Source: Bryobacteraceae bacterium (GTDB taxonomy: Bacteria; Acidobacteriota; Terriglobia; Bryobacterales; Bryobacteraceae). Taken from it: a stretch of DNA of 64,000 nt. The translations under genes and the position numbers were made by a program. Numbering within the stretch: position 1 is the stretch's first letter; each line of letters starts with the position of its first letter. This document shows, in pieces, positions 1 to 64,000 of the stretch. Location: the NCBI GenBank assembly GCA_025056865.1, contig JANWVO010000032.1, forward strand, positions 62,001 to 126,000, in the 5' to 3' direction. The notes under the pieces were generated by a model. The model had not been told where the DNA came from. It was given only the letters and a program-made list of their open reading frames with translations, and ran no database searches.

Positions 1-45
1 CACCATCCCGACTGCGCGTATTTTTCCGTGGAAGCCACCGACTGA
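1..45 (+). CDS. 3' end of an unidentified gene (partial)
   Basis: The first frame reads 14 codons without interruption and ends at a TGA at 43-45, giving a C-terminus His-His-Pro-Asp-Cys-Ala-Tyr-Phe-Ser-Val-Glu-Ala-Thr-Asp. It could be the tail of a gene lying upstream of dprA. Fourteen codons are too few to identify a family, and an open frame of this length can occur by chance in GC-rich DNA. Confidence 0.3.
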   Translation, partial: HHPDCAYFSVEATD

Positions 46-126
46 GCAGCGCCCATCCGCAACAGGGGTGGGAGCGCGCGGCCATCGGAGGGTGAGAATC
101 CTCCGAGGCTCCGCCCACCAATTTAT
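46..126 (+). other. Structured leader upstream of dprA, unassigned
   Basis: This 81-bp spacer is rich in inverted repeats. GGAGGG (about 87-92) pairs with TCCTCC around a six-base loop. An outer stem GGTGGGAGC pairs with GCTC/CCCACC just before the dprA start. CCCATCC can alternatively pair with GGGTGGG. The 3' end reads CCCACCA, but no T-arm with a seven-base loop and no acceptor partner can be built, so it is not a recognisable tRNA. It may be a leader RNA or a terminator-like structure of the upstream gene. No known riboswitch consensus fits. Confidence 0.3.
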
Positions 127-1278
127 GTGCCTGTCCCGCCGCGCACTGCTGCCTCTCCGGAGACGCTTCTGCATTGGCTCGCCCTGCGCCTGATGCCGGG
201 GCTGGGCACGCGGCGGGCGCTCGAGCTGTACGAGCGGTATGGCTCGCCCGTGGCCATTCTTCAGGCGGATCCGGGGGAGCTCGAAGCGGCTGGCGTGCCG
301 CCCGCCGTCGCACGGAGCCTGGCTTCGGGCTGCACGTTCGAGGAAGCAGCCGAGCAGATGGAGCGCGCGAAGAGCCTGGGCGCGGAGCTCGTCGCGATCG
401 ATGACGAGCGCTACCCGCCGCGGCTGCGCGAAATCTTCGATCCTCCCATCCTGTTGTTCGTGCTTGGGCGCGTGGAGCTGCTGCACTCGATCATGGTGGC
501 CCTTGTTGGCAGCCGGGTGGCCAGCACTTACGGCACGACCGTGGCGCGCCGCCTGGGCCGCGACCTCGCGGCGGCAGGCATCACGGTAGTGAGCGGCATG
601 GCGCGCGGCATCGACACGGCGGCCCACGAGGGCGCGCTGGAGGCCGGCGCCACGGCAGCGGTCTTTGGCTGCGGGCTGGACGTCATTTACCCGGCGGAGA
701 ACCGCAAGCTGGCCGAGCGGATCGTGCGCCAGGGAATGATCGTGTCCGAATTCCCTTTCGGATCGCCGGCGCACCCTCAGAACTTCCCGATCCGGAACCG
801 CACGGTGAGCGGCCTGAGCGAAGCCGTGGTGGTCGTGGAAGGCAAGCAGTACAGCGGGAGCCTGATCACGGCGCGGCTCGCGCTGGATCAGAACCGGGAA
901 GTCTTCGCCGTCCCTGGCAACATCACGAACCCGATGAGCTTCGGCCCGAACCTGCTGCTCAAGCAGGGCGCGCAGCTCGTGCAGTCGGCCGAGGACATTC
1001 TGGACGGCCTGGGTCCGCAGGTTCGCGCGCAGCTCGCCCGCCAACAGCCTCTGGCGCTGGAAACAGAAACACAGCTTGTCTCCGGTCCGATGTCGGCCTA
1101 CGCAGGGCAGATTCTTGCGCTGCTCCACACGGATACTCCGGTGTATCTCGACGAACTCATCGAACGGCTTCCGCACCTGTCTTCCTCCGAGATCATCGCC
1201 CTGCTGTTCGATCTGGAAGAGGCGGGCCGCATCCGCCAGCTCCCGGGCCGGTGCTACATCCGGGTTTGGAAGGACTGA
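127..1278 (+). CDS. dprA: DNA-processing protein DprA (Smf family)
   Basis: DprA binds single-stranded DNA entering the cytoplasm during natural transformation and loads RecA on it. The 383-residue product has the usual layout: a helical N-terminal segment with the LPG-like motif Leu-Met-Pro-Gly-Leu-Gly (22-27), a Rossmann-type Smf domain with Val-Gly-Ser-Arg (127-130) and Ser-Gly-Met-Ala-Arg-Gly-Ile-Asp (156-163), and a C-terminal winged-helix domain (about 315-378). The start is a GTG at 127. The first family-conserved residues follow about ten codons later, and no better start lies upstream. No Shine-Dalgarno is obvious. DedA follows after 62 bp on the same strand. Confidence 0.93.
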   Translation: MPVPPRTAASPETLLHWLALRLMPGLGTRRALELYERYGSPVAILQADPGELEAAGVPPAVARSLASGCTFEEAAEQMERAKSLGAELVAIDDERYPPRLREIFDPPILLFVLGRVELLHSIMVALVGSRVASTYGTTVARRLGRDLAAAGITVVSGMARGIDTAAHEGALEAGATAAVFGCGLDVIYPAENRKLAERIVRQGMIVSEFPFGSPAHPQNFPIRNRTVSGLSEAVVVVEGKQYSGSLITARLALDQNREVFAVPGNITNPMSFGPNLLLKQGAQLVQSAEDILDGLGPQVRAQLARQQPLALETETQLVSGPMSAYAGQILALLHTDTPVYLDELIERLPHLSSSEIIALLFDLEEAGRIRQLPGRCYIRVWKD

Positions 1279-1340
1279 GCCCCGGCGCGGCGCCGGCATC
1301 GAAGCCCTGCCTGCCTGCACAATAGAGGAAGACCCGCCGC

Positions 1341-1928
1341 ATGAAGTCCTTCCTCGAGCTGCTGAAGACCTGGGGTCCGCTGGGCGCGCTGCTGATCGCG
1401 TTCATCGACGGGATCGGCCTGCCGAATCCGGGCGGCCCGGATTATCTCGTGCTCTTCCTCGCCTGGACACATCCCGAGACGGCATGGCTCAGTGCGGCGC
1501 TGGCGACCGTCGGCGCGCTGGCCGGCAGCCTTGGACTGTTCTGGGTGGCGCGCAAGGGAGGCGAGAAATATCTGGAGCGCAAGGCCAGCGGGCCGCGCGC
1601 GATGAAATTCCGCGGCTGGTTCCAGCGTTACGGGCTGATCACGGTCTTCATTCCGGCGCTGGTGCCGGTGATCCCGCTGCCGATGAAGTTTTTCGTGATC
1701 TGCGCGGGAGCGCTGGGAGTCCATCCGGCGGCGTTCCTTGGTGCCATGGCTGCTGGCAAGGTTCCGAGGTTCTTCTTCTTCGCATGGCTGGGCAAGTCGC
1801 TGGGCGAGCACTCCACGCAGTGGCTCAAAGACCACCGCTGGCATTTCCTGGCGGCGGCCGCGGCGCTGGCGCTGCTCCTGTACCTTCTGGTGAAGCTGGC
1901 CGACCGGCGGCGGTCCGGGACGGCCTGA
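1341..1928 (+). CDS. DedA-family integral membrane protein
   Basis: The 195-residue protein shows the DedA/SNARE-associated pattern: a hydrophobic N-terminal region with a Gly/Pro-rich re-entrant segment (Ile-Gly-Leu-Pro-Asn-Pro-Gly-Gly-Pro-Asp near residue 30), a Gly-rich helix (Gly-Ala-Leu-Ala-Gly-Ser), the conserved motif Arg-Tyr-Gly around residue 95, then Pro-Ala-Leu-Val-Pro-Val-Ile-Pro and a terminal transmembrane helix. DedA proteins act in the inner membrane, and several are linked to lipid-carrier flipping and envelope stress. The exact substrate cannot be told here. A GAGGAAG Shine-Dalgarno lies in the leader. Confidence 0.8.
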   Translation: MKSFLELLKTWGPLGALLIAFIDGIGLPNPGGPDYLVLFLAWTHPETAWLSAALATVGALAGSLGLFWVARKGGEKYLERKASGPRAMKFRGWFQRYGLITVFIPALVPVIPLPMKFFVICAGALGVHPAAFLGAMAAGKVPRFFFFAWLGKSLGEHSTQWLKDHRWHFLAAAAALALLLYLLVKLADRRRSGTA

Positions 1929-2029
1929 GCGGAGCTCCGCCGTCCCACTGCCGATTCGCGGCGCCACTGCCGGAGGAAGAAACCATCGGGCAAACCGGTG
2001 CGCCCTGCAATGCGTAGAAGCTGACGTCC

Positions 2030-3718
2030 ATGCTGTTTGAGAACTGTCTGCCCGCCCTGTCGCGCCGGCAATGGCTGGCGCATTCCCTGGCAATGAGCTC
2101 GTGGCCCGGCACGATCCAACAGCCCGCTGCGCCCGGCGATGGCGAGACCGTCACCGTCGAAGCGGCCTGCGGGCGGCTGCGCGGATTCCGGCGCAACGGC
2201 GTGGTGCTGTTCCGCGGGGTGCCGTACGCGGGTCCGGTTGCGGGCAGGAACCGGTTCCGCAAAGCTCCGCCGCTGGAGCCGTGGACGGGCGTTCGCGACG
2301 CGCTGTGGTTCGGACCGCCGTGTCCGCAGCCGGGGCGGTCCGGGCCGCGGGGGGAGGAGCCCGCTCCGGACGAGAACTGCCTGTACCTCAACATCTGGAC
2401 CCCGGCGGCAGACCGCAGGAGGCGCCCCGTGATGGTCTATTCGCACGGCGGCGGATTCACGACCGGCTCTGGCGGCTCCCCGTGGCAGGATGCCACGGGC
2501 CTGGCGCGGGAATGGGACGTCGTGGTGGTCGCCACGAACCACCGGCTCGGACTGCTCGGCTTCCTCTATCTTGGCGAGCTCGCAGGCGAGGAATCCACTA
2601 CCAGCGGCAATCAGGGGCTGCTCGACATTTGCGATGCGCTGAAGTGGGTGCATGACAACATCGAGGCCTTCGGGGGCGACCCGCGCAACGTAATGATCTT
2701 CGGAGAGAGCGGCGGGGGCGCCAAGACATCCTGCCTTTACGCTATGCCAGCCGCCGCGCCCTATTTCCACAAGGCTTCGATCGAGAGCGGCCCCGGGATC
2801 CGCATGATGCCGCCCGAGGCCGCCGCCGAGACCACGCGCATGGTGCTGCGCGAACTGGGCCTTGAGAAGCACGAATGGCGGCGGCTTCTGGATGTTCCCG
2901 TGGAGAAGCTGCTCGAGGTGCAGGCCGCCCTAGCTAAGGCGCCCCAAGGCGGGCCGCTGACGCGCATGGGCGGCCGCAGGGGCATCGCCGGCAATCCGCG
3001 GCCCGGCGGCTTCGGGCCGGTGGTCGACGGCCGCTTTTTGCCGCACCATCCCTTCGACCCGGCGGCTCCCGGCATTTCGAAGAAGAAACCGCTCATCGTC
3101 GGCTACAACCGCGACGAAACCATCTTTTTCTTCATGCAGCAGAAGAACACGGAAGTGTTTCAGCTTACGGAGGAGACGCTGCGGCAGCGGCTTGCCGACG
3201 AACTTGGCTCCCACGCCGGGGCCGTATACGAGACCTATCGCAGAAGCCGCCCCGGCGCGCCGCCGGCCGATCTCTATATCGCCATCACGTCTGCGCTGAT
3301 GTTCGGCATCGGCTCCGTCACGATTGCGGAGCGCAAGGCGGCCCAGGGGGGCGCGCCCGTGTACATGTATGTTTTCACGCACGAGTCGGAGGCTCTCGTT
3401 CCGGGCACGCGACACAAGGTGGGCGCCGCCCACGCGCTGGAGATCCCGTACAAGTTCTACCTTCTGCCAGAACCCGGCCGTGCGGCCACGGGGAGCTGGA
3501 ATTCGATCACCCGCCCGGAAAGCATCGCGACCGCGCGTAACATGAGCCAGATGTGGGCATCGTTTGCGCGCACAGGACGCCCGGCCGCCCAGGGGCAGCC
3601 CGCCTGGCCGCCCTACACGCTGGACCGCCGCGCCACCATGGAAATCAATGCGCAATGCCGCGTGCTCTATGACCCCTGGCGCGAGGAGCGGCTGCTTTGG
3701 GAGAAGCTGGAGCTGTAG
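2030..3718 (+). CDS. Type-B carboxylesterase, probably exported
   Basis: This 562-residue alpha/beta hydrolase belongs to the carboxylesterase type B (COesterase) family, which hydrolyses carboxylic esters. The catalytic triad is readable: Ser227 in Gly-Glu-Ser-Gly-Gly, Glu363 in Gly-Tyr-Asn-Arg-Asp-Glu, and His468 in Ala-Ala-His-Ala-Leu-Glu. The oxyanion hole is Ser-His-Gly-Gly-Gly-Phe (138-143). The N-terminus has a twin-arginine-like pattern (Ser-Arg-Arg-Gln-Trp-Leu, 11-16) followed by a short hydrophobic stretch, so export by Tat is plausible. Length is normal for the family. It stands alone, with about 310 bp of non-coding DNA after it. Confidence 0.88.
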   Translation: MLFENCLPALSRRQWLAHSLAMSSWPGTIQQPAAPGDGETVTVEAACGRLRGFRRNGVVLFRGVPYAGPVAGRNRFRKAPPLEPWTGVRDALWFGPPCPQPGRSGPRGEEPAPDENCLYLNIWTPAADRRRRPVMVYSHGGGFTTGSGGSPWQDATGLAREWDVVVVATNHRLGLLGFLYLGELAGEESTTSGNQGLLDICDALKWVHDNIEAFGGDPRNVMIFGESGGGAKTSCLYAMPAAAPYFHKASIESGPGIRMMPPEAAAETTRMVLRELGLEKHEWRRLLDVPVEKLLEVQAALAKAPQGGPLTRMGGRRGIAGNPRPGGFGPVVDGRFLPHHPFDPAAPGISKKKPLIVGYNRDETIFFFMQQKNTEVFQLTEETLRQRLADELGSHAGAVYETYRRSRPGAPPADLYIAITSALMFGIGSVTIAERKAAQGGAPVYMYVFTHESEALVPGTRHKVGAAHALEIPYKFYLLPEPGRAATGSWNSITRPESIATARNMSQMWASFARTGRPAAQGQPAWPPYTLDRRATMEINAQCRVLYDPWREERLLWEKLEL

Positions 3719-4028
3719 CTTTGTGCCGGGTGGCGACGGGGCGGGAGGACTCCGCAGCCGCCGACAGACCGGCGCAGCGTTGCGCTGCGCGGCGGACGGC
3801 TGCCGCTGGATCCGTCCCCCTCCGTCCTCCTGGCGGACCCGAGGGCCTTCCCGGCACCGCCGCTTCTGGCCGCCATCCCGCCGGACCCTCCGAAAGCGGC
3901 GTTGCGTTGGCAGGGCGCTGTGCCCGGCTGTTGCAATCCTCAACGGCTTTGGTGAATCTTCCGACAGTGACTTGCGCCTGGCTGGGGGTCTTCCGCATTA
4001 ATGTGGACTTTGATATCCTAAATTCTGA
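3719..4028. other. Intergenic stretch, no gene seen
   Basis: Open frames here are unstructured GC-rich shadows without family motifs. The only signal noted is the -10-like hexamer close to the next start codon. No tRNA or strong terminator hairpin with a T-tract was recognised. Confidence 0.5.
4014..4019 (+). promoter_or_regulatory. -10-like box, possibly leaderless promoter
   Basis: TATCCT lies nine bases before the ATG at 4029, and no Shine-Dalgarno is present. A weak -35 candidate TTCCGC sits 17 bp upstream. A start site about seven bases after the box would place the RNA 5' end at or next to the ATG. Confidence 0.35.
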
Positions 4029-4544
4029 ATGCGCCCGGTTCTTTTATTCCTCGCCCTGATTCTCGCCCTCCCCATTTCCGCCCAGCAGGAAGGCAGCGGC
4101 AACGAACAGACGCACCACCGCCATCACGTGGCGTTTCTGGGTGGCGGGAGCCACAACACGAAGAAGGACGGCGACACGTTTGGCGCCGATTATGAGTACC
4201 GCTTCGCGAACCGCGTGGGCCTGTTGACCACCTATGAGCACGTGGGCGGGGACTTCCGCGAAGACCTGGTAGCCTTCACGGCTGCGTGGCACCCGTGGAA
4301 GGGACTGCGCCTGGTGGCGGGGCCCGGCTTTGACCGCGAGCCGCGCGAGATGGAAGCCGGACACGAACACGCCGCGGCAGAGGCGGGCAAGCGCTTCCGC
4401 GGGCTGTTCCGCGTCGGCGGCGGCTACGATTTCCATTTGCCGCATGGTTTCACCATTGGACCGGACTTCGCGATGGACATCCTCAGAGGCGAGAAGGTGT
4501 TCGTCTACGGCATCAACATCGGCTTCGGATTCGGGCGCCGCTAG
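4029..4544 (+). CDS. Small secreted/outer-membrane beta-barrel-like protein
   Basis: The 171-residue product begins with a clear Sec signal peptide (about residues 1-18, ending Ile-Ser-Ala-Gln). The mature part has alternating aromatic/hydrophobic strands broken by Gly/Asp turns and ends with Gly-Phe-Gly-Phe-Gly-Arg-Arg, which resembles small outer-membrane barrels. A His-rich patch (Thr-His-His-Arg-His-His) follows the signal peptide, and further His-Glu-His residues sit mid-protein, so metal contact is possible but unproven. No specific family was recognised. The TlpA-like gene starts 30 bp downstream. Confidence 0.7.
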   Translation: MRPVLLFLALILALPISAQQEGSGNEQTHHRHHVAFLGGGSHNTKKDGDTFGADYEYRFANRVGLLTTYEHVGGDFREDLVAFTAAWHPWKGLRLVAGPGFDREPREMEAGHEHAAAEAGKRFRGLFRVGGGYDFHLPHGFTIGPDFAMDILRGEKVFVYGINIGFGFGRR

Positions 4545-4560
4545 GCCGCGGCGCAACCGT

Positions 4561-4566
4561 TACAAT
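4561..4566 (+). promoter_or_regulatory. -10-like box TACAAT, possibly leaderless promoter
   Basis: TACAAT ends eight bases before the ATG at 4575, with no Shine-Dalgarno between. The box matches five of six consensus positions. No convincing -35 element is visible 17 bp upstream. Confidence 0.4.
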
Positions 4567-4574
4567 AGCGGGCG

Positions 4575-5771
4575 ATGCCTGTGCTGCGGATGCTTGCCCT
4601 GCTTGCCGCTCTGGAATCGCCCCCTTCGGGCCTCTGGGATGCCGCCGTCGAAGTGGAGGGCCGACGCGTCGACTTCCGGATGGAACTCGAGTTTTCCGGG
4701 GAGAAGGCCCGGGGCGCGATTCTGGACGGCGAGCGGCGCAACTGGTCGACCTCGGGTTCATTCCGCAACGGCCGGCTGGAGCTCGTATGGGACTACTTCG
4801 ACTCGCGGCTGGAGGCGGAGTGGAAGGAAGGCGCGCTGCAAGGGGCCTACCAGCGGCGGACGAGGGCGGGCCTGGTCCGGCGCACTTTCACGGCGAAGCC
4901 CTTCCAGCCCGAGGTTTCGGGCGGGGAGGAGAACATTCCGCAGGTGGCCGGCGCGTGGCGCATCCAGACGGGCGCGGCGCGCGGAGTGCGCGTGATGAAC
5001 GGCTACTTTGCGCAGTCCGGCGCAGTGGTGACGGGCACGATCCAGCGGCTGGACGGAGACTTCGGCACGCTGAGCGGGCGCGTGAACGGACGCCGACTGA
5101 GGCTTTCCCACTTCGACGGCGTGCGCGCAACTCTGGTTGAAGCGGAAATCCAGCCGGATGGAACGCTGAAGGGCGTCATCGACGGCAAGACCGAGTTCAC
5201 GGCGGCGCGCGCTGAGGAGGCGGCGCGTCTCGGGCTGCCGGAGCCCCCGGATCCATCCCGGTATACGTCCGTGAAGAATCCGCTGGAGCCGCTGGAATTT
5301 GAGGCGGTCGATCTGGACGGCAGGCCCGTGCGCTCCAGCGATGCGAGGTTCCGCGGCAAGGCGCTCATCGTGACGCTGATGGGATCATGGTGCCCGAACT
5401 GCCACGACGAGGCCGAGCTGCTGGCCGACCTCTACCGGCGCTACCGCGGGCAGGGTCTGGAGATCGTCGCGCTCGGGTTTGAGTACACCGGGGAGAGCGA
5501 GAGGGACCGCAGCCAGCTACGTGCTTTTGCGCGCCGGCACGGGATCGAGTACACGATGCTATACGCCGGCACCACGAACGAAGGCGAGGTGCAGCGCGTG
5601 CTGCCGCAACTGGTGAATTTCGCCAGCTATCCGACGACGCTGTTTCTGGACCGCAACCATCGGGTCCGCAGCGTGCACACGGGCTTCGCGGGCCCGGCGA
5701 ACCAGGCCGAGCACGCCCGCCTGCGCGAGGAGTTCGAGCGCCTGGTGCGGGAGATCCTGGCGGCGCATTAG
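4575..5771 (+). CDS. TlpA-like thioredoxin-fold protein with N-terminal beta domain
   Basis: The 398-residue protein has a C-terminal thioredoxin/AhpC-TSA domain (about 235-398) with the redox motif Trp-Cys-Pro-Asn-Cys (Cys273 and Cys276), typical of TlpA/ResA-like periplasmic thiol-disulfide oxidoreductases that reduce partner proteins. Residues 20-225 form a beta-rich region of unknown function. The N-terminus is short and only weakly hydrophobic (Leu-Arg-Met-Leu-Ala-Leu-Leu), so export is likely but not certain. The gene converges on the CRISPR operon: its TAG overlaps the TAA of the opposing CARF gene by two bases, so no room remains for a separate terminator. Confidence 0.85.
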   Translation: MPVLRMLALLAALESPPSGLWDAAVEVEGRRVDFRMELEFSGEKARGAILDGERRNWSTSGSFRNGRLELVWDYFDSRLEAEWKEGALQGAYQRRTRAGLVRRTFTAKPFQPEVSGGEENIPQVAGAWRIQTGAARGVRVMNGYFAQSGAVVTGTIQRLDGDFGTLSGRVNGRRLRLSHFDGVRATLVEAEIQPDGTLKGVIDGKTEFTAARAEEAARLGLPEPPDPSRYTSVKNPLEPLEFEAVDLDGRPVRSSDARFRGKALIVTLMGSWCPNCHDEAELLADLYRRYRGQGLEIVALGFEYTGESERDRSQLRAFARRHGIEYTMLYAGTTNEGEVQRVLPQLVNFASYPTTLFLDRNHRVRSVHTGFAGPANQAEHARLREEFERLVREILAAH

Positions 5772-7126
5772 CGCTGATCCGGCGCGCGTTCCGCTGGCAC
5801 GGCCTCGCGGAGGCCGATGAAAGGGAAGCGGGCGGCCTCGAGCAGGGCGCGGTTGCGTTCGTGTTCGCTGAGGAAGAAGTCGCGCAGCGAGGCCAGGATT
5901 GCGGGCAGCCGGTTGGCGACCTGCGCCCCACTGCAAGCCAGCCCGTGGATCAGGACGGACTGATTGCGCAGCTCCGCGTCGTTGACGCCCAACCAGCTTG
6001 CCGTATTCAAGAGCTTCGCGGCGATCCGGGCTCCTCTGGAATTCGGGTCGCGTTGTTCGAGAAAGACCAGCAGCTCGGAGGCCGCTTTCCGTCCCAGAGC
6101 ACGAGGCGGCCTGGATGTGCCGTGGGCCTGTTGCCGCTGACTCAGCCACTGCTGGACGCGGTCGTCTTTCCATCGGATGTTCTCCGCCTCGATGCCATGG
6201 CTGAACAGGCGGTAGGTCGTGATGAGCTCGAGGGTCCGGTAGATGCGGACCAGAACTTCCTCGAACCGGCCTTCTCCCAGGCGGCGCTCGGCATTGGCCA
6301 GCAGGTCGGCCGCGAGGGCCCGGCAGTGTTTGACCCGCTCGCCGAGCGGCAGGGGCAACGGCGCGGCGAGCGTGTTCAACAGGTCGCGCCGATTTTCGGC
6401 GGGCAGAAGATCCTCATGGACCGGGGAGGCGGCTTCCGGAGCCCTCGCGGCCAGTCTTCGCGCCGTTGCATGGTCGAACCGGTCCCAGGCGCCCCAGAAA
6501 CCGGCTGCCCAGTGAAGCAACGCGGCCTCGGATTCGTATCCGTGCGTGGCCCTGGATCTTTCTGGCATGAACGGCGCCAGCAACTGCTGGGCAGCGCGGA
6601 AATTGCCTGCGCGTAGCTGCTCCTCCGCTCGCTGCAAGGTCTGCCGCACGAAGATGAAGGAAGGCTCGATGTCGCTGACGAGCTCCGAGCCCGGCTCCGC
6701 CATGCCGCTTGGGTTCCTCTGCTGGCCCACGAGATAGCGCACTCGCCTCACGCCACGCACAGCCGCGGCCAACAGCAGCGCCGCCGACATCGCCTTCGTG
6801 CCGCGGGTGATGTCCGCGATCATGCTGCCGGGATCCACGCCTGAGGCCAGCAGCTCAGAGATGACGGCGTCGTAGTGGCTGAAGCAGCGGTCAGCGTTAT
6901 TCTCGTCGCCCGGCGCGGGCAGCGGGCGGATTTCCATCCGAAACTGCGGAAAAGCGGCCTCGATTTTCTCTGCAACCGGCTGGGTTTCCTGAGAAGGCAG
7001 CAGAATATTGCGCCCGGCGCCGGCCGCCTCCAGCGACTTCCGGAACGGCTCAAGAATCGTCTCGTCTTCCCTGCCCCGCGTCCCGGTGCCGACAGTCAAC
7101 AGAAGGACGGAACAGGCTTCAGGCAT
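5768..7126 (-). CDS. CARF-HEPN CRISPR ancillary protein, TIGR02710-like (copy 1)
   Basis: This 452-residue protein resembles the Cas02710/TIGR02710 family of type III ancillary proteins. The N-terminal CARF-type Rossmann domain has Val-Gly-Thr-Gly-Thr-Arg-Gly (12-18) and Ala-Asp-Ile-Thr-Arg-Gly-Thr-Lys-Ala-Met (104-113), expected to bind cyclic oligoadenylate made by Cas10. The C-terminal helical region carries Arg-Asn-Gln-Ser-Val-Leu-Ile-His (Arg387, His394), a HEPN-type R-X6-H motif expected to cut RNA. The ATG at 7126 was chosen because GAGG precedes it by five bases. A TTG at 7141 would overlap csm5. It is the last gene of the operon, 7 bp after csm5, and is a paralogue of the protein at 14170-15561. 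Confidence 0.82.
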   Translation of the reverse strand: MPEACSVLLLTVGTGTRGREDETILEPFRKSLEAAGAGRNILLPSQETQPVAEKIEAAFPQFRMEIRPLPAPGDENNADRCFSHYDAVISELLASGVDPGSMIADITRGTKAMSAALLLAAAVRGVRRVRYLVGQQRNPSGMAEPGSELVSDIEPSFIFVRQTLQRAEEQLRAGNFRAAQQLLAPFMPERSRATHGYESEAALLHWAAGFWGAWDRFDHATARRLAARAPEAASPVHEDLLPAENRRDLLNTLAAPLPLPLGERVKHCRALAADLLANAERRLGEGRFEEVLVRIYRTLELITTYRLFSHGIEAENIRWKDDRVQQWLSQRQQAHGTSRPPRALGRKAASELLVFLEQRDPNSRGARIAAKLLNTASWLGVNDAELRNQSVLIHGLACSGAQVANRLPAILASLRDFFLSEHERNRALLEAARFPFIGLREAVPAERAPDQR

Positions 7127-7133
7127 GGGCGCC

Positions 7134-8255
7134 TCACGCAACCTGGAGCAGCGCCCACCCGAAGGGCATTTTCTTCGCGCCGTCGGGGGTGCAGTAAGTT
7201 CTCGAGGCTCCCTCCGTGACCCACTGCCGCCGCCGGTCCTGCGTCCGCCGCAACAGATGCACGGACAGGCACTCGAAGTGGGAGAAGCGCCCGATGCGGA
7301 CCAGAGCGGTGTTCGTCTGGCCCCCCTGTTCCAGCCAATTCTTCCACGGATGCTGATAAAGTTCAGGAAACCGCTGCGCCTCGCGGTCCCTCAACTGGCG
7401 GTAGTGGTAGTTGAGGCATTGCAGGAGGTAGTCCCTGGTCGGCACCTTGCCGAGATAGGGCACGATGCCCCTGTGCCAGCTCTTCTCTTCCCTCTCCAGC
7501 GAGATCGTGAACTCCAGAACCGGAGCGGCGCCGCCATCGCTCTGGGAAAGCAGCCGCTCGAAGTGCATCTGGATCTTCCTGGCCCCGTTTTCGCCTCTGG
7601 GTCCCAGCAGAACTGCGCGGTCCAGCCGGACCATCTGCTGCGGAATGGCTGCATCGCTGACTTTGACGAACCGGAAGGGATCCCATTCGATCTCCGAATG
7701 TTGCTGCCGGAAGAGTTCCTGCTCCAGCTCCTGAGCCAGCCGCGCAACACCGTTGGGATGCGTCTCCTTCCGGAGGCGCCTCTCCCACTCGTGCTGCCAC
7801 ATCGGAGCATCCGTGCCGGTGCGCACGACCTTCGCGCTCAGCAGCGCCGTGCGGATGGCTCCCTTGATGGCCGAGCCCGGCAGGACTGCCTCCTGCTTCA
7901 GCTCGTTCCAGATGAGCGGGTGTACTTCCCCGCGGCGCGTCTCCACTTTCTCGACGGCTTCGGCCAGAGCCTGCCGCGAGGCGGGCCCGACTTCAATCGA
8001 GTAAATCCACGAGGCAGGCGCCTTCTGCGCGCACTGCCGCAGCAGTTTCAGCGCATCGGCCATGTTCGTGTCGCCGCCCCCGAGCAGAGCGAGGTAACGC
8101 TTCCGTTCGGCATCGCTCATCGCACGCAACACGGCGGGCGGGTGGAAGCGCGTCAGCCTCCCATTCGCCAGGAAGTAGTCCTCGAGCGCGATCGTCTCGC
8201 CAGCGCCAACATGGATCGGCGTCAGAGGGATCAGCTTGCAGTGATAGACAGGCAT
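7134..8255 (-). CDS. csm5: Type III-A CRISPR RAMP protein Csm5
   Basis: Csm5 caps the 3' end of crRNA in the Csm effector and takes part in crRNA maturation. The 373-residue product starts with a RAMP fold strand and the motif Pro-Ile-His-Val-Gly-Ala-Gly-Glu (about 13-20). It has the family loop Leu-Pro-Gly-Ser-Ala-Ile-Lys-Gly-Ala-Ile-Arg near 140. The frame is open far upstream, but the true start is the ATG at 8255, which overlaps the csm4 stop as TGATG, a translational-coupling arrangement. Order csm2-csm3-csm4-csm5 is standard. Confidence 0.92.
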   Translation of the reverse strand: MPVYHCKLIPLTPIHVGAGETIALEDYFLANGRLTRFHPPAVLRAMSDAERKRYLALLGGGDTNMADALKLLRQCAQKAPASWIYSIEVGPASRQALAEAVEKVETRRGEVHPLIWNELKQEAVLPGSAIKGAIRTALLSAKVVRTGTDAPMWQHEWERRLRKETHPNGVARLAQELEQELFRQQHSEIEWDPFRFVKVSDAAIPQQMVRLDRAVLLGPRGENGARKIQMHFERLLSQSDGGAAPVLEFTISLEREEKSWHRGIVPYLGKVPTRDYLLQCLNYHYRQLRDREAQRFPELYQHPWKNWLEQGGQTNTALVRIGRFSHFECLSVHLLRRTQDRRRQWVTEGASRTYCTPDGAKKMPFGWALLQVA

Positions 8256-9217
8256 CAGTCCGCCTCCCGGAAGGTGACAAACAGGTGCCATGCGTTGTGC
8301 CGCACCGCGGGCATGGCCGGATGCACTTCTCGCAGAAGCTCGCCGAAGGGTCCCTGGCCTGCTTCGAAGGTGGAACCCGGTTTGAGCAGGAGCAACGGGA
8401 ACTTGAAAGGGGACGAAGACGCCGAATAGACGCCGCCCAGCCGGCCGTAATGGGTTTCGAGCTGATAGCGCGGCTGGCTCATGTTGGCCGTCAGCGAGCC
8501 GTGCGAGAGCGACATGGCGCGAGGCAGCTTCCCATCGAACAGGCCATCGGTTTCCGGCGTGATCTCGATGCCGTCGAATCGGCCGCGGCCCCAGGTGGCG
8601 TCCTTGCCATAGCCCCAACGCGCCACGAGCTGGAAAAGTTCCTGAAGGCGCTCTGGCGGCAGCGAGGTCTGCACATAAACATCCCGGTACTGCCGCAGGC
8701 CGCTGGCCCAGAGCTCCTCGGTGAAGAACAGCCCGCCCTCGTCCGGCGTGCGGCCGGTGATGCGGTGGATGCGGTTGTGGGGCAGCCTCACCCATGCCTC
8801 CCGGCCCTGCCGTTCGAGCTCGTGGGGCGTGAGGCGCGAGCGGTGCTCCTCTTCTTCCTTTTCGAGCTTCGCCAGCCGCTCGAGCAATGCTGCCTCGCTC
8901 ATCTGGTCCCGCAGCCCGGCGAAGACGCTCCGCGGAATCAGTTTCCGCTTGCGCAGCTTCTTCTGCCGCTGGATCTCTTCGAGCGTCAGGGGACGGACCG
9001 GCGCGGGCTTCAGCAAGGGCCGCGGCAGCATATCGGCGGGGAAACCGTCCGAGATGAGGAACGGGTCTTCGGCAAGCGAGCACAGCCACTGGCCCAGGCT
9101 GGCCTCTCCGTGGAGGTAGCGCCAGGCCCAGCACAGGTTGCCGAAGAGCGTGCCGGAATGGAGCGGCGTGGCCAGCGGCGAGGCGAGCCGGAACCGGATT
9201 CGGTACGTCGCGGGCAT
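8255..9217 (-). CDS. csm4: Type III-A CRISPR RAMP protein Csm4
   Basis: Csm4 binds the 5' repeat-derived handle of crRNA and anchors Cas10. The 320-residue protein opens with a RAMP strand (Tyr-Arg-Ile-Arg-Phe-Arg-Leu-Ala-Ser-Pro-Leu) and Thr-Pro-Leu-His-Ser-Gly-Thr-Leu-Phe-Gly-Asn, matching Csm4. A Gly-rich segment Gly-Tyr-Gly-Lys-Asp-Ala-Thr-Trp-Gly-Arg-Gly-Arg-Phe-Asp near 205-218 is the other typical motif. A very charged helical stretch (about 108-145, rich in Glu, Lys and Arg) lies between the RAMP parts. Its ATG at 9217 follows the csm3 stop by two bases. Confidence 0.9.
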   Translation of the reverse strand: MPATYRIRFRLASPLATPLHSGTLFGNLCWAWRYLHGEASLGQWLCSLAEDPFLISDGFPADMLPRPLLKPAPVRPLTLEEIQRQKKLRKRKLIPRSVFAGLRDQMSEAALLERLAKLEKEEEEHRSRLTPHELERQGREAWVRLPHNRIHRITGRTPDEGGLFFTEELWASGLRQYRDVYVQTSLPPERLQELFQLVARWGYGKDATWGRGRFDGIEITPETDGLFDGKLPRAMSLSHGSLTANMSQPRYQLETHYGRLGGVYSASSSPFKFPLLLLKPGSTFEAGQGPFGELLREVHPAMPAVRHNAWHLFVTFREAD

Positions 9218-9219
9218 TG

Positions 9220-9960
9220 TCAGCCCTCCACGATGACGTTGGGCGCGTCGATCTTGACCTCGCGGATCGCGTCGAATCTGTCCTGGATGCTCACGCCGTC
9301 GACGGCCAGATTGCGGAAGCGCACTTTGCCGTATCCGCGGCTGCCGGAGCCGCCGAGCGCGTCCTTCTCAAGCAGCTTCAGTCCCTCGATCAACCGGTTC
9401 AGGCACTCCATGTCCCGTTTGCCGCCGTCGCCCGTGTCGATCACCCGGAACTGGATCTCGACATCAAATTCCATGCCGGCGGGCACGCGCTCGGTCCTGC
9501 GCGGGCCGATGTTGCCAGCGGCCTTGCCCTGGATGCGGTCGATGACGACCTCGGTCTTCTCTTCCGTGAAGGGCAGCCCGCGCTCCTGGATCTTCTCGCG
9601 GCAGGCTTTGGTGAGGTGGCAGTCCCGCACCGAGACGCGGGTGGGCCCGCCGCTCCAGTCCTCATGAGTGGTGCCGAAGATTCTCAGGATCTCGTCCTGG
9701 TCGATGTTGTCGATCTTCGTCCGCTTGTTGAAGCCCCACACCTGGCCCTCGGGATCGACCTTGTGCAGGGCCCATTCGAGGAGGCTCCGGACCTTGCCCT
9801 TGAGGCTCGAGCCCGGGATGTAAGGCTCTCCCGTGTGCGGGTGCTTGATCACCGGGTTGTCCATGCCGCCGATCTCGATGGAGTCCTTGCCGGCGCCGAT
9901 GTGCAGGCCGGTGACCGTCTCGAGCGTGCCCGTGATGGTGTAGATATGAATCAGCTTCAT
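9220..9960 (-). CDS. csm3: Type III-A CRISPR backbone RNase Csm3
   Basis: Csm3 polymerises along crRNA and cuts target RNA every six nucleotides. In this 246-residue protein the known active residue is present as Asp34 in Gly-Gly-Met-Asp-Asn-Pro-Val-Ile, and the conserved His20 is in Gly-Leu-His-Ile-Gly-Ala-Gly. Pro-Gly-Ser-Ser-Leu-Lys-Gly-Lys-Val-Arg (about 49-58) and the terminal Gly-Ser-Gly-Ser-Arg-Gly-Tyr-Gly-Lys-Val loop are intact. Target-RNA slicing should therefore be functional. A GGAGG Shine-Dalgarno lies seven bases before the ATG at 9960. Confidence 0.94.
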   Translation of the reverse strand: MKLIHIYTITGTLETVTGLHIGAGKDSIEIGGMDNPVIKHPHTGEPYIPGSSLKGKVRSLLEWALHKVDPEGQVWGFNKRTKIDNIDQDEILRIFGTTHEDWSGGPTRVSVRDCHLTKACREKIQERGLPFTEEKTEVVIDRIQGKAAGNIGPRRTERVPAGMEFDVEIQFRVIDTGDGGKRDMECLNRLIEGLKLLEKDALGGSGSRGYGKVRFRNLAVDGVSIQDRFDAIREVKIDAPNVIVEG

Positions 9961-9978
9961 TGCACCGCCTCCGCAAAA

Positions 9979-10461
9979 TTACTTTTTCGAAAATGCGTAA
10001 TGAAAGGCGACAACGGCCTCGAAATGACGGCAGAAGGCCTGAAAGTCCTGCCACGTCTTCACCGCCTGGACATGCCGCTGGATGAATTCCTTCATCACGG
10101 CAGGCAGGATTTTGTCGCTCCGCTTGTTGGCATAAAACGCCTTGGCGCGCAGCATGCGGAACTCGGGCAGGATGTCCTCGAAGATCGAGTCGCGTTCGGC
10201 GAATGGCGCGCCGGCGGCCCGGATCTCAAAGCGGCGGCGCAGGCTCAGCACGTCTCCGTAAAAACGCCGCAACTGGGCCGATTCCAGGCCCGCTTTGGCC
10301 AGCGCCTCGCCTACCTCCTGCGCTTCGCTGTCCAGCAGCTCTGGCCGGAGCTTGCCATGTTCGTTGAAATACTTCACCGGGGGCAGCGCATGGCCCCCCG
10401 CGGCCTGCCCCTGGGCTGCTGCCTGGGGCGGGCGGCCGGTTGGCTGGTTGGGTGCAGGCAT
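9979..10461 (-). CDS. csm2: Type III-A small subunit Csm2
   Basis: Csm2 is the helical small subunit that lines the crRNA-target duplex. The 160-residue product has a Gln/Ala/Pro-rich, probably disordered N-terminus (1-28). A helical bundle follows with the family-like motifs Gln-Leu-Arg-Arg-Phe-Tyr-Gly-Asp-Val (about 63-71) and Leu-Arg-Ala-Lys-Ala-Phe-Tyr-Ala-Asn-Lys-Arg (about 103-113), and it ends with a helix near Phe-Arg-His-Phe-Glu-Ala. A strong GGAGG precedes the ATG at 10461. It sits 25 bp after cas10 and 18 bp before csm3. Confidence 0.88.
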   Translation of the reverse strand: MPAPNQPTGRPPQAAAQGQAAGGHALPPVKYFNEHGKLRPELLDSEAQEVGEALAKAGLESAQLRRFYGDVLSLRRRFEIRAAGAPFAERDSIFEDILPEFRMLRAKAFYANKRSDKILPAVMKEFIQRHVQAVKTWQDFQAFCRHFEAVVAFHYAFSKK

Positions 10462-10486
10462 CGGTTCACCTCCATGCGGACGAAGA

Positions 10487-12991
10487 TCAGAAAGAGCGGT
10501 TTCGATACAGGGCGGCCGTGATCGCGGTGCGTGCCGAGGGCGGCGAGACGCCCCTGGCCAGTTGTGCGGTCAGGCCGAACAGGGAATTCAGGAACTGCAC
10601 CAGCGGGCTGGCAGCCAGGTCTTTCCCCTTGAGGTTCCGCCGGAGCTGGTACCCCCAGCGGGCCCTCCAGGATGCCGCGTTGGAGTCCGCCGCGCCGCGC
10701 TGGCAGGCCATCCGGTCGCGGTCGAAGGCGAGCATCCGGTAGACGAAGCCCTGGCTGAGCTCGCCCGAGCGGAGATGCCCGACGAGCTGTTCGGAATTCG
10801 TCAACTGCCGACGGAACTGCTCCCAGAGCATCGGCTCGTCGTCGATGGCGCACACGCGGTTGCGGCCGGCGTTCTTGGCCCGTTCGAGCCGCTCTTCGGC
10901 GCCGCGGACGCTGCGGTTGAGCGGCTCGCCGGGATGGCACAGCTCGAGCGAGGCCGACAGCGTGATCTGCGGGTTGCCCACATAGCGCGCAAAGGCCGCC
11001 TGCAACTCGGCCAGCAGCTCGAGCGATTGCCGCCACGGCCCGATGAGGAGCAGATCGTCGCCGCCCGCATACACGACATAGGTGCTGCGGAAGCGCGGGT
11101 CGGACTCCAGCAGATGCGGCAGGCGGGCCGAAAAGAAATAGTCGAGCATCCGCGAAAGCCCCGCAGTGAGGCCCAGGCTCGGCCGCTCGACACCCTGGGA
11201 GAAGATCGCGCCGAGGCGGTCCACGTCGGCCTTGATGACGCCAAGCAGGTCCTCGCCACAGAGCCGGCCATCCACGTTTTCCAGAGCGTCCAGAGCGATG
11301 TGCTCGAACGTCTTCGTCTCGCCGGGCCCGGTCAGGCGTGCATCCGGGCTCAGGTGGCGCGCGTATGCGGTTTTCTCTGCCTCCTCCTCGCCGAGCACCG
11401 GCACATAGTGCGCGGTGGGGCGCAGCGCCAGCGGCAGCTCAGGATCGAAGGCGTCTCCGACGACAAAGCCCTCCTCCAGCGCGGCGAGATTCATCCCGGC
11501 GATGTGCCAGTGCAGGTGCAGCCCGTCCCAGAGCCGGAGGTTTTTCGCCGGGTCTCCGACCGGTCCGCGCGACCAGCCGATGGCGCGCAGCCGCGGCAGA
11601 TCACCGCCCAGCCGCCTCTCTTCGGCGCAGGGACCGCAATAGGCCTCTTCGACTCCTCCCTCGGCACGGGCCGGGCGGAACCCGCAGGCCGGGCACGGGC
11701 CATGTTCGTAGCGGTCCTGCCGAAGAACGGCTTCGTAACAGGTGGAGAACGGCCGCTGCTTGGCCTCCTCGGCGGCTGCCGACCACAGCGAGGCCATCTC
11801 GCGGAAACGGTCCCGGCGGAACAGTTCTCCGCTGAAGGGTTCGGTCATGGAAAGGTTCAGCGCCAGCTCGCCCCGCCAGCGGCCCAGCATCCAACTCTCT
11901 ACGCTCCTGCGGATCCTTTCGAGGACGCCGCGCGTGCGCGGCGTGTCCGCCGCAAGAATCAGGAAACGCCCGCCCGCATTCTGGAGGAGCGAGAAGGGCG
12001 TGAGGCCAAGGCCCCAGAGCAGCTCGAGCGCCGCGCTCTCGGTGATCAGCGACATCAGGAACGAGCGCGCGCGCAGGATGCGGGCAACGCCGCGCACCTG
12101 CTGGTGCTGCAAACGGAACAATGCGGCCTGGATGCCCGATAAATCCCCGAGAATCCAGACGAATTTCCGTTCGCTCCTCGACGTTTCCAGCGTCTCTTTC
12201 GAGATGCCGCCGTTAGCCTCGTGCCATTGATACAGGGCGGAAGCGATGGCCGCCACGGCGCGGCTATGGTCGAACAGGGAGACATCGGGCTGGTCCTTGG
12301 TGGAGGACGGCACCGCGTGCCAGTAGCGCTCGCACAGCGACTTCAGGCTGCCGAGAAACAGCCATGGATGCTGGAGACGGGCCACCGCCCGGAATTCCCG
12401 CTGGAACTGCTGTAAGAGCTGCTGGTAGCGGGATTGATATCCGGCCGTATCCACGGCGGTCACGGAATCGGTCATCGCCGATGGCGCCAGGCGGTCCAGC
12501 GGCAGGCGCGTCTGCGGAACGTCGCCGAGCGCCGGATCCAGCCGCACCGCCGAGAAGGGCGAAATCATTGCCGTGCGGATGAACTGATCCCAGGCTGCCG
12601 GGGCATCGGATTCCTCATCCTTTCTCGACTCCCGGTCCATGCCAGCCGCCAACTGATCCGCCTCCGCCAGGAGCCACTGGACACCTGCCTCTTCCTGCGG
12701 GCCGCCGCCGGGGCGGTGATGATAGGCAGCGAGGTTCCTTACCCGGTTGCGGTCCGCACCAGCCAGCGGCAGATTCTCCTTTTCGAGCCAGTGGAAGAAT
12801 TGCCACGTCCAGAGCGCGTGGATATGGGTCCGCCCGCCTTTCTGGTTCTGCGGAAGAATCAGCGGGGCCATTTCCTGCACTTCGGGATCAGCGTTCCTCT
12901 GGCTGCCATGAGCCCGCTGCCAGAATTTCCCCACATCATGAAGAAACGCACCGAGAGCAGTTTCCGTCAGCGTTGGAATTCCATCAGCCAT
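10487..12991 (-). CDS. cas10: Cas10/Csm1, large subunit and cyclic oligoadenylate synthase
   Basis: Cas10 is the type III signature protein. The 834-residue product keeps both catalytic centres. An N-terminal HD nuclease has Phe-Leu-His-Asp-Val-Gly-Lys-Phe (His18, Asp19) for ssDNA cleavage. The second Palm domain has Tyr-Ala-Gly-Gly-Asp-Asp (GGDD about 643-646) for cyclic oligoadenylate synthesis. A zinc ribbon lies near 430-455 (Cys-Pro-Ala-Cys and Cys-Gly-Pro-Cys). The first Palm domain has the usual Gly-Asp-Leu-Ser-Gly-Ile-Gln-Ala-Ala-Leu-Phe motif near 280. Intact GGDD fits the three CARF proteins encoded in the same locus. The ATG is preceded by GAGGTG, and cas6 ends 12 bp upstream. Confidence 0.96.
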   Translation of the reverse strand: MADGIPTLTETALGAFLHDVGKFWQRAHGSQRNADPEVQEMAPLILPQNQKGGRTHIHALWTWQFFHWLEKENLPLAGADRNRVRNLAAYHHRPGGGPQEEAGVQWLLAEADQLAAGMDRESRKDEESDAPAAWDQFIRTAMISPFSAVRLDPALGDVPQTRLPLDRLAPSAMTDSVTAVDTAGYQSRYQQLLQQFQREFRAVARLQHPWLFLGSLKSLCERYWHAVPSSTKDQPDVSLFDHSRAVAAIASALYQWHEANGGISKETLETSRSERKFVWILGDLSGIQAALFRLQHQQVRGVARILRARSFLMSLITESAALELLWGLGLTPFSLLQNAGGRFLILAADTPRTRGVLERIRRSVESWMLGRWRGELALNLSMTEPFSGELFRRDRFREMASLWSAAAEEAKQRPFSTCYEAVLRQDRYEHGPCPACGFRPARAEGGVEEAYCGPCAEERRLGGDLPRLRAIGWSRGPVGDPAKNLRLWDGLHLHWHIAGMNLAALEEGFVVGDAFDPELPLALRPTAHYVPVLGEEEAEKTAYARHLSPDARLTGPGETKTFEHIALDALENVDGRLCGEDLLGVIKADVDRLGAIFSQGVERPSLGLTAGLSRMLDYFFSARLPHLLESDPRFRSTYVVYAGGDDLLLIGPWRQSLELLAELQAAFARYVGNPQITLSASLELCHPGEPLNRSVRGAEERLERAKNAGRNRVCAIDDEPMLWEQFRRQLTNSEQLVGHLRSGELSQGFVYRMLAFDRDRMACQRGAADSNAASWRARWGYQLRRNLKGKDLAASPLVQFLNSLFGLTAQLARGVSPPSARTAITAALYRNRSF

Positions 12992-13003
12992 TCCGCATTC
13001 ACC

Positions 13004-13999
13004 TCATCCGGCATCTCGCCGCGATCCGTTCTTTTCCGCAGCTCCGGCGGTCGCCACACGGTAACGCCCCAACCCCATCACCGCTCCTTTGCCGACATGG
13101 GTCCACTGCCCGATCCAGAGGAACGGCCAAAGCGCCTCGAGCCCGCCCATGTCCAGATCGTAAAAGCCCACGACGCCACCCATGGGGATCTTCTTCTGCT
13201 GCCGGCTGGAATAGCGCGCCCAATCCTGCCATTTCAGCTCCCGCCGCAAAAGCCGCGCCGCGCGCGCGGCTTCCCGCAGCCCGGCGTGGTCCAGCCGCCA
13301 GGGCGTGCCCGTGTGGAAGCGGCTCAGCAGCGCAAGCCGCCGCAGCAGCGCCGCCACGAATTCGTCAAACCCCATCCGCTCCGGCTCCACGAGATCCTGT
13401 TCGCGCCGCACGCGCAGAGGCGTCACGAGCGCGATCCGCACCTGCGCGGGCATCGGCGGCGCCTGCGGCGTCCAGGCTTTGCCCGCCAGCAGGACTCCTT
13501 CTTTCGACATCGACTTCCGCCAGCGCTGTCCGGCCAGCTCTTCCTCGGCCTCGACCAGACGCAGCGGCACGCGCTCGACGCCGATGCCGCGCTCGGCACC
13601 CTGCCTCAAGGCGTGAAGCACATAAGGCCAGTGCTCGCAGCCTTGCCCGAATAGCGTCACTTCAAGGGTCTCCCCGCGCACCTCGCGTGGGCGCCACTCC
13701 GGCTCCGGCGCCAGTGTGTAGGGGTGCGGCGCGTGGTCGACGCTCGAGGGCGCATCTGCGCCCTCTCCGGCAGGGGTTTCGAACAGATACGGATAGGCAC
13801 AGGAGGATCGTACCAGGCAGCCGCCGCATTCCCGCTCGCGCGTGATGCAGACGAGGCTTTTCAGAGCTCCCCCGAAGACACCCCTCCAGGCGGACCCCCG
13901 GTAGCCGCGGATGAGATACGGTTCGTCCGCCTCAAACCGCAGCCGGAACCTGCGGACCGGAAATTCCCCCGGCAGTTTCCCGTCTGCTGCCGCCTCCAT
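13004..13999 (-). CDS. cas6: Cas6-like crRNA-processing endoribonuclease
   Basis: Cas6 cuts the CRISPR precursor inside each repeat. The 331-residue protein matches the RAMP-type Cas6 group with a C-terminal Gly-rich loop His-Val-Gly-Lys-Gly-Ala-Val-Met-Gly-Leu-Gly-Arg-Tyr near 300-312. The N-terminal part has Arg-Gly-Ser-Ala-Trp-Arg-Gly-Val-Phe-Gly-Gly-Ala-Leu. Four cysteines near 53-67 (Cys-Ile-Thr, Cys-Gly-Gly-Cys, Cys-Ala-Tyr) could form a metal site. The active residues cannot be assigned by eye. It opens the effector part of the operon after a 170-bp AT-richer gap, so a separate promoter is likely. Confidence 0.85.
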   Translation of the reverse strand: MEAAADGKLPGEFPVRRFRLRFEADEPYLIRGYRGSAWRGVFGGALKSLVCITRERECGGCLVRSSCAYPYLFETPAGEGADAPSSVDHAPHPYTLAPEPEWRPREVRGETLEVTLFGQGCEHWPYVLHALRQGAERGIGVERVPLRLVEAEEELAGQRWRKSMSKEGVLLAGKAWTPQAPPMPAQVRIALVTPLRVRREQDLVEPERMGFDEFVAALLRRLALLSRFHTGTPWRLDHAGLREAARAARLLRRELKWQDWARYSSRQQKKIPMGGVVGFYDLDMGGLEALWPFLWIGQWTHVGKGAVMGLGRYRVATAGAAEKNGSRRDAG

Positions 14000-14010
14000 C
14001 GTTTTATCCG

Positions 14011-14038
14011 TGTATCACACTGCGCTGTGGAAAAGCAA
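14011..14038 (-). promoter_or_regulatory. Possible promoter for cas6-cas10-csm operon
   Basis: On the minus strand TTGCTT (14038-14033) and GATACA (14016-14011) are 16 bp apart, about a dozen bases before the cas6 ATG. The 14000-14169 gap is visibly AT-richer than its flanks and is the longest gap inside the cas locus. The -10 match is moderate, so this is only a candidate. Confidence 0.33.
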
Positions 14039-14169
14039 TTATTCCCATTTTATCCAGAAAAGCTACAGCATTTTCCTGATTTTTTCCCCAGGTCCCAGGA
14101 CTGCCGCCGTCCCAGGATGGCATCGGGGCACCTTCGTGCTTGCGCCCCTGGATGCCAGCCCATCCGTCC

Positions 14170-15561
14170 TCATCCTGCCAAAAGGAAAGGGAACCGGCAC
14201 GATTCCAGCAGCGCCTGGTTGCCCTCCGCCTCGCCGCAGAAGAAGCCGGCCAGCCCGGCGAGCAGTCTTTTCAGCTCGGCTTCCCTGCCCCGGCTGCGGG
14301 CGCGGAATCCGTGAATCAGCACTGAGGTATTTCTCAGCGTCGGCCCCCAATCGCCCAGCCAGTCCAGTTTTGCCAGCTTTTCTGCAATTTCGCGCCCGGG
14401 TCCCGGGCCGAGCCCGGTTTCGATGTGCAAAAGCAGGCTGGCCGCTTTTTCGCGCGCCAGCTCATACCGGCCTTCGCGATTCCTCTTTGGCTCTTCCCCC
14501 TGGCTGCGGACCCAGGAGAGCACACGCGAATCGCCGGGATCGACGTTGCCCGAGTCAATACCGTGGGCAAAGAGCCGGAGCTGGCCCATCAGCTCCAGCA
14601 CGCGGTAGAGCCGGACGAGAACCTCTTCGTTCTGTCCTTCGCGCAGACGCCTCTCGGCGTTTGCAAGAAGGTCAGCCAGAAGGGCGCGGCAGTAGGCCAC
14701 GTTGTCGAGCGCTTTCGGCGGGGCATCGCCGGCCAGCAACTCCAGCACGGCAAGCTGTGCGTCGGAAGGCAGGAACTCCTGGACCATGGCTGGCGGCCTG
14801 TTTGGCATGCCGTCCCTCCGGGCGAGACGGGCGGCTTCCTTGTAGTCGAACCGGTCCCAGGCGCCCCAGAACTTCGCCGCCCATCCGAGCCAGCGGATCT
14901 CCTCCTTCAGATGCCCTTCGTAAAGCCTGGCCGGCACGCCCGGGAAGAGGATTTCGACAGCGCGGTAGTTGCCCGCCCGCAGATAGCCCGCCGCCAGATT
15001 CACGTCCTGGCGCTGGAGGGCCCGCTGGGGCGGCACGTCGATGATCGTTTCGGTGCCGGGCCTCACGATGCCGCGTTCGTCGCGCTCCCCGGTGATGTAC
15101 CGGATGCAGCCGACGCGGTGGGCCATGGCCGCCATCGCGAGGGCGGCCGTCATGGCCTTGGTGCCTCGTGTTACGTCGGCAGTGATGTCTTCCCGGCGCC
15201 ATCCTTCCGCGAGAAGCTTCTCGATCACCTCGTCGAAGTGACGGAAGCAGGCATCGGTATCCTCCTCCTCCTTCGGCCTGCGCAACGCCCGCACCTGGAG
15301 CGGGAACTGCGGGAAGCGCTGTTCGAGCAGACGCGCGTTCGGCTCCGTCTTCTGTGATGGCAGCAGCACGATCCGCTGCCATTCGCCCTGCTCGAAGGAC
15401 CTGCGGAACGGCGTCACGACGGTCTCTTCGAGCTTTTCCACCGTCCCCTCACCGACGGTCATTACCAGCACTTTGCGGGGCGGTGCGGTTTCCACGGTTT
15501 CCTTCATGTTTCCGGCCGTTGCCGGAGCGGATGAGCCGCCGATGGTCTTCATTCCATCCAT
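14170..15561 (-). CDS. CARF-HEPN CRISPR ancillary protein, TIGR02710-like (copy 2)
   Basis: This is a paralogue of the protein at 5768-7126. Its CARF domain has Val-Met-Thr-Val-Gly-Glu-Gly-Thr (33-40) and Ala-Asp-Val-Thr-Arg-Gly-Thr-Lys-Ala-Met (128-137). The C-terminal helical part has Arg-Asn-Thr-Ser-Val-Leu-Ile-His (Arg410, His417), a HEPN-type motif. Shared landmarks such as Phe-Trp-Gly-Ala-Trp-Asp-Arg-Phe-Asp and Leu-Leu-Ala-Asn-Ala-Glu-Arg-Arg-Leu confirm homology. The start is uncertain: the ATG at 15561 has AGAGGA ten bases upstream, an ATG at 15630 would overlap the previous gene by 35 bases, and the conserved core begins near 15507. It should be an RNase switched on by cyclic oligoadenylate. 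Confidence 0.8.
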   Translation of the reverse strand: MDGMKTIGGSSAPATAGNMKETVETAPPRKVLVMTVGEGTVEKLEETVVTPFRRSFEQGEWQRIVLLPSQKTEPNARLLEQRFPQFPLQVRALRRPKEEEDTDACFRHFDEVIEKLLAEGWRREDITADVTRGTKAMTAALAMAAMAHRVGCIRYITGERDERGIVRPGTETIIDVPPQRALQRQDVNLAAGYLRAGNYRAVEILFPGVPARLYEGHLKEEIRWLGWAAKFWGAWDRFDYKEAARLARRDGMPNRPPAMVQEFLPSDAQLAVLELLAGDAPPKALDNVAYCRALLADLLANAERRLREGQNEEVLVRLYRVLELMGQLRLFAHGIDSGNVDPGDSRVLSWVRSQGEEPKRNREGRYELAREKAASLLLHIETGLGPGPGREIAEKLAKLDWLGDWGPTLRNTSVLIHGFRARSRGREAELKRLLAGLAGFFCGEAEGNQALLESCRFPFLLAG

Positions 15562-15595
15562 GGAGGTTGTTTCCTCTGGTAGCACGGCGACAGGC

Positions 15596-16732
15596 TCACC
15601 GGATGAGCCTGCCGGCACTTTTTTCTTCATTGGCGAAGTGAATCGACTCCGGATCAAGGCCGAGCCGGTACTCGGTCTCCATCCTCCGGCCCGCCGGATG
15701 GATCTGATATGCATAGGCGCGCGCCTCGCCCAGCGCCTCGCGCAGCGCCTTGTTGACGCGCGATGCGCGCTCGAGGAAGTACTCCCGGTCCATGCCCTTC
15801 TTCAGCGCTTTCCGGGTCCTTTCGATATCTCGGCTTCCGGCGCACCGTTCGTACTCGGCCAGGAACGCACGGGCCAGCGGTTCGTCCTCGCCGCCGGACG
15901 GGCAAGGCACTCCGTGCCCTTCTTTGGCCGCCCTGGCGATCATCGCATAAAAAGCCAGTTCCGCCGGACGCATCCGCACATCCATCCCGGAAGCCCGGAC
16001 CGCGCCGCGCGTGCAATCGAAGCTCAGCGTGGGACTCACTTCCCGCTGCACCGCATTCACCGCTTCGGCGAAGCCCCCATCTTCCTCGCCGGCGCCCCGC
16101 TCAAGCAGCTCCCGCAGCCGCACGAAGGGGATTTCGGCCAGGGTCACGCGCGCCTGGGACGCATCCAGCGGGCGGCTTTCCGGCGGCGGCGTGTGGATGA
16201 CGTGCGGTGCGCGCGTCGGATAGAAGAAACCCGGGTGGGACTCGAACGGCGGGTCCACCAGCACATGCGACAACACATCCTGCGGACGGCCGCAAAGGGA
16301 GAGGGCGTAACCTGCGAAGAATCCCATTGTCTTGCGCCCGCCCGCGATGGAGACATGCAGTTCGGCGCGCGGGTCGCGGGTGATCGAGCGAATTTCGCGC
16401 AGCAGGAAGTCCGCCGCTGCCATGTTGTCGGGCGCGGTGCGGATGTCGGCCAAGGGCCTGCCCTCCGCGTCGCGGACCACGCGGATGCAGGATGCGTCGA
16501 ATTTCATCTCCGGCAGGCGGTATTCCCGGCGCATGCGGTGGAACCAGCCGGCTTTCCGGTCCAGGAGCGTCAGCCGGGCGCGCTCGGCGCCTTCGGCCGT
16601 TGTCACCAGCCGAAGCTCCTGCGGGATCCATGCGGGCTTCCGCTGCACGGCGAGCGCGTACAGCGTCTCGGTGACAACCTGTGGCGACAGTCCTGTCACG
16701 ACCAGCAAAACCCTCCGTTTCTGCGCCGCCAT
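15596..16732 (-). CDS. NE0113-family (Cas_NE0113) CARF-type CRISPR protein
   Basis: The 378-residue product matches the NE0113 family of type III-associated proteins. It has the N-terminal signature Val-Thr-Gly-Leu-Ser-Pro-Gln-Val-Val-Thr-Glu-Thr-Leu-Tyr (12-25). It also has Ser-Ile-Ala-Gly-Gly-Arg-Lys-Thr-Met-Gly-Phe (128-138) followed by Ala-Leu-Ser-Leu-Cys-Gly-Arg-Pro-Gln-Asp and Ser-His-Val-Leu-Val. Both are CARF-type ligand-site motifs. Family members have been proposed as cyclic oligoadenylate sensors or ring nucleases; which applies here is not visible. The ATG at 16732 is preferred because the signature starts 11 residues later, although the frame is open to 16819. It lies between cas2 and CARF-HEPN copy 2. 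Confidence 0.85.
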   Translation of the reverse strand: MAAQKRRVLLVVTGLSPQVVTETLYALAVQRKPAWIPQELRLVTTAEGAERARLTLLDRKAGWFHRMRREYRLPEMKFDASCIRVVRDAEGRPLADIRTAPDNMAAADFLLREIRSITRDPRAELHVSIAGGRKTMGFFAGYALSLCGRPQDVLSHVLVDPPFESHPGFFYPTRAPHVIHTPPPESRPLDASQARVTLAEIPFVRLRELLERGAGEEDGGFAEAVNAVQREVSPTLSFDCTRGAVRASGMDVRMRPAELAFYAMIARAAKEGHGVPCPSGGEDEPLARAFLAEYERCAGSRDIERTRKALKKGMDREYFLERASRVNKALREALGEARAYAYQIHPAGRRMETEYRLGLDPESIHFANEEKSAGRLIR

Positions 16733-16815
16733 AACATGCCTATTTTCCCTACTGGCTCCACCCTGAATTCTGAACATATAACAAATCTGGAGATGAGATT
16801 TTCTTTCGGCAACTC

Positions 16816-17136
16816 TCACCCCCCAGCCAGGAATCCCCTCGCGCTTTCTTCAAGCCCCTCCAGCAGCACGAAGTCGCTGGAATACATCACGCCAAGGCAC
16901 ACCGGTTCGGCTCCCTCCGGCAGCGGGTAAGCCCTGACATCGTCCATTCCATGGTGGATCTGCCCGGCGAGCCCGGCGAGGATGCGTTCCAGTTGCCGGT
17001 CGGTACACACGGCGAGGAAGACCGAGTACTGAAGAGCGTAAGCATGCTTCACCAGGTACGCGTGCACCTGGCGCAGGCGCCTCGGCTCGGCGATGTCGTA
17101 AGCGATAATCCAGCATCGCGCTCCGCTTACTGCCAT
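16816..17136 (-). CDS. cas2: CRISPR adaptation protein Cas2 (copy 1)
   Basis: Cas2 is the small ferredoxin-fold dimer at the centre of the Cas1-Cas2 integrase. The 106-residue product has the family start Trp-Ile-Ile-Ala-Tyr-Asp-Ile-Ala-Glu-Pro-Arg-Arg-Leu (Asp14), then Tyr-Leu-Val-Lys-His-Ala-Tyr-Ala-Leu-Gln-Tyr-Ser-Val-Phe (28-40). The frame is open further upstream, but the ATG at 17136 fits the family length and overlaps the end of the cas1-like gene by ten bases. A second, distinct Cas2 lies at 19135-19419. Confidence 0.92.
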   Translation of the reverse strand: MAVSGARCWIIAYDIAEPRRLRQVHAYLVKHAYALQYSVFLAVCTDRQLERILAGLAGQIHHGMDDVRAYPLPEGAEPVCLGVMYSSDFVLLEGLEESARGFLAGG

Positions 17137-17876
17137 CGCACCCCGCCCAGCCAGCACAGGAAGTTTTCGAGCAGCGCATGAATCAGCCGCTCGTCTTTGC
17201 CGCGCTGCCCCTCGTACCGCGCAACCTCTTCGGCCTGGTTCTGCGGCAGCCCCTGCATCTGCCGCATGGCTTCGTAATGGCCCCACCCGGCGATCTCCGC
17301 CAGGTCGGCCGGCAGGTCCACGCCGCGGCGCCGCCCTGCAACGAGCGTCGGGCACAGTCCGAATTCGCCCAGCTTTTTCTGGACGACTGCCGCTGCCAGT
17401 CCAAGCCAGCACTTCAGCACACGCGCAGACGCTGCTGGATCGACGAACTGCCGCATCAACGCTTCCATGGCAGCCTCCCGGGACAGAAGGCGCATGGGAG
17501 GCAGCCCCGCGGCGCGCAACGCCCGGATGATGGCCCTCCGCTCCTGGGCGCGCCGCCAGTCCCGGTACCGGCTGCCTGCGTCCCCACGCTGAAGAAAGGC
17601 CTCCAGCAGCACGCTGGCGCGGGGTGCCTGGGCCCGCCAGGGCAGGAAGAAGCCCGCTGGCCTGCCGTCCGCCCCCATGGCTCCCACGGGAATCCCGCGC
17701 GCCGCGCAGGCACACAACGCGTCCAGGTCGGTCTCCACAGCTCCCAGCAAGACCACCTGCGAGATCCGGTCCAGCGGATATCGGCGCTCGGCCCGGGCTG
17801 GCGCCAGCACCACGAGCGAAGGCCCGTCCAGCTTCAGCCGCACGCCGTTTCCGCCCGCTACGTACAACGGCCGCAT
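17127..17876 (-). CDS. Degenerate Cas1-like protein
   Basis: The 249-residue product starts with a beta-rich domain that parallels the neighbouring Cas1: Pro-Leu-Tyr-Val-Ala-Gly-Gly-Asn-Gly-Val, then Tyr-Pro-Leu-Asp-Arg-Ile-Ser-Gln-Val-Val-Leu (about 33-43), then Cys-Ala-Ala-Arg-Gly-Ile-Pro-Val (about 57-64), as in Cas1 N-terminal domains. The helical part is about 80 residues shorter than in Cas1. It has no recognisable Glu-His-Asp/Glu metal triad: no counterpart of His226 or the Cys-Asp-Leu-Val-Glu-Pro segment is seen. The ATG at 17876 has GGGAGGGG eight bases upstream and overlaps cas1 by 19 bases, so it is translated as part of the operon. It probably pairs with Cas1 as a structural subunit, which is an inference. 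Confidence 0.72.
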   Translation of the reverse strand: MRPLYVAGGNGVRLKLDGPSLVVLAPARAERRYPLDRISQVVLLGAVETDLDALCACAARGIPVGAMGADGRPAGFFLPWRAQAPRASVLLEAFLQRGDAGSRYRDWRRAQERRAIIRALRAAGLPPMRLLSREAAMEALMRQFVDPAASARVLKCWLGLAAAVVQKKLGEFGLCPTLVAGRRRGVDLPADLAEIAGWGHYEAMRQMQGLPQNQAEEVARYEGQRGKDERLIHALLENFLCWLGGVRWQ

Positions 17877-18844
17877 GGCGTCACCCCTCCCTGTGCTGCC
17901 ACCTGTTCGTAGGTCCGGTCTGCCGCGCGCGCCACGGTTCGCGCCAGACGCCTCATTCGTTCCCGCAGACGCCCGAGTGGCGGTTCCGCTGATTCGTAGA
18001 ACAGCCGCCTCCCGGCTTTCCCCAGAAGGCATGCACCGTCTGTGATCTGGAAATGCTCCTTCCTCAGCACACGCGTGCGGAAGAGCTCTGCCACCACGCG
18101 GTCGGCCGCGGCCCGGAAGGGTTCCACCAGATCGCAGGCGAGCCCCGCCCTGCCGGGAGCCGGCTCATGGAGGAAGCCGATGGCCGGATCGAGGCCCGCG
18201 GCGGTGGCGGCTTCCACGGCGGCTCCGTAGAGCAGCGTGTAGAACAGCGAAAGGCAGGCGTTCACCGGATCGCGGGGGGGTCGGCGGTTCCTTCCCTCGA
18301 AGCCGAGGCCCGGCGGAAACAGCTCCCGAAGAGCCTCGAAGTAGGATGCCGAAGCCGCACCCTCCACGCCTCTGGCAGACTCGGAGCCCAGCCGCTCCTG
18401 GCGCAGCCTTCGGGCGTGCGCCTGGATTCTCGCCGCCGTCCCGGCCAGCGCCGCCCTGCCTGCGGTCTGGCGCTCTGCCTCTGTTCGCAGGAGACGCGCC
18501 ATGGACATGCACTTGGCGTGCACCCAGAACCGCGCCCAACGGTCTTTCGTGGGCAGGTGAAGCGCCATCGCTGCCTGTCCCAGGCGCCGCGTGGCATCTC
18601 CCTGCGGAACGCCTGCCAGCACGGCGGCGCGCTCCTGCCGCGGCCTCAGGATCAGGACGCCGATGCCCGCTTCGGCAAGCCCGGCCAGCAGCCCGGTCGA
18701 GACGCGGACGCCGCTGGCAATCACGCAACGTTCCAACTGTAGCAGCGGGATGCGCTGCTGCAATTCTCCGTCGAGGCGGACGGCCAGCGCCCCGTGGTCC
18801 AGCTCCAGCTCCGCGCCGCTGCGGTCGATGTACAGTGTGGCCAT
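17858..18844 (-). CDS. cas1: CRISPR integrase Cas1
   Basis: Cas1 inserts new spacers into CRISPR arrays together with Cas2. The 328-residue product has the usual N-terminal beta domain (Thr-Leu-Tyr-Ile-Asp, Arg-Ile-Pro-Leu-Leu-Gln-Leu-Glu-Arg). It carries a full catalytic set: Glu161 in Gly-Val-Glu-Gly-Ala-Ala-Ser-Ala-Ser-Tyr-Phe, His226 in Gly-Phe-Leu-His-Glu-Pro and Asp238 in Cys-Asp-Leu-Val-Glu-Pro-Phe. The ATG at 18844 was chosen over an in-frame GTG four codons upstream because the GGAG that would serve as its Shine-Dalgarno overlaps that GTG. Length is normal. Confidence 0.94.
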   Translation of the reverse strand: MATLYIDRSGAELELDHGALAVRLDGELQQRIPLLQLERCVIASGVRVSTGLLAGLAEAGIGVLILRPRQERAAVLAGVPQGDATRRLGQAAMALHLPTKDRWARFWVHAKCMSMARLLRTEAERQTAGRAALAGTAARIQAHARRLRQERLGSESARGVEGAASASYFEALRELFPPGLGFEGRNRRPPRDPVNACLSLFYTLLYGAAVEAATAAGLDPAIGFLHEPAPGRAGLACDLVEPFRAAADRVVAELFRTRVLRKEHFQITDGACLLGKAGRRLFYESAEPPLGRLRERMRRLARTVARAADRTYEQVAAQGGVTPCGRCT

Positions 18845-18852
18845 GGGAATTC

Positions 18853-19128
18853 TCACTCCGGCGCGGCAAGGTCCGTACGGCCCTGCGTCGCACCTGTCTG
18901 CTGCCGGGCGGACGTTTCACCCCATGCCGGCGCGATCAGAAACGCGCAGCCCCAGTTCCATCCCGCGGCTTTCCGCCTCTGCCGGATCAACCATTGCCTG
19001 TCCTCCGCCGTCAGCAGCAGAAACGGCCGGTCAAGGCCCGTCTCCGCAGGAACAGCAGGCGCGGATGCCCCGCAGGCAGCGGAGGCTGCAATCGGTGCCG
19101 GAGACGCGATCCTTACGGAACGGGCCAT
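18853..19128 (-). CDS. Unknown 91-residue protein inside the adaptation module
   Basis: The frame starts with an ATG at 19128, six bases after the stop of the second cas2, and ends eight bases before the cas1 ATG, so it fills the gap exactly as an operon gene would. The N-terminus is rich in Ala, Ser and Pro. The middle (about 32-67) looks folded: Arg-Pro-Phe-Leu-Leu-Leu-Thr-Ala-Glu-Asp-Arg-Gln-Trp-Leu, then Trp-Asn-Trp-Gly-Cys-Ala-Phe-Leu-Ile. No family was recognised. It has no good Shine-Dalgarno and could be a chance frame, but its spacing argues for a real gene. Confidence 0.5.
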   Translation of the reverse strand: MARSVRIASPAPIAASAACGASAPAVPAETGLDRPFLLLTAEDRQWLIRQRRKAAGWNWGCAFLIAPAWGETSARQQTGATQGRTDLAAPE

Positions 19129-19134
19129 GGAGCT

Positions 19135-19419
19135 TCAGCCTGCGTAGTAAAACGGCGGATCCTCGGGAGGAATGGCGATCCCAAGTGTCCGCACCGGGCT
19201 TCGCATTTCCACGGGAATCAGAAAAAAACGGTCCTCGCGCGGATCGATCACGTCCTTCATTTCCCGGATCAGCCGGTTCTTTTCTGCTTCTGTCAGGAAG
19301 CACTCGAAAACGGATTTCTGCCCGCCAGTGGCGAACTGCTTCATGACGGCAAGCCCTTTCCGCAGGCGCCGCGGGTCGCAGATGTCGTAAGCAGCCAGGT
19401 ACAGGCTCCGCGCAGGCAT
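19135..19419 (-). CDS. cas2: CRISPR adaptation protein Cas2 (copy 2)
   Basis: This is a second Cas2-fold protein, clearly different from copy 1. The motif Leu-Tyr-Leu-Ala-Ala-Tyr-Asp-Ile-Cys-Asp-Pro-Arg-Arg-Leu holds the conserved Asp. It is followed by Gly-Gly-Gln-Lys-Ser-Val-Phe-Glu-Cys-Phe-Leu and Arg-Phe-Phe-Leu-Ile-Pro-Val. The start is uncertain: ATG at 19419 gives 94 residues, which fits the family best. ATG at 19443 and TTG at 19458 are in frame upstream, and none has a Shine-Dalgarno. It is the first recognisable gene of the locus. Confidence 0.85.
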   Translation of the reverse strand: MPARSLYLAAYDICDPRRLRKGLAVMKQFATGGQKSVFECFLTEAEKNRLIREMKDVIDPREDRFFLIPVEMRSPVRTLGIAIPPEDPPFYYAG

Positions 19420-19463
19420 TCCGGATTTCAGCTTCGCCTGCATCGCCGCCCGGGGCAAGATAT

Positions 19464-19475
19464 GACAACGTTGTC
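19464..19475. promoter_or_regulatory. 12-bp perfect palindrome upstream of the cas locus
   Basis: GACAACGTTGTC is a perfect palindrome 20-45 bp before the possible start codons of the first cas gene. It is a candidate operator for a regulator of the adaptation operon. No matching copy was noticed elsewhere in the cas locus. Confidence 0.3.
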
Positions 19476-20356
19476 GCAGCGGCTTCCGCCAGCGCGGTCG
19501 CAGGAATCCCGGATCGATGGCGAAGCGCGGCTCGACGGTGTGCCGCGCCGCCGGAACGGGATCGGCCGGTCATGGGCGGCTGCGTTGCAGCGGGTACGCT
19601 GCGGACAAACCGCCTTGTCTCAATCAGCTTCACGACCGTGCCGTGGCCGGGCGAACTGCGTCACTGGAGGGTGGTGTGCGGCCCGGTTGCCTCCCCGAAG
19701 AGCCACGCGTGCGCAGCCCGCCGGTGCACTGGAATTGCACCGGACGCCAGCGCCCTGAAAACGCCAAGGGGCTTCTGGCAGGAAGAAGCGGGCGCGGAAT
19801 GCCCGATTCGGCAGGCGGCAAGGGCTGGGCAGGGTGACCTCTGCGGGGCCGGTTCCTTGGGACTACAGGGCGCGGAACCGCAGGGCAGGCCGCTCGCTGA
19901 CACGCGGGTCCGAACGGCGCAACGGCGGGAGCCACACGCTGTCGCTGCACACACCTCGCCGGGCAACGCCCCGGCTGTCTTGCGGGCTGGGAAAGGGGCC
20001 GGACTGTGCCGGGTCACGCCCGGTCGCGGGAGGAAAGAGCGGCCTCAACTGGCCTGGACGCGGACTTTGCGCACCAACTGCTCCATGCGCCGGCAAGGTT
20101 CCGAGCGCACCCGTCTCGTTGGGGGAACGGGTTCCTGGCAGCGCGTCGCCAGATTCAGGAGGCTGTGCTGAAACTTGAGCAGCCGGGCCAGCTCTTTGGG
20201 ATCGGTAGAGGACTTCGTCACATTCCCCTTATCGGCGGAAGCTCGGACAGGCATTACACCCCGGCGGCTGGGCCAGGGTTCCAGTACCGGCAGGCACGCG
20301 CTGCTGCCCGGGGCGGCAGCGGGGGGGCGAGCAGAGAGCAGGGGGCCAGAAACGAA
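19476..20356. other. 880-bp stretch with no recognisable gene
   Basis: No frame on either strand shows a family motif, and no direct repeats spaced like a CRISPR array are visible. One strong hairpin is present at 19721-19743 (CCGGTGCA, seven-base loop, TGCACCGG). A 69-codon minus-strand frame at 20045-20254 has a plausible helical middle but no identity. The stretch may hold the leader of the cas operon or decayed genes. Confidence 0.45.
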
Positions 20357-20380
20357 GAGGCCGCCTGCACGGGCGGCCTC
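20357..20380 (-). terminator. Hairpin terminator of rpmB-rpmG
   Basis: GAGGCCGCC and GGCGGCCTC form a perfect nine-base-pair stem around a six-base loop, 28 bp after the rpmG stop. On the minus strand a T-containing stretch follows, but it is not a clean run of T, so termination efficiency is uncertain. Confidence 0.65.
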
Positions 20381-20408
20381 TGGACAAAAAGGAAAAGGAC
20401 GGGTGGAA

Positions 20409-20564
20409 TCAGATTTTGGCTTCTTTGTACTCGACGTGCTTGCGGATCTTGGGGTCGTACTTCTTCAGCACGAGCTTCTCGGTCTTCGCCTTCGGGTTCT
20501 TCGTCGTCGTGTAGAAGTGCCCGGTGCCCGCCGAGGAAACCAGTTTCACAGTAATGCGCGGCAT
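20409..20564 (-). CDS. rpmG: 50S ribosomal protein L33
   Basis: The 51-residue basic protein (start Pro-Arg-Ile-Thr-Val-Lys-Leu-Val-Ser, then [10 protein letters not shown], then Leu-Lys-Lys-Tyr-Asp-Pro) is ribosomal protein L33 of the large subunit. It has no cysteines, so it is the zinc-free form. AGGAGG lies five bases before the ATG at 20564. It follows rpmB by nine bases and is co-transcribed with it. Confidence 0.95.
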
Positions 20565-20573
20565 GAATTCCTC

Positions 20574-20810
20574 CTAGAACTTGACGCCCTTCTTCTTCAG
20601 CTCCGCCAGCACGGCGTCGACGCCCTTCTTGTCGATGATGCGCAGCGCGCGGGCGCTGAGCCGCAGGCGCACGAAGCGCTTCAGTTGCGGGGACCAGAGC
20701 CGCTTGGTGTGCAGGTTCGGCTCGAAGACGCGCTTGGCGCGGTTGTTGGCGTGGGAAACCCTGTTTCCGCTGGCGGGCTTCTTTCCTGTCACAGGGCAGT
20801 ACTTCGACAT
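20574..20810 (-). CDS. rpmB: 50S ribosomal protein L28
   Basis: The 78-residue product (start [11 protein letters not shown], then [11 protein letters not shown], ending Lys-Lys-Lys-Gly-Val-Lys-Phe) is L28. The frame is open 18 codons further upstream, but the conserved protein begins at the ATG at 20810. Only one cysteine is present, so no zinc knuckle is formed. It is the first gene of the rpmB-rpmG pair, under the promoter at 20867-20896. Confidence 0.95.
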
Positions 20811-20866
20811 ATTCGACTCCAGATCGGTTCCGGGGGAATAGGGAATGCAGGCGATCCCTTCCACCT

Positions 20867-20896
20867 AGTATACAGGCCGGGACCGCCTGCTGACAA
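20867..20896 (-). promoter_or_regulatory. Sigma-70-type promoter of rpmB-rpmG
   Basis: On the minus strand TTGTCA (20896-20891) and TATACT (20872-20867) are separated by 18 bp, the best promoter match in the window. It lies about 60 bp before the rpmB ATG, directly after the aceE stop. Confidence 0.75.
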
Positions 20897-20905
20897 ATCA
20901 GCGGC

Positions 20906-23596
20906 TCAGCTCTTTACGGCGTAAGGCTTTTCCGGGTCAATGCCAAGCTCGATGATGGCCTGCTGGGCCCGCTCCGGAGCGATCTCGCCCCACCGGGCAA
21001 GCCTCTCAAGGGCGGCCGCAGCGATCGACTCGGCGTCCACCTCGAAGAAGCGCCGCAGGTAGGGGCGGGAGTCGCTGCGGCCATAGCCGTCGGTGCCGAG
21101 CGAGACCAGGCGCCCGGAAAGCCACGGGGCGAGCTGGTCGGCGACCACCTTCATGTAATCCGAAGCCGCGACAATCGGCCCTTCGGTCTGCTCCATCACA
21201 AGCTGAATGTAGGGCTTGCGCGGCGGCGCCGCCGGATGCAGCCGGTTCCAGCGCTCGGTTTCCAGCGCCTCGGCCCGCAGCGTGTTGTAGCTGGTGACGC
21301 TCCAGACGTCGGCGGGGATCTCGAATTTCTCCCACAGCAGCTTCTGGGCGCGCAGGGCTTCATTCAGGATGGTGCCGCTGCCCCAGAGCTGGACGCGGGC
21401 CCTGCCGTGCGGAGAGGCGCTGACGCGGTAAATGCCACGGAGGATCCCCTCGATCACGCCTTCGCCTTCGGGGAGCGGCGGCTGCGCGTAGTTTTCGTTG
21501 CAGATGGTGATGTAGTAAAAGACGTCCTCGTCGTTGGCGTACATCCGGCGCAGCCCGTCCTGGATGATGACAGCCAGCTCGTAGGCGTAGGCGGGATCGT
21601 AGGTGAGGCAGTTGGGGACGGTGGAGAACAGCACGTGGCTGTGGCCGTCTTCGTGCTGGAGGCCTTCGCCGTTAAGCGTCGTGCGGCCGGCCGTGGCGCC
21701 CATCAGGAAGCCGCGGCCGCGGGAGTCGCCAAAAGCCCACACCATGTCGCCGACGCGCTGGTAGCCGAACATCGAGTAGTAGGTGTAGAAGGGAATCATC
21801 GGCACGCCGTAGTTGACGTGCGACGTGCCGGCGGCGGTGAAGCTGGCCATGGAGCCGGCTTCCGTAATGCCCTCCTCGAGGATCTGGCCGTCGCGCGATT
21901 CCTTGTAATACAGGAACTGCTCGCTGTCGACCGGTTTGTAGAGCTGCCCGCCGGGCGCATAAATCGAGATCTGGCGGAAGAGGCTCTCCATGCCGAAGGT
22001 GCGCGCCTCGTCCGGAATGATGGGCACGATGCGCCGGCCGATTTCCGGGTGTTTCAGCAGTTGCTTGAGGATGGCGACGAAGGCCATCGTCGTCGACACG
22101 GGCCTGCCGCCGCTGCCCTGGAGCGACTCCCGGAAGAAGTCCAGACCGGGCACGTCGAGCCGCACCGGCCGCGCCACGCGCGCCGGCAGGTAGCCGCCGA
22201 GGGCCTCGCGGCGCTTCTTCAGGTACTGGATTTCTGGCGAGTCCTCGGGCGGACGGTAGAACGACACCGTATGCACGGTGGACTCGGGGATCGGGATCTG
22301 GAAGCGCTCGCGCAGCTTCAGCAGCTCATTCTCGTTCAGCTTCTTCTGCTGGTGCGTCGTGTTGCGGCCTTCGGCCGCCTCGCCGAGTCCGTAGCCCTTG
22401 ACCGTCTTGGCAAGGATCACCGTGGGCGCGCCGGTGTGCTCGAAGGCGCGCTTGTAGGCGTTGTAGACCTTGACCGGGTCGTGGCCGCCGCGCGGGAGAT
22501 TGGCCAGCTCGTCGTCGGTCATGTCAGCCACCAGTTCGAGCAGTTCCGGATATTTGCCGAAGAACTCCTGGCGGACATAGGCGCCGCCGCGGGCCTTGAA
22601 GTTCTGGAATTCGCCGTCGACGCACTCCTGCATGCGCCGGACGAGCAGGCCCGTCCTGTCTTTCGCAAGCAGGCGGTCCCACGCGCTGCCCCAGATCACC
22701 TTGATCACATTCCAGCGGGCGCCGCGGAACCACGCCTCCAGCTCCTGGATGATGTTCGAGTTGCCGCGCACCGGCCCGTCCAGCCGCTGGAGATTGCAGT
22801 TGATGACGAAGATCAGGTTGTCGAGCTTTTCATTGGCGGCAATCTGGAGCGCCCCGCGCGCCTCCGGCTCGTCCATTTCGCCGTCGCCGAGGAAAGCCCA
22901 TACCTTGCGGTTGGTGGGCACCAGCAGCCCGCGGTTCTCCAGGTAGCGCATGAAGCGCGCCTGATAGATCGCATTGATCGGCCCCAGCCCCATGCTGACG
23001 GTGGGGAATTGCCAGAAGTCGGGCATCAGCCAGGGGTGCGGATAGGAGCTGAGGCCCGGCGTGTCGCGCAGCTCGTGGCGGAAGTTCTTGAGATGCTCCT
23101 CCGTCAGGCGTCCTTCGAGGAACGCCCGCGAATACATGCCCGGCGAGGCGTGGCCCTGGAAGTAGACGAGGTCGCCCGGCTGCTTGCCCTCCGGCGTTTC
23201 GATGACGGCGCGGAAGAAGTGGTTGAAGCCCACTTCGTAAAGGGTGGCCGCCGAGGCGAACGTGGAAATGTGGCCGCCGATGCCGTCGTCGTACTTGTTG
23301 GCGCGCACGACCATCGCCACGGCGTTCCAGCGCACCAGGCTCTTGATGCGGCGCTCCAGCTCGCGGTCACCCGGATAAGGAACTTCCTCCTCCGCCGGAA
23401 TGGTGTTCAGGTAGGGCGTGTTGACGCCGAGCACCGGAGGCACGCCCTTGAGCGCCGCGCTGGTGGCCAGCCGTTCCAGCAGGTATCGGGCGCGTTCCGG
23501 GCCGCCTTCCTCGATGACCTCGTCGAGCGCTTCCAGCCACTCCTGCGTCTCGACAGGATTCAAGTCTTCGGGCTTTTCGATCTTGGTTTTCAGCAT
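20906..23596 (-). CDS. aceE: Pyruvate dehydrogenase E1 component (homodimeric)
   Basis: This thiamine-diphosphate enzyme decarboxylates pyruvate and acetylates the lipoyl domain of E2 in the pyruvate dehydrogenase complex. The 896-residue product has the single-chain AceE architecture. The thiamine-binding motif begins Gly-Asp-Gly-Glu-Met-Asp-Glu (about 237) and ends near Asn-Cys-Asn-Leu-Gln-Arg-Leu-Asp-Gly-Pro (about 265). The transketolase-like pyrimidine domain and C-terminal domain follow. Length matches family members (about 890). No E2 or E3 gene is adjacent. The ATG at 23596 has no Shine-Dalgarno. Confidence 0.96.
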   Translation of the reverse strand: MLKTKIEKPEDLNPVETQEWLEALDEVIEEGGPERARYLLERLATSAALKGVPPVLGVNTPYLNTIPAEEEVPYPGDRELERRIKSLVRWNAVAMVVRANKYDDGIGGHISTFASAATLYEVGFNHFFRAVIETPEGKQPGDLVYFQGHASPGMYSRAFLEGRLTEEHLKNFRHELRDTPGLSSYPHPWLMPDFWQFPTVSMGLGPINAIYQARFMRYLENRGLLVPTNRKVWAFLGDGEMDEPEARGALQIAANEKLDNLIFVINCNLQRLDGPVRGNSNIIQELEAWFRGARWNVIKVIWGSAWDRLLAKDRTGLLVRRMQECVDGEFQNFKARGGAYVRQEFFGKYPELLELVADMTDDELANLPRGGHDPVKVYNAYKRAFEHTGAPTVILAKTVKGYGLGEAAEGRNTTHQQKKLNENELLKLRERFQIPIPESTVHTVSFYRPPEDSPEIQYLKKRREALGGYLPARVARPVRLDVPGLDFFRESLQGSGGRPVSTTMAFVAILKQLLKHPEIGRRIVPIIPDEARTFGMESLFRQISIYAPGGQLYKPVDSEQFLYYKESRDGQILEEGITEAGSMASFTAAGTSHVNYGVPMIPFYTYYSMFGYQRVGDMVWAFGDSRGRGFLMGATAGRTTLNGEGLQHEDGHSHVLFSTVPNCLTYDPAYAYELAVIIQDGLRRMYANDEDVFYYITICNENYAQPPLPEGEGVIEGILRGIYRVSASPHGRARVQLWGSGTILNEALRAQKLLWEKFEIPADVWSVTSYNTLRAEALETERWNRLHPAAPPRKPYIQLVMEQTEGPIVAASDYMKVVADQLAPWLSGRLVSLGTDGYGRSDSRPYLRRFFEVDAESIAAAALERLARWGEIAPERAQQAIIELGIDPEKPYAVKS

Positions 23597-23656
23597 GAGA
23601 CCAGTAGGAGGACTACAATCCCGATTCTAACCCGTCCGGGCCGCAAATACCTACAG

Positions 23657-24502
23657 TTATGGGATGCTGAGCCGCACACGCAGGACGCGGGAATCCTTCG
23701 CCGGCAACTCCTCGTCCTGCTCCGGCCCATAAAACCGGGCGACAGCGTCCAGCAGCGCCCGCTGGAAACGTGCCAGCCGGGGATTGTTGTGGGCGAGGTC
23801 CGCGACGGCCTTCGCCATCGTTCCTGCCCGGGCCGGTGCGTCCGGATCCAGCCAGCTCCGCCTTCCGTGAGCCACAAACTCGCGTACCGCCGTCTCGCCA
23901 AGGAAGCGCAGCATCCAGCGCGCCTCGGCAGGGCTCAGGCCAGAGGCTTTCAGCGCCTGGAAGGCGGCGTCCAGCACGGGCACCAGCAGGCAGGAGGGCG
24001 TCTGCACGCCGAGAAGGAACAGGGGCTTGCCTCCGGGCGCGAGTTCGAGGCAGCGAAGGTGGGCGTCCGCCAGCCATTCCCGCGCGCGGCGCACGGCGCT
24101 GCGGTCCCCTTCCACGACGATCAGATCCCGCGCCGCGTCGGGCGCCGGCGCAACCGAGCACACGCGCGCGCCGCCCGCGCGGAGCTCGTCCAGCGCGCCG
24201 GAGTCCAGGTCGGCGCTGAGGAGCGCAAAACAGGCGCCGCGCCAGGACCCGGCTGCGCGGAGCAGGGCGAGAATCCGCTCGACGCCGCCAGCCCCGCCAT
24301 GCAGCACGATGAGGCCGCAGCCGCGCAGGTCTTCCACGCGGGCCGGGTGTCCGGCGCGCAGGCGGTTGGCGTAGCGGGAGGCCAGCCTCGGGCCAGCGGC
24401 GGCCACCGGACCCAGATGGCGCGCCAGCGCCGGGCGCCGCAGCAGCAGCGAATCAGCCAGCCTCCCCGAGGCGATCAGTCCCAACGGCTTCCACGGGCTC
24501 AT
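23657..24502 (-). CDS. Rossmann-fold/DUF2520-type protein
   Basis: The 281-residue product has an N-terminal Rossmann-like half with Ile-Ala-Ser-Gly-Arg-Leu-Ala-Asp-Ser (8-16) and Ile-Val-Leu-His-Gly-Gly-Ala. A helical C-terminal half has [11 protein letters not shown], as in proteins annotated as Rossmann-like plus DUF2520, related to NADP-dependent oxidoreductases such as pyrroline-5-carboxylate reductase. The N-terminal glycine motif is not the classic GxGxxG, so cofactor binding is uncertain. The ATG at 24502 would make it overlap uvrB by 50 bases, which suggests translational coupling or a later start. Confidence 0.62.
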
Positions 24503-26486
24503 ATGGTCTTGGCGCGCGCAGCTCCCTGATACGGTCACGATACTGCGCCGCCTTTTCAAATTCAAACGCCCGCGCAGCCTCTTTCATTTTCTGCTCGAGC
24601 TCGGCGATCAGCCGTTCGCGCTCCTCCGGCGTCATCAGCGCCGGAGCAGCTTCCTCTTCCTCGAGCGGCGGAGTCACGTAGTCGGCTTCGGCGATCATCG
24701 CCAGCGTCATGTCGATGGGCTTGACGATCGTCTCCGGCGTGATGCCGTGCTCGCGGTTGTATTCAAGCTGGATGCGGCGGCGCCGCTCGGTCTCGTCGAT
24801 GGCGCGGCGCATGCTGTCGGTCATCACGTCGGCATAGAGGATGGCCCTGCCTTCGACGTTGCGCGCGGCGCGGCCGATGGTCTGGATGAGCGACCCCGTG
24901 GAGCGCAGGAACCCTTCCTTGTCCGCGTCGAGAATGGCGACGAGGGAGACCTCGGGCAGGTCGAGGCCCTCGCGCAGCAGGTTCACTCCGATCAGCACGT
25001 CGATGTCGCCGCGGCGCAGGTCGCGCAGGATCTTCACGCGGTCCAGCGTCGAAACCTCCGAGTGCATGTAGGCGCAGCGGATGCCCAGTTCGGCATAGTA
25101 CTCGCGCAGATCCTCCGCCATGCGCTTGGTCAGGGTTGTGATCAGCACGCGCTGCCCTTTCCCGATGCGCTTGCGGATCTCGCCCAGCAGGTCGTCCACC
25201 TGGCCGCGGACAGGCCGCACTTCCACTTCCGGATCCACAAGCCCGGTGGGCCGGATGATCTGCTCGACGACGGCGCCGCCCGTCTTCGTGAGCTCGTACG
25301 GCCCGGGCGTCGCCGAAACGTAGATGGTCTGGTGGACGCGGTTCTCGAACTCCTCGAAGGTGAGCGGGCGGTTGTCGAGCGCGCTCGGCAGGCGGAAGCC
25401 GTACTTGACGAGCGTTTCCTTGCGCGAGCGGTCTCCGTGGTACATTCCGCCGATCTGCGGCACGGTCTGGTGGCTCTCGTCGATGATCAGCAGTGCGTCC
25501 TGCGGAAGATAGTCCAGCAGCGTGGGCGGCGGCTCGCCCGGCAGCCGCCCGCTGAAGTGGCGCGAGTAGTTCTCGATGCCGTGGCAGTATCCGACCTGGC
25601 GGATCATTTCCAGGTCGAACATGGTGCGCTGCCACACACGTTGCGCCTCCACCATCTTCCCCTGCTTTTCCAGCTCCTTCTTCCACCAGACGAGCTCCTC
25701 TTCGATGCTCTGGAGCGCCCGCTCCTTCATCTCCGGGCTCATCACGTAGTGAGTCTTCGGGTAGACGGGCAGGCGCGGCAGGCGCTCCTTCACCTGGCCG
25801 AGCAGCGGGTCGATGCGCGCCAGCGACTCGATCTCGTCGCCCCACAGCTCGATGCGGAAGGCATCGTCCTCGTAAGTGGGCCAGACTTCGATGACATCGC
25901 CGCGGACACGGAACGTGCCGCGGCGGAAGTCGGCGTCGTTGCGCTCGTACAGGATCTCGACAAGCTTCGACAGGATCTGCTCGCGGCGGATGCGCTGGCC
26001 CTTCTCGAGCATCAGCAGCATCCCGTAGTACGCTTCAGGCGAGCCGAGGCCGTAGATGCAGCTCACGCTGGCCACAATGATGCAGTCCCGCCGCTCGAAA
26101 AGGCTGCGCGTGGCCGACATCCGCAGCTTGTCGAGCTCCTCGTTGATGGTGGCTTCTTTTTCGATGTAGGTATCGGTGGAGGGAATGTAGGCTTCCGGCT
26201 GGTAATAGTCGTAATAACTGACGAAATATTCCACCGCATTGTGCGGGAAAAATGTCCGGAATTCCTGATAAAGCTGGGCAGCGAGGATCTTGTTATGCGC
26301 CATGATGAGCGCCGGGCGGCCGGTCTCCTCGATCACCTTGGCGATGGTGAAGGTCTTGCCGCTGCCGGTGACGCCAAGCAGCACCTGATGCTGCTCGCCG
26401 CGTTCGACGCCGCGCACCAGCTCGCGGATGGCTCGGCCCTGGTCGCCGCGCGGCCTGTAGTCGATGCCCAGCCTGTAAACGCTCAT
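24453..26486 (-). CDS. uvrB: Excinuclease ABC subunit UvrB
   Basis: UvrB is the damage-verifying helicase-like subunit of nucleotide excision repair. The 677-residue product has Walker A Gly-Val-Thr-Gly-Ser-Gly-Lys-Thr near residue 39, and the beta-hairpin region [10 protein letters not shown] near 95. The DEAD-like box Asp-Glu-Ser-His is near 335, the helicase motif Gln-Thr-Ile-Gly-Arg-Ala-Ala-Arg-Asn is present, and a C-terminal UVR motif ([11 protein letters not shown]) binds UvrC. The ATG at 26486 overlaps the stop of the YihY-like gene by four bases. Confidence 0.97.
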
Positions 26487-27313
26487 CTGCGCCCCGCCTG
26501 CGCGTTGAATTCGCAGCCCAGGATCGCCGTCAGCGCCAGCAGATACATCCAGACGCACAACGCGATGACGGCTCCGATGCTGCCATACAACACATTGTAT
26601 TTCGCGATGTTCCGGACGTACCAGGCAAAGGCCCCTGTGAGGAGGAACCAGAGCGCCGTGGCCACGAGCGCCCCGGGCCAGACACTGCCCCGCCGCCGCT
26701 CCTCGGGGCCGAAATAGTACAGCAGCGCCGCCACCAGCACCATGGTCCCGGCCACAAGCAGATAACGCAGCGCGGAGCCCAGCACGCGGATGCCGCCCGT
26801 GAGCGTCTCCCCTGCTTTCAGCACGCCGAGCCAGTGCAGCGCCCAGCTCTCGGCGCGGTCGCCGAAGATCATCAGCCCGCTGGCCCCGACCAGCGGCGCC
26901 AGGGAGATCACCACCAGCCACAGGGCCACCAGCCGGGTGGCCACCACGCCGCGGCGCGCCTGCCTGCCGTAGGCGGCATTGAAAGCTTCCATCAGGCTGA
27001 CCATGACGCCCGAGGCCGCCCACAGGGCAAGCACGGAGGCCGCGATCGGCAGAGCCACCGGCCGTGAGCCCCGCTGCGCGACGTAGTAGCGGATCAGATC
27101 CTCCACGCCTGGCGGCGCAGCGCGGAACAGCAGTGCGGTGATCCGGCGCGAAACGGCTTCGGCGTTCATGTGCACGAGCAGCGCCGTCGTGGTGGTCAGC
27201 ACCGGGAAGAAGGCGAGCAGGGCGGAATAGGCGGCACCCTTCGCATAGCCCAGCGCCCCGTGCCGGTAGGCGCCTGCCATGGCCCGGCCGAGCCTTGCAA
27301 GGAAACGCCGCAT
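26483..27313 (-). CDS. YihY/BrkB-family membrane protein
   Basis: The 276-residue protein has about six transmembrane helices and matches YihY/virulence-factor BrkB proteins, once misnamed RNase BN. Typical motifs are [12 protein letters not shown] (about 26-37), Phe-Asn-Ala-Ala-Tyr-Gly (about 114-119) and [10 protein letters not shown]. Its function is not established. It overlaps uvrB by four bases and appears to lead the yihY-uvrB-DUF2520 unit. Confidence 0.85.
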
Positions 27314-27404
27314 TAAAATCCAATCCGATTATCCCAGAGTCCGCCGGGAGGGCTGGAGTTGGCGGCAGGATTGCGGCACGATAAAGATGGCGAGGAATCC
27401 TGCC

Positions 27405-29186
27405 ATGCGGCCCCTGATCCTGGTCCTGCCCCTCCTGCTGCCGGCCGCGGCCCAGTCGCTCCAGGCGCCGGTGCCGCTGCTCGGCGGCGACGCTGCGGCG
27501 GCGTTCCGCTATTATGGCCCTTCGCAGGGTGCGACTGCCGGCGAGGCTTCACTCGTGGATGTGGCAAACATGCCGTTCCGCACCGCGTGGCGTCTGCGGA
27601 CCGTCTCCCTGCCGGAGACGGGCGGCAATGAATGGGATGTTCGCATCCGGGCGCGCGGCGCCGCCGCCGTCTCCCGCGGAGACATGATTCTGGCCGAATT
27701 CTGGATGCGGTGCATCGAGCCGGAAGATGGCGACTGCATCCTGAGGCTCAACGTCGAACGCGACGGGTCGCCCTACACGAAATCCATCAGCACTCCCTAC
27801 CCGGTGGGGCGCGAGTGGCGGCGGTTCCGCGTGCTCTTCCCGATGGCGGAATCCTACGCCGCGGGGGGATACTGGATTGATTTCTGGATGGGCCAGCAGG
27901 TGCAGGTGGCGGAGGTCGGCGGCATTTCTCTGCTGAATTACGGCCCCGGGGCGACCGCCGAGCAACTGGGATTGAACCGTTTTTACGAGGGCGCCGAAGC
28001 GGATGCGGCCTGGCGTGCCGCGGCGGAGCAGCGCATCGAGGAGATCCGCAAGGCAGGCCTGGTGATTGTCGCAGTGACGCCCGATGGAGCGCCCATCGAA
28101 GGCGCCGAGATCCGCGCCCGGCTGGTGAGGCCAGCCTTCGGATGGGGCACGGCGGTGGCCGCCTCGCGGCTGCTGGGTTCCAGCCCCGACAGCGAGCGCT
28201 ACCGGCAGTTCATCCGCGAGAACTTCACCATGGCCGTGCTCGAGAACGACCTGAAATGGGGCCCGTTCGAAGAAAACCCGCAGCGCGCGCTCAACGCCAT
28301 CCGATGGCTTCAGGAAAACGGCATCCAACGCGTGCGCGGCCATAACCTCGTCTGGCCGGGCTGGCAATGGATGCCTGCTGATGTGCGCAGCCTCGCCTCC
28401 AACCCCGAAGCTCTGCGCCGGCGGATCCTCGACCGCATCCGCGCCACCGCGGAGGCCACGCGGGGCCTCGTTTGCGATTGGGACGTCGTCAACGAGCCGG
28501 TGGCCAACCGCGACGTGCTGAACATCCTCGGCGACGAAGAGATGGCCGCCTGGTTCCGGGCGGCCAAAGAGGCCGACCCCGGAGCGCGGCTTTTCATCAA
28601 TGAGTACGACATTCTCGCCGCCAACGGCGCCAATCTCCGCAAGCAGAATGCGTACTACCGGATGATCCGCATGCTCCAGCAGTTGGAGGCCCCGGTCGAG
28701 GGCATCGGCATGCAGGGCCATTTCGACTCGGCCACGCCGCCCGAGCGGATGCTGGAAATCCTGGACCGCTTCGCCCGCCTCGGGCTGCCCATCGTCATTA
28801 CGGAGTTTGACTTCGCCACCAAAGACGAGGAACTGCAGGCGCAATTCTTCCGCGACCTGCTCATCGCCGCCTTCAGCCATCCGGCGGTGACCGATTTCCT
28901 GATGTGGGGCTTCTGGGAGGGCAGCCACTGGAAGCCCGATGGCGCCATGATCCGCCGCGACTGGAGCGAGAAGCCGGCCTACCGCGTCTGGCGCGAGCTC
29001 GTCTTCGGCCGCTGGTGGACGGATGAGCGCGGCGTCACGCCCGAGCATGGGGCCATCTACGTCAGGGGCATCAAGGGCGAGTACGAAATCACCGTAAAGG
29101 CCGGCGAAGCCGAGGTGCGCCTTCCCTACGAGCTGAAAGAAGACGGGCAGATCCTTTGGGTCACCGTCGGCGGCCAGCAGCAGTAA
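27405..29186 (+). CDS. Secreted GH10 endo-1,4-beta-xylanase
   Basis: The 593-residue product starts with a Sec signal peptide (about 1-18). An N-terminal beta-sandwich-like region (about 30-190) may bind carbohydrate. A glycoside hydrolase family 10 barrel follows (about 230-560). The acid/base is Glu364 in Val-Val-Asn-Glu-Pro and the nucleophile is Glu467 in Ile-Thr-Glu-Phe-Asp. Gly-His-Asn-Leu-Val-Trp and Asn-Asp-Leu-Lys-Trp are other family motifs. It cuts internal beta-1,4 bonds of xylan outside the cytoplasm. The ATG at 27405 was chosen because GAGGAA lies eight bases before it and the signal peptide starts there. Confidence 0.93.
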
Positions 29187-29216
29187 CGGCAGAAGCAGGC
29201 CGGCCGCCGGCAACGA

Positions 29217-29222
29217 TATACT
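29217..29222 (+). promoter_or_regulatory. -10-like box TATACT, possibly leaderless promoter
   Basis: TATACT ends six bases before the ATG at 29229, with no Shine-Dalgarno in between. No convincing -35 element was found 17 bp upstream. Confidence 0.4.
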
Positions 29223-29228
29223 CCTGCC

Positions 29229-30443
29229 ATGCGCGTATTGGCTGTTTCTGCATTCCTGGTCTTTTCCGCCCTGGCCCAGCCTCTTCCGGTTTCCACTCCG
29301 GAGAAGGAGGGCTTCTCTGCCGAGCGTCTCGCGCGGCTGCACCGCTATTTCGAGAATCTGACGTCCACGGGCGAGCGCCCGGGCGCCATCACGCTGATTG
29401 TCCGCAACGGGCGCATCGTCGACTGGCGGACTTACGGACTGCGCGATGTGGAAAACCGTCTGCCGATGGAGAAGGACACCATCGTCCACATCTACTCCAT
29501 GACCAAGCCGGTCACGTCCGTGGCCGTGATGATGCTCGTCGAGGAAGGCAGGCTGTCTCTGGATGACCGCGTGGACAAGTACATCCCCGAACTGAAAGAA
29601 CTGAAAGTCTACAAGGGAGGCACGGTGGAGCGTCCGGTGCTGGAGGACCCGGCGCGCCCCATCACGGTGAAGCACCTGCTGACGCACACGAGCGGCATGA
29701 GCTACGGCTGGTCGAACGACAACGTCAGCGCGCTGTTCCGCAAAGCCGATCCACTGGGCGCGCCCAGCCTCAAGGAGTTCATCGCCAGGCTGGCCAAAGT
29801 GCCTCTGGCGTTCCACCCCGGCGAGCGCTACGAGTATTCGGTTTCGATCGACGTGCTTGGCTATCTCGTCGAGGTCGTTTCCGGCGAGCCGTTCGACCAG
29901 TTCGTCGAGAAGCGAATCACCGGCCCGCTGAAGATGACGGACACGCATTTCCGGCTGCCGGAGGCCAAACGGGCGCGGCTGGCCAAGATTTACTCGCGCC
30001 GCGAGGGCAAGCTCGTCACCGAACGGGGGCTTCAGACCGGGGGCGTGCCGTACGGCGGCATGGGGCTGTATTCGACCATTGGCGACTATGCGCGCTTCGC
30101 GCAGATGCTGGTCAACGGCGGACATCTCGACGGCGTGCGCCTGCTCAGCCGCAAGACGGTGGATCTGATGATGATGAACCACCTGGCGGGCCTGGCGCGG
30201 CCCACCATCGGCGGCGATGACGCCAATGGCTTCGGCCTCGGCGGCGCGGTCCGCATCGACCCGGCAAAGTCGGGCCGCCCGGGCTCGGAGGGACTGTTCG
30301 GATGGGACGGGGCCGCTTCCACCTACTTCCGCGTCGACCGCAAGGAGAAGCTGGCCATTCTGCTGTTCCTCCAGTGGATGCCGTTCGACGCGCCCACGCT
30401 GAATCTGTTCGAGACGCTGGTCTACCAGGCCTTGGCCGACTGA
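29229..30443 (+). CDS. Secreted serine hydrolase, beta-lactamase class C-like
   Basis: The 404-residue protein has a signal peptide (about 1-17, ending Ala-Leu-Ala-Gln). The class C beta-lactamase/esterase fold carries the SxxK motif Ser90-Met-Thr-Lys93. The usual Tyr-x-Asn triad position is Tyr203-Ser-Val, so the Asn is replaced. His-Thr-Ser-Gly-Met-Ser-Tyr is the conserved downstream loop. Such proteins are mostly esterases, D-aminopeptidases or penicillin-binding-like hydrolases rather than true beta-lactamases. Location next to the xylanase suggests ester or peptide cleavage outside the cell, but the substrate is unknown. Confidence 0.88.
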   Translation: MRVLAVSAFLVFSALAQPLPVSTPEKEGFSAERLARLHRYFENLTSTGERPGAITLIVRNGRIVDWRTYGLRDVENRLPMEKDTIVHIYSMTKPVTSVAVMMLVEEGRLSLDDRVDKYIPELKELKVYKGGTVERPVLEDPARPITVKHLLTHTSGMSYGWSNDNVSALFRKADPLGAPSLKEFIARLAKVPLAFHPGERYEYSVSIDVLGYLVEVVSGEPFDQFVEKRITGPLKMTDTHFRLPEAKRARLAKIYSRREGKLVTERGLQTGGVPYGGMGLYSTIGDYARFAQMLVNGGHLDGVRLLSRKTVDLMMMNHLAGLARPTIGGDDANGFGLGGAVRIDPAKSGRPGSEGLFGWDGAASTYFRVDRKEKLAILLFLQWMPFDAPTLNLFETLVYQALAD

Positions 30444-30466
30444 AGGCAGAGCGAGGGCCTGCGCCC

Positions 30467-30500
30467 GGGAATTCCGCCGGAAATTGCCGGTGGAATTCCC
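30467..30500 (+). terminator. Hairpin after the serine hydrolase gene
   Basis: GGAATTCCGCCGG pairs with CCGGTGGAATTCC, extended by one G-C pair. This gives a 14-bp stem with one G-U wobble and a six-base loop, 24 bp past the stop. There is no clean T-run after it, so it may be an RNA-stabilising or weak terminator hairpin. Confidence 0.5.
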
Positions 30501-30798
30501 AGATTTATCCCCCCCGATATGAACGGGCGCTGCGGAGCGCGGCGGCGGGATTTCCGCATGGCGCGGAGCCTTCCCGGGTGCCCGCCCCTCCCTATCCCCC
30601 CTTACAGAACGGGCCAGCGCGCCGGGGCAAGCGGCGGGAGGGAGTGAAAACGGGCTGGAATTTCCGGAAAGCGGGCGGGAAAACCGCTGCGAGGATCCTG
30701 CACGGGCCGAGGACATCCAGCCTTCGGGAGCGTCCGGCGGGAAGTCTTTCTCCCGGCGCCGGTCCATGCTATTCTGGCGGCAAGGAATCCTGCCAGGC
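30501..30798. other. Intergenic stretch, no gene seen
   Basis: About 300 bp without a recognisable gene. A -10-like TATTCT at 30770-30775 precedes the AAA+ gene by 23 bases. No strong -35 was found. Confidence 0.45.
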
Positions 30799-32136
30799 GT
30801 GTCCACCGTCCAGACCATCCGGAACGAGCTGCCCCACGACTATATCCGCTCCATGCTGGAGCCGCACCGGGCATGGATCGAGCAGGTGCTGGGCGTGCCG
30901 TTCGGCGAGGCGGTGATCGCCGACCTGTCCCAGGCGCCGCTGCACCATCTGGTGGTTCGCGAGATCTTCGGCAGCAGCGGGCTGGCCAGCGGAAACCGCA
31001 ACCACTGGGGCAGCGGGCTGCGGATCGAGCGCTACCAGTTGCGCGAAGGCGAACCCAGCCTGCTTCAGCTCTCGGCTGCCGAACGGAGATCCCCGGCGGG
31101 ACGCTCCCGTGTCGTGTGGCGCACTGAGTGGATCGGCCAGCCGGCCGCGCTCTGGTTCCGCGGGCTGGAGCGGCCCGTGGTGTTCATCCGGCTGCGGTGG
31201 GTGGATCCGGATGAGCGCGGCGGAACATCCACGGGGCACTTTGTCATCTGCCGCCGGGACGACCTGCCGGCATTTACGGCCCTGCTGTCGAAGCACCTGC
31301 GCCGCGAAAAGAGCAGGAAGAACGTCTTTATCCTGAACGGCCCGGATCAGGAGATCTCCACCGCGCTCGGCTGGGAGGACCTCGTTCTGGAAGAGCATGT
31401 GGTCCGGCTGGTCCGTTCCGACTTCGAAACCTTCTTCCAGCGCCGCGACTGGTTCCGCGAAAACCGCATCCCCTACCGCCGCGGCTATCTGTTCCACGGG
31501 CCGCCGGGCAATGGCAAGACGAGCGTCGTGCGGGTGCTGGCGGCGCGGCCGGAGCTCTCCATCTGCTCCCTGCAATGGGGCGATTCGGACGTCGACGACA
31601 GCATGCTGACGCATCTGTTCCAGTGGGCCGCAGACCACGCCCCGGCGATGATCGTAATGGAAGACCTGGACCGCCACTTCCCGGCGGACGGAGGCAAGGA
31701 GAAGCGGCACCGGATCACGCTTTCCCACCTGATGAACTCGCTCGACGGGCTCTCCACGGCCGAGGGCGTGATTGTCGTCGCTACGGCCAACGATGCGGGC
31801 GTACTGGACGACGCCATCCTGCGGCGCCCGGGCCGCTTCGACCGCGTGGTGGAGTTCCGCAATCCGGGCCCGGAACTGCGCGGGCGGTTCATCCGGAAGT
31901 CGCTGCGCGGCGGTTGCCCGGATCGCGAACTGGAAGACATGATCCGGCTGTCGTCCGGCTTCAGCTTCGCCCAGCTCCGCGAGGCGTATGTCCTCGCCGG
32001 GCAGCTCGCCTACGAGCATGGCCGCGACGTCTGCGCTGCCGACATGCACCAGGCGCTGCGGCTGATGCGCGACACGCGCCGCGGCGGGGGCGGCTTCGCG
32101 CCGGAAAAGCTCCATGTGGGCTATCCGGCCTCCTGA
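30799..32136 (+). CDS. BCS1-like AAA+ ATPase
   Basis: The product (445 residues from the GTG at 30799) has an N-terminal domain of about 200 residues without a recognised family, then an AAA+ module. Walker A is Gly-Pro-Pro-Gly-Asn-Gly-Lys-Thr (about 234-241), Walker B Met-Ile-Val-Met-Glu-Asp-Leu-Asp (about 283-290), sensor-1 Val-Ala-Thr-Ala-Asn-Asp and the arginine finger region Arg-Arg-Pro-Gly-Arg-Phe-Asp. The pattern resembles BCS1/CDC48-type ATPases that remodel or translocate proteins. An in-frame ATG at 30766 is the alternative start, but it overlaps the -10-like box and lacks a Shine-Dalgarno, whereas AAGGA precedes the GTG. It stands alone, and its target is unknown. Confidence 0.82.
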   Translation: MSTVQTIRNELPHDYIRSMLEPHRAWIEQVLGVPFGEAVIADLSQAPLHHLVVREIFGSSGLASGNRNHWGSGLRIERYQLREGEPSLLQLSAAERRSPAGRSRVVWRTEWIGQPAALWFRGLERPVVFIRLRWVDPDERGGTSTGHFVICRRDDLPAFTALLSKHLRREKSRKNVFILNGPDQEISTALGWEDLVLEEHVVRLVRSDFETFFQRRDWFRENRIPYRRGYLFHGPPGNGKTSVVRVLAARPELSICSLQWGDSDVDDSMLTHLFQWAADHAPAMIVMEDLDRHFPADGGKEKRHRITLSHLMNSLDGLSTAEGVIVVATANDAGVLDDAILRRPGRFDRVVEFRNPGPELRGRFIRKSLRGGCPDRELEDMIRLSSGFSFAQLREAYVLAGQLAYEHGRDVCAADMHQALRLMRDTRRGGGGFAPEKLHVGYPAS

Positions 32137-32158
32137 TCGGGCCGGAGCTGCAACCCGG

Positions 32159-32188
32159 GTGAAACCTCCGCTGGCCCGGAGGTATCCT
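32159..32188 (+). promoter_or_regulatory. Possible promoter of the tmRNA gene
   Basis: GTGAAA and TATCCT are 18 bp apart and end 50 bp before the mature tmRNA 5' end. The transcribed leader contains a small hairpin (32203-32218) that would be removed during maturation. Confidence 0.4.
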
Positions 32189-32237
32189 AAGGAGATGGAA
32201 AGGCCCGTGCGGACGGGCTGCACTCTGCCATCCATGT

Positions 32238-32587
32238 GGGGGCGTAACGGCTTCGACGGGATGGGATCGACGAAGTGAGGCGTGCCGGGTTCCGAGCTCC
32301 CGTAAAACGATCGGAAAACCAAAACTGCCAATCAGCAGTTTGCCTACGCTGCCTAATTAAAGGCAGCCGCTGAACGGTGGCCGGCCTGCGGGCCGCCGGG
32401 AAGCGTCATCCACAGCAGGCTGGGGCGCAGGCCGCCGCCTGAGGCCGAGGCCCGAGACCAACCAGGCTGGACGCCGCGGGGCCGCGCCGGTCCGGCGCGC
32501 GGCGTCGAGAGCAAAGGCCGGATACGCACGTAGGCTCGCTTCGGAGAACCATTTCGGACGCGGGTTCGACTCCCGCCGCCTCCACCA
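32238..32587 (+). ncRNA. ssrA: Transfer-messenger RNA (tmRNA)
   Basis: tmRNA rescues stalled ribosomes and tags the nascent chain for proteolysis. The 5' end GGGGGCG pairs with CGCCTCC before the 3' ACCA (one G-U pair). The conserved 5' block with GGCTTCGACGGGAT is present. The 3' T-arm is GCGGG, loop TTCGACT, CCCGC, and the CCA end is encoded. The resume frame at 32327-32356 reads Ala-Asn-Gln-Gln-Phe-Ala-Tyr-Ala-Ala then TAA, an expected tag ending Ala-Ala. Length is about 350 bases, one-piece form. SmpB is not in this window. Confidence 0.97.
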
Positions 32588-32789
32588 CCCAATCCCTTCC
32601 GCGTCCATCTTCCCCGCCTTTGTCCAGTCCACGGCCTCCTCGGTTGTCTGCCCTGGCTCCTCCACAATCGCCCGGGGCTCCCGACCAACTGGCAATCATT
32701 TTGTAACGCCATCGTCATCCGGCTGCGCTACCCTGTGTTCGTATCAGGTGGTTCACCTTCCATCCCATCAAGCGAGGAACCGTCGAGTT

Positions 32790-35700
32790 ATGATCCACAC
32801 CCTCCGCTTCGGAGTGATCCTGCTTGCCTGCTCGCTGCTCGTCTGGGGGCAGGCTGACGCGAACAAGGCGCAGCTTTCCGGCACGGTGCTCGATCCGAAA
32901 GGCGCCGTCGTGCCCGGAGCCAGCATCAAGATCCGAAACGTCAAAACCGGATTCCAGCGCGAGCTGAAATCCGGAGAAACCGGCCAGTTCCGCGCCGTGC
33001 AGCTCGACCCCGGCACCTACGAGCTGGTGGCGGAGAGTCCCGGCTTCGCCCCCACCACGCTCACGGGCATCGAGTTGGGCGTCGGAGCCTCCGTCAGCCT
33101 CGACGTGACTCTCCAGCTTCAGGCGACCACGCAGAGCATCGAGGTTTCCGACACGATGATCAACGTCGCCCTGCCCGCCCCGGCCGCCATGATCACCGCG
33201 CAGGCCATCGAAAACCTCCCGATCAACGGCCGCCGCTTCCAGGACTTCGCCGCGCTCACGCCCACCGTGCAGGTGGAGCCGTCCCGCGGCCAGCTCTCCT
33301 TCGCGGGCCAGCGCGGCATCAACGGCAACATCATGGTGGACGGCGCCGACTACAACCAGCCCTTTTTCGGCGGCATCCGCGGCGGCGAGCGCTCCAACTT
33401 CAACTTCACCATCCCGCAGGGCGCCATTCAGGAGTTCCAGACGGTCAGCTCTGGCTACGCTGCTGAATACGGCCGCTCCACCGGCGGCGTGCTGAACGTG
33501 ATCACCCGCAGCGGCACCAATGACGTCCACGGCGGCGGCTTCTATCAGAACCGCCACCGCGAGCTGAGCGCGGAAAACCCGATCTTCAAGCGCCAGCCTT
33601 CGGAGTCGCTGCAACAGATGGGCGGCAACGTTGGAGGCCCCATCATCCGCGACCGCATGTTCTTCTTCGGCGCCGCCGAGCACCAGCGCGCCAACACGCC
33701 CGCGCAGGTGATCTTCACCGCGCTTCAGGGCATCACCCCCACGGCGGCCACGCAGGAAGCCTACAGCTTCTTCAAGAGCCTCGAGCAGGACTTCACGCGC
33801 GAAAACCGCGCCACCGCCGTCACCGGCAAGATGGACTACGCCTTTGCGGGCGGCCACCGGCTGACGCTGCGCTACAACCACTCGCGCTCGGAGGAACCCA
33901 ACTCGGTCACGGTCGGCGGCGCGCTGAATCCCTTCACCAACCTCGCGCTGTCGAATGAAGGCACCGAGATCGACCGCACCCACTTCGGCACGGTCCAGTA
34001 CACGCACCTGTTCTCGCCGCGCGTGGTGAACGACCTGAAATTCAGCCAGTCTTACGAGATCCGCCCGCGTCTTTCCAACTCGGCGCTGCCCACGGTGGCG
34101 GCGGGCGTCATCGGCACGTTCGGCGCGCGCAGCTTCCTGCCCACAACCCAGGACGACTACCGCACGCAGATCACGGACTCGCTCACCGTGCTCGCCGGCC
34201 GCCACAGCCTGAAGTTCGGGATGGACCTGAGCCTGCTCAGCACCGCCCAGTTGTTCGGCTTCAACCAGTTCGGCGCGTTCTCTTTCCAGAACACGGCGGA
34301 CATCGTCGGCATCCTCGACATCCTCGGCACCGGCGGCAGCGTGCCCAACCGCTTTGACCACCCCGGCGTCATCTACCGCCGCCAGATCGGCAACCTGCTG
34401 GCTGACTTCGATGCGAAGCAGATGGCGCTGTTCGCGCAGGATTCCTGGCGCGTCACCAACAACCTCACGCTCGACCTCGGCGTGCGCTGGGAGGGCCAGT
34501 GGAATCCGAAGGTGGAGGCGAACAACACGACGCTGGTCAACCGCGTCAACGTCGACTATCCGCTCGGCCGCCTCGACGTCACCCGGATCAAGGACAACCT
34601 GAAACAGTTCATGCCCCGTGGCGGATTCGCGTGGACGCCCTTCTCCGGCAAGCGTACCGTCGTCCGCGGCCACGGCGGCATCTTCTACGCGGCCACGCCG
34701 CTGCTGCTGTTCTCCGGCCCGACCAACAATTTCCGCACGCCCCCGGGCGACGTCAGCATCCAGATTGGTCCGTTCGCCTCGGGCAGCACCACGACGGTTT
34801 ATCAGTTGTTCCGCCAGGTGGGCATTGATCTGAACGCGTCCCAGCTTGGCGCGCTGCCGGTGATTCCGGTGGACCGGGTGCAGCAGGCGGCGGCGCTTGC
34901 CGCCGGCGGCACGGCGCCCGATCCGCTGCTCGGCGCGGCGCTGACGATGATGGCGCCGGAGTTCTACAACCCGCGCTCCTACCAGTGGGGCATCGGCTTC
35001 GAACATCAGCTCACCGGCAACTGGATCGCCGGCGCGCAGTACCAGCACGTCAAGGCCGTCCACCTGCAACGCAACCGCGACTGGAACCTTCCGGTCCCCA
35101 CGGTGCGGGCCACCGACGGCCGTCCCGTCTTCAACCGCGCGCTGCGCCCGGTGCCGCAGCAGGGACAGTACACGACGCGCGAAAGCAATGCCAAGTCGCT
35201 TTACCGCGCGCTCGTGCTTCAGACGCAGTACCGCAGCCGCAAGTTCACCAGCGGCGTCTTCTACACGCTCTCGACGAACTACTCCGACGACGACAACGAG
35301 CGCAACGCCACGGGCATGAACGCCATGAACCCCTACGACCTGCGCAGCGAGTATCACTACTCGGACATCGATGCGCGCCACCTGCTGTCCAGCTATGCGG
35401 TCTACACGCTGCCGTGGGGCATCGAGGTCTCGGGCATCCTGAGGGCGCGCAGCGGGCTGCCGCTCAATCCGGTCGTCGGCAGCGACACCGACGGCAACGC
35501 GACCAACACCGACCGCCCGTACAAGGCGGTGGGCGTGCCCTTCCTCCGCAATGAATTCCGCAACCGCGGCGTGGTGACCAACAACGACCTCCGCATCCTG
35601 AAGAGCTTCAGCTTCCGCGAGCGCTACCGCGTGCAGCTCTCGGCGGAGTTCTTCAACCTGTTCAACCTCGACAACGTCGTCTTCGCTGGCCAGGCCAACA

Positions 35701-35858
35701 TCTACGGTCCGGGCATCAACCCGACCACCGGCGCCGCCGCTCCCGTCGACTCGCGCTTCATGCTGCTGCGCAACGCGGCAGGCGACTACAACCAGCCGAC
35801 GACGTCTCAGGTCGGCAATCCGTTCCAGGCCCAGTTCGGCATCCGGTTCTTCTTCTGA
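32790..35858 (+). CDS. Oar-like TonB-dependent receptor with carboxypeptidase-regulatory domain
   Basis: The 1022-residue outer-membrane protein has a signal peptide (about 1-21). An N-terminal carboxypeptidase regulatory-like beta-sandwich follows (about 26-115, Gly-Thr-Val-Leu-Asp-Pro-Lys-Gly-Ala-Val-Val-Pro-Gly-Ala). Next come a plug domain (Ile-Asn-Gly-Arg-Arg-Phe-Gln-Asp, then Gly-Gly-Val-Leu-Asn-Val-Ile-Thr-Arg-Ser-Gly-Thr-Asn) and a long beta-barrel ending in aromatic Gly-Ile-Arg-Phe-Phe-Phe. This family is much expanded in acidobacteria. Ligands are generally unknown, but uptake of plant-derived oligosaccharides is often suspected. The ATG at 32790 was chosen because the signal peptide starts there. 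GAGGAA lies 11 bases upstream. Confidence 0.92.
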   Translation: MIHTLRFGVILLACSLLVWGQADANKAQLSGTVLDPKGAVVPGASIKIRNVKTGFQRELKSGETGQFRAVQLDPGTYELVAESPGFAPTTLTGIELGVGASVSLDVTLQLQATTQSIEVSDTMINVALPAPAAMITAQAIENLPINGRRFQDFAALTPTVQVEPSRGQLSFAGQRGINGNIMVDGADYNQPFFGGIRGGERSNFNFTIPQGAIQEFQTVSSGYAAEYGRSTGGVLNVITRSGTNDVHGGGFYQNRHRELSAENPIFKRQPSESLQQMGGNVGGPIIRDRMFFFGAAEHQRANTPAQVIFTALQGITPTAATQEAYSFFKSLEQDFTRENRATAVTGKMDYAFAGGHRLTLRYNHSRSEEPNSVTVGGALNPFTNLALSNEGTEIDRTHFGTVQYTHLFSPRVVNDLKFSQSYEIRPRLSNSALPTVAAGVIGTFGARSFLPTTQDDYRTQITDSLTVLAGRHSLKFGMDLSLLSTAQLFGFNQFGAFSFQNTADIVGILDILGTGGSVPNRFDHPGVIYRRQIGNLLADFDAKQMALFAQDSWRVTNNLTLDLGVRWEGQWNPKVEANNTTLVNRVNVDYPLGRLDVTRIKDNLKQFMPRGGFAWTPFSGKRTVVRGHGGIFYAATPLLLFSGPTNNFRTPPGDVSIQIGPFASGSTTTVYQLFRQVGIDLNASQLGALPVIPVDRVQQAAALAAGGTAPDPLLGAALTMMAPEFYNPRSYQWGIGFEHQLTGNWIAGAQYQHVKAVHLQRNRDWNLPVPTVRATDGRPVFNRALRPVPQQGQYTTRESNAKSLYRALVLQTQYRSRKFTSGVFYTLSTNYSDDDNERNATGMNAMNPYDLRSEYHYSDIDARHLLSSYAVYTLPWGIEVSGILRARSGLPLNPVVGSDTDGNATNTDRPYKAVGVPFLRNEFRNRGVVTNNDLRILKSFSFRERYRVQLSAEFFNLFNLDNVVFAGQANIYGPGINPTTGAAAPVDSRFMLLRNAAGDYNQPTTSQVGNPFQAQFGIRFFF

Positions 35859-35876
35859 GCGCCGCACCGGGCCGCT

Positions 35877-35918
35877 GCGGCGCGGACGCCCGACGGCGTC
35901 CGCGCCGCTTTCCTTTTT
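35877..35918 (+). terminator. Rho-independent terminator after the TonB receptor
   Basis: A 14-bp perfect GC-rich stem (GCGGCGCGGACGCC with its complement) around a four-base loop CGAC is followed by TTTCCTTTTT. This is a classic intrinsic terminator 18 bp after the stop codon. Confidence 0.9.
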
Positions 35919-36037
35919 GCACGCCGCAACAGACCGGCGCCGTTCCCGGCGCTGCGGGTCCGGGATCTGCATGGAGGCGAACACGGAGAGCAGGGCCGGA
36001 GCGGCTTGGACCTCTGGTGGCGAACGCCTGCCTGCGC

Positions 36038-36043
36038 TATCAT
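36038..36043 (+). promoter_or_regulatory. -10-like box TATCAT, possibly leaderless promoter
   Basis: TATCAT ends seven bases before the GTG at 36051, the same geometry as the boxes before 4029, 4575 and 29229. It follows the terminator at 35877-35918, so the ArsC-like gene seems to have its own promoter. No clear -35. Confidence 0.38.
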
Positions 36044-36050
36044 CGAATCC

Positions 36051-36389
36051 GTGCCGAAGCTGAAGTTCTACACCAAGCCCACCTGAACGACCTGCCGGAA
36101 GGCCAGGAGTTTCCTGGCGGAACGCAGGGCGGAATTCGAGGCCGTCGACCTTTCGCGCGGCCTGAGCGTCGAAGAGCTGGACCACCTGATCGGCAGGCGC
36201 GACTATCGCGAGTTCCTGAACCCGAAAAACGAGCTGTACCGGCAGTTGGACATGAAGAACAACCCGCCGCCGCGCGAGGAAGCGTTGCGGCTGATGAGCG
36301 AAAATCCCAATCTCATCCGCCGCCCCATCCTGGTGAAAGGCGCGAAGGTGCTTGTGGGATTCGACCCGGATGCGTGGTCTGGCGCCTGA
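36051..36389 (+). CDS. ArsC/Spx-family protein with in-frame TGA at the catalytic Cys: candidate selenoprotein
   Basis: Reading from the GTG at 36051 gives Val-Pro-Lys-Leu-Lys-Phe-Tyr-Thr-Lys-Pro-Thr, then TGA (36084-36086), then Thr-Thr-Cys-Arg-Lys-Ala-Arg-Ser-Phe-Leu-Ala in the same frame. The frame stays open to the TGA at 36387. Total length is 112 codons, normal for ArsC/YffB/Spx thioredoxin-fold proteins. The C-terminal signature Arg-Arg-Pro-Ile-Leu-Val-Lys-Gly-Ala-Lys-Val-Leu-Val-Gly-Phe-Asp is intact. In Spx-type members the TGA position is the first Cys of Cys-x-x-Cys, so the motif would be Sec-Thr-Thr-Cys. A SECIS-like hairpin follows. The alternative is a pseudogene made by a single TGC/TGT to TGA change, but the rest shows no decay. 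Such proteins are thiol reductases or redox regulators. Confidence 0.75.
36091..36128 (+). promoter_or_regulatory. SECIS-like stem-loop downstream of the in-frame TGA
   Basis: The inner stem GCCAGGA (36102-36108) pairs perfectly with TCCTGGC (36112-36118) around a GTT loop. The outer stem CCTGC (36091-36095) pairs with GCAGG (36124-36128), with a small internal loop between. The loop begins 22 bases after the TGA and starts with G. This fits the described bacterial SECIS pattern: short stem, G at the apical loop, loop about 16-37 bases from UGA. GC-rich DNA forms hairpins easily, so this is support rather than proof. Confidence 0.6.
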
Positions 36390-36587
36390 CCGGCTGCTGC
36401 GTTTCCAGGGGGCCGCTATCCACGCCTGCGGCTCCGGGCGTCCGTTTCCGGGCGGCAGCGCGCGGGGCGGCCTTCCCCTTCCTGCCCTTCCTCTCTGGCG
36501 GTCCGGCTGCCGCGATTGCAGCGCCAGACATCGCCTTCGGGACTGATGGGTCCCCGAAAGGCGTGCCGCCGTGATATTCCTGAGGCT

Positions 36588-37736
36588 GTGATCAGCCGTA
36601 GAGATCTTGCCGTCCTCAGCGCCGGAGTCACCGCCATGAAGCGCGCCCGCGCCCAACAGAAGCCCGCCTATGGCGGCGCCCTTGCGAAATTCGAGGGCCG
36701 CTACGACCCGGAACTGTTCGACTCGCTCGCGTGGACGCGCCGGCGGTATGAGGAGATGCCCCGTCAGCTCGCCTTCCGCGCCCGCAACCGCCGCGAGGCG
36801 CTCGCCTGGCAACGCAGGCTGCGGGCGAAGCTCGTCGAACTCCTCGGCGGCTTCCCGGCGCGCACGCCCCTGCGTCCGCAGGTGCTCGAAGTGAAGGAAT
36901 TCCCCGCCTTCACGCGCGAAAGCGTGATCTTCGAGTCCCGCCCGGGGCTTGGCGTTTTCGGCTATTTCTTCGTGCCGAAGAACAGGCCACACCCGCGGCC
37001 CGCACTCATCTGCGTGCCCGGCCACGGCCGCGGCGCCGATGATATCGCCGGCATCGACGAGAAGGGGCAGGACCGGACGGAGAAGGGACCCTACCAGTAC
37101 GACTTCGCCGTGCAGGCGGCCGAACGCGGCTTTGCTGCCTTCGCCATCGAGCCGCTCGGCTTCGGCTGCCGCCGCGATCCCGCCAGCCGCCGCCGGGGAC
37201 TCGGGCAGTCTTCCTGCCAGCCGGCTGCCGGCGCCGCATTGCTGTTCGGCGAGACGATGACCGGATGGCGCGTCTGGGACGTCATCCGCACCGTCGACTA
37301 TCTGGAGACCCGGTCCGAAGTGGACTCGCGCCGCATCGGACTGATGGGCATCAGCGGGGGCGGCACCATCACCACCTTCGGCGCGGCGCTCGAGCCGCGC
37401 ATCGCCGCGGCCCTGGTCAGCGGCTACCTGAACACGTTCCGCGACTCCATCCTGAGCATCTCCCACTGCATGGACAACTACGTGCCCGGCATCCTCCACT
37501 GGTGCGAGATGCACGACGTGGCCGGCCTGATTGCTCCGCGCCCCCTGTTCTGCGAATCGGGCGAGAAGGACGACATTTTCCCCGTCGAGGCCTTCCGCCG
37601 CTCTTTCAGCGAAGTGCAGAAAATTTACCGCATTTTCGGGGCGGAGGAGAATCTCGGCAGCGAAATTTTTCCAAAGGGGCACGAGTTTTCCGGCCGGCTG
37701 GGATTCCCTTTTCTCGAAAAACACCTGGGGGCTTAG
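36588..37736 (+). CDS. Exported alpha/beta hydrolase, dienelactone-hydrolase/acetyl-xylan-esterase-like
   Basis: The 382-residue product (GTG start) begins with a Tat-like motif Ser-Arg-Arg-Asp-Leu-Ala-Val-Leu-Ser-Ala-Gly. The hydrolase domain has the nucleophile Ser256 in Gly-Ile-Ser-Gly-Gly-Gly, a core strand Ala-Leu-Ile-Cys-Val-Pro-Gly-His-Gly-Arg-Gly, a late acid in Glu-Lys-Asp-Asp-Ile-Phe-Pro, and a likely His in Lys-Gly-His-Glu-Phe-Ser. Large members of this group include acetyl-xylan and other carbohydrate esterases, which would fit the nearby xylanase. The exact substrate is unknown. An ATG at 36546 is the alternative start. Confidence 0.8.
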   Translation: MISRRDLAVLSAGVTAMKRARAQQKPAYGGALAKFEGRYDPELFDSLAWTRRRYEEMPRQLAFRARNRREALAWQRRLRAKLVELLGGFPARTPLRPQVLEVKEFPAFTRESVIFESRPGLGVFGYFFVPKNRPHPRPALICVPGHGRGADDIAGIDEKGQDRTEKGPYQYDFAVQAAERGFAAFAIEPLGFGCRRDPASRRRGLGQSSCQPAAGAALLFGETMTGWRVWDVIRTVDYLETRSEVDSRRIGLMGISGGGTITTFGAALEPRIAAALVSGYLNTFRDSILSISHCMDNYVPGILHWCEMHDVAGLIAPRPLFCESGEKDDIFPVEAFRRSFSEVQKIYRIFGAEENLGSEIFPKGHEFSGRLGFPFLEKHLGA

Positions 37737-37741
37737 CCGCC

Positions 37742-38158
37742 ATGAACGGGTTCGAGATTCTCGAGCACACGGCGGACACGGGATTCCGCGTCCGCGCGCG
37801 GACGCTCGAGGATCTGTTCAGCCGCGCGGCGGAGGCTTTGACGGCCATCGCGTTGGACCCTTCGCAGGCGCAACCGCGCGAGCGGCGCGAGGCGGCGTGC
37901 TCGGGCGAGGCGCTGGAAGAGCGTCTCGTCAACTGGCTCAACGAGATTCTCTGGCTGCTCGACGGCGAGCGCTGGGTGCCGGCGCGCATCGAATCGCTGC
38001 ATCTGGAAGGCGATTCGGTCCGGGCAGCCGTGCTTGGCGAGCCGCGGGACGACCAGCGCCATCCGCCGCGCATCGTCGTCAAGGCGGTCACCTTTCACCA
38101 GCTTGTCATCCGTGAGCAAAATGGCATGTGGGAGGCCGAGGTTTTCCTCGACATCTGA
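37742..38158 (+). CDS. Archease, RtcB activator
   Basis: The 138-residue protein is an archease: start Phe-Glu-Ile-Leu-Glu-His-Thr-Ala-Asp-Thr-Gly-Phe with the metal-binding Asp in His-Thr-Ala-Asp. It has Leu-Val-Asn-Trp-Leu-Asn-Glu-Ile-Leu-Trp-Leu near 60-70, Val-Lys-Ala-Val-Thr-Phe-His near 112-118, and the terminal Val-Phe-Leu-Asp-Ile. Archease helps RtcB load GTP and turn over. Its stop is one base before the rtcB ATG, so the two are co-translated, which agrees with the known partnership. Confidence 0.93.
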   Translation: MNGFEILEHTADTGFRVRARTLEDLFSRAAEALTAIALDPSQAQPRERREAACSGEALEERLVNWLNEILWLLDGERWVPARIESLHLEGDSVRAAVLGEPRDDQRHPPRIVVKAVTFHQLVIREQNGMWEAEVFLDI

Positions 38159-38159
38159 C

Positions 38160-39590
38160 ATGCAGATCGAACGGATCGGCGAAGTCCGGTACAGGATTCC
38201 GAAAGGCGCGCGGCATGGGATGCGCACCGATGTGCTGTTCTATGCCAGCGAGGCGATTCTCGAGCAGGTACAGAAGGACCGGTCGCTCGAGCAGGCGATG
38301 AACGTCGCCTGCCTGCCCGGCATCGTCGGCCCGTCGCTGGCGATGCCGGACATCCACCAGGGCTACGGGTTTCCGATCGGCGGCGTCGCCGCCATGGATT
38401 GGGACAGCGGCGTCGTCAGCCCCGGAGGCGTCGGCTACGACATCAACTGCGGCGTGCGGCTGATCCGGACGAACCTGGAAAAGGACGAGGTCCGGGCGAG
38501 GATGAAGGAGCTGGTCGACCAGGTTTTCCGCGACGTGCCCTGCGGCGTTGGCGGAAAGGGCCACCTCGACATCAGCGAGAAGCAGCTCAACCAGATCCTC
38601 GAGCAGGGCGCCGCGTGGATGGTGGAGCACGGCTACGGCGAGCCTTCCGATATCGAGCACTGCGAGGAGCGCGGCTGCCTGCGCGGCGCCGATGCCGGCG
38701 AGGTCAGCGCCCGGGCCAAGGAGCGCGGCCGACCGCAGATCGGAACGCTCGGCAGCGGCAACCATTTTCTGGAAATCCAGTTCGTCCAGCGCATCCATGA
38801 CGAAGAGGCCGCCCGCTGCTACGGGCTCGAGGAAGGCCAGGTGGTGGTGCTGATCCATAGCGGCTCGCGCGGGCTGGGCCACCAGGTCTGCACGGATTTC
38901 CTCGCGCAGATGGGCGCGGCGATGAAGAAGTACGGCATTACGCTGCCGGACCGCCAACTGGCCTGCGTCCCCATCCAGAGCCCGGAGGGGCAGGCCTATC
39001 TGAAGGCGATGCGCGCGGCGGCCAACTTCGCCTGGGCCAACCGGCAGGCGATGCTGCACTTCGTCCGCGGCTCGTTCCAGAAGGTCTTTGGAAAGCACGT
39101 CCGGCTGGGCCTGATCTACGACGTCTGCCACAACATCGCCAAGCGCGAAAAGTACGATTACAACGGCCGTACCGTGGACGTGCTGGTGCACCGCAAGGGC
39201 GCCACGCGCGCCTTCCCGCCGGGCCACCCGGAGATCCCCGCTGACTACCGCGCCGTCGGCCAGCCGGTGCTGATTCCGGGCAGCATGGGCACCGCCTCCT
39301 GGGTGCTGGCCGGCTGCGAGGGCGCCATGCAGGAGAGCTTTGGCAGCGTCTGCCACGGCGCAGGGCGCGTTCTCAGCCGCCACGCGGCCAAGCATGGCCG
39401 CGATGCCCGCGCCGTGCAGCGCGAGCTGGAAGAGCGCGGCATCCTCGTCCGCAGCGAGACACGCGACGGCATCATCGAAGAGGTCCCGGAGGCTTACAAG
39501 GACGTCGACGAGGTCATCGAAACGGTCCACCGTGCGGGGCTGGCGCGCAAGGTGGCGCGGCTGCGGCCGATGGGCGTCATCAAGGGCTGA
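38160..39590 (+). CDS. rtcB: RNA-splicing ligase RtcB
   Basis: RtcB joins RNA ends bearing 2',3'-cyclic phosphate or 3'-phosphate to 5'-OH ends, using GTP and Mn. The 476-residue product has all landmarks: Met-Pro-Asp-Ile-His-Gln-Gly-Tyr-Gly-Phe-Pro-Ile-Gly, the metal site Tyr-Asp-Ile-Asn-Cys-Gly-Val-Arg, Ser-Gly-Asn-His-Phe-Leu-Glu, His-Ser-Gly-Ser-Arg-Gly-Leu-Gly-His, and Val-Cys-His-Gly-Ala-Gly-Arg with the guanylylated His. The frame extends upstream into archease, but the ATG at 38160 is the family start. Confidence 0.96.
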   Translation: MQIERIGEVRYRIPKGARHGMRTDVLFYASEAILEQVQKDRSLEQAMNVACLPGIVGPSLAMPDIHQGYGFPIGGVAAMDWDSGVVSPGGVGYDINCGVRLIRTNLEKDEVRARMKELVDQVFRDVPCGVGGKGHLDISEKQLNQILEQGAAWMVEHGYGEPSDIEHCEERGCLRGADAGEVSARAKERGRPQIGTLGSGNHFLEIQFVQRIHDEEAARCYGLEEGQVVVLIHSGSRGLGHQVCTDFLAQMGAAMKKYGITLPDRQLACVPIQSPEGQAYLKAMRAAANFAWANRQAMLHFVRGSFQKVFGKHVRLGLIYDVCHNIAKREKYDYNGRTVDVLVHRKGATRAFPPGHPEIPADYRAVGQPVLIPGSMGTASWVLAGCEGAMQESFGSVCHGAGRVLSRHAAKHGRDARAVQRELEERGILVRSETRDGIIEEVPEAYKDVDEVIETVHRAGLARKVARLRPMGVIKG

Positions 39591-39615
39591 GCGGCGCGGA
39601 CGCGCCTCCGGCCGC

Positions 39616-39621
39616 TAAACT
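39616..39621 (+). promoter_or_regulatory. -10-like box TAAACT near the GNAT gene
   Basis: TAAACT ends ten bases before the ATG at 39632, without an evident Shine-Dalgarno. It gives a promoter candidate close to the start codon, as in several other genes of this window. Confidence 0.3.
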
Positions 39622-39631
39622 GGTCTTCGCC

Positions 39632-40108
39632 ATGGTGGAGGTGCGACGCGCGCGGCCGGAAGAGGCCCCCATGCTGCTGGAACTGATTCTCGGGCTCGCC
39701 GAATACGAAAAGCTGGAGCCTCCCGATGCCGAAGCGCAGCAGCGGCTGGTGCGGGATATTTTCGGGCCCCGGCCGCGGCTGGAAGCCTGGCTCGTCTTCG
39801 TCGACGGTGCGCCGGCCGGGTATGCGCTCACGCTCGAAACATATTCGAGCTTTCTTGCTTTGCCCACCCTGTATCTGGAAGACATCTTCATCAAGCCGGA
39901 TTTCCGCGGCCGCGGAGCCGGAGGAGCGCTCTTCCGCCGGCTGGTGGAGGAAGCGCGGCGGCGCGGCTGCGGGCGGATGGAGTGGGTGGTGCTCGACTGG
40001 AACCGGCCGGCGCTCGGGTTCTACGAACACTTCGGCGCGCGCCGGCTCAGCGAATGGATCACCATGCGCCTGACACAGGAAGACTTCGCCCGGATTCTGG
40101 GAGAATAG
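39632..40108 (+). CDS. GNAT-family N-acetyltransferase
   Basis: The 158-residue product has the GNAT core with Tyr-Leu-Glu-Asp-Ile-Phe-Ile-Lys-Pro-Asp-Phe-Arg-Gly-Arg-Gly-Ala-Gly (about 81-97), where Arg-Gly-Arg-Gly-Ala-Gly is the acetyl-CoA pyrophosphate loop. Trp-Asn-Arg-Pro-Ala-Leu-Gly-Phe-Tyr (about 126-134) is motif B. The sequence around Leu-Ala-Glu-Tyr-Glu-Lys-Leu-Glu is typical of the diamine/spermidine acetyltransferase-like branch, but substrate cannot be fixed by eye. A membrane-protein gene follows after 7 bp. Confidence 0.88.
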   Translation: MVEVRRARPEEAPMLLELILGLAEYEKLEPPDAEAQQRLVRDIFGPRPRLEAWLVFVDGAPAGYALTLETYSSFLALPTLYLEDIFIKPDFRGRGAGGALFRRLVEEARRRGCGRMEWVVLDWNRPALGFYEHFGARRLSEWITMRLTQEDFARILGE

Positions 40109-40115
40109 CCGCATC

Positions 40116-40904
40116 ATGCGCCGCTCCGCCATATTGTGGATCCTCGCCTTCCTGATCACTGCCGCTTCCGCTGTCTACCAGCGGGTCACGGGCCCGACGC
40201 ATCCGAAACGGGGCAGAACGTCGCTCGCCGGACAGGAGATCCGCTACCGCCTGCCGCGCAGCATGGCGGGCGGCGATGCCGTGATCCGCGTCCCGGCTGC
40301 AAGCCCTCAGACAATCGGCACTCTGGCATGGAAGCGGCACAAGACGCGCGATGATTGGACCTACGTGGTGATGGCGCGCGAAGGGAGCGAGCTCGTCGGC
40401 AGGCTGCCGCAGCAGCCGCCCGCAGGCAAACTCGCCTACCGCGTCATCCTTCAGGACGGAAGCGAGCGCGTCACGCTCGGCGGCGAGCCGGTGGTGATCC
40501 GTTTCCGTGGCGAAGTGCCCCTGCCTGTGCTGGTGCTGCATGTAATCGCGATGTTCGGCGCGATGCTCGTGGGCACGCGCGCGGGCCTCGAGTACTTCCG
40601 TCCGGATCCCCGTTACGGCAGGCTCGTCTTGTGGACGCTGCTGTTGCTGACCGCCGGAGGCCTGATTCTCGGCCCTGTGGTGCAGAAGTACGCCTTCGGG
40701 GCGTATTGGACGGGCTGGCCCTTCGGAACGGATCTCACCGACAACAAGACCGCTGTCGCATGGCTTGCCTGGCTGGCCGCATGGTGGAGGCTGCGCCGCG
40801 CGCCGGAGCGCGCCGGCGCTTGGGTGCTCGGCGCTGCCATCGTGATGATGGCAGTCTTCGCCATTCCGCACAGCGTGCTGGGCAGCGAGCTCAAATACGA
40901 ATAA
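40116..40904 (+). CDS. Unknown integral membrane protein
   Basis: The 262-residue product has an N-terminal hydrophobic helix (about 5-20) and a soluble beta-rich part (about 35-125). Three or four transmembrane helices follow (about 130-255: Val-Leu-His-Val-Ile-Ala-Met-Phe-Gly-Ala-Met, then Leu-Trp-Thr-Leu-Leu-Leu-Leu-Thr-Ala-Gly-Gly, and others). Trp-Pro-Phe-Gly-Thr-Asp-Leu-Thr-Asp-Asn-Lys lies in a loop. No family was recognised. It is probably co-transcribed with the GNAT gene, and converges with the DUF1624-like gene 3 bp downstream. Confidence 0.75.
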   Translation: MRRSAILWILAFLITAASAVYQRVTGPTHPKRGRTSLAGQEIRYRLPRSMAGGDAVIRVPAASPQTIGTLAWKRHKTRDDWTYVVMAREGSELVGRLPQQPPAGKLAYRVILQDGSERVTLGGEPVVIRFRGEVPLPVLVLHVIAMFGAMLVGTRAGLEYFRPDPRYGRLVLWTLLLLTAGGLILGPVVQKYAFGAYWTGWPFGTDLTDNKTAVAWLAWLAAWWRLRRAPERAGAWVLGAAIVMMAVFAIPHSVLGSELKYE

Positions 40905-40907
40905 GCC

Positions 40908-42026
40908 TCACAGCATCCGCCACAGCGAGCTTTCCGGCTGCTTCCTCTTGAAGTCGCGGAAGCGGCGGCATGGCAGATACAGCGCCGCCACGCCGGCCAG
41001 CCACAGCGGATACAGAAGCCACTGCGGCGCCGCCTGGTTCCGGAATACGGCCATGGAAACCGCGCCGTACAGGTAGAAATGGGCAATGTAGAAAAACAGC
41101 GGCGCCTGCCCATAGACGATCAGCACGTCCGTGAAGCCGCGGGCGCGATTCCGCAGCCGGTCCAACGCCCAAAGCAGGAGGAGGTCCAGTCCCAGCATGA
41201 GCGACGCGAAAGCAAGGCTTGGCGGGTACTTCACGACAGTGAGCCACGCCATCCAGCCGCTGCCCTCGGCGAGCCGCAGGTTGCCGAACCCGCCCCCGGC
41301 GCGCACGACGGCGAAGAGGCTCACGAGCGCGGCGCCCGCCGGGAGGCACGCGGCGAGGGCGCGCTGCGGGTCCCTGCGCAGGAGACGCCCGAATCCCACT
41401 CCAAGGGCGCAGATGCCGAACCACGGCAGCAGCGGGTAGCCGCTCGCCACCAGCGCGTTCTGTCCGGGCGAAATCAGCAGCAGCGCCCACGTCGCCTGCG
41501 CGGCTTCGGCTCCGATGCGCGGCAGCACTGCGTTGGGCAGCAGCACAGCGGCAGCGCCGAGGGCGAGCCATGCGCCCGTCGCCAACCCGCTGAGCGCCCC
41601 GGCGAGCATCATGCTCAACCCGAGAGTCACCAGCACTCCGAGCACAATGGGCGACAGGGGCATGCCCTGCTGCCCCGCGGGCTGAAGCAGCGCCATCGGC
41701 GTCACTTCGAACGCGTAGCTGATGGCCGCCAGCAGGGCGCCGCGCAACAGGAAAAAGCGGCGCACCTGCCAGGCGCTCCAGCCTTTCCCCCGCCGTGAGG
41801 CTTCCAGCAGCGCCATGCCGGCGCCCATGAGCAGGAAAAAGCCGGGAGCGCAGAGGTGCGTCAGCCACCGGGTGAAAAACCACGAAGCGCTCCCGTACGC
41901 CGGCAACGGCTGGTTCCACATCTCGAAAGGGTGCACCCGCGCCAGCAGCAGCGAAGCGTGGTCCAGCGCCATCAGCACCATGATGAGCCCGCGCAGCGCA
42001 TCCGGCGCCGGCAGCCGCTCCTTCAT
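40908..42026 (-). CDS. DUF1624-like multi-spanning membrane protein
   Basis: The 372-residue protein has about ten transmembrane helices. It starts with Arg-Leu-Pro-Ala-Pro-Asp-Ala-Leu-Arg-Gly-Leu-Ile-Met-Val-Leu-Met-Ala-Leu-Asp-His, the signature of the heparan-alpha-glucosaminide acetyltransferase-like DUF1624 group. It continues with His-Leu-Cys-Ala-Pro-Gly-Phe-Phe-Leu-Leu-Met-Gly. Such proteins may transfer acyl groups across the membrane, but this is unproven. The frame runs further upstream, yet the ATG at 42026 overlaps the stop of the amidohydrolase by four bases and matches the family start. Confidence 0.8.
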   Translation of the reverse strand: MKERLPAPDALRGLIMVLMALDHASLLLARVHPFEMWNQPLPAYGSASWFFTRWLTHLCAPGFFLLMGAGMALLEASRRGKGWSAWQVRRFFLLRGALLAAISYAFEVTPMALLQPAGQQGMPLSPIVLGVLVTLGLSMMLAGALSGLATGAWLALGAAAVLLPNAVLPRIGAEAAQATWALLLISPGQNALVASGYPLLPWFGICALGVGFGRLLRRDPQRALAACLPAGAALVSLFAVVRAGGGFGNLRLAEGSGWMAWLTVVKYPPSLAFASLMLGLDLLLLWALDRLRNRARGFTDVLIVYGQAPLFFYIAHFYLYGAVSMAVFRNQAAPQWLLYPLWLAGVAALYLPCRRFRDFKRKQPESSLWRML

Positions 42027-43582
42027 GGCCTCTTCACCGTCGGGTACTGGACGCCGAGCTGTTCGAGATACGTCGCATAGCGCGCCGGGTTGTAGTAAAA
42101 CTTTTCGAGCTGCGGACGGAACCGCTCCATCTTCTCCCGGTTGAGATCGACCGGAGGCTTCTGGTCCGGCGGGATCAGCGACTGCCACTTCCGCTCCTTC
42201 GTCTGTTCGGCAAAATACTGCTTCGCGGCAGCGACAAGATCCGGGTTGAGCAGCAGGTCGAGCGCCGTCATCGCATGGGCCTTCGCGCCGGCGGTGGCGC
42301 CCTTGTGGGCGATGGGCGTCGCCATCGAAATCCCGCTCGACCAGTGGTGCCCGATCATGCCGGGAATGTTGCCCGGGAAGCGCAGCACGACGGTCGGCAC
42401 GTTCCAGCCGACCTCCGCGATGTCGTCCGATCCATAAGTGCGCCGAGAAGGATCCGGCGGACGCAGTTCGGTCACTTCCGTGCGGAGCCCTTCTTCCTTC
42501 ACGCCCAGCTCCTTCTGCGCGGCGCGCGCCAGCGCCTGGTCGGCTTCCGACCATTGCGGCATGCCGGCGCGCTGGATGTTGGCGTGCAGCGCCTCGGCCA
42601 ACGGCTTGTTGAAATGCCCCGGCCACGCGGCGCCGAGCGTGCGCTCGCTCACCTCGGTGTCGGTCATCATCGCAGCGGCGCGCGCGATCTTCGAGCCGAT
42701 CTCATGCAGCTCGCGGATCCGTTCGTATTCCCACTCGCGGAAGTAGTACCAGACGCGCGCCACCGGCGGCACGACGTTCGGCTGGTCGCCGCCCTGCGTG
42801 ATCACGTAATGCGAGCGGTGCTCCGGGCGCAGGTGCTCGCGGCGGTAGTTCCAGCCGATATTCATCAGCTCGACGGCGTCCAGCGCGCTGCGGCCTGCCC
42901 ACGGCGAGCCGGCCGAATGCGCGCTGCGGCCGCGGAAGGTGTACTCGACGCTCACCAGCCCGGTGCCCACAGGGCCGTAGCTCGTGCCGAACTCCGACGA
43001 GATGTGCGAGCTCAGCATCACGTCGAGGTCGCGGAAAAGCCCCGCGTTGACCATGTATGTCCTGCTGCCGATGAGCTCTTCGGCGACTCCCGGATACACG
43101 CGCAGCGTGCCGCGGATGCCGTGCCGTTTCATCAGCTCCTGCACCACCAGTGCGGCGGTCACGTTGACAGCCTGACCCGCATTGTGGCCTTCCCCGTGGC
43201 CGGGTCCGCCCTCCACCAGCGGCTTGTGCCACGGGATGCCAGGGGTCTGGGAAGTTTCCGGAAGCCCGTCGATGTCGGCCATGAAGCCGATCACCGGACT
43301 TCCCTGCCCCCACTCGGCCACCCACGCGGTAGGCATGCCCGCCACGCCGCGCGTCACGCGGAACCCGTGCTTTTCCAGAATGCCCGTGACGTACCTGGAG
43401 GTTTCGAATTCCTGATAGCCGAGTTCGCTGAACGAATAGATGGAATCCACCATCTCCTGCGTCAGCTTCCGCCGCCCCTCTGCCATTTCGGCGGCCGCCT
43501 GTTTCAGCTCGTCGAGCCGCGGCGCCTGCCCAGCCCGGACCAGTGCCGCGCCCGCGCATCCCAGAAACGTCCTTCGCAGCAT
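42023..43582 (-). CDS. Exported M20-family amidohydrolase (AbgB-like)
   Basis: The 519-residue product begins with Leu-Arg-Arg-Thr-Phe-Leu-Gly-Cys-Ala-Gly-Ala-Ala, a Tat-like or lipoprotein-like signal. It continues with a metallopeptidase M20 fold: Gly-Phe-Met-Ala-Asp-Ile-Asp-Gly-Leu-Pro, Gly-His-Gly-Glu-Gly-His-Asn-Ala-Gly with metal-binding His, Gly-Val-Ala-Glu-Glu-Leu and Gly-Arg-Ser-Ala-His-Ser-Ala in the dimerisation domain. The closest named type is p-aminobenzoyl-glutamate hydrolase subunit B, which cleaves amide bonds. The start at 43582 is the first that places the signal at the N-terminus. Confidence 0.87.
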   Translation of the reverse strand: MLRRTFLGCAGAALVRAGQAPRLDELKQAAAEMAEGRRKLTQEMVDSIYSFSELGYQEFETSRYVTGILEKHGFRVTRGVAGMPTAWVAEWGQGSPVIGFMADIDGLPETSQTPGIPWHKPLVEGGPGHGEGHNAGQAVNVTAALVVQELMKRHGIRGTLRVYPGVAEELIGSRTYMVNAGLFRDLDVMLSSHISSEFGTSYGPVGTGLVSVEYTFRGRSAHSAGSPWAGRSALDAVELMNIGWNYRREHLRPEHRSHYVITQGGDQPNVVPPVARVWYYFREWEYERIRELHEIGSKIARAAAMMTDTEVSERTLGAAWPGHFNKPLAEALHANIQRAGMPQWSEADQALARAAQKELGVKEEGLRTEVTELRPPDPSRRTYGSDDIAEVGWNVPTVVLRFPGNIPGMIGHHWSSGISMATPIAHKGATAGAKAHAMTALDLLLNPDLVAAAKQYFAEQTKERKWQSLIPPDQKPPVDLNREKMERFRPQLEKFYYNPARYATYLEQLGVQYPTVKRP

Positions 43583-43680
43583 GGGTTCATCATATTCGAG
43601 CCCGGGGGCTTCCGGACGCGCCGCTGCGGAACATTTTCCTGCCCGGTGCGTATAGAGCATTGAAGCGGAGCGATTCATCC

Positions 43681-44889
43681 ATGGCAAACAACGGGAGACG
43701 GAAGTCGAGAAAGATCTGGATCTGGACCGGAGCGGCTGCGGCCGTGCTTGCAGGCGCAGGCGTGGCCGTGCGGGCCGCGCTCAAGCCTGACAACCGGATC
43801 GACCCGTCCCGGATTGCGAAGGTCGAAAGGGGGGACATCGCCCGCGTCGTAGTCGCCACGGGCAAGATCGAGCCGCGGGCCATTGTCGAGGTCAAGTCCA
43901 AGGCCAGCGGCATCGTCAAGAACATCTACGTCAACTACGGCGACACGGTGCGCGCCGGCCAGGTGCTGGCTGAGCTGGACAAGGAGGAGCTGGAGGCCCG
44001 CGTGCGCGAGGCGCGCGCCAATCTCCAGGCCGCCCAGGCGATGGAAGAGAGCGCCCTGGCTGCCTATGAGCGCAACAAGGTGGAGGCCGAAGGCCCCGAG
44101 CTGCCCTTTCTGAAAGCGGCCATGGAGCGGGCCCAGCAGATGCTGCGCGACGGGCTCGTGGCGAAGAACGTGGCTGAGGACGCCGAAAAGGCCTATCAGC
44201 TCGCCCTCAACCGGCAGAGCGCTGCCATCCGCGCTCTTGCCGTGAGCCGCGCCGAGATCACGCGCGCCCGCGCGCAGGTGGCCCAGGCGAAGGCGGTGCT
44301 CGAGCGCGCCGAAGAGGACCTGCGCAACTCCACCATCGTGAGCCCCATCGATGGCCTCGTGCTCTCGCGCAACGTCGAGGTCGGAAACGCCGTGAGTTCG
44401 ATCCTTGTGCTTGGCTCGCAGGCAACGCTGCTGTTCACGCTCGGCGACGTCAGCGATGTCTTCGTCCGCGGCAAAGTGGATCAGGCGGATATTGGCAAGG
44501 TCTACCTTGGCCAGCCGGCCCGCATCGTTGTGGAGAGCTTCCGCGACCGCCGGTTCGAAGGGAAGGTCTACCGCATTTCGCCTTATGGGGTCGAAAAGGA
44601 TAACGTGACCACTTTCGAAGTGCAGGTGTCCATCCACAACCCGGGACGCGAGCTGAAGGCGAACATGAGCGCCAACGCCGAGATCATCCTGGAAGAGAAA
44701 AAGAACGTTCTGCTGGTGCCCGAAGCGGCGGTGATCTATGACAAGGACCGGCGCCGGAGCGTCGAGGTGCCCGACCCGTCGCAGGAGAAGGGCCGCCGGC
44801 GCGCCGCGGTACGGCTGGGCATCTCCAACGGCATCAAGACCGAACTGATTTCTGGGCTGGAAGAAGGCCAGCAGGTGATTCTCCAGTAG
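43681..44889 (+). CDS. MacA/HlyD-like periplasmic adaptor of an ABC efflux system
   Basis: The 402-residue protein has a basic N-terminus and one transmembrane helix (about 13-33). A biotinyl-lipoyl-like part (Gly-Lys-Ile-Glu-Pro-Arg-Ala-Ile-Val-Glu-Val-Lys-Ser) comes next, then a long alpha-hairpin (about 97-215, coiled coil), then Ser-Pro-Ile-Asp-Gly-Leu-Val-Leu-Ser-Arg and beta-barrel domains. Adaptors of this type link an inner-membrane MacB-like transporter to an outer-membrane channel. The two permease genes that follow are the obvious partners. The frame is open upstream, but the ATG at 43681 starts the real protein. Confidence 0.9.
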   Translation: MANNGRRKSRKIWIWTGAAAAVLAGAGVAVRAALKPDNRIDPSRIAKVERGDIARVVVATGKIEPRAIVEVKSKASGIVKNIYVNYGDTVRAGQVLAELDKEELEARVREARANLQAAQAMEESALAAYERNKVEAEGPELPFLKAAMERAQQMLRDGLVAKNVAEDAEKAYQLALNRQSAAIRALAVSRAEITRARAQVAQAKAVLERAEEDLRNSTIVSPIDGLVLSRNVEVGNAVSSILVLGSQATLLFTLGDVSDVFVRGKVDQADIGKVYLGQPARIVVESFRDRRFEGKVYRISPYGVEKDNVTTFEVQVSIHNPGRELKANMSANAEIILEEKKNVLLVPEAAVIYDKDRRRSVEVPDPSQEKGRRRAAVRLGISNGIKTELISGLEEGQQVILQ

Positions 44890-44907
44890 GCGGAGGAAGC
44901 CCGCCCG

Positions 44908-46167
44908 GTGAGTTTCCGCGACCTGGTCCGCGATACCGTCCAGACGCTGCTCGCCCACAAGCTCCGCGCGGGGCTGACGATGTTCGGCCTCGCGTGGGGC
45001 ATCGTCTCCATTGTGCTGATGACGGCTGCCGGAGACGGCTTCCGCGAGGGCCAGCAGCAGGTGGCAGCGAACTTCGGCGACAACATCTTCATCGTCTTTG
45101 CGGGGCGCACATCGATGCAGGCGGGCGGCGAGCGCGCCGGACGCCGCCTGATGTGGACCGTTCACGACCACGAGCTGCTGCAGCCCCTGTGTCCATCCTG
45201 CGAGTTCATCATTCCGGAGCTGACGCGCGGTGCAGTGGCCGTGCGCAGCGACTACAACGCGGCTTCCGTGCTGGTGAGCGGCAGCCAGCCGCCCTATCAG
45301 AAGCTGCGCGCCCTGCCGGTGGCCGAGGGGCGGTTCTTCTCCTGGCAGGACGAGGCGCAGGCGCGCCGCGTGGCTTTTCTCGGCTCCGACGTGAAGAAGC
45401 AGTTGTTCGCGTCCAGGCCCGCCGTCGGAGAGATGATCTCCATCGCGGGATTCCCGTACCTCGTCATCGGAATCATGCGGCACAAGGATCAGGACTCGAG
45501 CTACGACGGCCGCGACGTGGGCAAGATCTTCGTCCCTTTCTCGGCGATGGTCCGCGACCTGCCGCAGCCGCCCCCCTGGCCCTCCGGCACGGTGGACCAG
45601 CTCATCGTGAAAGCAAAGACGCTGGAGCAGCACGACGCCTGCGTGGCCGAGGTGCGCCGCGGCCTGGCCGCGCTGCACCGCTTCGATCCGCGGGACGAGC
45701 AGGCGGCGCCCGTGTGGGACACGGTGCGCGAGGCCCGCGCCTTCCGCACCATGACCGACGGGATGAAGTACTTCCTCGGCGCGATCGGCGTCGTGACGCT
45801 GCTGCTCGGAGGCATCGGCACCATGAACGTGATGCTGGTGGCCGTGCGCGAACGGACGCGGGAAATCGGCCTGCGGATGTCGGTGGGCGCGACGCGGCGG
45901 CAGATCCAGATGATGTTCTTTCTGGAGACCGCGCTCATCGTGTTCACCAGCGGCGCATTGGGGCTGGGCTTCGCGCTGCTCGTGTGCCGGCTGGTGAACC
46001 GCCTGCCAATGCCGCAGTACTTCGCCGGGCTGCTGCCTTCCTGGGAGGTTGGATTCGCCTGCGCCGGGTTGCTGGGGCTGGTGGCGTTCCTGTCGGCGAT
46101 GTATCCGGCCTCGCGCGCCGCCGCCATCGACCCGATCGAGGCGCTGCGCTTCGAGGCAGGAGGGTGA
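44908..46167 (+). CDS. MacB-like ABC transporter permease (first of a tandem pair)
   Basis: The 419-residue product (GTG start) has the MacB/FtsX layout: one N-terminal transmembrane helix (Ala-Gly-Leu-Thr-Met-Phe-Gly-Leu-Ala-Trp-Gly-Ile), a large periplasmic domain (about 50-280) and three C-terminal helices with Gly-Gly-Ile-Gly-Thr-Met-Asn-Val-Met-Leu-Val and Arg-Thr-Arg-Glu-Ile-Gly-Leu-Arg. It lacks the ATP-binding domain that MacB carries. The segment Thr-Ser-Met-Gln-Ala-Gly-Gly-Glu-Arg-Ala-Gly-Arg-Arg recurs in the next gene, marking a tandem duplication. Confidence 0.88.
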   Translation: MSFRDLVRDTVQTLLAHKLRAGLTMFGLAWGIVSIVLMTAAGDGFREGQQQVAANFGDNIFIVFAGRTSMQAGGERAGRRLMWTVHDHELLQPLCPSCEFIIPELTRGAVAVRSDYNAASVLVSGSQPPYQKLRALPVAEGRFFSWQDEAQARRVAFLGSDVKKQLFASRPAVGEMISIAGFPYLVIGIMRHKDQDSSYDGRDVGKIFVPFSAMVRDLPQPPPWPSGTVDQLIVKAKTLEQHDACVAEVRRGLAALHRFDPRDEQAAPVWDTVREARAFRTMTDGMKYFLGAIGVVTLLLGGIGTMNVMLVAVRERTREIGLRMSVGATRRQIQMMFFLETALIVFTSGALGLGFALLVCRLVNRLPMPQYFAGLLPSWEVGFACAGLLGLVAFLSAMYPASRAAAIDPIEALRFEAGG

Positions 46168-46171
46168 CGCC

Positions 46172-47434
46172 ATGCTGGCCATGATGCGCGAGATCCTCCT
46201 TCAGGCATGGGACTCGCTGCGCCGCAACCCGGCGCGCAGCGTGCTCACGATGCTTGGCATCGTGTGGGGCATCGCCTCGGTGACGCTGCTGCTTGCCTAC
46301 GGCCAGGGCTTCCGCGAACTGATGCTGCGGACCTTCCAGAACTTTTCGAAGTCCGCAGTCATCGTGTTTCCCGGACAGACCAGCATGCAGGCCGGAGGCG
46401 AGCGCGCCGGCCGCCGCATCCGCTTTGAGCGGGCGGATCTCGACGCCGTGCGTCCCGAATGTACGCTGCTGCGGCAGATCTGCGCCGAAACAATCCGCCG
46501 CGTTCCTGTTGCCTACGGGGACCGCGTCGTCAGCGTGCAGGTCCGGGGCGTATGCCCCGAATACGGCCAGATCCGCAGCGAATTCCCTTCCGAAGGCCGG
46601 TGGCTCAGCCAGGATGACGCGGCCGACCGGAGGCGCGTCATCTTCCTTGGCCACTGGACGAAGGAGAAGCTGTTCGCCGGACGCCCGGCCGTGGGCGAAA
46701 CCGTCACGGTGCAGGGCGTGCGCTTCACCGTCATCGGCGTGATGGACCGGAAGCTCAGCTTCGGCAACTACTACGGGCCGGACGACCGCAGCGCCTTCAT
46801 CCCTTACGAGACCGCGGCCGAACTCTGGGACGCCCGCTACCCCACGGCAGCCGTGCTCCAGCCGGTCGCGCCCGTGTTCGAAGAGGCGGCCGAGCGGCAG
46901 TTCCGTGCAGCGATGGCGCGGCGCCTCGGTTTCGATCCGCGCGACGAGCGCGCCCTGAATACGTTCGGCACGTCCACCATCCGGCCGATCATCGACGGGC
47001 TGACGATCGGGCTTCAGGCGCTGCTGCTGTTCATCGGCGCGCTGACGCTGGCCATCGGCGGCATCGGCCTGATGAACATCCTGCTGGTGAGCGTCACCGA
47101 AAGGACGCGCGAGATCGGGCTGCGGCGCGCGCTGGGCGCGAAGCGCTGGCACGTGGCGGCGCAGTTCCTGGCCGAGGCCCTCTTCCTCACGCTGGCCGGA
47201 GGCGCTCTGGGCGTGCTGCTGTCTTACGCGGTGACGTGGATCATCCCGCCGCTGCCGATGCTCAGCGCGCTGTTTGAAGACGACACGGGCAAGGGCGACC
47301 TCGTGTTGCGCGTGCGCGGCGCCATCGTGCTCGCTTCCGCAGCCGCGCTGCTTCTGGTGGGCGTGGCCAGCGGCCTGGCTCCGGCCCTGCGGGCGGCGCG
47401 GCTGGACCCGGGCGAGGCGCTCCGCGTGGAGTAG
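46172..47434 (+). CDS. MacB-like ABC transporter permease (second of the pair)
   Basis: The 420-residue protein has the same layout as its neighbour: N-terminal helix (Val-Leu-Thr-Met-Leu-Gly-Ile-Val-Trp-Gly-Ile), a periplasmic domain with the shared Thr-Ser-Met-Gln-Ala-Gly-Gly-Glu-Arg-Ala-Gly-Arg-Arg, and three C-terminal helices with Gly-Gly-Ile-Gly-Leu-Met-Asn-Ile-Leu-Leu-Val and Arg-Thr-Arg-Glu-Ile-Gly-Leu-Arg-Arg-Ala-Leu-Gly. The pair could form a heterodimeric transporter. No ATPase gene is adjacent, so one must be supplied from elsewhere. It starts four bases after the first permease. Confidence 0.88.
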   Translation: MLAMMREILLQAWDSLRRNPARSVLTMLGIVWGIASVTLLLAYGQGFRELMLRTFQNFSKSAVIVFPGQTSMQAGGERAGRRIRFERADLDAVRPECTLLRQICAETIRRVPVAYGDRVVSVQVRGVCPEYGQIRSEFPSEGRWLSQDDAADRRRVIFLGHWTKEKLFAGRPAVGETVTVQGVRFTVIGVMDRKLSFGNYYGPDDRSAFIPYETAAELWDARYPTAAVLQPVAPVFEEAAERQFRAAMARRLGFDPRDERALNTFGTSTIRPIIDGLTIGLQALLLFIGALTLAIGGIGLMNILLVSVTERTREIGLRRALGAKRWHVAAQFLAEALFLTLAGGALGVLLSYAVTWIIPPLPMLSALFEDDTGKGDLVLRVRGAIVLASAAALLLVGVASGLAPALRAARLDPGEALRVE

Positions 47435-47443
47435 CCTTGCGGC

Positions 47444-48655
47444 TCAGATCTTGAGGAACAGCTTCCGGCGGTACATGCAGTAGAGGATCAGCCAGTAGCA
47501 GCCAAGGATCGCCGCGCCTTCCAGCAGCGGCTGAAGGCCGTCGCCGAAGACGCGGAAGAAGTCTGGCCCGAGGTGGATGCGGAAGCTCGAGCGGAAGAAG
47601 TCCTCGAACAGGTGCGCCATCATGTAGGCGGCGATCGAGTTCATGCCGACCACGACGAAGGGCAGCGTCCAGCGGCGGCTGTGCCGGACATCAATCAGCC
47701 ACGTGAGCGCAGCCACGATGGCAAAGCAGGCGCCGCCGCTGAACAGCGTCCAGGCGGGCGTCCAGATGCGCTTCACCACCGGACAGATCCCGAGCCCGTG
47801 CAGCGCCAGCCCGGCCGCGATGCCCGCCCCGGCGGCGATCCACATCCTCGGGAGCGAGCCCTGCGCGCCCCGTTCGCGCAGCCAGCGGCCTGCGGCAAGG
47901 CCGAGGATCATAGTGCCGAGGGTCGGAATGAAGTTCAGCGTCAGGTAGCCGCCGCGGTTGGCCACGAACGGCTGCTCGCGGGGAAACAGATTCAGAAACC
48001 ACTGGTCGAAGGCAGCGCCCAGATTGCTGTTCTTGTTCCAGTGGGCCATGAAGCCGGTGAAGTGATGCGGCCAGCCGGGCGGCACGCCGACGCGCGCATA
48101 GTCGAAGTCCGGCCCCGGCAACGGGTACAGCGCCCAGGCCAGCCAGTAGCCGAACAGAATCAGTCCGAAGGCAGTCCAGAGCGTGCGCCAGCGCGCGAAG
48201 CCAAGCAGGAAGAGGAATGGGTAGCCAAGACCGATCTGCGTCAGCGTGTCTTCGAAGGTGAAATTCGTGCGAGGACTGTGCATCGAGCGCAGGAAGATGC
48301 CGAGCGCGATCAGCACCAGCGAACGCCACAGCGCATGGCCGAACATCCTTCCGAACGTGGCGCCACGGGCCAGCCGGCTGGCAATTGAATAAGGCAGCGC
48401 CACGCCCACCAGAAAGGAGAAGCCCGGCTGGATCAGGTCGTGCAACGAGCAGCCCGCCCACTCGACGTGCGTCTGGTGGAAGGCGAGAAACGCCCAGAAC
48501 GCATTTCCGGGAAAGGCGCGCGCGACTTCAGCAAGGCGCAGCACCTCCGCCATCATGAGGATCATGACGAAGCCGCGGAATACGTCCACGGCGATGTTGC
48601 GCTGCGGCGCTTCCGGGCGCGGGAGAGAAGAAGCGGCGGTTGCGGACGGTTCCAT
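47444..48655 (-). CDS. DUF5009/acyltransferase-like membrane protein
   Basis: The 403-residue protein has about ten helices. The N-terminal signature Ile-Ala-Val-Asp-Val-Phe-Arg-Gly-Phe-Val-Met-Ile-Leu-Met-Met and Gln-Pro-Gly-Phe-Ser-Phe-Leu-Val-Gly-Val-Ala-Leu-Pro place it with the heparan-alpha-glucosaminide acetyltransferase-like/DUF5009 group. Gly-Met-Asn-Ser-Ile-Ala-Ala-Tyr is the typical late motif. It is a distant relative of the DUF1624-like protein at 40908-42026. The acyl donor and acceptor are unknown. It converges with the second permease, with a 9-bp gap. Confidence 0.82.
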   Translation of the reverse strand: MEPSATAASSLPRPEAPQRNIAVDVFRGFVMILMMAEVLRLAEVARAFPGNAFWAFLAFHQTHVEWAGCSLHDLIQPGFSFLVGVALPYSIASRLARGATFGRMFGHALWRSLVLIALGIFLRSMHSPRTNFTFEDTLTQIGLGYPFLFLLGFARWRTLWTAFGLILFGYWLAWALYPLPGPDFDYARVGVPPGWPHHFTGFMAHWNKNSNLGAAFDQWFLNLFPREQPFVANRGGYLTLNFIPTLGTMILGLAAGRWLRERGAQGSLPRMWIAAGAGIAAGLALHGLGICPVVKRIWTPAWTLFSGGACFAIVAALTWLIDVRHSRRWTLPFVVVGMNSIAAYMMAHLFEDFFRSSFRIHLGPDFFRVFGDGLQPLLEGAAILGCYWLILYCMYRRKLFLKI

Positions 48656-48725
48656 TGCTTCAGGCGTCAGTCCGGTTCCGCAGTCTATCAGTTCCCGCCA
48701 GCCCAGTGCCGCGCGGGCGTCCGCG

Positions 48726-50447
48726 CTACTGCTCTTCTTCTTCCTCCGGCTCTTCGCCGAAGCCGGCGGTGCGGCGCAGGCTTTCCAGCGTGTCGCGCCG
48801 CGAGGGCAGCAGGATCTTGCGGTAGTCGCTCCAGTTGGCGGCGACCAGGAAGATGGCGAACAGCACGGAGCCGACCACCAGCAGCGTCACGGCGATGATC
48901 GAAGTGTAGTGCAATGCGGCCAGCCGCTCACCCTGGAAGAACATCGCCTCGAACTCGCGGCCGAAGTTCATGCCGAAGTAGCCCGTGATCATCGCGCCGC
49001 CGCCGAGAATCATGCTGAGCATGGTGAGGCGGTTGATCGATTCGGTGTTGCGCTGCTGGTAGATGCGCTCCAGCGTGTTGTTGAGCTTCTCGATCTCCTG
49101 CTCGAGCTCGGCCTTCATCGCCGGGACGCGGAACTCCTCGCACTGCATCTGAAAGTGCTCGATTTCCTCGTCCTTGTTGGCCAGCTCGCGGAAATACCAG
49201 TAGTTGGAAAACAGCTGCACCTCGGCCATCAGGCGCGTGACCAGGCGCGTGTCTTCCTCGCTGATGTCGTAGGAGCCGAACTTGCGGCTGAGCCGCCGCG
49301 AGACCAGCGCGGTGCGCTCGCTGAAGTCGAGCAGCGTGGCGCGGTAGAACAGCGCGACCACCACCTGGAGGTAGTAGCGCGACATGAACATCCGGTGGAT
49401 GAGGAAGCCCTCGCGGAGCTGGTGCTCGTCGCAGTCGAAGCGCCCCATGACGAGCGTCACGTTGGAGTAGCTGGTGAATCCGTAGAGCGTCCCCTGATGG
49501 GCCCACCGCCGGTAGACCTGGCGCCGCATCGCTTCGCGCGTGAACTCGCTCTCGTAGCGGTAGCCGTCTCCCCAGCGGTCCACGTAAAGGAAGCGCGACA
49601 TCAGGATTTCGTACTCCTCGCTCTGGTCGAAGTCCGGCTCGACGCTCGACGGATCGATCGACATGTACGAGTAGACGACCATGCGCTCGTCAAGCAGCGG
49701 TTCGAACTCCTGGGTGGAGTAGTTGAGGAAGTACAGCAGGTCGGTAATCAGGCGGCTGAGCGGCGGCAGATAGCCGCGCATGACGCAGCGCTGGAAGCGC
49801 TCCTCGCTGATGACAGCGGTCTCGCCGCCGCCCTCGAGGCGCAGTTCGAGATGGCACGGGACGCGGCCTTCGCGCACCTGGCGGCCGCTGGAAGGATACA
49901 CCTTCCGCATCATCTCGTTGATCCAGAGCGCCTGCGAGACGGAGATGTCGTTGGCCTCCACGCCAATGGTCAGGATGCCGATGCCATTGGCGAACATGAA
50001 CAGCCGCAGGTCGGTGACGCGGACGCTGGCCGAGCGGCCGCGCGAATCGGCAGCGTAATAGATCAGCTTCCGCCCGGTCTCGCCGAGGTGGGCAAGAGGG
50101 ATCGTGTACACGCGCAGCATGTTCTCGGGCGGGCCTTCGCCGCCGCCCACGCCGTCGCCCACGTCGAAGAACACGCGGCGGACGAACGGGTGGAAGAAGA
50201 CCATGTCCTGGTAGGCGAAGGAGTCCATGTCGAAGCGGCGGAAGGGATCCCGCTGCCAGCGGCCCAGCTTGCCCGGCACGGGCGAACCCGCGCCGGAGGC
50301 ATGGTCGTTGATCCACTCGTCCAGACCGGCGGTCCACAGCGTCTGCTTCGCCCAAACCCGCTGATGGTCTTCCATCACGGCTTCCTTGTCCACGGCAAAC
50401 GGGAAGAGGAAGTACGTGTGCAGATGCTGCGCCCGGGGCTCCATCAA
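48726..50447 (-). CDS. CorA-like metal ion channel with large cytoplasmic domain
   Basis: The 573-residue protein ends in two transmembrane helices, the first containing Gly-Tyr-Phe-Gly-Met-Asn-Phe-Gly near 488-495. This carries the GMN selectivity motif of the CorA Mg/Co/Ni channel superfamily. A long helix (Glu-Leu-Glu-Gln-Glu-Ile-Glu-Lys-Leu-Asn-Asn-Thr-Leu) precedes it, as in CorA. The soluble N-terminal domain is about 450 residues, much larger than the roughly 250 of ordinary CorA. It ends in an acidic tail (five consecutive Glu then Gln). Transport is expected, but the ion is not readable from sequence. Confidence 0.8.
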   Translation of the reverse strand: MMEPRAQHLHTYFLFPFAVDKEAVMEDHQRVWAKQTLWTAGLDEWINDHASGAGSPVPGKLGRWQRDPFRRFDMDSFAYQDMVFFHPFVRRVFFDVGDGVGGGEGPPENMLRVYTIPLAHLGETGRKLIYYAADSRGRSASVRVTDLRLFMFANGIGILTIGVEANDISVSQALWINEMMRKVYPSSGRQVREGRVPCHLELRLEGGGETAVISEERFQRCVMRGYLPPLSRLITDLLYFLNYSTQEFEPLLDERMVVYSYMSIDPSSVEPDFDQSEEYEILMSRFLYVDRWGDGYRYESEFTREAMRRQVYRRWAHQGTLYGFTSYSNVTLVMGRFDCDEHQLREGFLIHRMFMSRYYLQVVVALFYRATLLDFSERTALVSRRLSRKFGSYDISEEDTRLVTRLMAEVQLFSNYWYFRELANKDEEIEHFQMQCEEFRVPAMKAELEQEIEKLNNTLERIYQQRNTESINRLTMLSMILGGGAMITGYFGMNFGREFEAMFFQGERLAALHYTSIIAVTLLVVGSVLFAIFLVAANWSDYRKILLPSRRDTLESLRRTAGFGEEPEEEEEQ

Positions 50448-50503
50448 GCCGCATTGTACCCCGCACCCTTGCGGCGCCGTGCGATGATGGCGTTGAACCG
50501 GCC

Positions 50504-51283
50504 ATGAAATTCGCTGTGATTACCGGCGCATCGAGCGGACTGGGAGAGACCTTCGCGCGCAAGCTGGCAGCGCGCGGCTGCGGCCTGCTGCTGGCAGCGC
50601 GGCGCGTGCAGCGGCTGGAAGCCCTCAGGTCCGAGCTGCAACGCAGGCACGGTGTGGAAGTGGACTGCTTCCCCTGCGACCTTTCGAAGCCTGGCGAAGC
50701 CGAGGGACTCGCGGCGCGCATCGAAGCCGGCGCCACGCCCGACCTGCTGGTGAACAACGCCGGCTTCGGCACGCTCGGCTTCTTCCACGAAACCGACTAC
50801 GCGCGGCAGGTGGAAATGGTGAACCTGCATGTGCTGGCCACCATGCGGCTGACGCGCGCGGTGCTGCCCGGCATGATCCGCCGCGGCAGCGGAGCCATCA
50901 TCAACGTCAGCTCGGTGGCCGGCTTCTGGCGCAGCGGCGGAAATGTCAGCTACTGCGCCACCAAAGGCTGGATGAACGACTTCACCGAAGGCCTGCGCAT
51001 CGAGCTGGATCTGCTGGGCTCGCCGGTGAAGGTGCAGGCGCTGTGCCCGGGCTTCACCTACACCGAATTCCACGACGTGCTGGGCGTGGACCGCAACAAG
51101 GTGCCCCGGTGGCTCTGGATGGACGCCGATTCGGTGGTGGAAGCAAGCCTGCGCGGGCTCGAGGCGGGCAAGCTCTTCGTGATTCCCGGCTGGCAGTACC
51201 GCATCGGTGCGGCGCTTGGCGAGCTGCTTCCCTTCGGCCTGCGCGTGTGGCTCGAGAGGAAAAGTCCGCACAAGCGCCGCTGA
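50504..51283 (+). CDS. Short-chain dehydrogenase/reductase
   Basis: The 259-residue product is a classical SDR: Thr-Gly-Ala-Ser-Ser-Gly-Leu-Gly (7-14) for NAD(P) binding, Asn-Asn-Ala-Gly (about 84-87), a catalytic Ser in Ile-Asn-Val-Ser-Ser-Val-Ala-Gly and Tyr-Cys-Ala-Thr-Lys as YxxxK. Ala-Ala-Arg-Arg after the first strand suggests NADP preference. The substrate is unknown. It is divergent from the CorA-like gene and convergent with acnA. Confidence 0.9.
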   Translation: MKFAVITGASSGLGETFARKLAARGCGLLLAARRVQRLEALRSELQRRHGVEVDCFPCDLSKPGEAEGLAARIEAGATPDLLVNNAGFGTLGFFHETDYARQVEMVNLHVLATMRLTRAVLPGMIRRGSGAIINVSSVAGFWRSGGNVSYCATKGWMNDFTEGLRIELDLLGSPVKVQALCPGFTYTEFHDVLGVDRNKVPRWLWMDADSVVEASLRGLEAGKLFVIPGWQYRIGAALGELLPFGLRVWLERKSPHKRR

Positions 51284-51292
51284 GCCGGCGCG

Positions 51293-53920
<2,628 letters not shown>

Positions 53921-53957
53921 TGTAGCGGGGCGGCCCGCGCAGGCGATGCGCAGCGGC

Positions 53958-54899
53958 CTACCAGGTCCGCTGCTTCAGGATCTCCTGGATCTGTTCCTTG
54001 GGCACGGGCAGCCGGTCCATGTGCTGGCGGAGCCATTCGGTGAAATCCTTCTCGATTTCCGGCGTCCAGCGTGCGTCGATCTGCCCGGGTGTGTACCTGC
54101 CTTCTTTCAGCCGCTGGTGGCCGAACATGTCGCGCAGGCGGACGATCTCGCTGGTCACGACGACCTTCTCGGCAAGATGCGGCGGGATGAAAATGACGCC
54201 CCCGTCACGGCCGAGCACGACATCGCCCGGCATCACCGTAGCGCGCCCGATGCGCACGGGCGCATTGATGGAAATGAGCGTGGAATTCAGTCTCGGCCCC
54301 GACGAGCTGTAATGGTGCGACGGGTGATAAAAGCGGACGAAGGAGACGAAATTCTCCAGCTCCCTGAGGCCGCGGATATCCCGCACGGCGCCGTCATACA
54401 CGATGCCGTTGCCGGATTTCGCATAGATCGCGTTGCCGACGTTGTCGCCAATGGAAGGCCCGTCGATCTTCAGGCCGAAGTGGTCGCACACGTAGACGTC
54501 GCCGGGCTGCAACAGGTCCACCGGCCAGGCATTGGGCGCGCCGATGCGGCCGTCGCGCTTCCCTTCCGCTTCAATCACCTTGTGGATGTCCGGCCGGCCG
54601 GGAACCCAGGCGGCGGTGAGCGCGCGGCCCACGAGCACCTTCCCGGGATGGATCTCCATCCAGCCGTCCTCGTACTGGAAGTTGTAGCCTTCGTTGCGCA
54701 GCACCGCCCAGGCTTCTTCCAGCGTGACCTCTCGCATGCGCTTCAGGATCCCGTCCGGCACCTTCGGCCGTCCATCGGGAAACCGCTCCCCCTTCCATTC
54801 GGGCGTGTAGCGGATCAGATGCTCCTTCGAGAACACGCCGGGCTGGGCGCAAACAGCCGCGGCGCACAGAGCGGCAGCAAGGACGATGCGGATTGTCAT
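53958..54899 (-). CDS. Exported RraA-like (aldolase/regulator fold) protein
   Basis: The 313-residue product has a Sec signal peptide (about 1-19, ending Ala-Val-Cys-Ala-Gln) and an RraA-like domain with Gly-Arg-Ala-Leu-Thr-Ala and Gly-Asp-Val-Tyr-Val-Cys-Asp. Gly-Asn-Ala-Ile-Tyr-Ala-Lys, Gly-Ala-Val-Arg-Asp-Ile-Arg-Gly and [10 protein letters not shown] follow. The last four match the dimethylmenaquinone methyltransferase-related/RraA family. Members act as hydroxy-acid aldolases or RNase E inhibitors. The signal peptide excludes the RNase E role here and suggests a periplasmic aldolase-like enzyme. The open frame runs upstream, but the ATG at 54899 starts the signal peptide. Confidence 0.82.
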
Positions 54900-54955
54900 G
54901 GCGCTTCTCCGGATGCAGACACTATATCCGCTCCGCAGCACGCTGGCGTGCCGCC

Positions 54956-56350
54956 TCAGAAGCTCAGCACGAGGTGCCAGATGTAGGCGTAGGCGAAGCT
55001 GTCGATGTCGTTCCAGATGCGCCGCATCAGCTCCGCGTCGCCGCGGATGGCGGGAATTTCGGCCAGCCTGTCCTCCCAGCGGAAGCACCGTGGCTCGGGG
55101 CCGAAGTCCGGCGCGGGACACCGCTGCTCCGGCGGAGGAGGCGGCGGAGCCGTGGCGGGCGAGGACGAGTAGATTCCATATTCGCGGGTGAATTCCGTCA
55201 TGGCGCGGACGTTTTCCACCCGCGCATCATTCTGGAGAATGGCCGAAGCGTCCATGATGTAGCCGCCGTTTTCTCCGCAAATGTCGATCAACTCCCTGCA
55301 TTTCGCCCGCACCTGGTCCGGCGTTCCGAATGCCAGCAGGGCGTTCGGCACTCCGCCGCTGAGGCAGAACTTCTTCCCCAGCTTCTCCGCGCACAGCTTC
55401 GGATCGCCGCGGTCGATATGGTAGATGATGCTGCCGGCGGGAAGCGTGGCGAACGTGTCCAGGTGAGCGTCCCATTTCCCCTCGGCGTAGAACAGCACCT
55501 GATTGCCGCGCGCCCACACGGCCTCCACCAGCGGCCGGAACGTGGGCCAGAAGATCTTCTCGAAGTGCTCGTGCGAGATGAAGGGCACGCAGCTCCGGTG
55601 CATCCAGACGGGGATCGGCAGATTGCGCTCCGGGTCGAGCCCTGACAGCGCGATCCGCGCCAGATGCGGCATCAGCGCGCGGCAGGCGGCTTCCACTTTC
55701 TCGGGAATCTCTTTCAGGTCGAAGGCCAGCCCCAGGTAGCCGCGGAACTTGTCGGCCAGCACGTCGAGCGGCGCCTTGAGCATGCCGCTGATGGCGCTGA
55801 CAGTGCCGCACTCCTCCTTCATCCGGCGGACCTGCGGCCCGAATGCGGAGAAATAATCGGCCATGGCCCAGGCGCTTTTTACCAGAGCCAGGTCGCGCCG
55901 CATCGGGGATTTTTCATATTCGGCGGAGATTCTGGGCAGCCATTTCGTCCAGAGGAAAGCGACCGGATCCTCGATGAATTCGTCGTATTCTTCGCGCTGC
56001 ATCCAGGCGTTCTGCGGATCCGGCTCGCGGTACTGGAAGCCCGTGTGCTCGTCGACGTCCACGCCCGGCACGGCATAGTACTTGAGCCCCGCCGCCTGGG
56101 TCAGACCGGTCCAGACGTAGACCATGTTGGGCACGGCGGCGTCCCAATCGTAGTCGCGGCAGCAGCGGATGACCGCTTCAAAGGCCTGCCGGTAGTCGTG
56201 CGTCACCTGCTGCGCGGTCATGCCGCAATGGACGGCAGTGAACTCGGCGGCGAAGGGGCGGATAGGCACACGGTCCGGCCGCCCGTTCCGCATCGCGGTC
56301 ACGTAGCGGTGAAGGCGTTGTGCGTAAAGTTCCTGCGTGTCGGCGGGCAT
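54956..56350 (-). CDS. URO-D-family protein with proline-rich C-terminal extension
   Basis: The 464-residue product has a uroporphyrinogen decarboxylase-like barrel, with the N-terminal Arg-Asn-Gly-Arg-Pro-Asp-Arg-Val-Pro-Ile typical of the superfamily. Within it are Phe-Tyr-Ala-Glu-Gly and Cys-Leu-Ser-Gly-Gly-Val-Pro. It is more likely a methyltransferase-like or unknown member than haem HemE, since the HemE active-site pattern was not seen. The His-x-Cys zinc motif of MtaA-type methyltransferases appears as His-Ile-Asp. A run of six Pro residues links the barrel to about 60 further residues of unknown function. An in-frame ATG at 56398 is an alternative start. Confidence 0.72.
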   Translation of the reverse strand: MPADTQELYAQRLHRYVTAMRNGRPDRVPIRPFAAEFTAVHCGMTAQQVTHDYRQAFEAVIRCCRDYDWDAAVPNMVYVWTGLTQAAGLKYYAVPGVDVDEHTGFQYREPDPQNAWMQREEYDEFIEDPVAFLWTKWLPRISAEYEKSPMRRDLALVKSAWAMADYFSAFGPQVRRMKEECGTVSAISGMLKAPLDVLADKFRGYLGLAFDLKEIPEKVEAACRALMPHLARIALSGLDPERNLPIPVWMHRSCVPFISHEHFEKIFWPTFRPLVEAVWARGNQVLFYAEGKWDAHLDTFATLPAGSIIYHIDRGDPKLCAEKLGKKFCLSGGVPNALLAFGTPDQVRAKCRELIDICGENGGYIMDASAILQNDARVENVRAMTEFTREYGIYSSSPATAPPPPPPEQRCPAPDFGPEPRCFRWEDRLAEIPAIRGDAELMRRIWNDIDSFAYAYIWHLVLSF

Positions 56351-56413
56351 GGCGCAAAGTTCCGCATTCACAATACCAGAGAAACCGGACGGTTTCATCC
56401 GATTCCAGCCCGC

Positions 56414-57385
56414 TCACGAGGCCAGGTATTCGCGGATCAGGAAGATGTTTTCGGGCGGCGTCTCCAGCGGCAGGCATCCGGTGCCCATCAGGCAGTTGGG
56501 CCGCCCCCCGGCAATGGCGAGGATACGGTCCACCTCGCCGAGGATGGCATGGCGGTCCGTGCAGGCGACAATGCGCGGATCCATGTTGATGCGCACCTGC
56601 ACATGCGGGTGCGTGGCGCAGAGGCGGTCGACGAAGCGGCGCTGGTCCGTCTCCACATTGCAGACCACGTATGTTGTTCCCGTGGAGAGCAGATCGTCGA
56701 GGATCTTCACCGTGTCGCCGCCCAGAATGCACGGCGAGGCCGCGCCGGTGATCTCCCGCGTGATTTCCAGCGCGCGCCGCAGCGCGGGCAGCTCGACCTC
56801 GCGGAACTGCCGCGGCGAGATCAACGGCGGAGCCGCGGCAGATTCGAAGAACGCCGGCCTGAGGCCGGACTCATGCACGGCGCGGAGGAAAACAGCCTGG
56901 TTTTCCGCCAGCCGCATCAGCAGGCGTCGCGTGTCCTCGGGCCTTTCCGCAGTGCTCTCGCAGACGCGCGCGAGGCCGAGCAGGTTGATCGCGATCGAAA
57001 ACGGCCCGGCCACCGGGATGCGCACTTCCGCCTCCGGAAGCTCCTTGCGCAGACGCGTGCCCACGCCGATGACCATGGCGATGCGGCCGTCGCGCGCCGG
57101 GTCGAATGGAGGGATCTCCAGAACCTCGTCCAGCGAATGAAACGGCGGCTCGGCCACAGCCGGGATCGAGTCGTCGCCGGCGGGCACGGTGATCCGGGCG
57201 CCGTAGGCTTCCGCCTCGAGATTGTAGATGTCGATGCCCACGACGATGGGCGTATGACGGTAGGCCAGCCATGCGTTGCGGTGTCCGAGGAACATCTTCT
57301 CCGGATCGCGCGAGGCCTCCCACGGAGTGCAGCCCGCCCAGCGCGCGGCGTGTTCGTACACGGAAGGGTGGAATGGGATCTTCAT
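56414..57385 (-). CDS. URO-D-family protein (second)
   Basis: The 323-residue product is a second member of the uroporphyrinogen decarboxylase-like superfamily, judged from Arg-Ile-Pro-Val-Ala-Gly-Pro-Phe-Ser-Ile-Ala, a Cys-Ile-Leu-Gly-Gly-Asp-Thr strand, and the terminal Gly-Thr-Gly-Cys-Leu-Pro-Leu-Glu-Thr-Pro-Pro-Glu-Asn. The last of these matches the end of URO-D barrels. It is shorter than its neighbour and lacks the Pro-rich tail. It is the gene just upstream in transcription order, so the two are likely one unit. The substrate is unknown. Confidence 0.72.
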   Translation of the reverse strand: MKIPFHPSVYEHAARWAGCTPWEASRDPEKMFLGHRNAWLAYRHTPIVVGIDIYNLEAEAYGARITVPAGDDSIPAVAEPPFHSLDEVLEIPPFDPARDGRIAMVIGVGTRLRKELPEAEVRIPVAGPFSIAINLLGLARVCESTAERPEDTRRLLMRLAENQAVFLRAVHESGLRPAFFESAAAPPLISPRQFREVELPALRRALEITREITGAASPCILGGDTVKILDDLLSTGTTYVVCNVETDQRRFVDRLCATHPHVQVRINMDPRIVACTDRHAILGEVDRILAIAGGRPNCLMGTGCLPLETPPENIFLIREYLAS

Positions 57386-57408
57386 CTCCGGTTCCGCCCC
57401 CGATTGTT

Positions 57409-58305
57409 TCACAGGCGGGCAGGGCCGGCGCCGAGGATTTCGCGGACCAGCGCGGCGTTGTCGGCGGCCTGGTCGGAGTGCTTCGGAAACATTCCGATGG
57501 CCACGCAGTCGCCGGGCCCGGCGGCGGCAAATACCTCGCGGAGCGCGGCGAGCCGGTCCCCACGCGTGGCGCAGCGCCTTCCGGCGCCGTATGCCTTGAA
57601 AACAATGCACTGCTTTTTTGTTTTCGACACCCGGGCCAGCATGCGCGCGCGGTCCGGCTCGTAGAAGAATTCGCCCGTCACCGGCCCGCCGGCGAGTTCC
57701 AGCGCTTCCTCGTGCGTGCGGCTGAGGTTGTACAGGCACGCCATGTAGAAGCCGGCAGGCAGCCCGGCGTCCTCGCACCAGTCGATCACTTCCGGGATGT
57801 GCGTGGCGAGGCCCGCGCGCACGCCCGTGTCGCTGATCCGCTTCAGCCGGGCAGCGATCTCCTCCCGCCGGTGATCCACCCAAAGCCGGTCCGTCTGCGC
57901 GCCGTGCAGGCAAATGCCGATCGGACGAAGGGCGGCGGCTTCGCGGACGTTGCGCGCGAAGTCGGCCATTTCCGGCGCCGTCTGGGCGATCCACTGGATG
58001 CGGCCGCCCTCGTTGCGGTATTCGCGCAGGAGCCGGAGGATGTGCCGGTCAGCACGGGACAGCCAGGTGTTGATGCCGGCCCGCTCGCAGGCGGCCAACA
58101 TCACCTTGACGTTGGCCGCGGTGAAGTAGTCCATCATTTCCTCGTCCATGGCGCGGCTCTGGTGCGAGTATCCGCTGACCGGGTTGCCGCCCGCGATCAG
58201 GCGCGACACCATTGCCTCTCCGAAGGGAACCAGAGGGACCAGCGGCGGAGCCGGAGCCGTGGCGGCAAGCGGCGAAGCCAGCAGGAAACGGCGGGACATC
58301 CTCAT
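57409..58305 (-). CDS. Tat-signal TIM-barrel-like protein, function unknown
   Basis: The 298-residue product starts Arg-Met-Ser-Arg-Arg-Phe-Leu-Leu-Ala-Ser-Pro, a twin-arginine-like signal, and has the open look of an aldo/keto-reductase-type barrel. It includes Ser-Arg-Leu-Ile-Ala-Gly-Gly-Asn-Pro-Val-Ser-Gly-Tyr-Ser-His near the N-terminus, then repeated strand-helix units. Cofactor residues of true aldo/keto reductases were not identified. It is first in the row with the two URO-D genes (23 bp gap), so it may work in the same pathway. Start could also be the ATG two codons later. Confidence 0.65.
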   Translation of the reverse strand: MRMSRRFLLASPLAATAPAPPLVPLVPFGEAMVSRLIAGGNPVSGYSHQSRAMDEEMMDYFTAANVKVMLAACERAGINTWLSRADRHILRLLREYRNEGGRIQWIAQTAPEMADFARNVREAAALRPIGICLHGAQTDRLWVDHRREEIAARLKRISDTGVRAGLATHIPEVIDWCEDAGLPAGFYMACLYNLSRTHEEALELAGGPVTGEFFYEPDRARMLARVSKTKKQCIVFKAYGAGRRCATRGDRLAALREVFAAAGPGDCVAIGMFPKHSDQAADNAALVREILGAGPARL

Positions 58306-58417
58306 GAGGCGAGCATAGCCGGGAAAACTGCCGCGCGGAATCCGTTGTTTTTTGTGGAACGGTTGCCGCAGCGCGGCGTCTGAACAAGTGGAAGGGCTCA
58401 CAGCCCGGGAGGACACG

Positions 58418-58609
58418 GTGAACCTCAACGAACGCCTGAAGCTCGAGATGGAGATCCTGGAGCGGATCGACCAGATCCGCAGCCTGGACGACGCGGCGGA
58501 GGTGTCCGAAGAGATTGAGCGCGCCATTCTGGAGCGCGAACTGAAAGAGCTCGAATCGCAGCTTGAAGAGGAGGAGGTGCTGGTGCTGCGCCGCAGGCGC
58601 CGCGGCTGA
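58418..58609 (+). CDS. Small charged coiled-coil protein
   Basis: The 63-residue product from the GTG at 58418 is almost wholly helical: Leu-Asn-Glu-Arg-Leu-Lys-Leu-Glu-Met-Glu-Ile-Leu-Glu-Arg-Ile, then Ile-Leu-Glu-Arg-Glu-Leu-Lys-Glu-Leu-Glu. The tail has five Arg with one Gly. GGGAGG lies five bases before the GTG, the best ribosome site in the neighbourhood. It is followed by a strong terminator, so it is a monocistronic unit. No family was recognised. Confidence 0.7.
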   Translation: MNLNERLKLEMEILERIDQIRSLDDAAEVSEEIERAILERELKELESQLEEEEVLVLRRRRRG

Positions 58610-58654
58610 AGCGATGCCGGGCGAAAGCCCGCCGAAGGCTCCTGGAAATATCCG

Positions 58655-58688
58655 CCCAGCCCGCCCTATTGGCGGGCTGGGCTTTTTT
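58655..58688 (+). terminator. Rho-independent terminator after the coiled-coil gene
   Basis: CCCAGCCCGCC and GGCGGGCTGGG form an 11-bp stem around CTATT, followed by CTTTTTT. It ends the short gene at 58418-58609 and separates it from the sigma-factor operon. Confidence 0.93.
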
Positions 58689-58712
58689 GCGCTTCAGCGG
58701 CGGGCAGAGAGT

Positions 58713-58728
58713 TTACACGGGCGTGTAA
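58713..58728. promoter_or_regulatory. Inverted repeat in the sigma-factor promoter region
   Basis: TTACACG-GG-CGTGTAA is a perfect seven-base inverted repeat about 40 bp upstream of the sigma-factor ATG. It overlaps the -10-like TAATAA. This is a good candidate for an operator controlling the operon. Confidence 0.45.
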
Positions 58729-58768
58729 TAATCGGCTCAGCGCATCGTATGGCAGGGTGAGGCGCAAC

Positions 58769-59290
58769 ATGAGAACGTCCGCGAGCCCTGCCAGATACGA
58801 GACGCCCCCGCCGATGGCGCCGCCGGACGAATTCGCTGCACTCTACGAGAAGTACGCGGGCATCGTCTACCGGACGGCGCTGCGGATCACCGGCCGGCCC
58901 GAAGACGCCGAGGACGCGCTGCAAACGGTGTTTCTCCGCGTCCTGCGGCAGGGCCCGCGGATCGACGAAGCCATCGCGCCGGACAGCTACTTCCGGCGCG
59001 CGGCCGCCAACGCCGCGCTCGATGTGCTCCGTGCGCGGAGCCACCGGGCCGAGGCGCAGCTCGACGAGAGCCTGCCGCACCCGGCCGCGGACTCCTCGCC
59101 ATTCCTCAAAGAGCGCCTCCGCCGCGCGCTCGCCACGCTCGAGCCGCAGGACGCTGAGCTGTTCGCGCTCCGCTACATCGAAGGCGTTTCCAACACGGAG
59201 ATTGCGCGCATGTACGGTCTGGAGCGCTCGACCATCGGGGTGCGGCTGCACCGTATCCGCCGCTGGCTCCAGGAGGAACTCGAGAGATGA
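58769..59290 (+). CDS. ECF-type RNA polymerase sigma factor
   Basis: The 173-residue product has sigma region 2 (Tyr-Glu-Lys-Tyr-Ala-Gly-Ile-Val-Tyr-Arg-Thr-Ala, then Pro-Glu-Asp-Ala-Glu-Asp-Ala-Leu-Gln-Thr-Val-Phe) and region 4 (Ala-Leu-Arg-like helix with Gly-Val-Ser-Asn-Thr-Glu-Ile-Ala-Arg-Met-Tyr-Gly, then Thr-Ile-Gly-Val-Arg-Leu-His-Arg-Ile-Arg). It directs RNA polymerase to a specific regulon. The ATG at 58769 has GAGG seven bases upstream, while the frame is open from a GTG at 58757. Its stop overlaps the anti-sigma gene by four bases. Confidence 0.9.
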   Translation: MRTSASPARYETPPPMAPPDEFAALYEKYAGIVYRTALRITGRPEDAEDALQTVFLRVLRQGPRIDEAIAPDSYFRRAAANAALDVLRARSHRAEAQLDESLPHPAADSSPFLKERLRRALATLEPQDAELFALRYIEGVSNTEIARMYGLERSTIGVRLHRIRRWLQEELER

Positions 59291-61749
59291 AGCGGGAGGG
59301 AGACATGCAGGACGACAGGCTGGAGAAGGCCCTGGAAGCAATGCGGGCCGAGACGGCGCCCGCTGCCGAGGAAGAAGCGGCGCGGGCGCGCGTCTGGGAA
59401 AGGTTGATGGCCTCGCCGGAGGCCCGCTGCGCGGGCTTCCGGGCGATGCTGGAGGCGTACGCGGAAGGCCGGCTGGAGAAGAGCCGGCAGTGGCTGCTCG
59501 AGGACCATCTGGGCCGCTGCGCGCCCTGCCGCCGCGCCTTTGCCGAACTGCGCGGAGCGCCGCGCGCTGCGGCCATACCGGCGGCCCGGGCCACGCTCTG
59601 GCAGCGGACCCGCGTGTGGGCCGTGGCGGCGGGCGTCGCCGCGCTGCTGACCTACGCAGGCCGCGACCGCATGGACCGCTGGCTGGCGCCAGCCGGGCCA
59701 CGGGCCGTCATCGAGCAGGCCCGGGGGCCGGTCTATGATGCGCAGGGCCATCCGCTCAAGGCGGGAGCGGCCATCCCCGACCAGGCTCTGGTGCGCACCG
59801 CAGCCGGCGGAAGAGCGCTGCTGCGGCTGGCCGACGGCTCGCGTGTGGAGGTCAACGAACGCACCGAGTTCGCGCTCATCGGAGCCTGGAGCGGCACGAC
59901 AGTGCGCATGACGCGCGGCGACATCTTCGTCGAGGCCGCCAGACAGCGGCGCGGCGCGCTGCGCGTGCAGACCCGCGACGCCGAGGCGCGCGTGCGCGGC
60001 ACCGTCTTCGCCGTCAGCAGCGGGCTGAACGGCAGCATGGTCACGGTGCTGGAAGGATCGGTGGAGGTGCGCAACGCGAGCGGCGGAAGGCTGCTCAAAC
60101 CGGGCGAAATCGCTGCCACGAATCCGGCGCTCGAGTCGGCAGACATCCGCCGCACGGTGGCCTGGAGCGCAGAAGCCGAGAAGTACCTTGGCGTGCTGGC
60201 GGAGTTCAGCGCGATGGAAAAGGAGCTGACCCGGCTGACTTCGGCTCCTCCGCGCACGGCCGCTACCGTGCTGGCCGCGCTGCCGCGCGACCCGGTGGTC
60301 TACATCGCCGCGCCCAACCTCGGAGCGGCGATGGAAAGGGCCCTGAGCCTGATGAGCGAGCGGGCGGCGCAGAACACCGCCTTCGCCGAGTGGTGGAACT
60401 CGCCGGACATGGCGCTGCTGCGCGACTCGCTGAGCGATCTGGCGCGGATCTCGCCCATGCTGGGCGAGGAGACCGTGTTCACGGTGTCGCTGATGCCTTC
60501 GGGAGCGGCGCCGGTGCTCCTGGCCCCGGTGAAGCCCGGCCTCGAGCAGGCGCTGGAGGCGCAGTTGCGGCAGATTCGCGCCAGCCGCGGCCATCCCCTC
60601 GCCTGGCGCATCGCGGACGGAAGGCTGACGGTGGCGCCCACGCAGGACCGCCTCGACTGGGCGCTGCGCACGGCAGGCGAGGGCGCGGCGACGCCGTTCG
60701 CCCAGGAAATTGCCGCGCACTACCAGCGGGGAGCTGGCTGGATGGCGGCCATTCAACCGGGCACGCGCCTGCGGCAGACGACAGGCCAGGAGTTTCCGGT
60801 TCGTTTTGTATTTTTCGAGCAGCGCCGCACCGTGACGGGTGACGAGCAGGAGATGATGCTGCGCTTCACGCCCGGCGCCTCCACGCTGCCAGCCTGGCTG
60901 GATTCGACCGGCAATTCCACGGCGGCCGAGTATTTCTCGAAGCAGGCCAACGTGGTCTTCGCCGGCAGTTCGCGCGAACCGCGGCAGATCTACGACGAGA
61001 TGGTGGCGCAGATGGGCAAGCTGCGGCCGGAAGCGGCGCAGCGGCTGGCGGAGATCGAACGCAAGCTGGGCGTCCGTCTGGGCGATGACATCGCCTCCTC
61101 GCTTGGCACGGATTTCGCCGTGGGCATCGAGCAGCCGGCGGTGCCGGTTCCCGTGTGGCTGGCCGTGATGGAAGTGCGGCGGCCGGCGACGCTGGACGGC
61201 TCCATCACCAGGCTGGTGGACGCGCTCAATCAGGAGTTCGCTGCGCAAGGCGCAGGACAGCGCCTGACGCTGAAGCAGGAGAGCTCCGGCGGGCGCTCCT
61301 GGAAGACGCTCACGGCCGAGGGGTCTGCGGCCAGCGTGACGTGGACCTACCACGGCGGCTTCCTCGTGGCCGGGCCGGACCGCGCCGCGGTGGAGCGCGC
61401 CATCGCCACCCGTGAGGGCGGCCTGACTCTGGTGCAGCAGCCGGCCTTCCGCAGCCTTCTTCCGGCGGCGACCGGCGTGCATCCGGCGGGCTTCCTGTGG
61501 GTCAACCTGGGCGACGAGCTGCGGAAGCTGGCCGCGGGCCTTTCGAATCCCGCCCTCAAGACGATGCTTGAAAACCGCGGCCCGGCGCTGGTCACTCTGG
61601 CGAGCGACGGGGAACGGATCCGCGCCGCGAGCCGTAGTTCCTTTGCGAGCCTGCTGCTCGACGCGATGCTGGCCGGCAGGGCACAATCGGTATCGGGCCC
61701 CGCTGCGAAGCAGGCGCGGAAGGAACGCAATGCCACAGCCCGTCGTTGA
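59287..61749 (+). CDS. Anti-sigma/FecR-domain membrane protein with large periplasmic part
   Basis: The 820-residue product has a zinc-finger-like anti-sigma N-terminus (His74-x3-Cys78-x2-Cys81), one transmembrane helix (about 110-123), a FecR-type domain (about 138-240: Arg-Thr-Ala-Ala-Gly-Gly-Arg-Ala-Leu-Leu, Met-Thr-Arg-Gly-Asp-Ile-Phe-Val) and a periplasmic region of over 500 residues. This last part was not matched to a known family. The anti-sigma part should hold the sigma factor at the membrane until a signal arrives. The large tail is unusual for anti-sigma factors. It overlaps the sigma gene by four bases and the ABC gene by 20. Confidence 0.8.
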   Translation: MKREGDMQDDRLEKALEAMRAETAPAAEEEAARARVWERLMASPEARCAGFRAMLEAYAEGRLEKSRQWLLEDHLGRCAPCRRAFAELRGAPRAAAIPAARATLWQRTRVWAVAAGVAALLTYAGRDRMDRWLAPAGPRAVIEQARGPVYDAQGHPLKAGAAIPDQALVRTAAGGRALLRLADGSRVEVNERTEFALIGAWSGTTVRMTRGDIFVEAARQRRGALRVQTRDAEARVRGTVFAVSSGLNGSMVTVLEGSVEVRNASGGRLLKPGEIAATNPALESADIRRTVAWSAEAEKYLGVLAEFSAMEKELTRLTSAPPRTAATVLAALPRDPVVYIAAPNLGAAMERALSLMSERAAQNTAFAEWWNSPDMALLRDSLSDLARISPMLGEETVFTVSLMPSGAAPVLLAPVKPGLEQALEAQLRQIRASRGHPLAWRIADGRLTVAPTQDRLDWALRTAGEGAATPFAQEIAAHYQRGAGWMAAIQPGTRLRQTTGQEFPVRFVFFEQRRTVTGDEQEMMLRFTPGASTLPAWLDSTGNSTAAEYFSKQANVVFAGSSREPRQIYDEMVAQMGKLRPEAAQRLAEIERKLGVRLGDDIASSLGTDFAVGIEQPAVPVPVWLAVMEVRRPATLDGSITRLVDALNQEFAAQGAGQRLTLKQESSGGRSWKTLTAEGSAASVTWTYHGGFLVAGPDRAAVERAIATREGGLTLVQQPAFRSLLPAATGVHPAGFLWVNLGDELRKLAAGLSNPALKTMLENRGPALVTLASDGERIRAASRSSFASLLLDAMLAGRAQSVSGPAAKQARKERNATARR

Positions 61750-62719
61750 GATCGAAGATCTGCACGTAGTTTTGGGGCGGCGGGAGATCCTGCACGGGAT
61801 CTCCTGCCGCCTTGGCGTTTCCGGGGCGGGCCGCGCCATCGGCCTGCTGGGTCCGAACGGCGCCGGCAAGTCGACGCTGATCCGCACGCTGCTCGGCTTC
61901 CACAGGCCCTCGCGGGGCATGGCGCGCGTGCTGGGGTTCGACTGCCACCGCCAGCGGCGGCAGGTGCTCGAACGGATCGGCTACATGCCGGAGACAGACT
62001 CCTTCGTCGCCTCGATGACCGGGGTCGAGTTCCTTCGCGTCATGGGGGCCCTGAGCGGGCTGCCCGGGGAGATCGCGCTCGAGAAGGCGCACGAGACGCT
62101 CTTCCACGTCGGGCTTGGCGAGGCGCGGTACCGGACGCTGGGAACGTATTCGCTCGGCATGCGGCAGATGGCGCGGCTGGCGCAGGCCATTGTGCACGGA
62201 CCAGAGCTGGTGATTCTCGACGAGCCCACCAACGGGCTGGATCCTTCCGCGCGGCGCCGCATGCTCGACCTGATCCGTCAGATGAAGGGCGAACACGGCA
62301 TGAGCGTGATCGTCTGCTCGCACCTTCTGGCGGACGTCGAACAGGTGTGCGACGAAGTGGTGATCCTGAAGGACGGCGCCGTGGTGCATCATGCCGACCT
62401 CGAAGCGGAGCGGCGCGCGAACCGGCGATTCGTGGAGCTGGAGGTGGAGGGCGACGACAGCCGCCTCGGCGAGGCGCTCGAGCAGCGCGGCGCCGCGTGC
62501 GTGCGCGAATCGGCCGGACTGTGGCGCATCGTGCTGCCTGCGGACTTCGACCTGCGCGAGCTTTGGGCGCTCGCGGCGCGGCAGGGTCTGAGCGTGCGCC
62601 GACTCACGCAGCGGCGGGACACGCTGGAGGAGATTTTCATGAAGGCGATGGGACTGCTGCGGCAGACGCCTGGCGAGGCGGCTGCGGGCGAGGAGGTGCA
62701 AGTCCGTGGCGATTTATAG
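61730..62719 (+). CDS. ABC transporter ATP-binding protein
   Basis: The 329-residue product has Walker A Gly-Pro-Asn-Gly-Ala-Gly-Lys-Ser (41-48), the signature Tyr-Ser-Leu-Gly-Met-Arg-Gln near 142-148, Walker B Leu-Val-Ile-Leu-Asp-Glu-Pro-Thr (about 163-170) and the switch His in Cys-Ser-His-Leu-Leu. The C-terminal 80 residues are an extra domain common in exporters of the bacitracin/Cu-processing NosF type. The frame runs upstream, but the ATG at 61730 is the family start. It energises the permease that starts inside its last codons. Confidence 0.9.
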   Translation: MPQPVVEIEDLHVVLGRREILHGISCRLGVSGAGRAIGLLGPNGAGKSTLIRTLLGFHRPSRGMARVLGFDCHRQRRQVLERIGYMPETDSFVASMTGVEFLRVMGALSGLPGEIALEKAHETLFHVGLGEARYRTLGTYSLGMRQMARLAQAIVHGPELVILDEPTNGLDPSARRRMLDLIRQMKGEHGMSVIVCSHLLADVEQVCDEVVILKDGAVVHHADLEAERRANRRFVELEVEGDDSRLGEALEQRGAACVRESAGLWRIVLPADFDLRELWALAARQGLSVRRLTQRRDTLEEIFMKAMGLLRQTPGEAAAGEEVQVRGDL

Positions 62720-63566
62720 GCGCGGCTACCAGCGCTACGACGGCCCGCGCACGTCGCACGCGGAGCGGCTGGCCGTGCTCGCGCGCGACGCCTGGCGGCG
62801 CGCCACCGCGCAACGGCTGGTGGCAGTGCTGCTGGCGGTGAGTTGCATCTGGCCGCTGCTCTGCCTGCTGTTCATCTACGTCGCCAACCATGCCGAGCTG
62901 TGGGGCGGGCTGGACCGGAACTTCGCCTCGATCCTCGCCGTCGATCATCAGTTCATCCTCACGTTCATGAAAGTGCAGGCGGTGTTCTCCGTGATCCTTG
63001 CAGCGCTGGCAGGCCCCGGCCTCGTCTCGCCGGACCTGGCCAACCAGGGCCTTCCGCTCTACTTCAGCCGGCCGGTCACGCGCGCCGATTATGTGGCCGC
63101 TCGCACGGCGGCGCTGGCCGGGTTGCTCAGCCTGGTCACCTGGGTTCCCGGGCTGGTGCTGTTCGCGGTGCAGGCGTCGATGGCGCAGCCTGGCTGGCTG
63201 GCAGCCAACTGGCGGCTTGGCGCGGGCCTGGTGGCGGGCTTCCTGCTCTGGATTCTGCTGGTGGCGCTGGCAGCGGTGGCCAGCTCGGCGTGGGTGCGCT
63301 GGCGGCTGATCGCAGGGGCGCTCGTGCTCGGGTATTTCTTCGTGCTCTCGGGCATCGGAGCGGTGGTCAACGCCATCTTCCGGGTGGAATGGGGAGACCT
63401 GATCAACCCGCTGCGCGCCTCCTACGGCGTCTGGTGCGCCCTGCTGGGCGCGCCCATGCCCTCCGGGCTCACCCTGCCGATGTCGCTGGGAGCGCTGGCG
63501 CTGATGGGCGTGTTGCTCGCGCTGGTGGTGGAGCGCCGACTGCGCCCGGTGGAGGTGGTCTCGTGA
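62706..63566 (+). CDS. ABC transporter permease
   Basis: The 286-residue product (GTG start, overlapping the ATPase by 14 bases) has about six transmembrane helices. A conserved early segment Gly-Tyr-Gln-Arg-Tyr-Asp-Gly-Pro-Arg and [14 protein letters not shown] (about 116-129) are typical of ABC-2-type permeases. The substrate is unknown. Tight coupling to ATPases on both sides suggests a transporter with two nucleotide-binding subunits. Confidence 0.85.
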
Positions 63567-64000
63567 GCGCGCAGGAGATCGTCTTCGAGAACGTTTCGAA
63601 GTTCTACGGCGACGTGCTCGGCGTCAATCGTGTGGACCTGCGCATCGGGCCGGGGCTGACCGCGATCGTCGGCCCGAACGGTTCCGGCAAATCCACGCTC
63701 ATGAACCTGATGTGCGGGCTGATCCAGCCCGACCGCGGCGAGATCCGCGTGCTCGGCATCTCGCCGCGCGACCCCGAGCGGCTGATGCGGATCACCGGCT
63801 ATGCCACCCAGTTCGACGCCGCGCCCCGGTGGGCCACGGGTTTCGACTTCGTCGTGTCCGGCCTCCTGCTGTTCGGCTATTCGACGGCGCTGGCCGAGCG
63901 GCTGGCGTGGGCGGCGCTGGAGCGCGTGGGGCTGACCGAGGCCGCCCGCAGAAAAGTGACGTCCTACTCGAAAGGCATGAGGCAGCGCGTGCGTCTGGCC
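63563..64000 (+). CDS. ABC transporter ATP-binding protein, cut by window end
   Basis: The first 146 residues are visible from the GTG at 63563, which overlaps the permease stop by four bases. Walker A is Gly-Pro-Asn-Gly-Ser-Gly-Lys-Ser (37-44), and the signature Tyr-Ser-Lys-Gly-Met-Arg-Gln-Arg-Val occurs just before the edge. It differs from the ATPase at 61730-62719, so the operon encodes two ATPases. Confidence 0.9.

Follow-up and report, generated by a model that had tools for sequence, protein, structure and literature searches.

An ArsC/Spx-related gene with an in-frame TGA from a Bryobacteraceae bacterium is very probably a selenoprotein gene

The gene at positions 36051-36389 of the window (by which we mean the whole 64,000-nucleotide stretch of DNA analysed here) is in our judgement a genuine bacterial selenoprotein gene, and from its sequence and that of its relatives we put the probability at about 0.95. 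Genes of this kind are easily overlooked because the UGA is read as a stop codon. The first-pass annotation had called the gene a likely unannotated selenoprotein, and the selenoprotein part of that claim is supported by the codon, by the hairpin which follows it, by the selenocysteine (Sec) machinery of the genome and by the conservation of these. The proposed mechanism is that the hairpin would recruit SelB carrying Sec-tRNA(Sec), and that the ribosome would thereby read the UGA as Sec. The product would be a single-domain protein of the ArsC/Spx fold with the motif U-T-T-C where its first helix begins.

The gene and its reading frame

The frame comprises 112 codons, begins with a GTG which is inferred to be the start codon, and contains a single internal TGA in addition to its terminal TGA (Table 1). 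The N-terminus VPKLKF is also found in the nearest relative (locus L037, genome G099). With Cys in place of the TGA, the translation gives a match to the Pfam family ArsC (PF03960) with an E value of 9.4e-21. The first-pass annotation placed the TGA at the first Cys of a CxxC motif and described the second Cys as intact. Both statements agree with what we found: the only internal stop is codon 12, the place of the attacking Cys in ArsC/Spx proteins, its column holds Cys in the relatives that do not have TGA, and codon 15 encodes the second Cys.

Table 1. Positions of the features discussed in the text, numbered from the first nucleotide of the window
Feature	Position	Strand	Basis
Putative selenoprotein gene, ArsC/Spx-related, 112 residues, Sec predicted at position 12	36051..36389	+	stop codon TGA 36387-36389; orthologues with TGA in the same column in fetched loci
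In-frame TGA, codon 12, presumably read as selenocysteine, first residue of U-T-T-C	36084..36086	+	TGC/TGT at the aligned site in Cys relatives
TGC, codon 15, presumed resolving cysteine of the UxxC motif	36093..36095	+	invariant in the 10-row alignment A1
Bacterial SECIS-type hairpin, 7-bp stem, GTT loop at 36109-36111	36102..36118	+	folding; codon-shuffle test; pair types by register
Outer stem, CCTGC 36091-36095 with GCAGG 36124-36128	36091..36128	+	present in the window; not conserved

An open frame of 1669 codons on the minus strand (window 32715-37724) lies antisense to both the long frame 32748-35858 and the selenoprotein gene; it is most likely an antisense artefact of GC-rich DNA. The downstream neighbours (window 36516-39590), named from their sequences, we take to be a hydrolase-like protein, an archease-like frame and an RtcB-like protein. 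The hydrolase-like and RtcB-like neighbours recur near several of the relatives.

Distribution and the codon at the site

A contig search with the window protein gave 12 loci, and the nine full-length close ones came from Bryobacterales, Terriglobia, Acidobacteriia or Acidobacteria. The source genome itself has a single match to this query. In a sample of the family 64 of 150 genomes match at E 1e-5; strong orthologues are present in 48 of these, with TGA in 40 and a Cys codon in 8. With the 10-row alignment 93 of 396 genomes of the phylum match at E 1e-10. At E 1e-20 there are matches in 101 of 299 genomes of the class, giving 104 rows, 72 with one internal TGA and 32 without; the position of the TGA within these rows is confirmed in the fetched loci alone.

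The codon at the site was read in 57 loci scoring at least 100 bits (L033, L034, L035, L084 and L085 fell below this limit and were dropped). It is TGA in 45 of them, which represent 44 distinct sequences since L025 and L050 are identical and were counted once, and TGC or TGT in the other 12. The best 30 loci of the phylum search added 18 further TGA and 9 further Cys sequences after removal of L094, in which the codon could not be located, and of two repeats (L086 and L087). A further 9 TGA and 6 Cys sequences were new among the best 30 loci of the class search. The alignment column thus holds either TGA (71 distinct sequences) or Cys (27) in the relatives, the pattern that the first-pass annotation had proposed to look for. 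An ordinary Cys codon in close relatives had been named there as a sign of a pseudogene; all five genomes of the genus keep the TGA.

The hairpin downstream of the TGA

The first-pass annotation described a perfect stem of seven base pairs with a GTT loop 22 nucleotides after the TGA. It is found as claimed, with the sequence GCCAGGA-GTT-TCCTGGC and with the stem starting 15 nucleotides past the TGA. The rules given for bacterial SECIS elements (bSECIS) in the legend of Fig. 2 of PMC13188914 are a G in the first two loop positions, a spacing of 16-37 nt, a loop of 3-9 nt, a stem of 4-16 bp and a minimum free energy of -7.5 or lower. The hairpin of the window, with its 7 bp, GTT loop, spacing of 22 and -10.7 kcal/mol, passes all of them, which answers the suggestion that the RNA after the TGA be folded. 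The fold of 65 nt is by itself unremarkable (z -1.4 against dinucleotide shuffling); the short hairpin segment reaches z -3.4 and p 0.01 against synonymous-codon shuffles. A scan of 36000-36420 against Rfam at E values up to 10 gave no family match, and the Rfam model SECIS_1 (RF00031) had no match in the genome, a model which was silent on every control too.

A second, outer stem had also been described. It is present in the window and it is not conserved: all five pairs occur in 3 of the 44 distinct TGA sequences and at least four pairs in 7 of the 44. Because full pairing is confined to those three sequences we do not regard the outer stem as a conserved part of the element.

The hairpin was compared in 71 TGA and 27 Cys sequences. 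The TGA sequences are all distinct over 90 nt, and over the shorter 66 nt of the hairpin test L166 does not differ from L171. Expected numbers were obtained from shuffles in which the protein was kept fixed and the codons were shuffled according to the pooled usage of the genes. The strict rule consisted of the published bSECIS limits with one unbroken stem; the relaxed rule, which was chosen after the strict rule had passed only half of the sequences, required a stem of at least 5 bp and -4 kcal/mol. Under the strict rule 22 of 44 and 8 of 18 TGA forms pass (1.56 and 0.52 expected), against none of the 12 and none of the 9 Cys forms. The strict energy limit is missed by half of the TGA forms. 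Under the relaxed rule the numbers are 43 of 44 (6.18 expected) and 18 of 18 (1.81 expected) for the TGA forms, compared to 0 of 12 (0.48 expected) and 2 of 9 (1.14 expected) for the Cys forms. The relaxed rule was then applied unchanged to 15 sequences fetched later, where it passed 9 of 9 TGA forms (1.44 expected) and 0 of 6 Cys forms (0.45 expected). Taken together, 70 of 71 TGA forms have, by the relaxed rule, a SECIS-type hairpin with G[G/T] in the loop, where synonymous shuffling predicts about 9; among the Cys forms there are 2 of 27, where it predicts about 2. The single TGA form which fails even the relaxed rule is L072.

The stability of the segment tells the same. Against synonymous shuffles the TGA forms have a mean z of -2.73 with p<=0.05 in 33 of 44, while the Cys forms have a mean z of -0.10 with p<=0.05 in 0 of 12. 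A longer segment dilutes the signal (mean z -1.16 and p<=0.05 in 14 of 44 TGA forms). The loop carries the codon AGT in 42 of the 44 sequences with TGA and in none of the 12 with Cys. Elsewhere AGT is used for Ser much less, at 12 of 164 positions in the remainder of the TGA genes and at 1 of 64 in the long frame 32748-35858 nearby. The two other loop codons are AGG and GGT, which still place G[G/T] in the loop. The conservation of the hairpin among the TGA relatives is far beyond chance.

Most TGA forms have the loop at a fixed position relative to the TGA. The 3' strand of the stem occurs in two registers, giving a loop of 3 or 6 nt, and for this reason the types of base pairs were tallied for each register and no covariation count was pooled over all sequences. 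The strict covariation of base pairs is modest because the pairs are split between register A (24 of 62 TGA sequences), register B (17 of 62) and the remaining 21 with bulges or other registers. Two sequences (L099 and L114) have the hairpin nearer to the TGA, with a spacing of 17 and a GGTC loop.

The selenocysteine machinery

The source genome (4.18 Mb in 61 contigs, listed as 100% complete) contains all four genes of the pathway whose presence the first-pass annotation wanted to see confirmed: a tRNA-Sec at 72.6 bits, which ARAGORN reports as tRNA-SeC(tca), as well as selB (352.5 bits), selA (494.2 bits) and selD (353.1 bits). The selD gene (locus L019, minus strand, G000:C47:5348-6253) has one in-frame TGA itself, in the context ...VKAAG-U-ASKLSPK..., followed at a spacing of 20 by GTCCAAA-GGT-TTTGGAC, a stem of 7 bp which fails the strict energy limit and passes the relaxed rule. 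Judging from this arrangement selD is likely a second selenoprotein gene of the source genome with a similar hairpin layout.

Five of the 40 genomes of the family sample with the TGA form gave no selB at E<=1e-60, one of them presumably G137, and these same five do have tRNA-Sec. In another TGA genome, G139, selB is present and no tRNA-Sec was found at E<=1e-11. It should be noted that selB is nearly universal in the family sample (129 of 150 genomes), so that its presence in 35 of 40 Sec genomes and 7 of 8 Cys genomes does not discriminate between the two.

Exchange of Sec and Cys

The tree of the proteins mixes Sec and Cys forms. Parsimony gives six changes, of which the well-supported branches force only one; the source genus is all Sec. 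Relatives with a Cys codon had been foreseen as a possible argument against the selenoprotein. Such relatives do exist, and the hairpin is largely missing from them and kept in the TGA forms. Both forms can occur within a genus. In genus g25 the codon is TGA in G139 and G618 and Cys in G089, G646 and G709; in G089, which is listed as 100% complete, neither selB nor tRNA-Sec was found at the limits used. Four genomes of genus g73 are in the family sample, two with TGA (G073 and G148), one with Cys (G112) and one without a match (G134). A Cys relative of this genus, L043, has GCAAAGA gat TGCTTCG where L025 has GCGAAGA gtt TGCTTCG, and its stem region looks like a decayed hairpin.

Family assignment and possible function

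Scores against family models were taken with Cys in place of Sec. The only NCBIfam model for which the window protein exceeds the cut-off is TIGR01617 (ArsC-related, Spx/MgsR), and it does so narrowly with 77.3 against 75.05. Distant TGA relatives, scanned without their N-termini, lie on both sides of this cut-off (L088 51.9, L095 56.0 and L097 69.2 below, L099 83.4 above). For NF041106 (ArsC_rel_Se_1) the window protein scores 35.7 and the cut-off is 85. L084 and L035 score 102.8 and 117.8, so that the model does recognise such proteins, and the window protein is outside it. These two belong to a second, distinct type of ArsC-like gene with TGA, seen in L084 (genome G113), L085 (G083) and L035 (a proteobacterial contig); L085 groups with L035, and the three rows make up a separate, well-supported branch of the tree.

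In an AlphaFold2 model of the protein (pLDDT 92) U-T-T-C lies where the first helix starts. The best matches of this model in the PDB, as found by Foldseek, are Spx complexes and ArsC-related structures, and the YffB structure 1rw1 is within the first ten. The label "ArsC/Spx-type" of the first-pass annotation is right at the level of the superfamily, and neither arsenate reduction nor binding to RNA polymerase in the manner of Spx is supported.

In 19 of 39 loci from the nearer relatives a gene for a single-domain rhodanese (PF00581) precedes the Sec/Cys gene on the same strand. The 39 loci (L024-L032 and L036-L065, 38 of them distinct, including L036 of the window) are those in which roughly 1 kb of upstream DNA or more is available, and the rhodanese is found in L032, L038-L042, L044, L048, L049, L051-L053, L055, L056, L058-L061 and L065. 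In 15 of the 19 there are at most 46 nt from the rhodanese stop codon to the Sec/Cys codon, and the two genes are possibly in one operon. The copy used as query has the active-site loop CHHGMRS. The end of a rhodanese gene is visible in 5 of 18 further loci with only about 100 nt of flanking DNA. The rhodanese occurs beside both Sec and Cys forms (L058-L060 are Cys) and in three of the five members of the genus (L038-L040). Neither the window gene nor that of its nearest relative, L037, has it as a neighbour, and a search with one query detected it in none of 28 phylum loci (L088-L115). The source genome has a rhodanese on another contig, 56% identical over about 94 residues. The rhodanese as a neighbour suggests a role in persulphides or sulphur transfer.

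From the fold, a predicted one, and from the neighbours the protein would on balance be a Sec-dependent thiol or persulphide reductase, an assignment towards which we lean. In such an enzyme the selenol would attack an oxidised sulphur substrate, i.e. a disulphide, sulphenate or persulphide, or possibly an oxyanion such as arsenate. A selenenylsulphide would then be formed with Cys15 and be reset by the thiol system of the cell.

Two other functions have to be considered, and each appears improbable to us. According to the first the selenoprotein is a redox-sensing regulator of the Spx/MgsR type which binds RNA polymerase and uses the Sec-Cys pair as its switch. The match to TIGR01617 and the best structural match, Spx of B. 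subtilis (3gfk, E 3.1e-10), speak for it; however, the ArsC-related and YffB structures match about equally well, and the models specific for Spx regulators give scores far below their cut-offs (NF002459 57.9/123, NF009885 36.8/152, NF009210 35.4/159). Furthermore, the alignment has a gap of two residues at or beside the Gly of the Spx stretch "DGTDEII", a Gly which we take to be a contact to the alpha subunit of the polymerase. According to the second the protein is a Sec-dependent arsenate reductase, and there is only a small chance of that too. The match to Pfam ArsC fits this function and E. coli ArsC is among the folds matched, with a weaker E value of about 1e-4, but the arsenate reductase model TIGR00014 gives 40.4-40.5 where its cut-off is 106.05. 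Neither was any arsenic-resistance gene recognised by eye among the recurrent neighbour clusters, a clustering which was partly spoiled by the long antisense frames of GC-rich genomes.

Pseudogene or reassigned codon

The idea that a nonsense mutation, or an error of sequencing, has interrupted an ordinary ArsC/Spx gene deserves hardly any credence. A frame split by one in-frame TGA is what a pseudogene would look like, but 71 distinct sequences from many genomes have the TGA in the same column, and the hairpin is far commoner in the TGA forms than in the Cys forms. Furthermore, the frame past the TGA is under purifying selection, against the view that it has been inactivated: compared with the nearest relative dN is 0.091 and dS 1.125 (dN/dS about 0.08), and six further pairs have dN of 0.09-0.17 and dS of 0.31-0.90. 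A reassignment of TGA throughout the genome (e.g. to Trp) or a tolerated read-through would also leave the frame open past the TGA, but it has practically no chance of being right, as the same gene terminates in TGA here and in several relatives, the aligned residue is Cys in the 27 sequences without TGA, and the genome has a tRNA-Sec with the anticodon UCA.

Comparison with known systems

With the selenoprotein reading in place a wider picture can be drawn, which we present tentatively and think rather unlikely to be correct as a whole. It postulates a selenoprotein family of the Spx/YffB branch which is widespread in Acidobacteriota, has a rhodanese as partner in part of its range and acts as a selenium-dependent persulphide reductase or redox regulator. 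Sec and Cys would have been exchanged repeatedly in this family, and the exchanges would be recorded by hairpins which are kept in the Sec form and decayed in the Cys form. The gene of the window is found again in many genomes of the Acidobacteriota sampled. On the selenoproteins of this phylum the literature searched says little. The gene would also assign Sec to the Spx/YffB branch within the ArsC superfamily. With its closely related Sec and Cys forms, the hairpin being found with Sec and largely not with Cys, the lineage lends itself to a direct test of why and how one residue replaces the other.

ArsC-family selenoproteins as such are already known and have been on record since 2005 (PMC1088965). 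The main text of a 2026 review (PMC13188914), which lists the arsenate reductase forms TIGR00014 with UxxS and NF041106 with UxxC, does not contain the words "ArsC", "Spx" or "Acidobacteri". The tables of PMC1794560 count two ArsC-like selenoproteins, one each in Desulfotalea and Desulfuromonas, and give for the Acidobacteria three families with four selenoproteins which those tables do not name. No ArsC/Spx selenoprotein of Acidobacteriota is named in the available parts of PMC13188914, PMC1794560, PMC12013277, PMC9312934 and PMC1088965. The TIGR01617-like branch in Acidobacteriota appears to be unreported in the literature searched, i.e. open papers exclusive of preprints and supplements and in part available as excerpts.

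Four known systems resemble the window protein. The selenoproteins of Desulfotalea and Desulfuromonas are described as ArsC-like and as carrying Sec, and may be kin to it (PMC1794560, tables). The arsenate reductase selenoprotein of marine metagenomes (COG1393/TIGR00014), as described in the available parts of PMC1088965, PMC9312934 and PMC13188914, shares the ArsC superfamily and has Sec as the attacking residue; it differs in having UxxS where the window protein has UxxC, and the window protein falls outside TIGR00014. The proteins of NF041106, called "arsenate reductase-like protein", resemble it in belonging to the ArsC superfamily and in having Sec first in UxxC. A member above the cut-off occurs even in the same bacterial family (L084), whereas the window protein remains below it. 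The best matches in both fold and sequence are Spx of B. subtilis, which has a CxxC redox motif, YffB and the family TIGR01617; the known members of this group carry Cys where the window protein would carry Sec, and the window protein lies outside the models specific for Spx.
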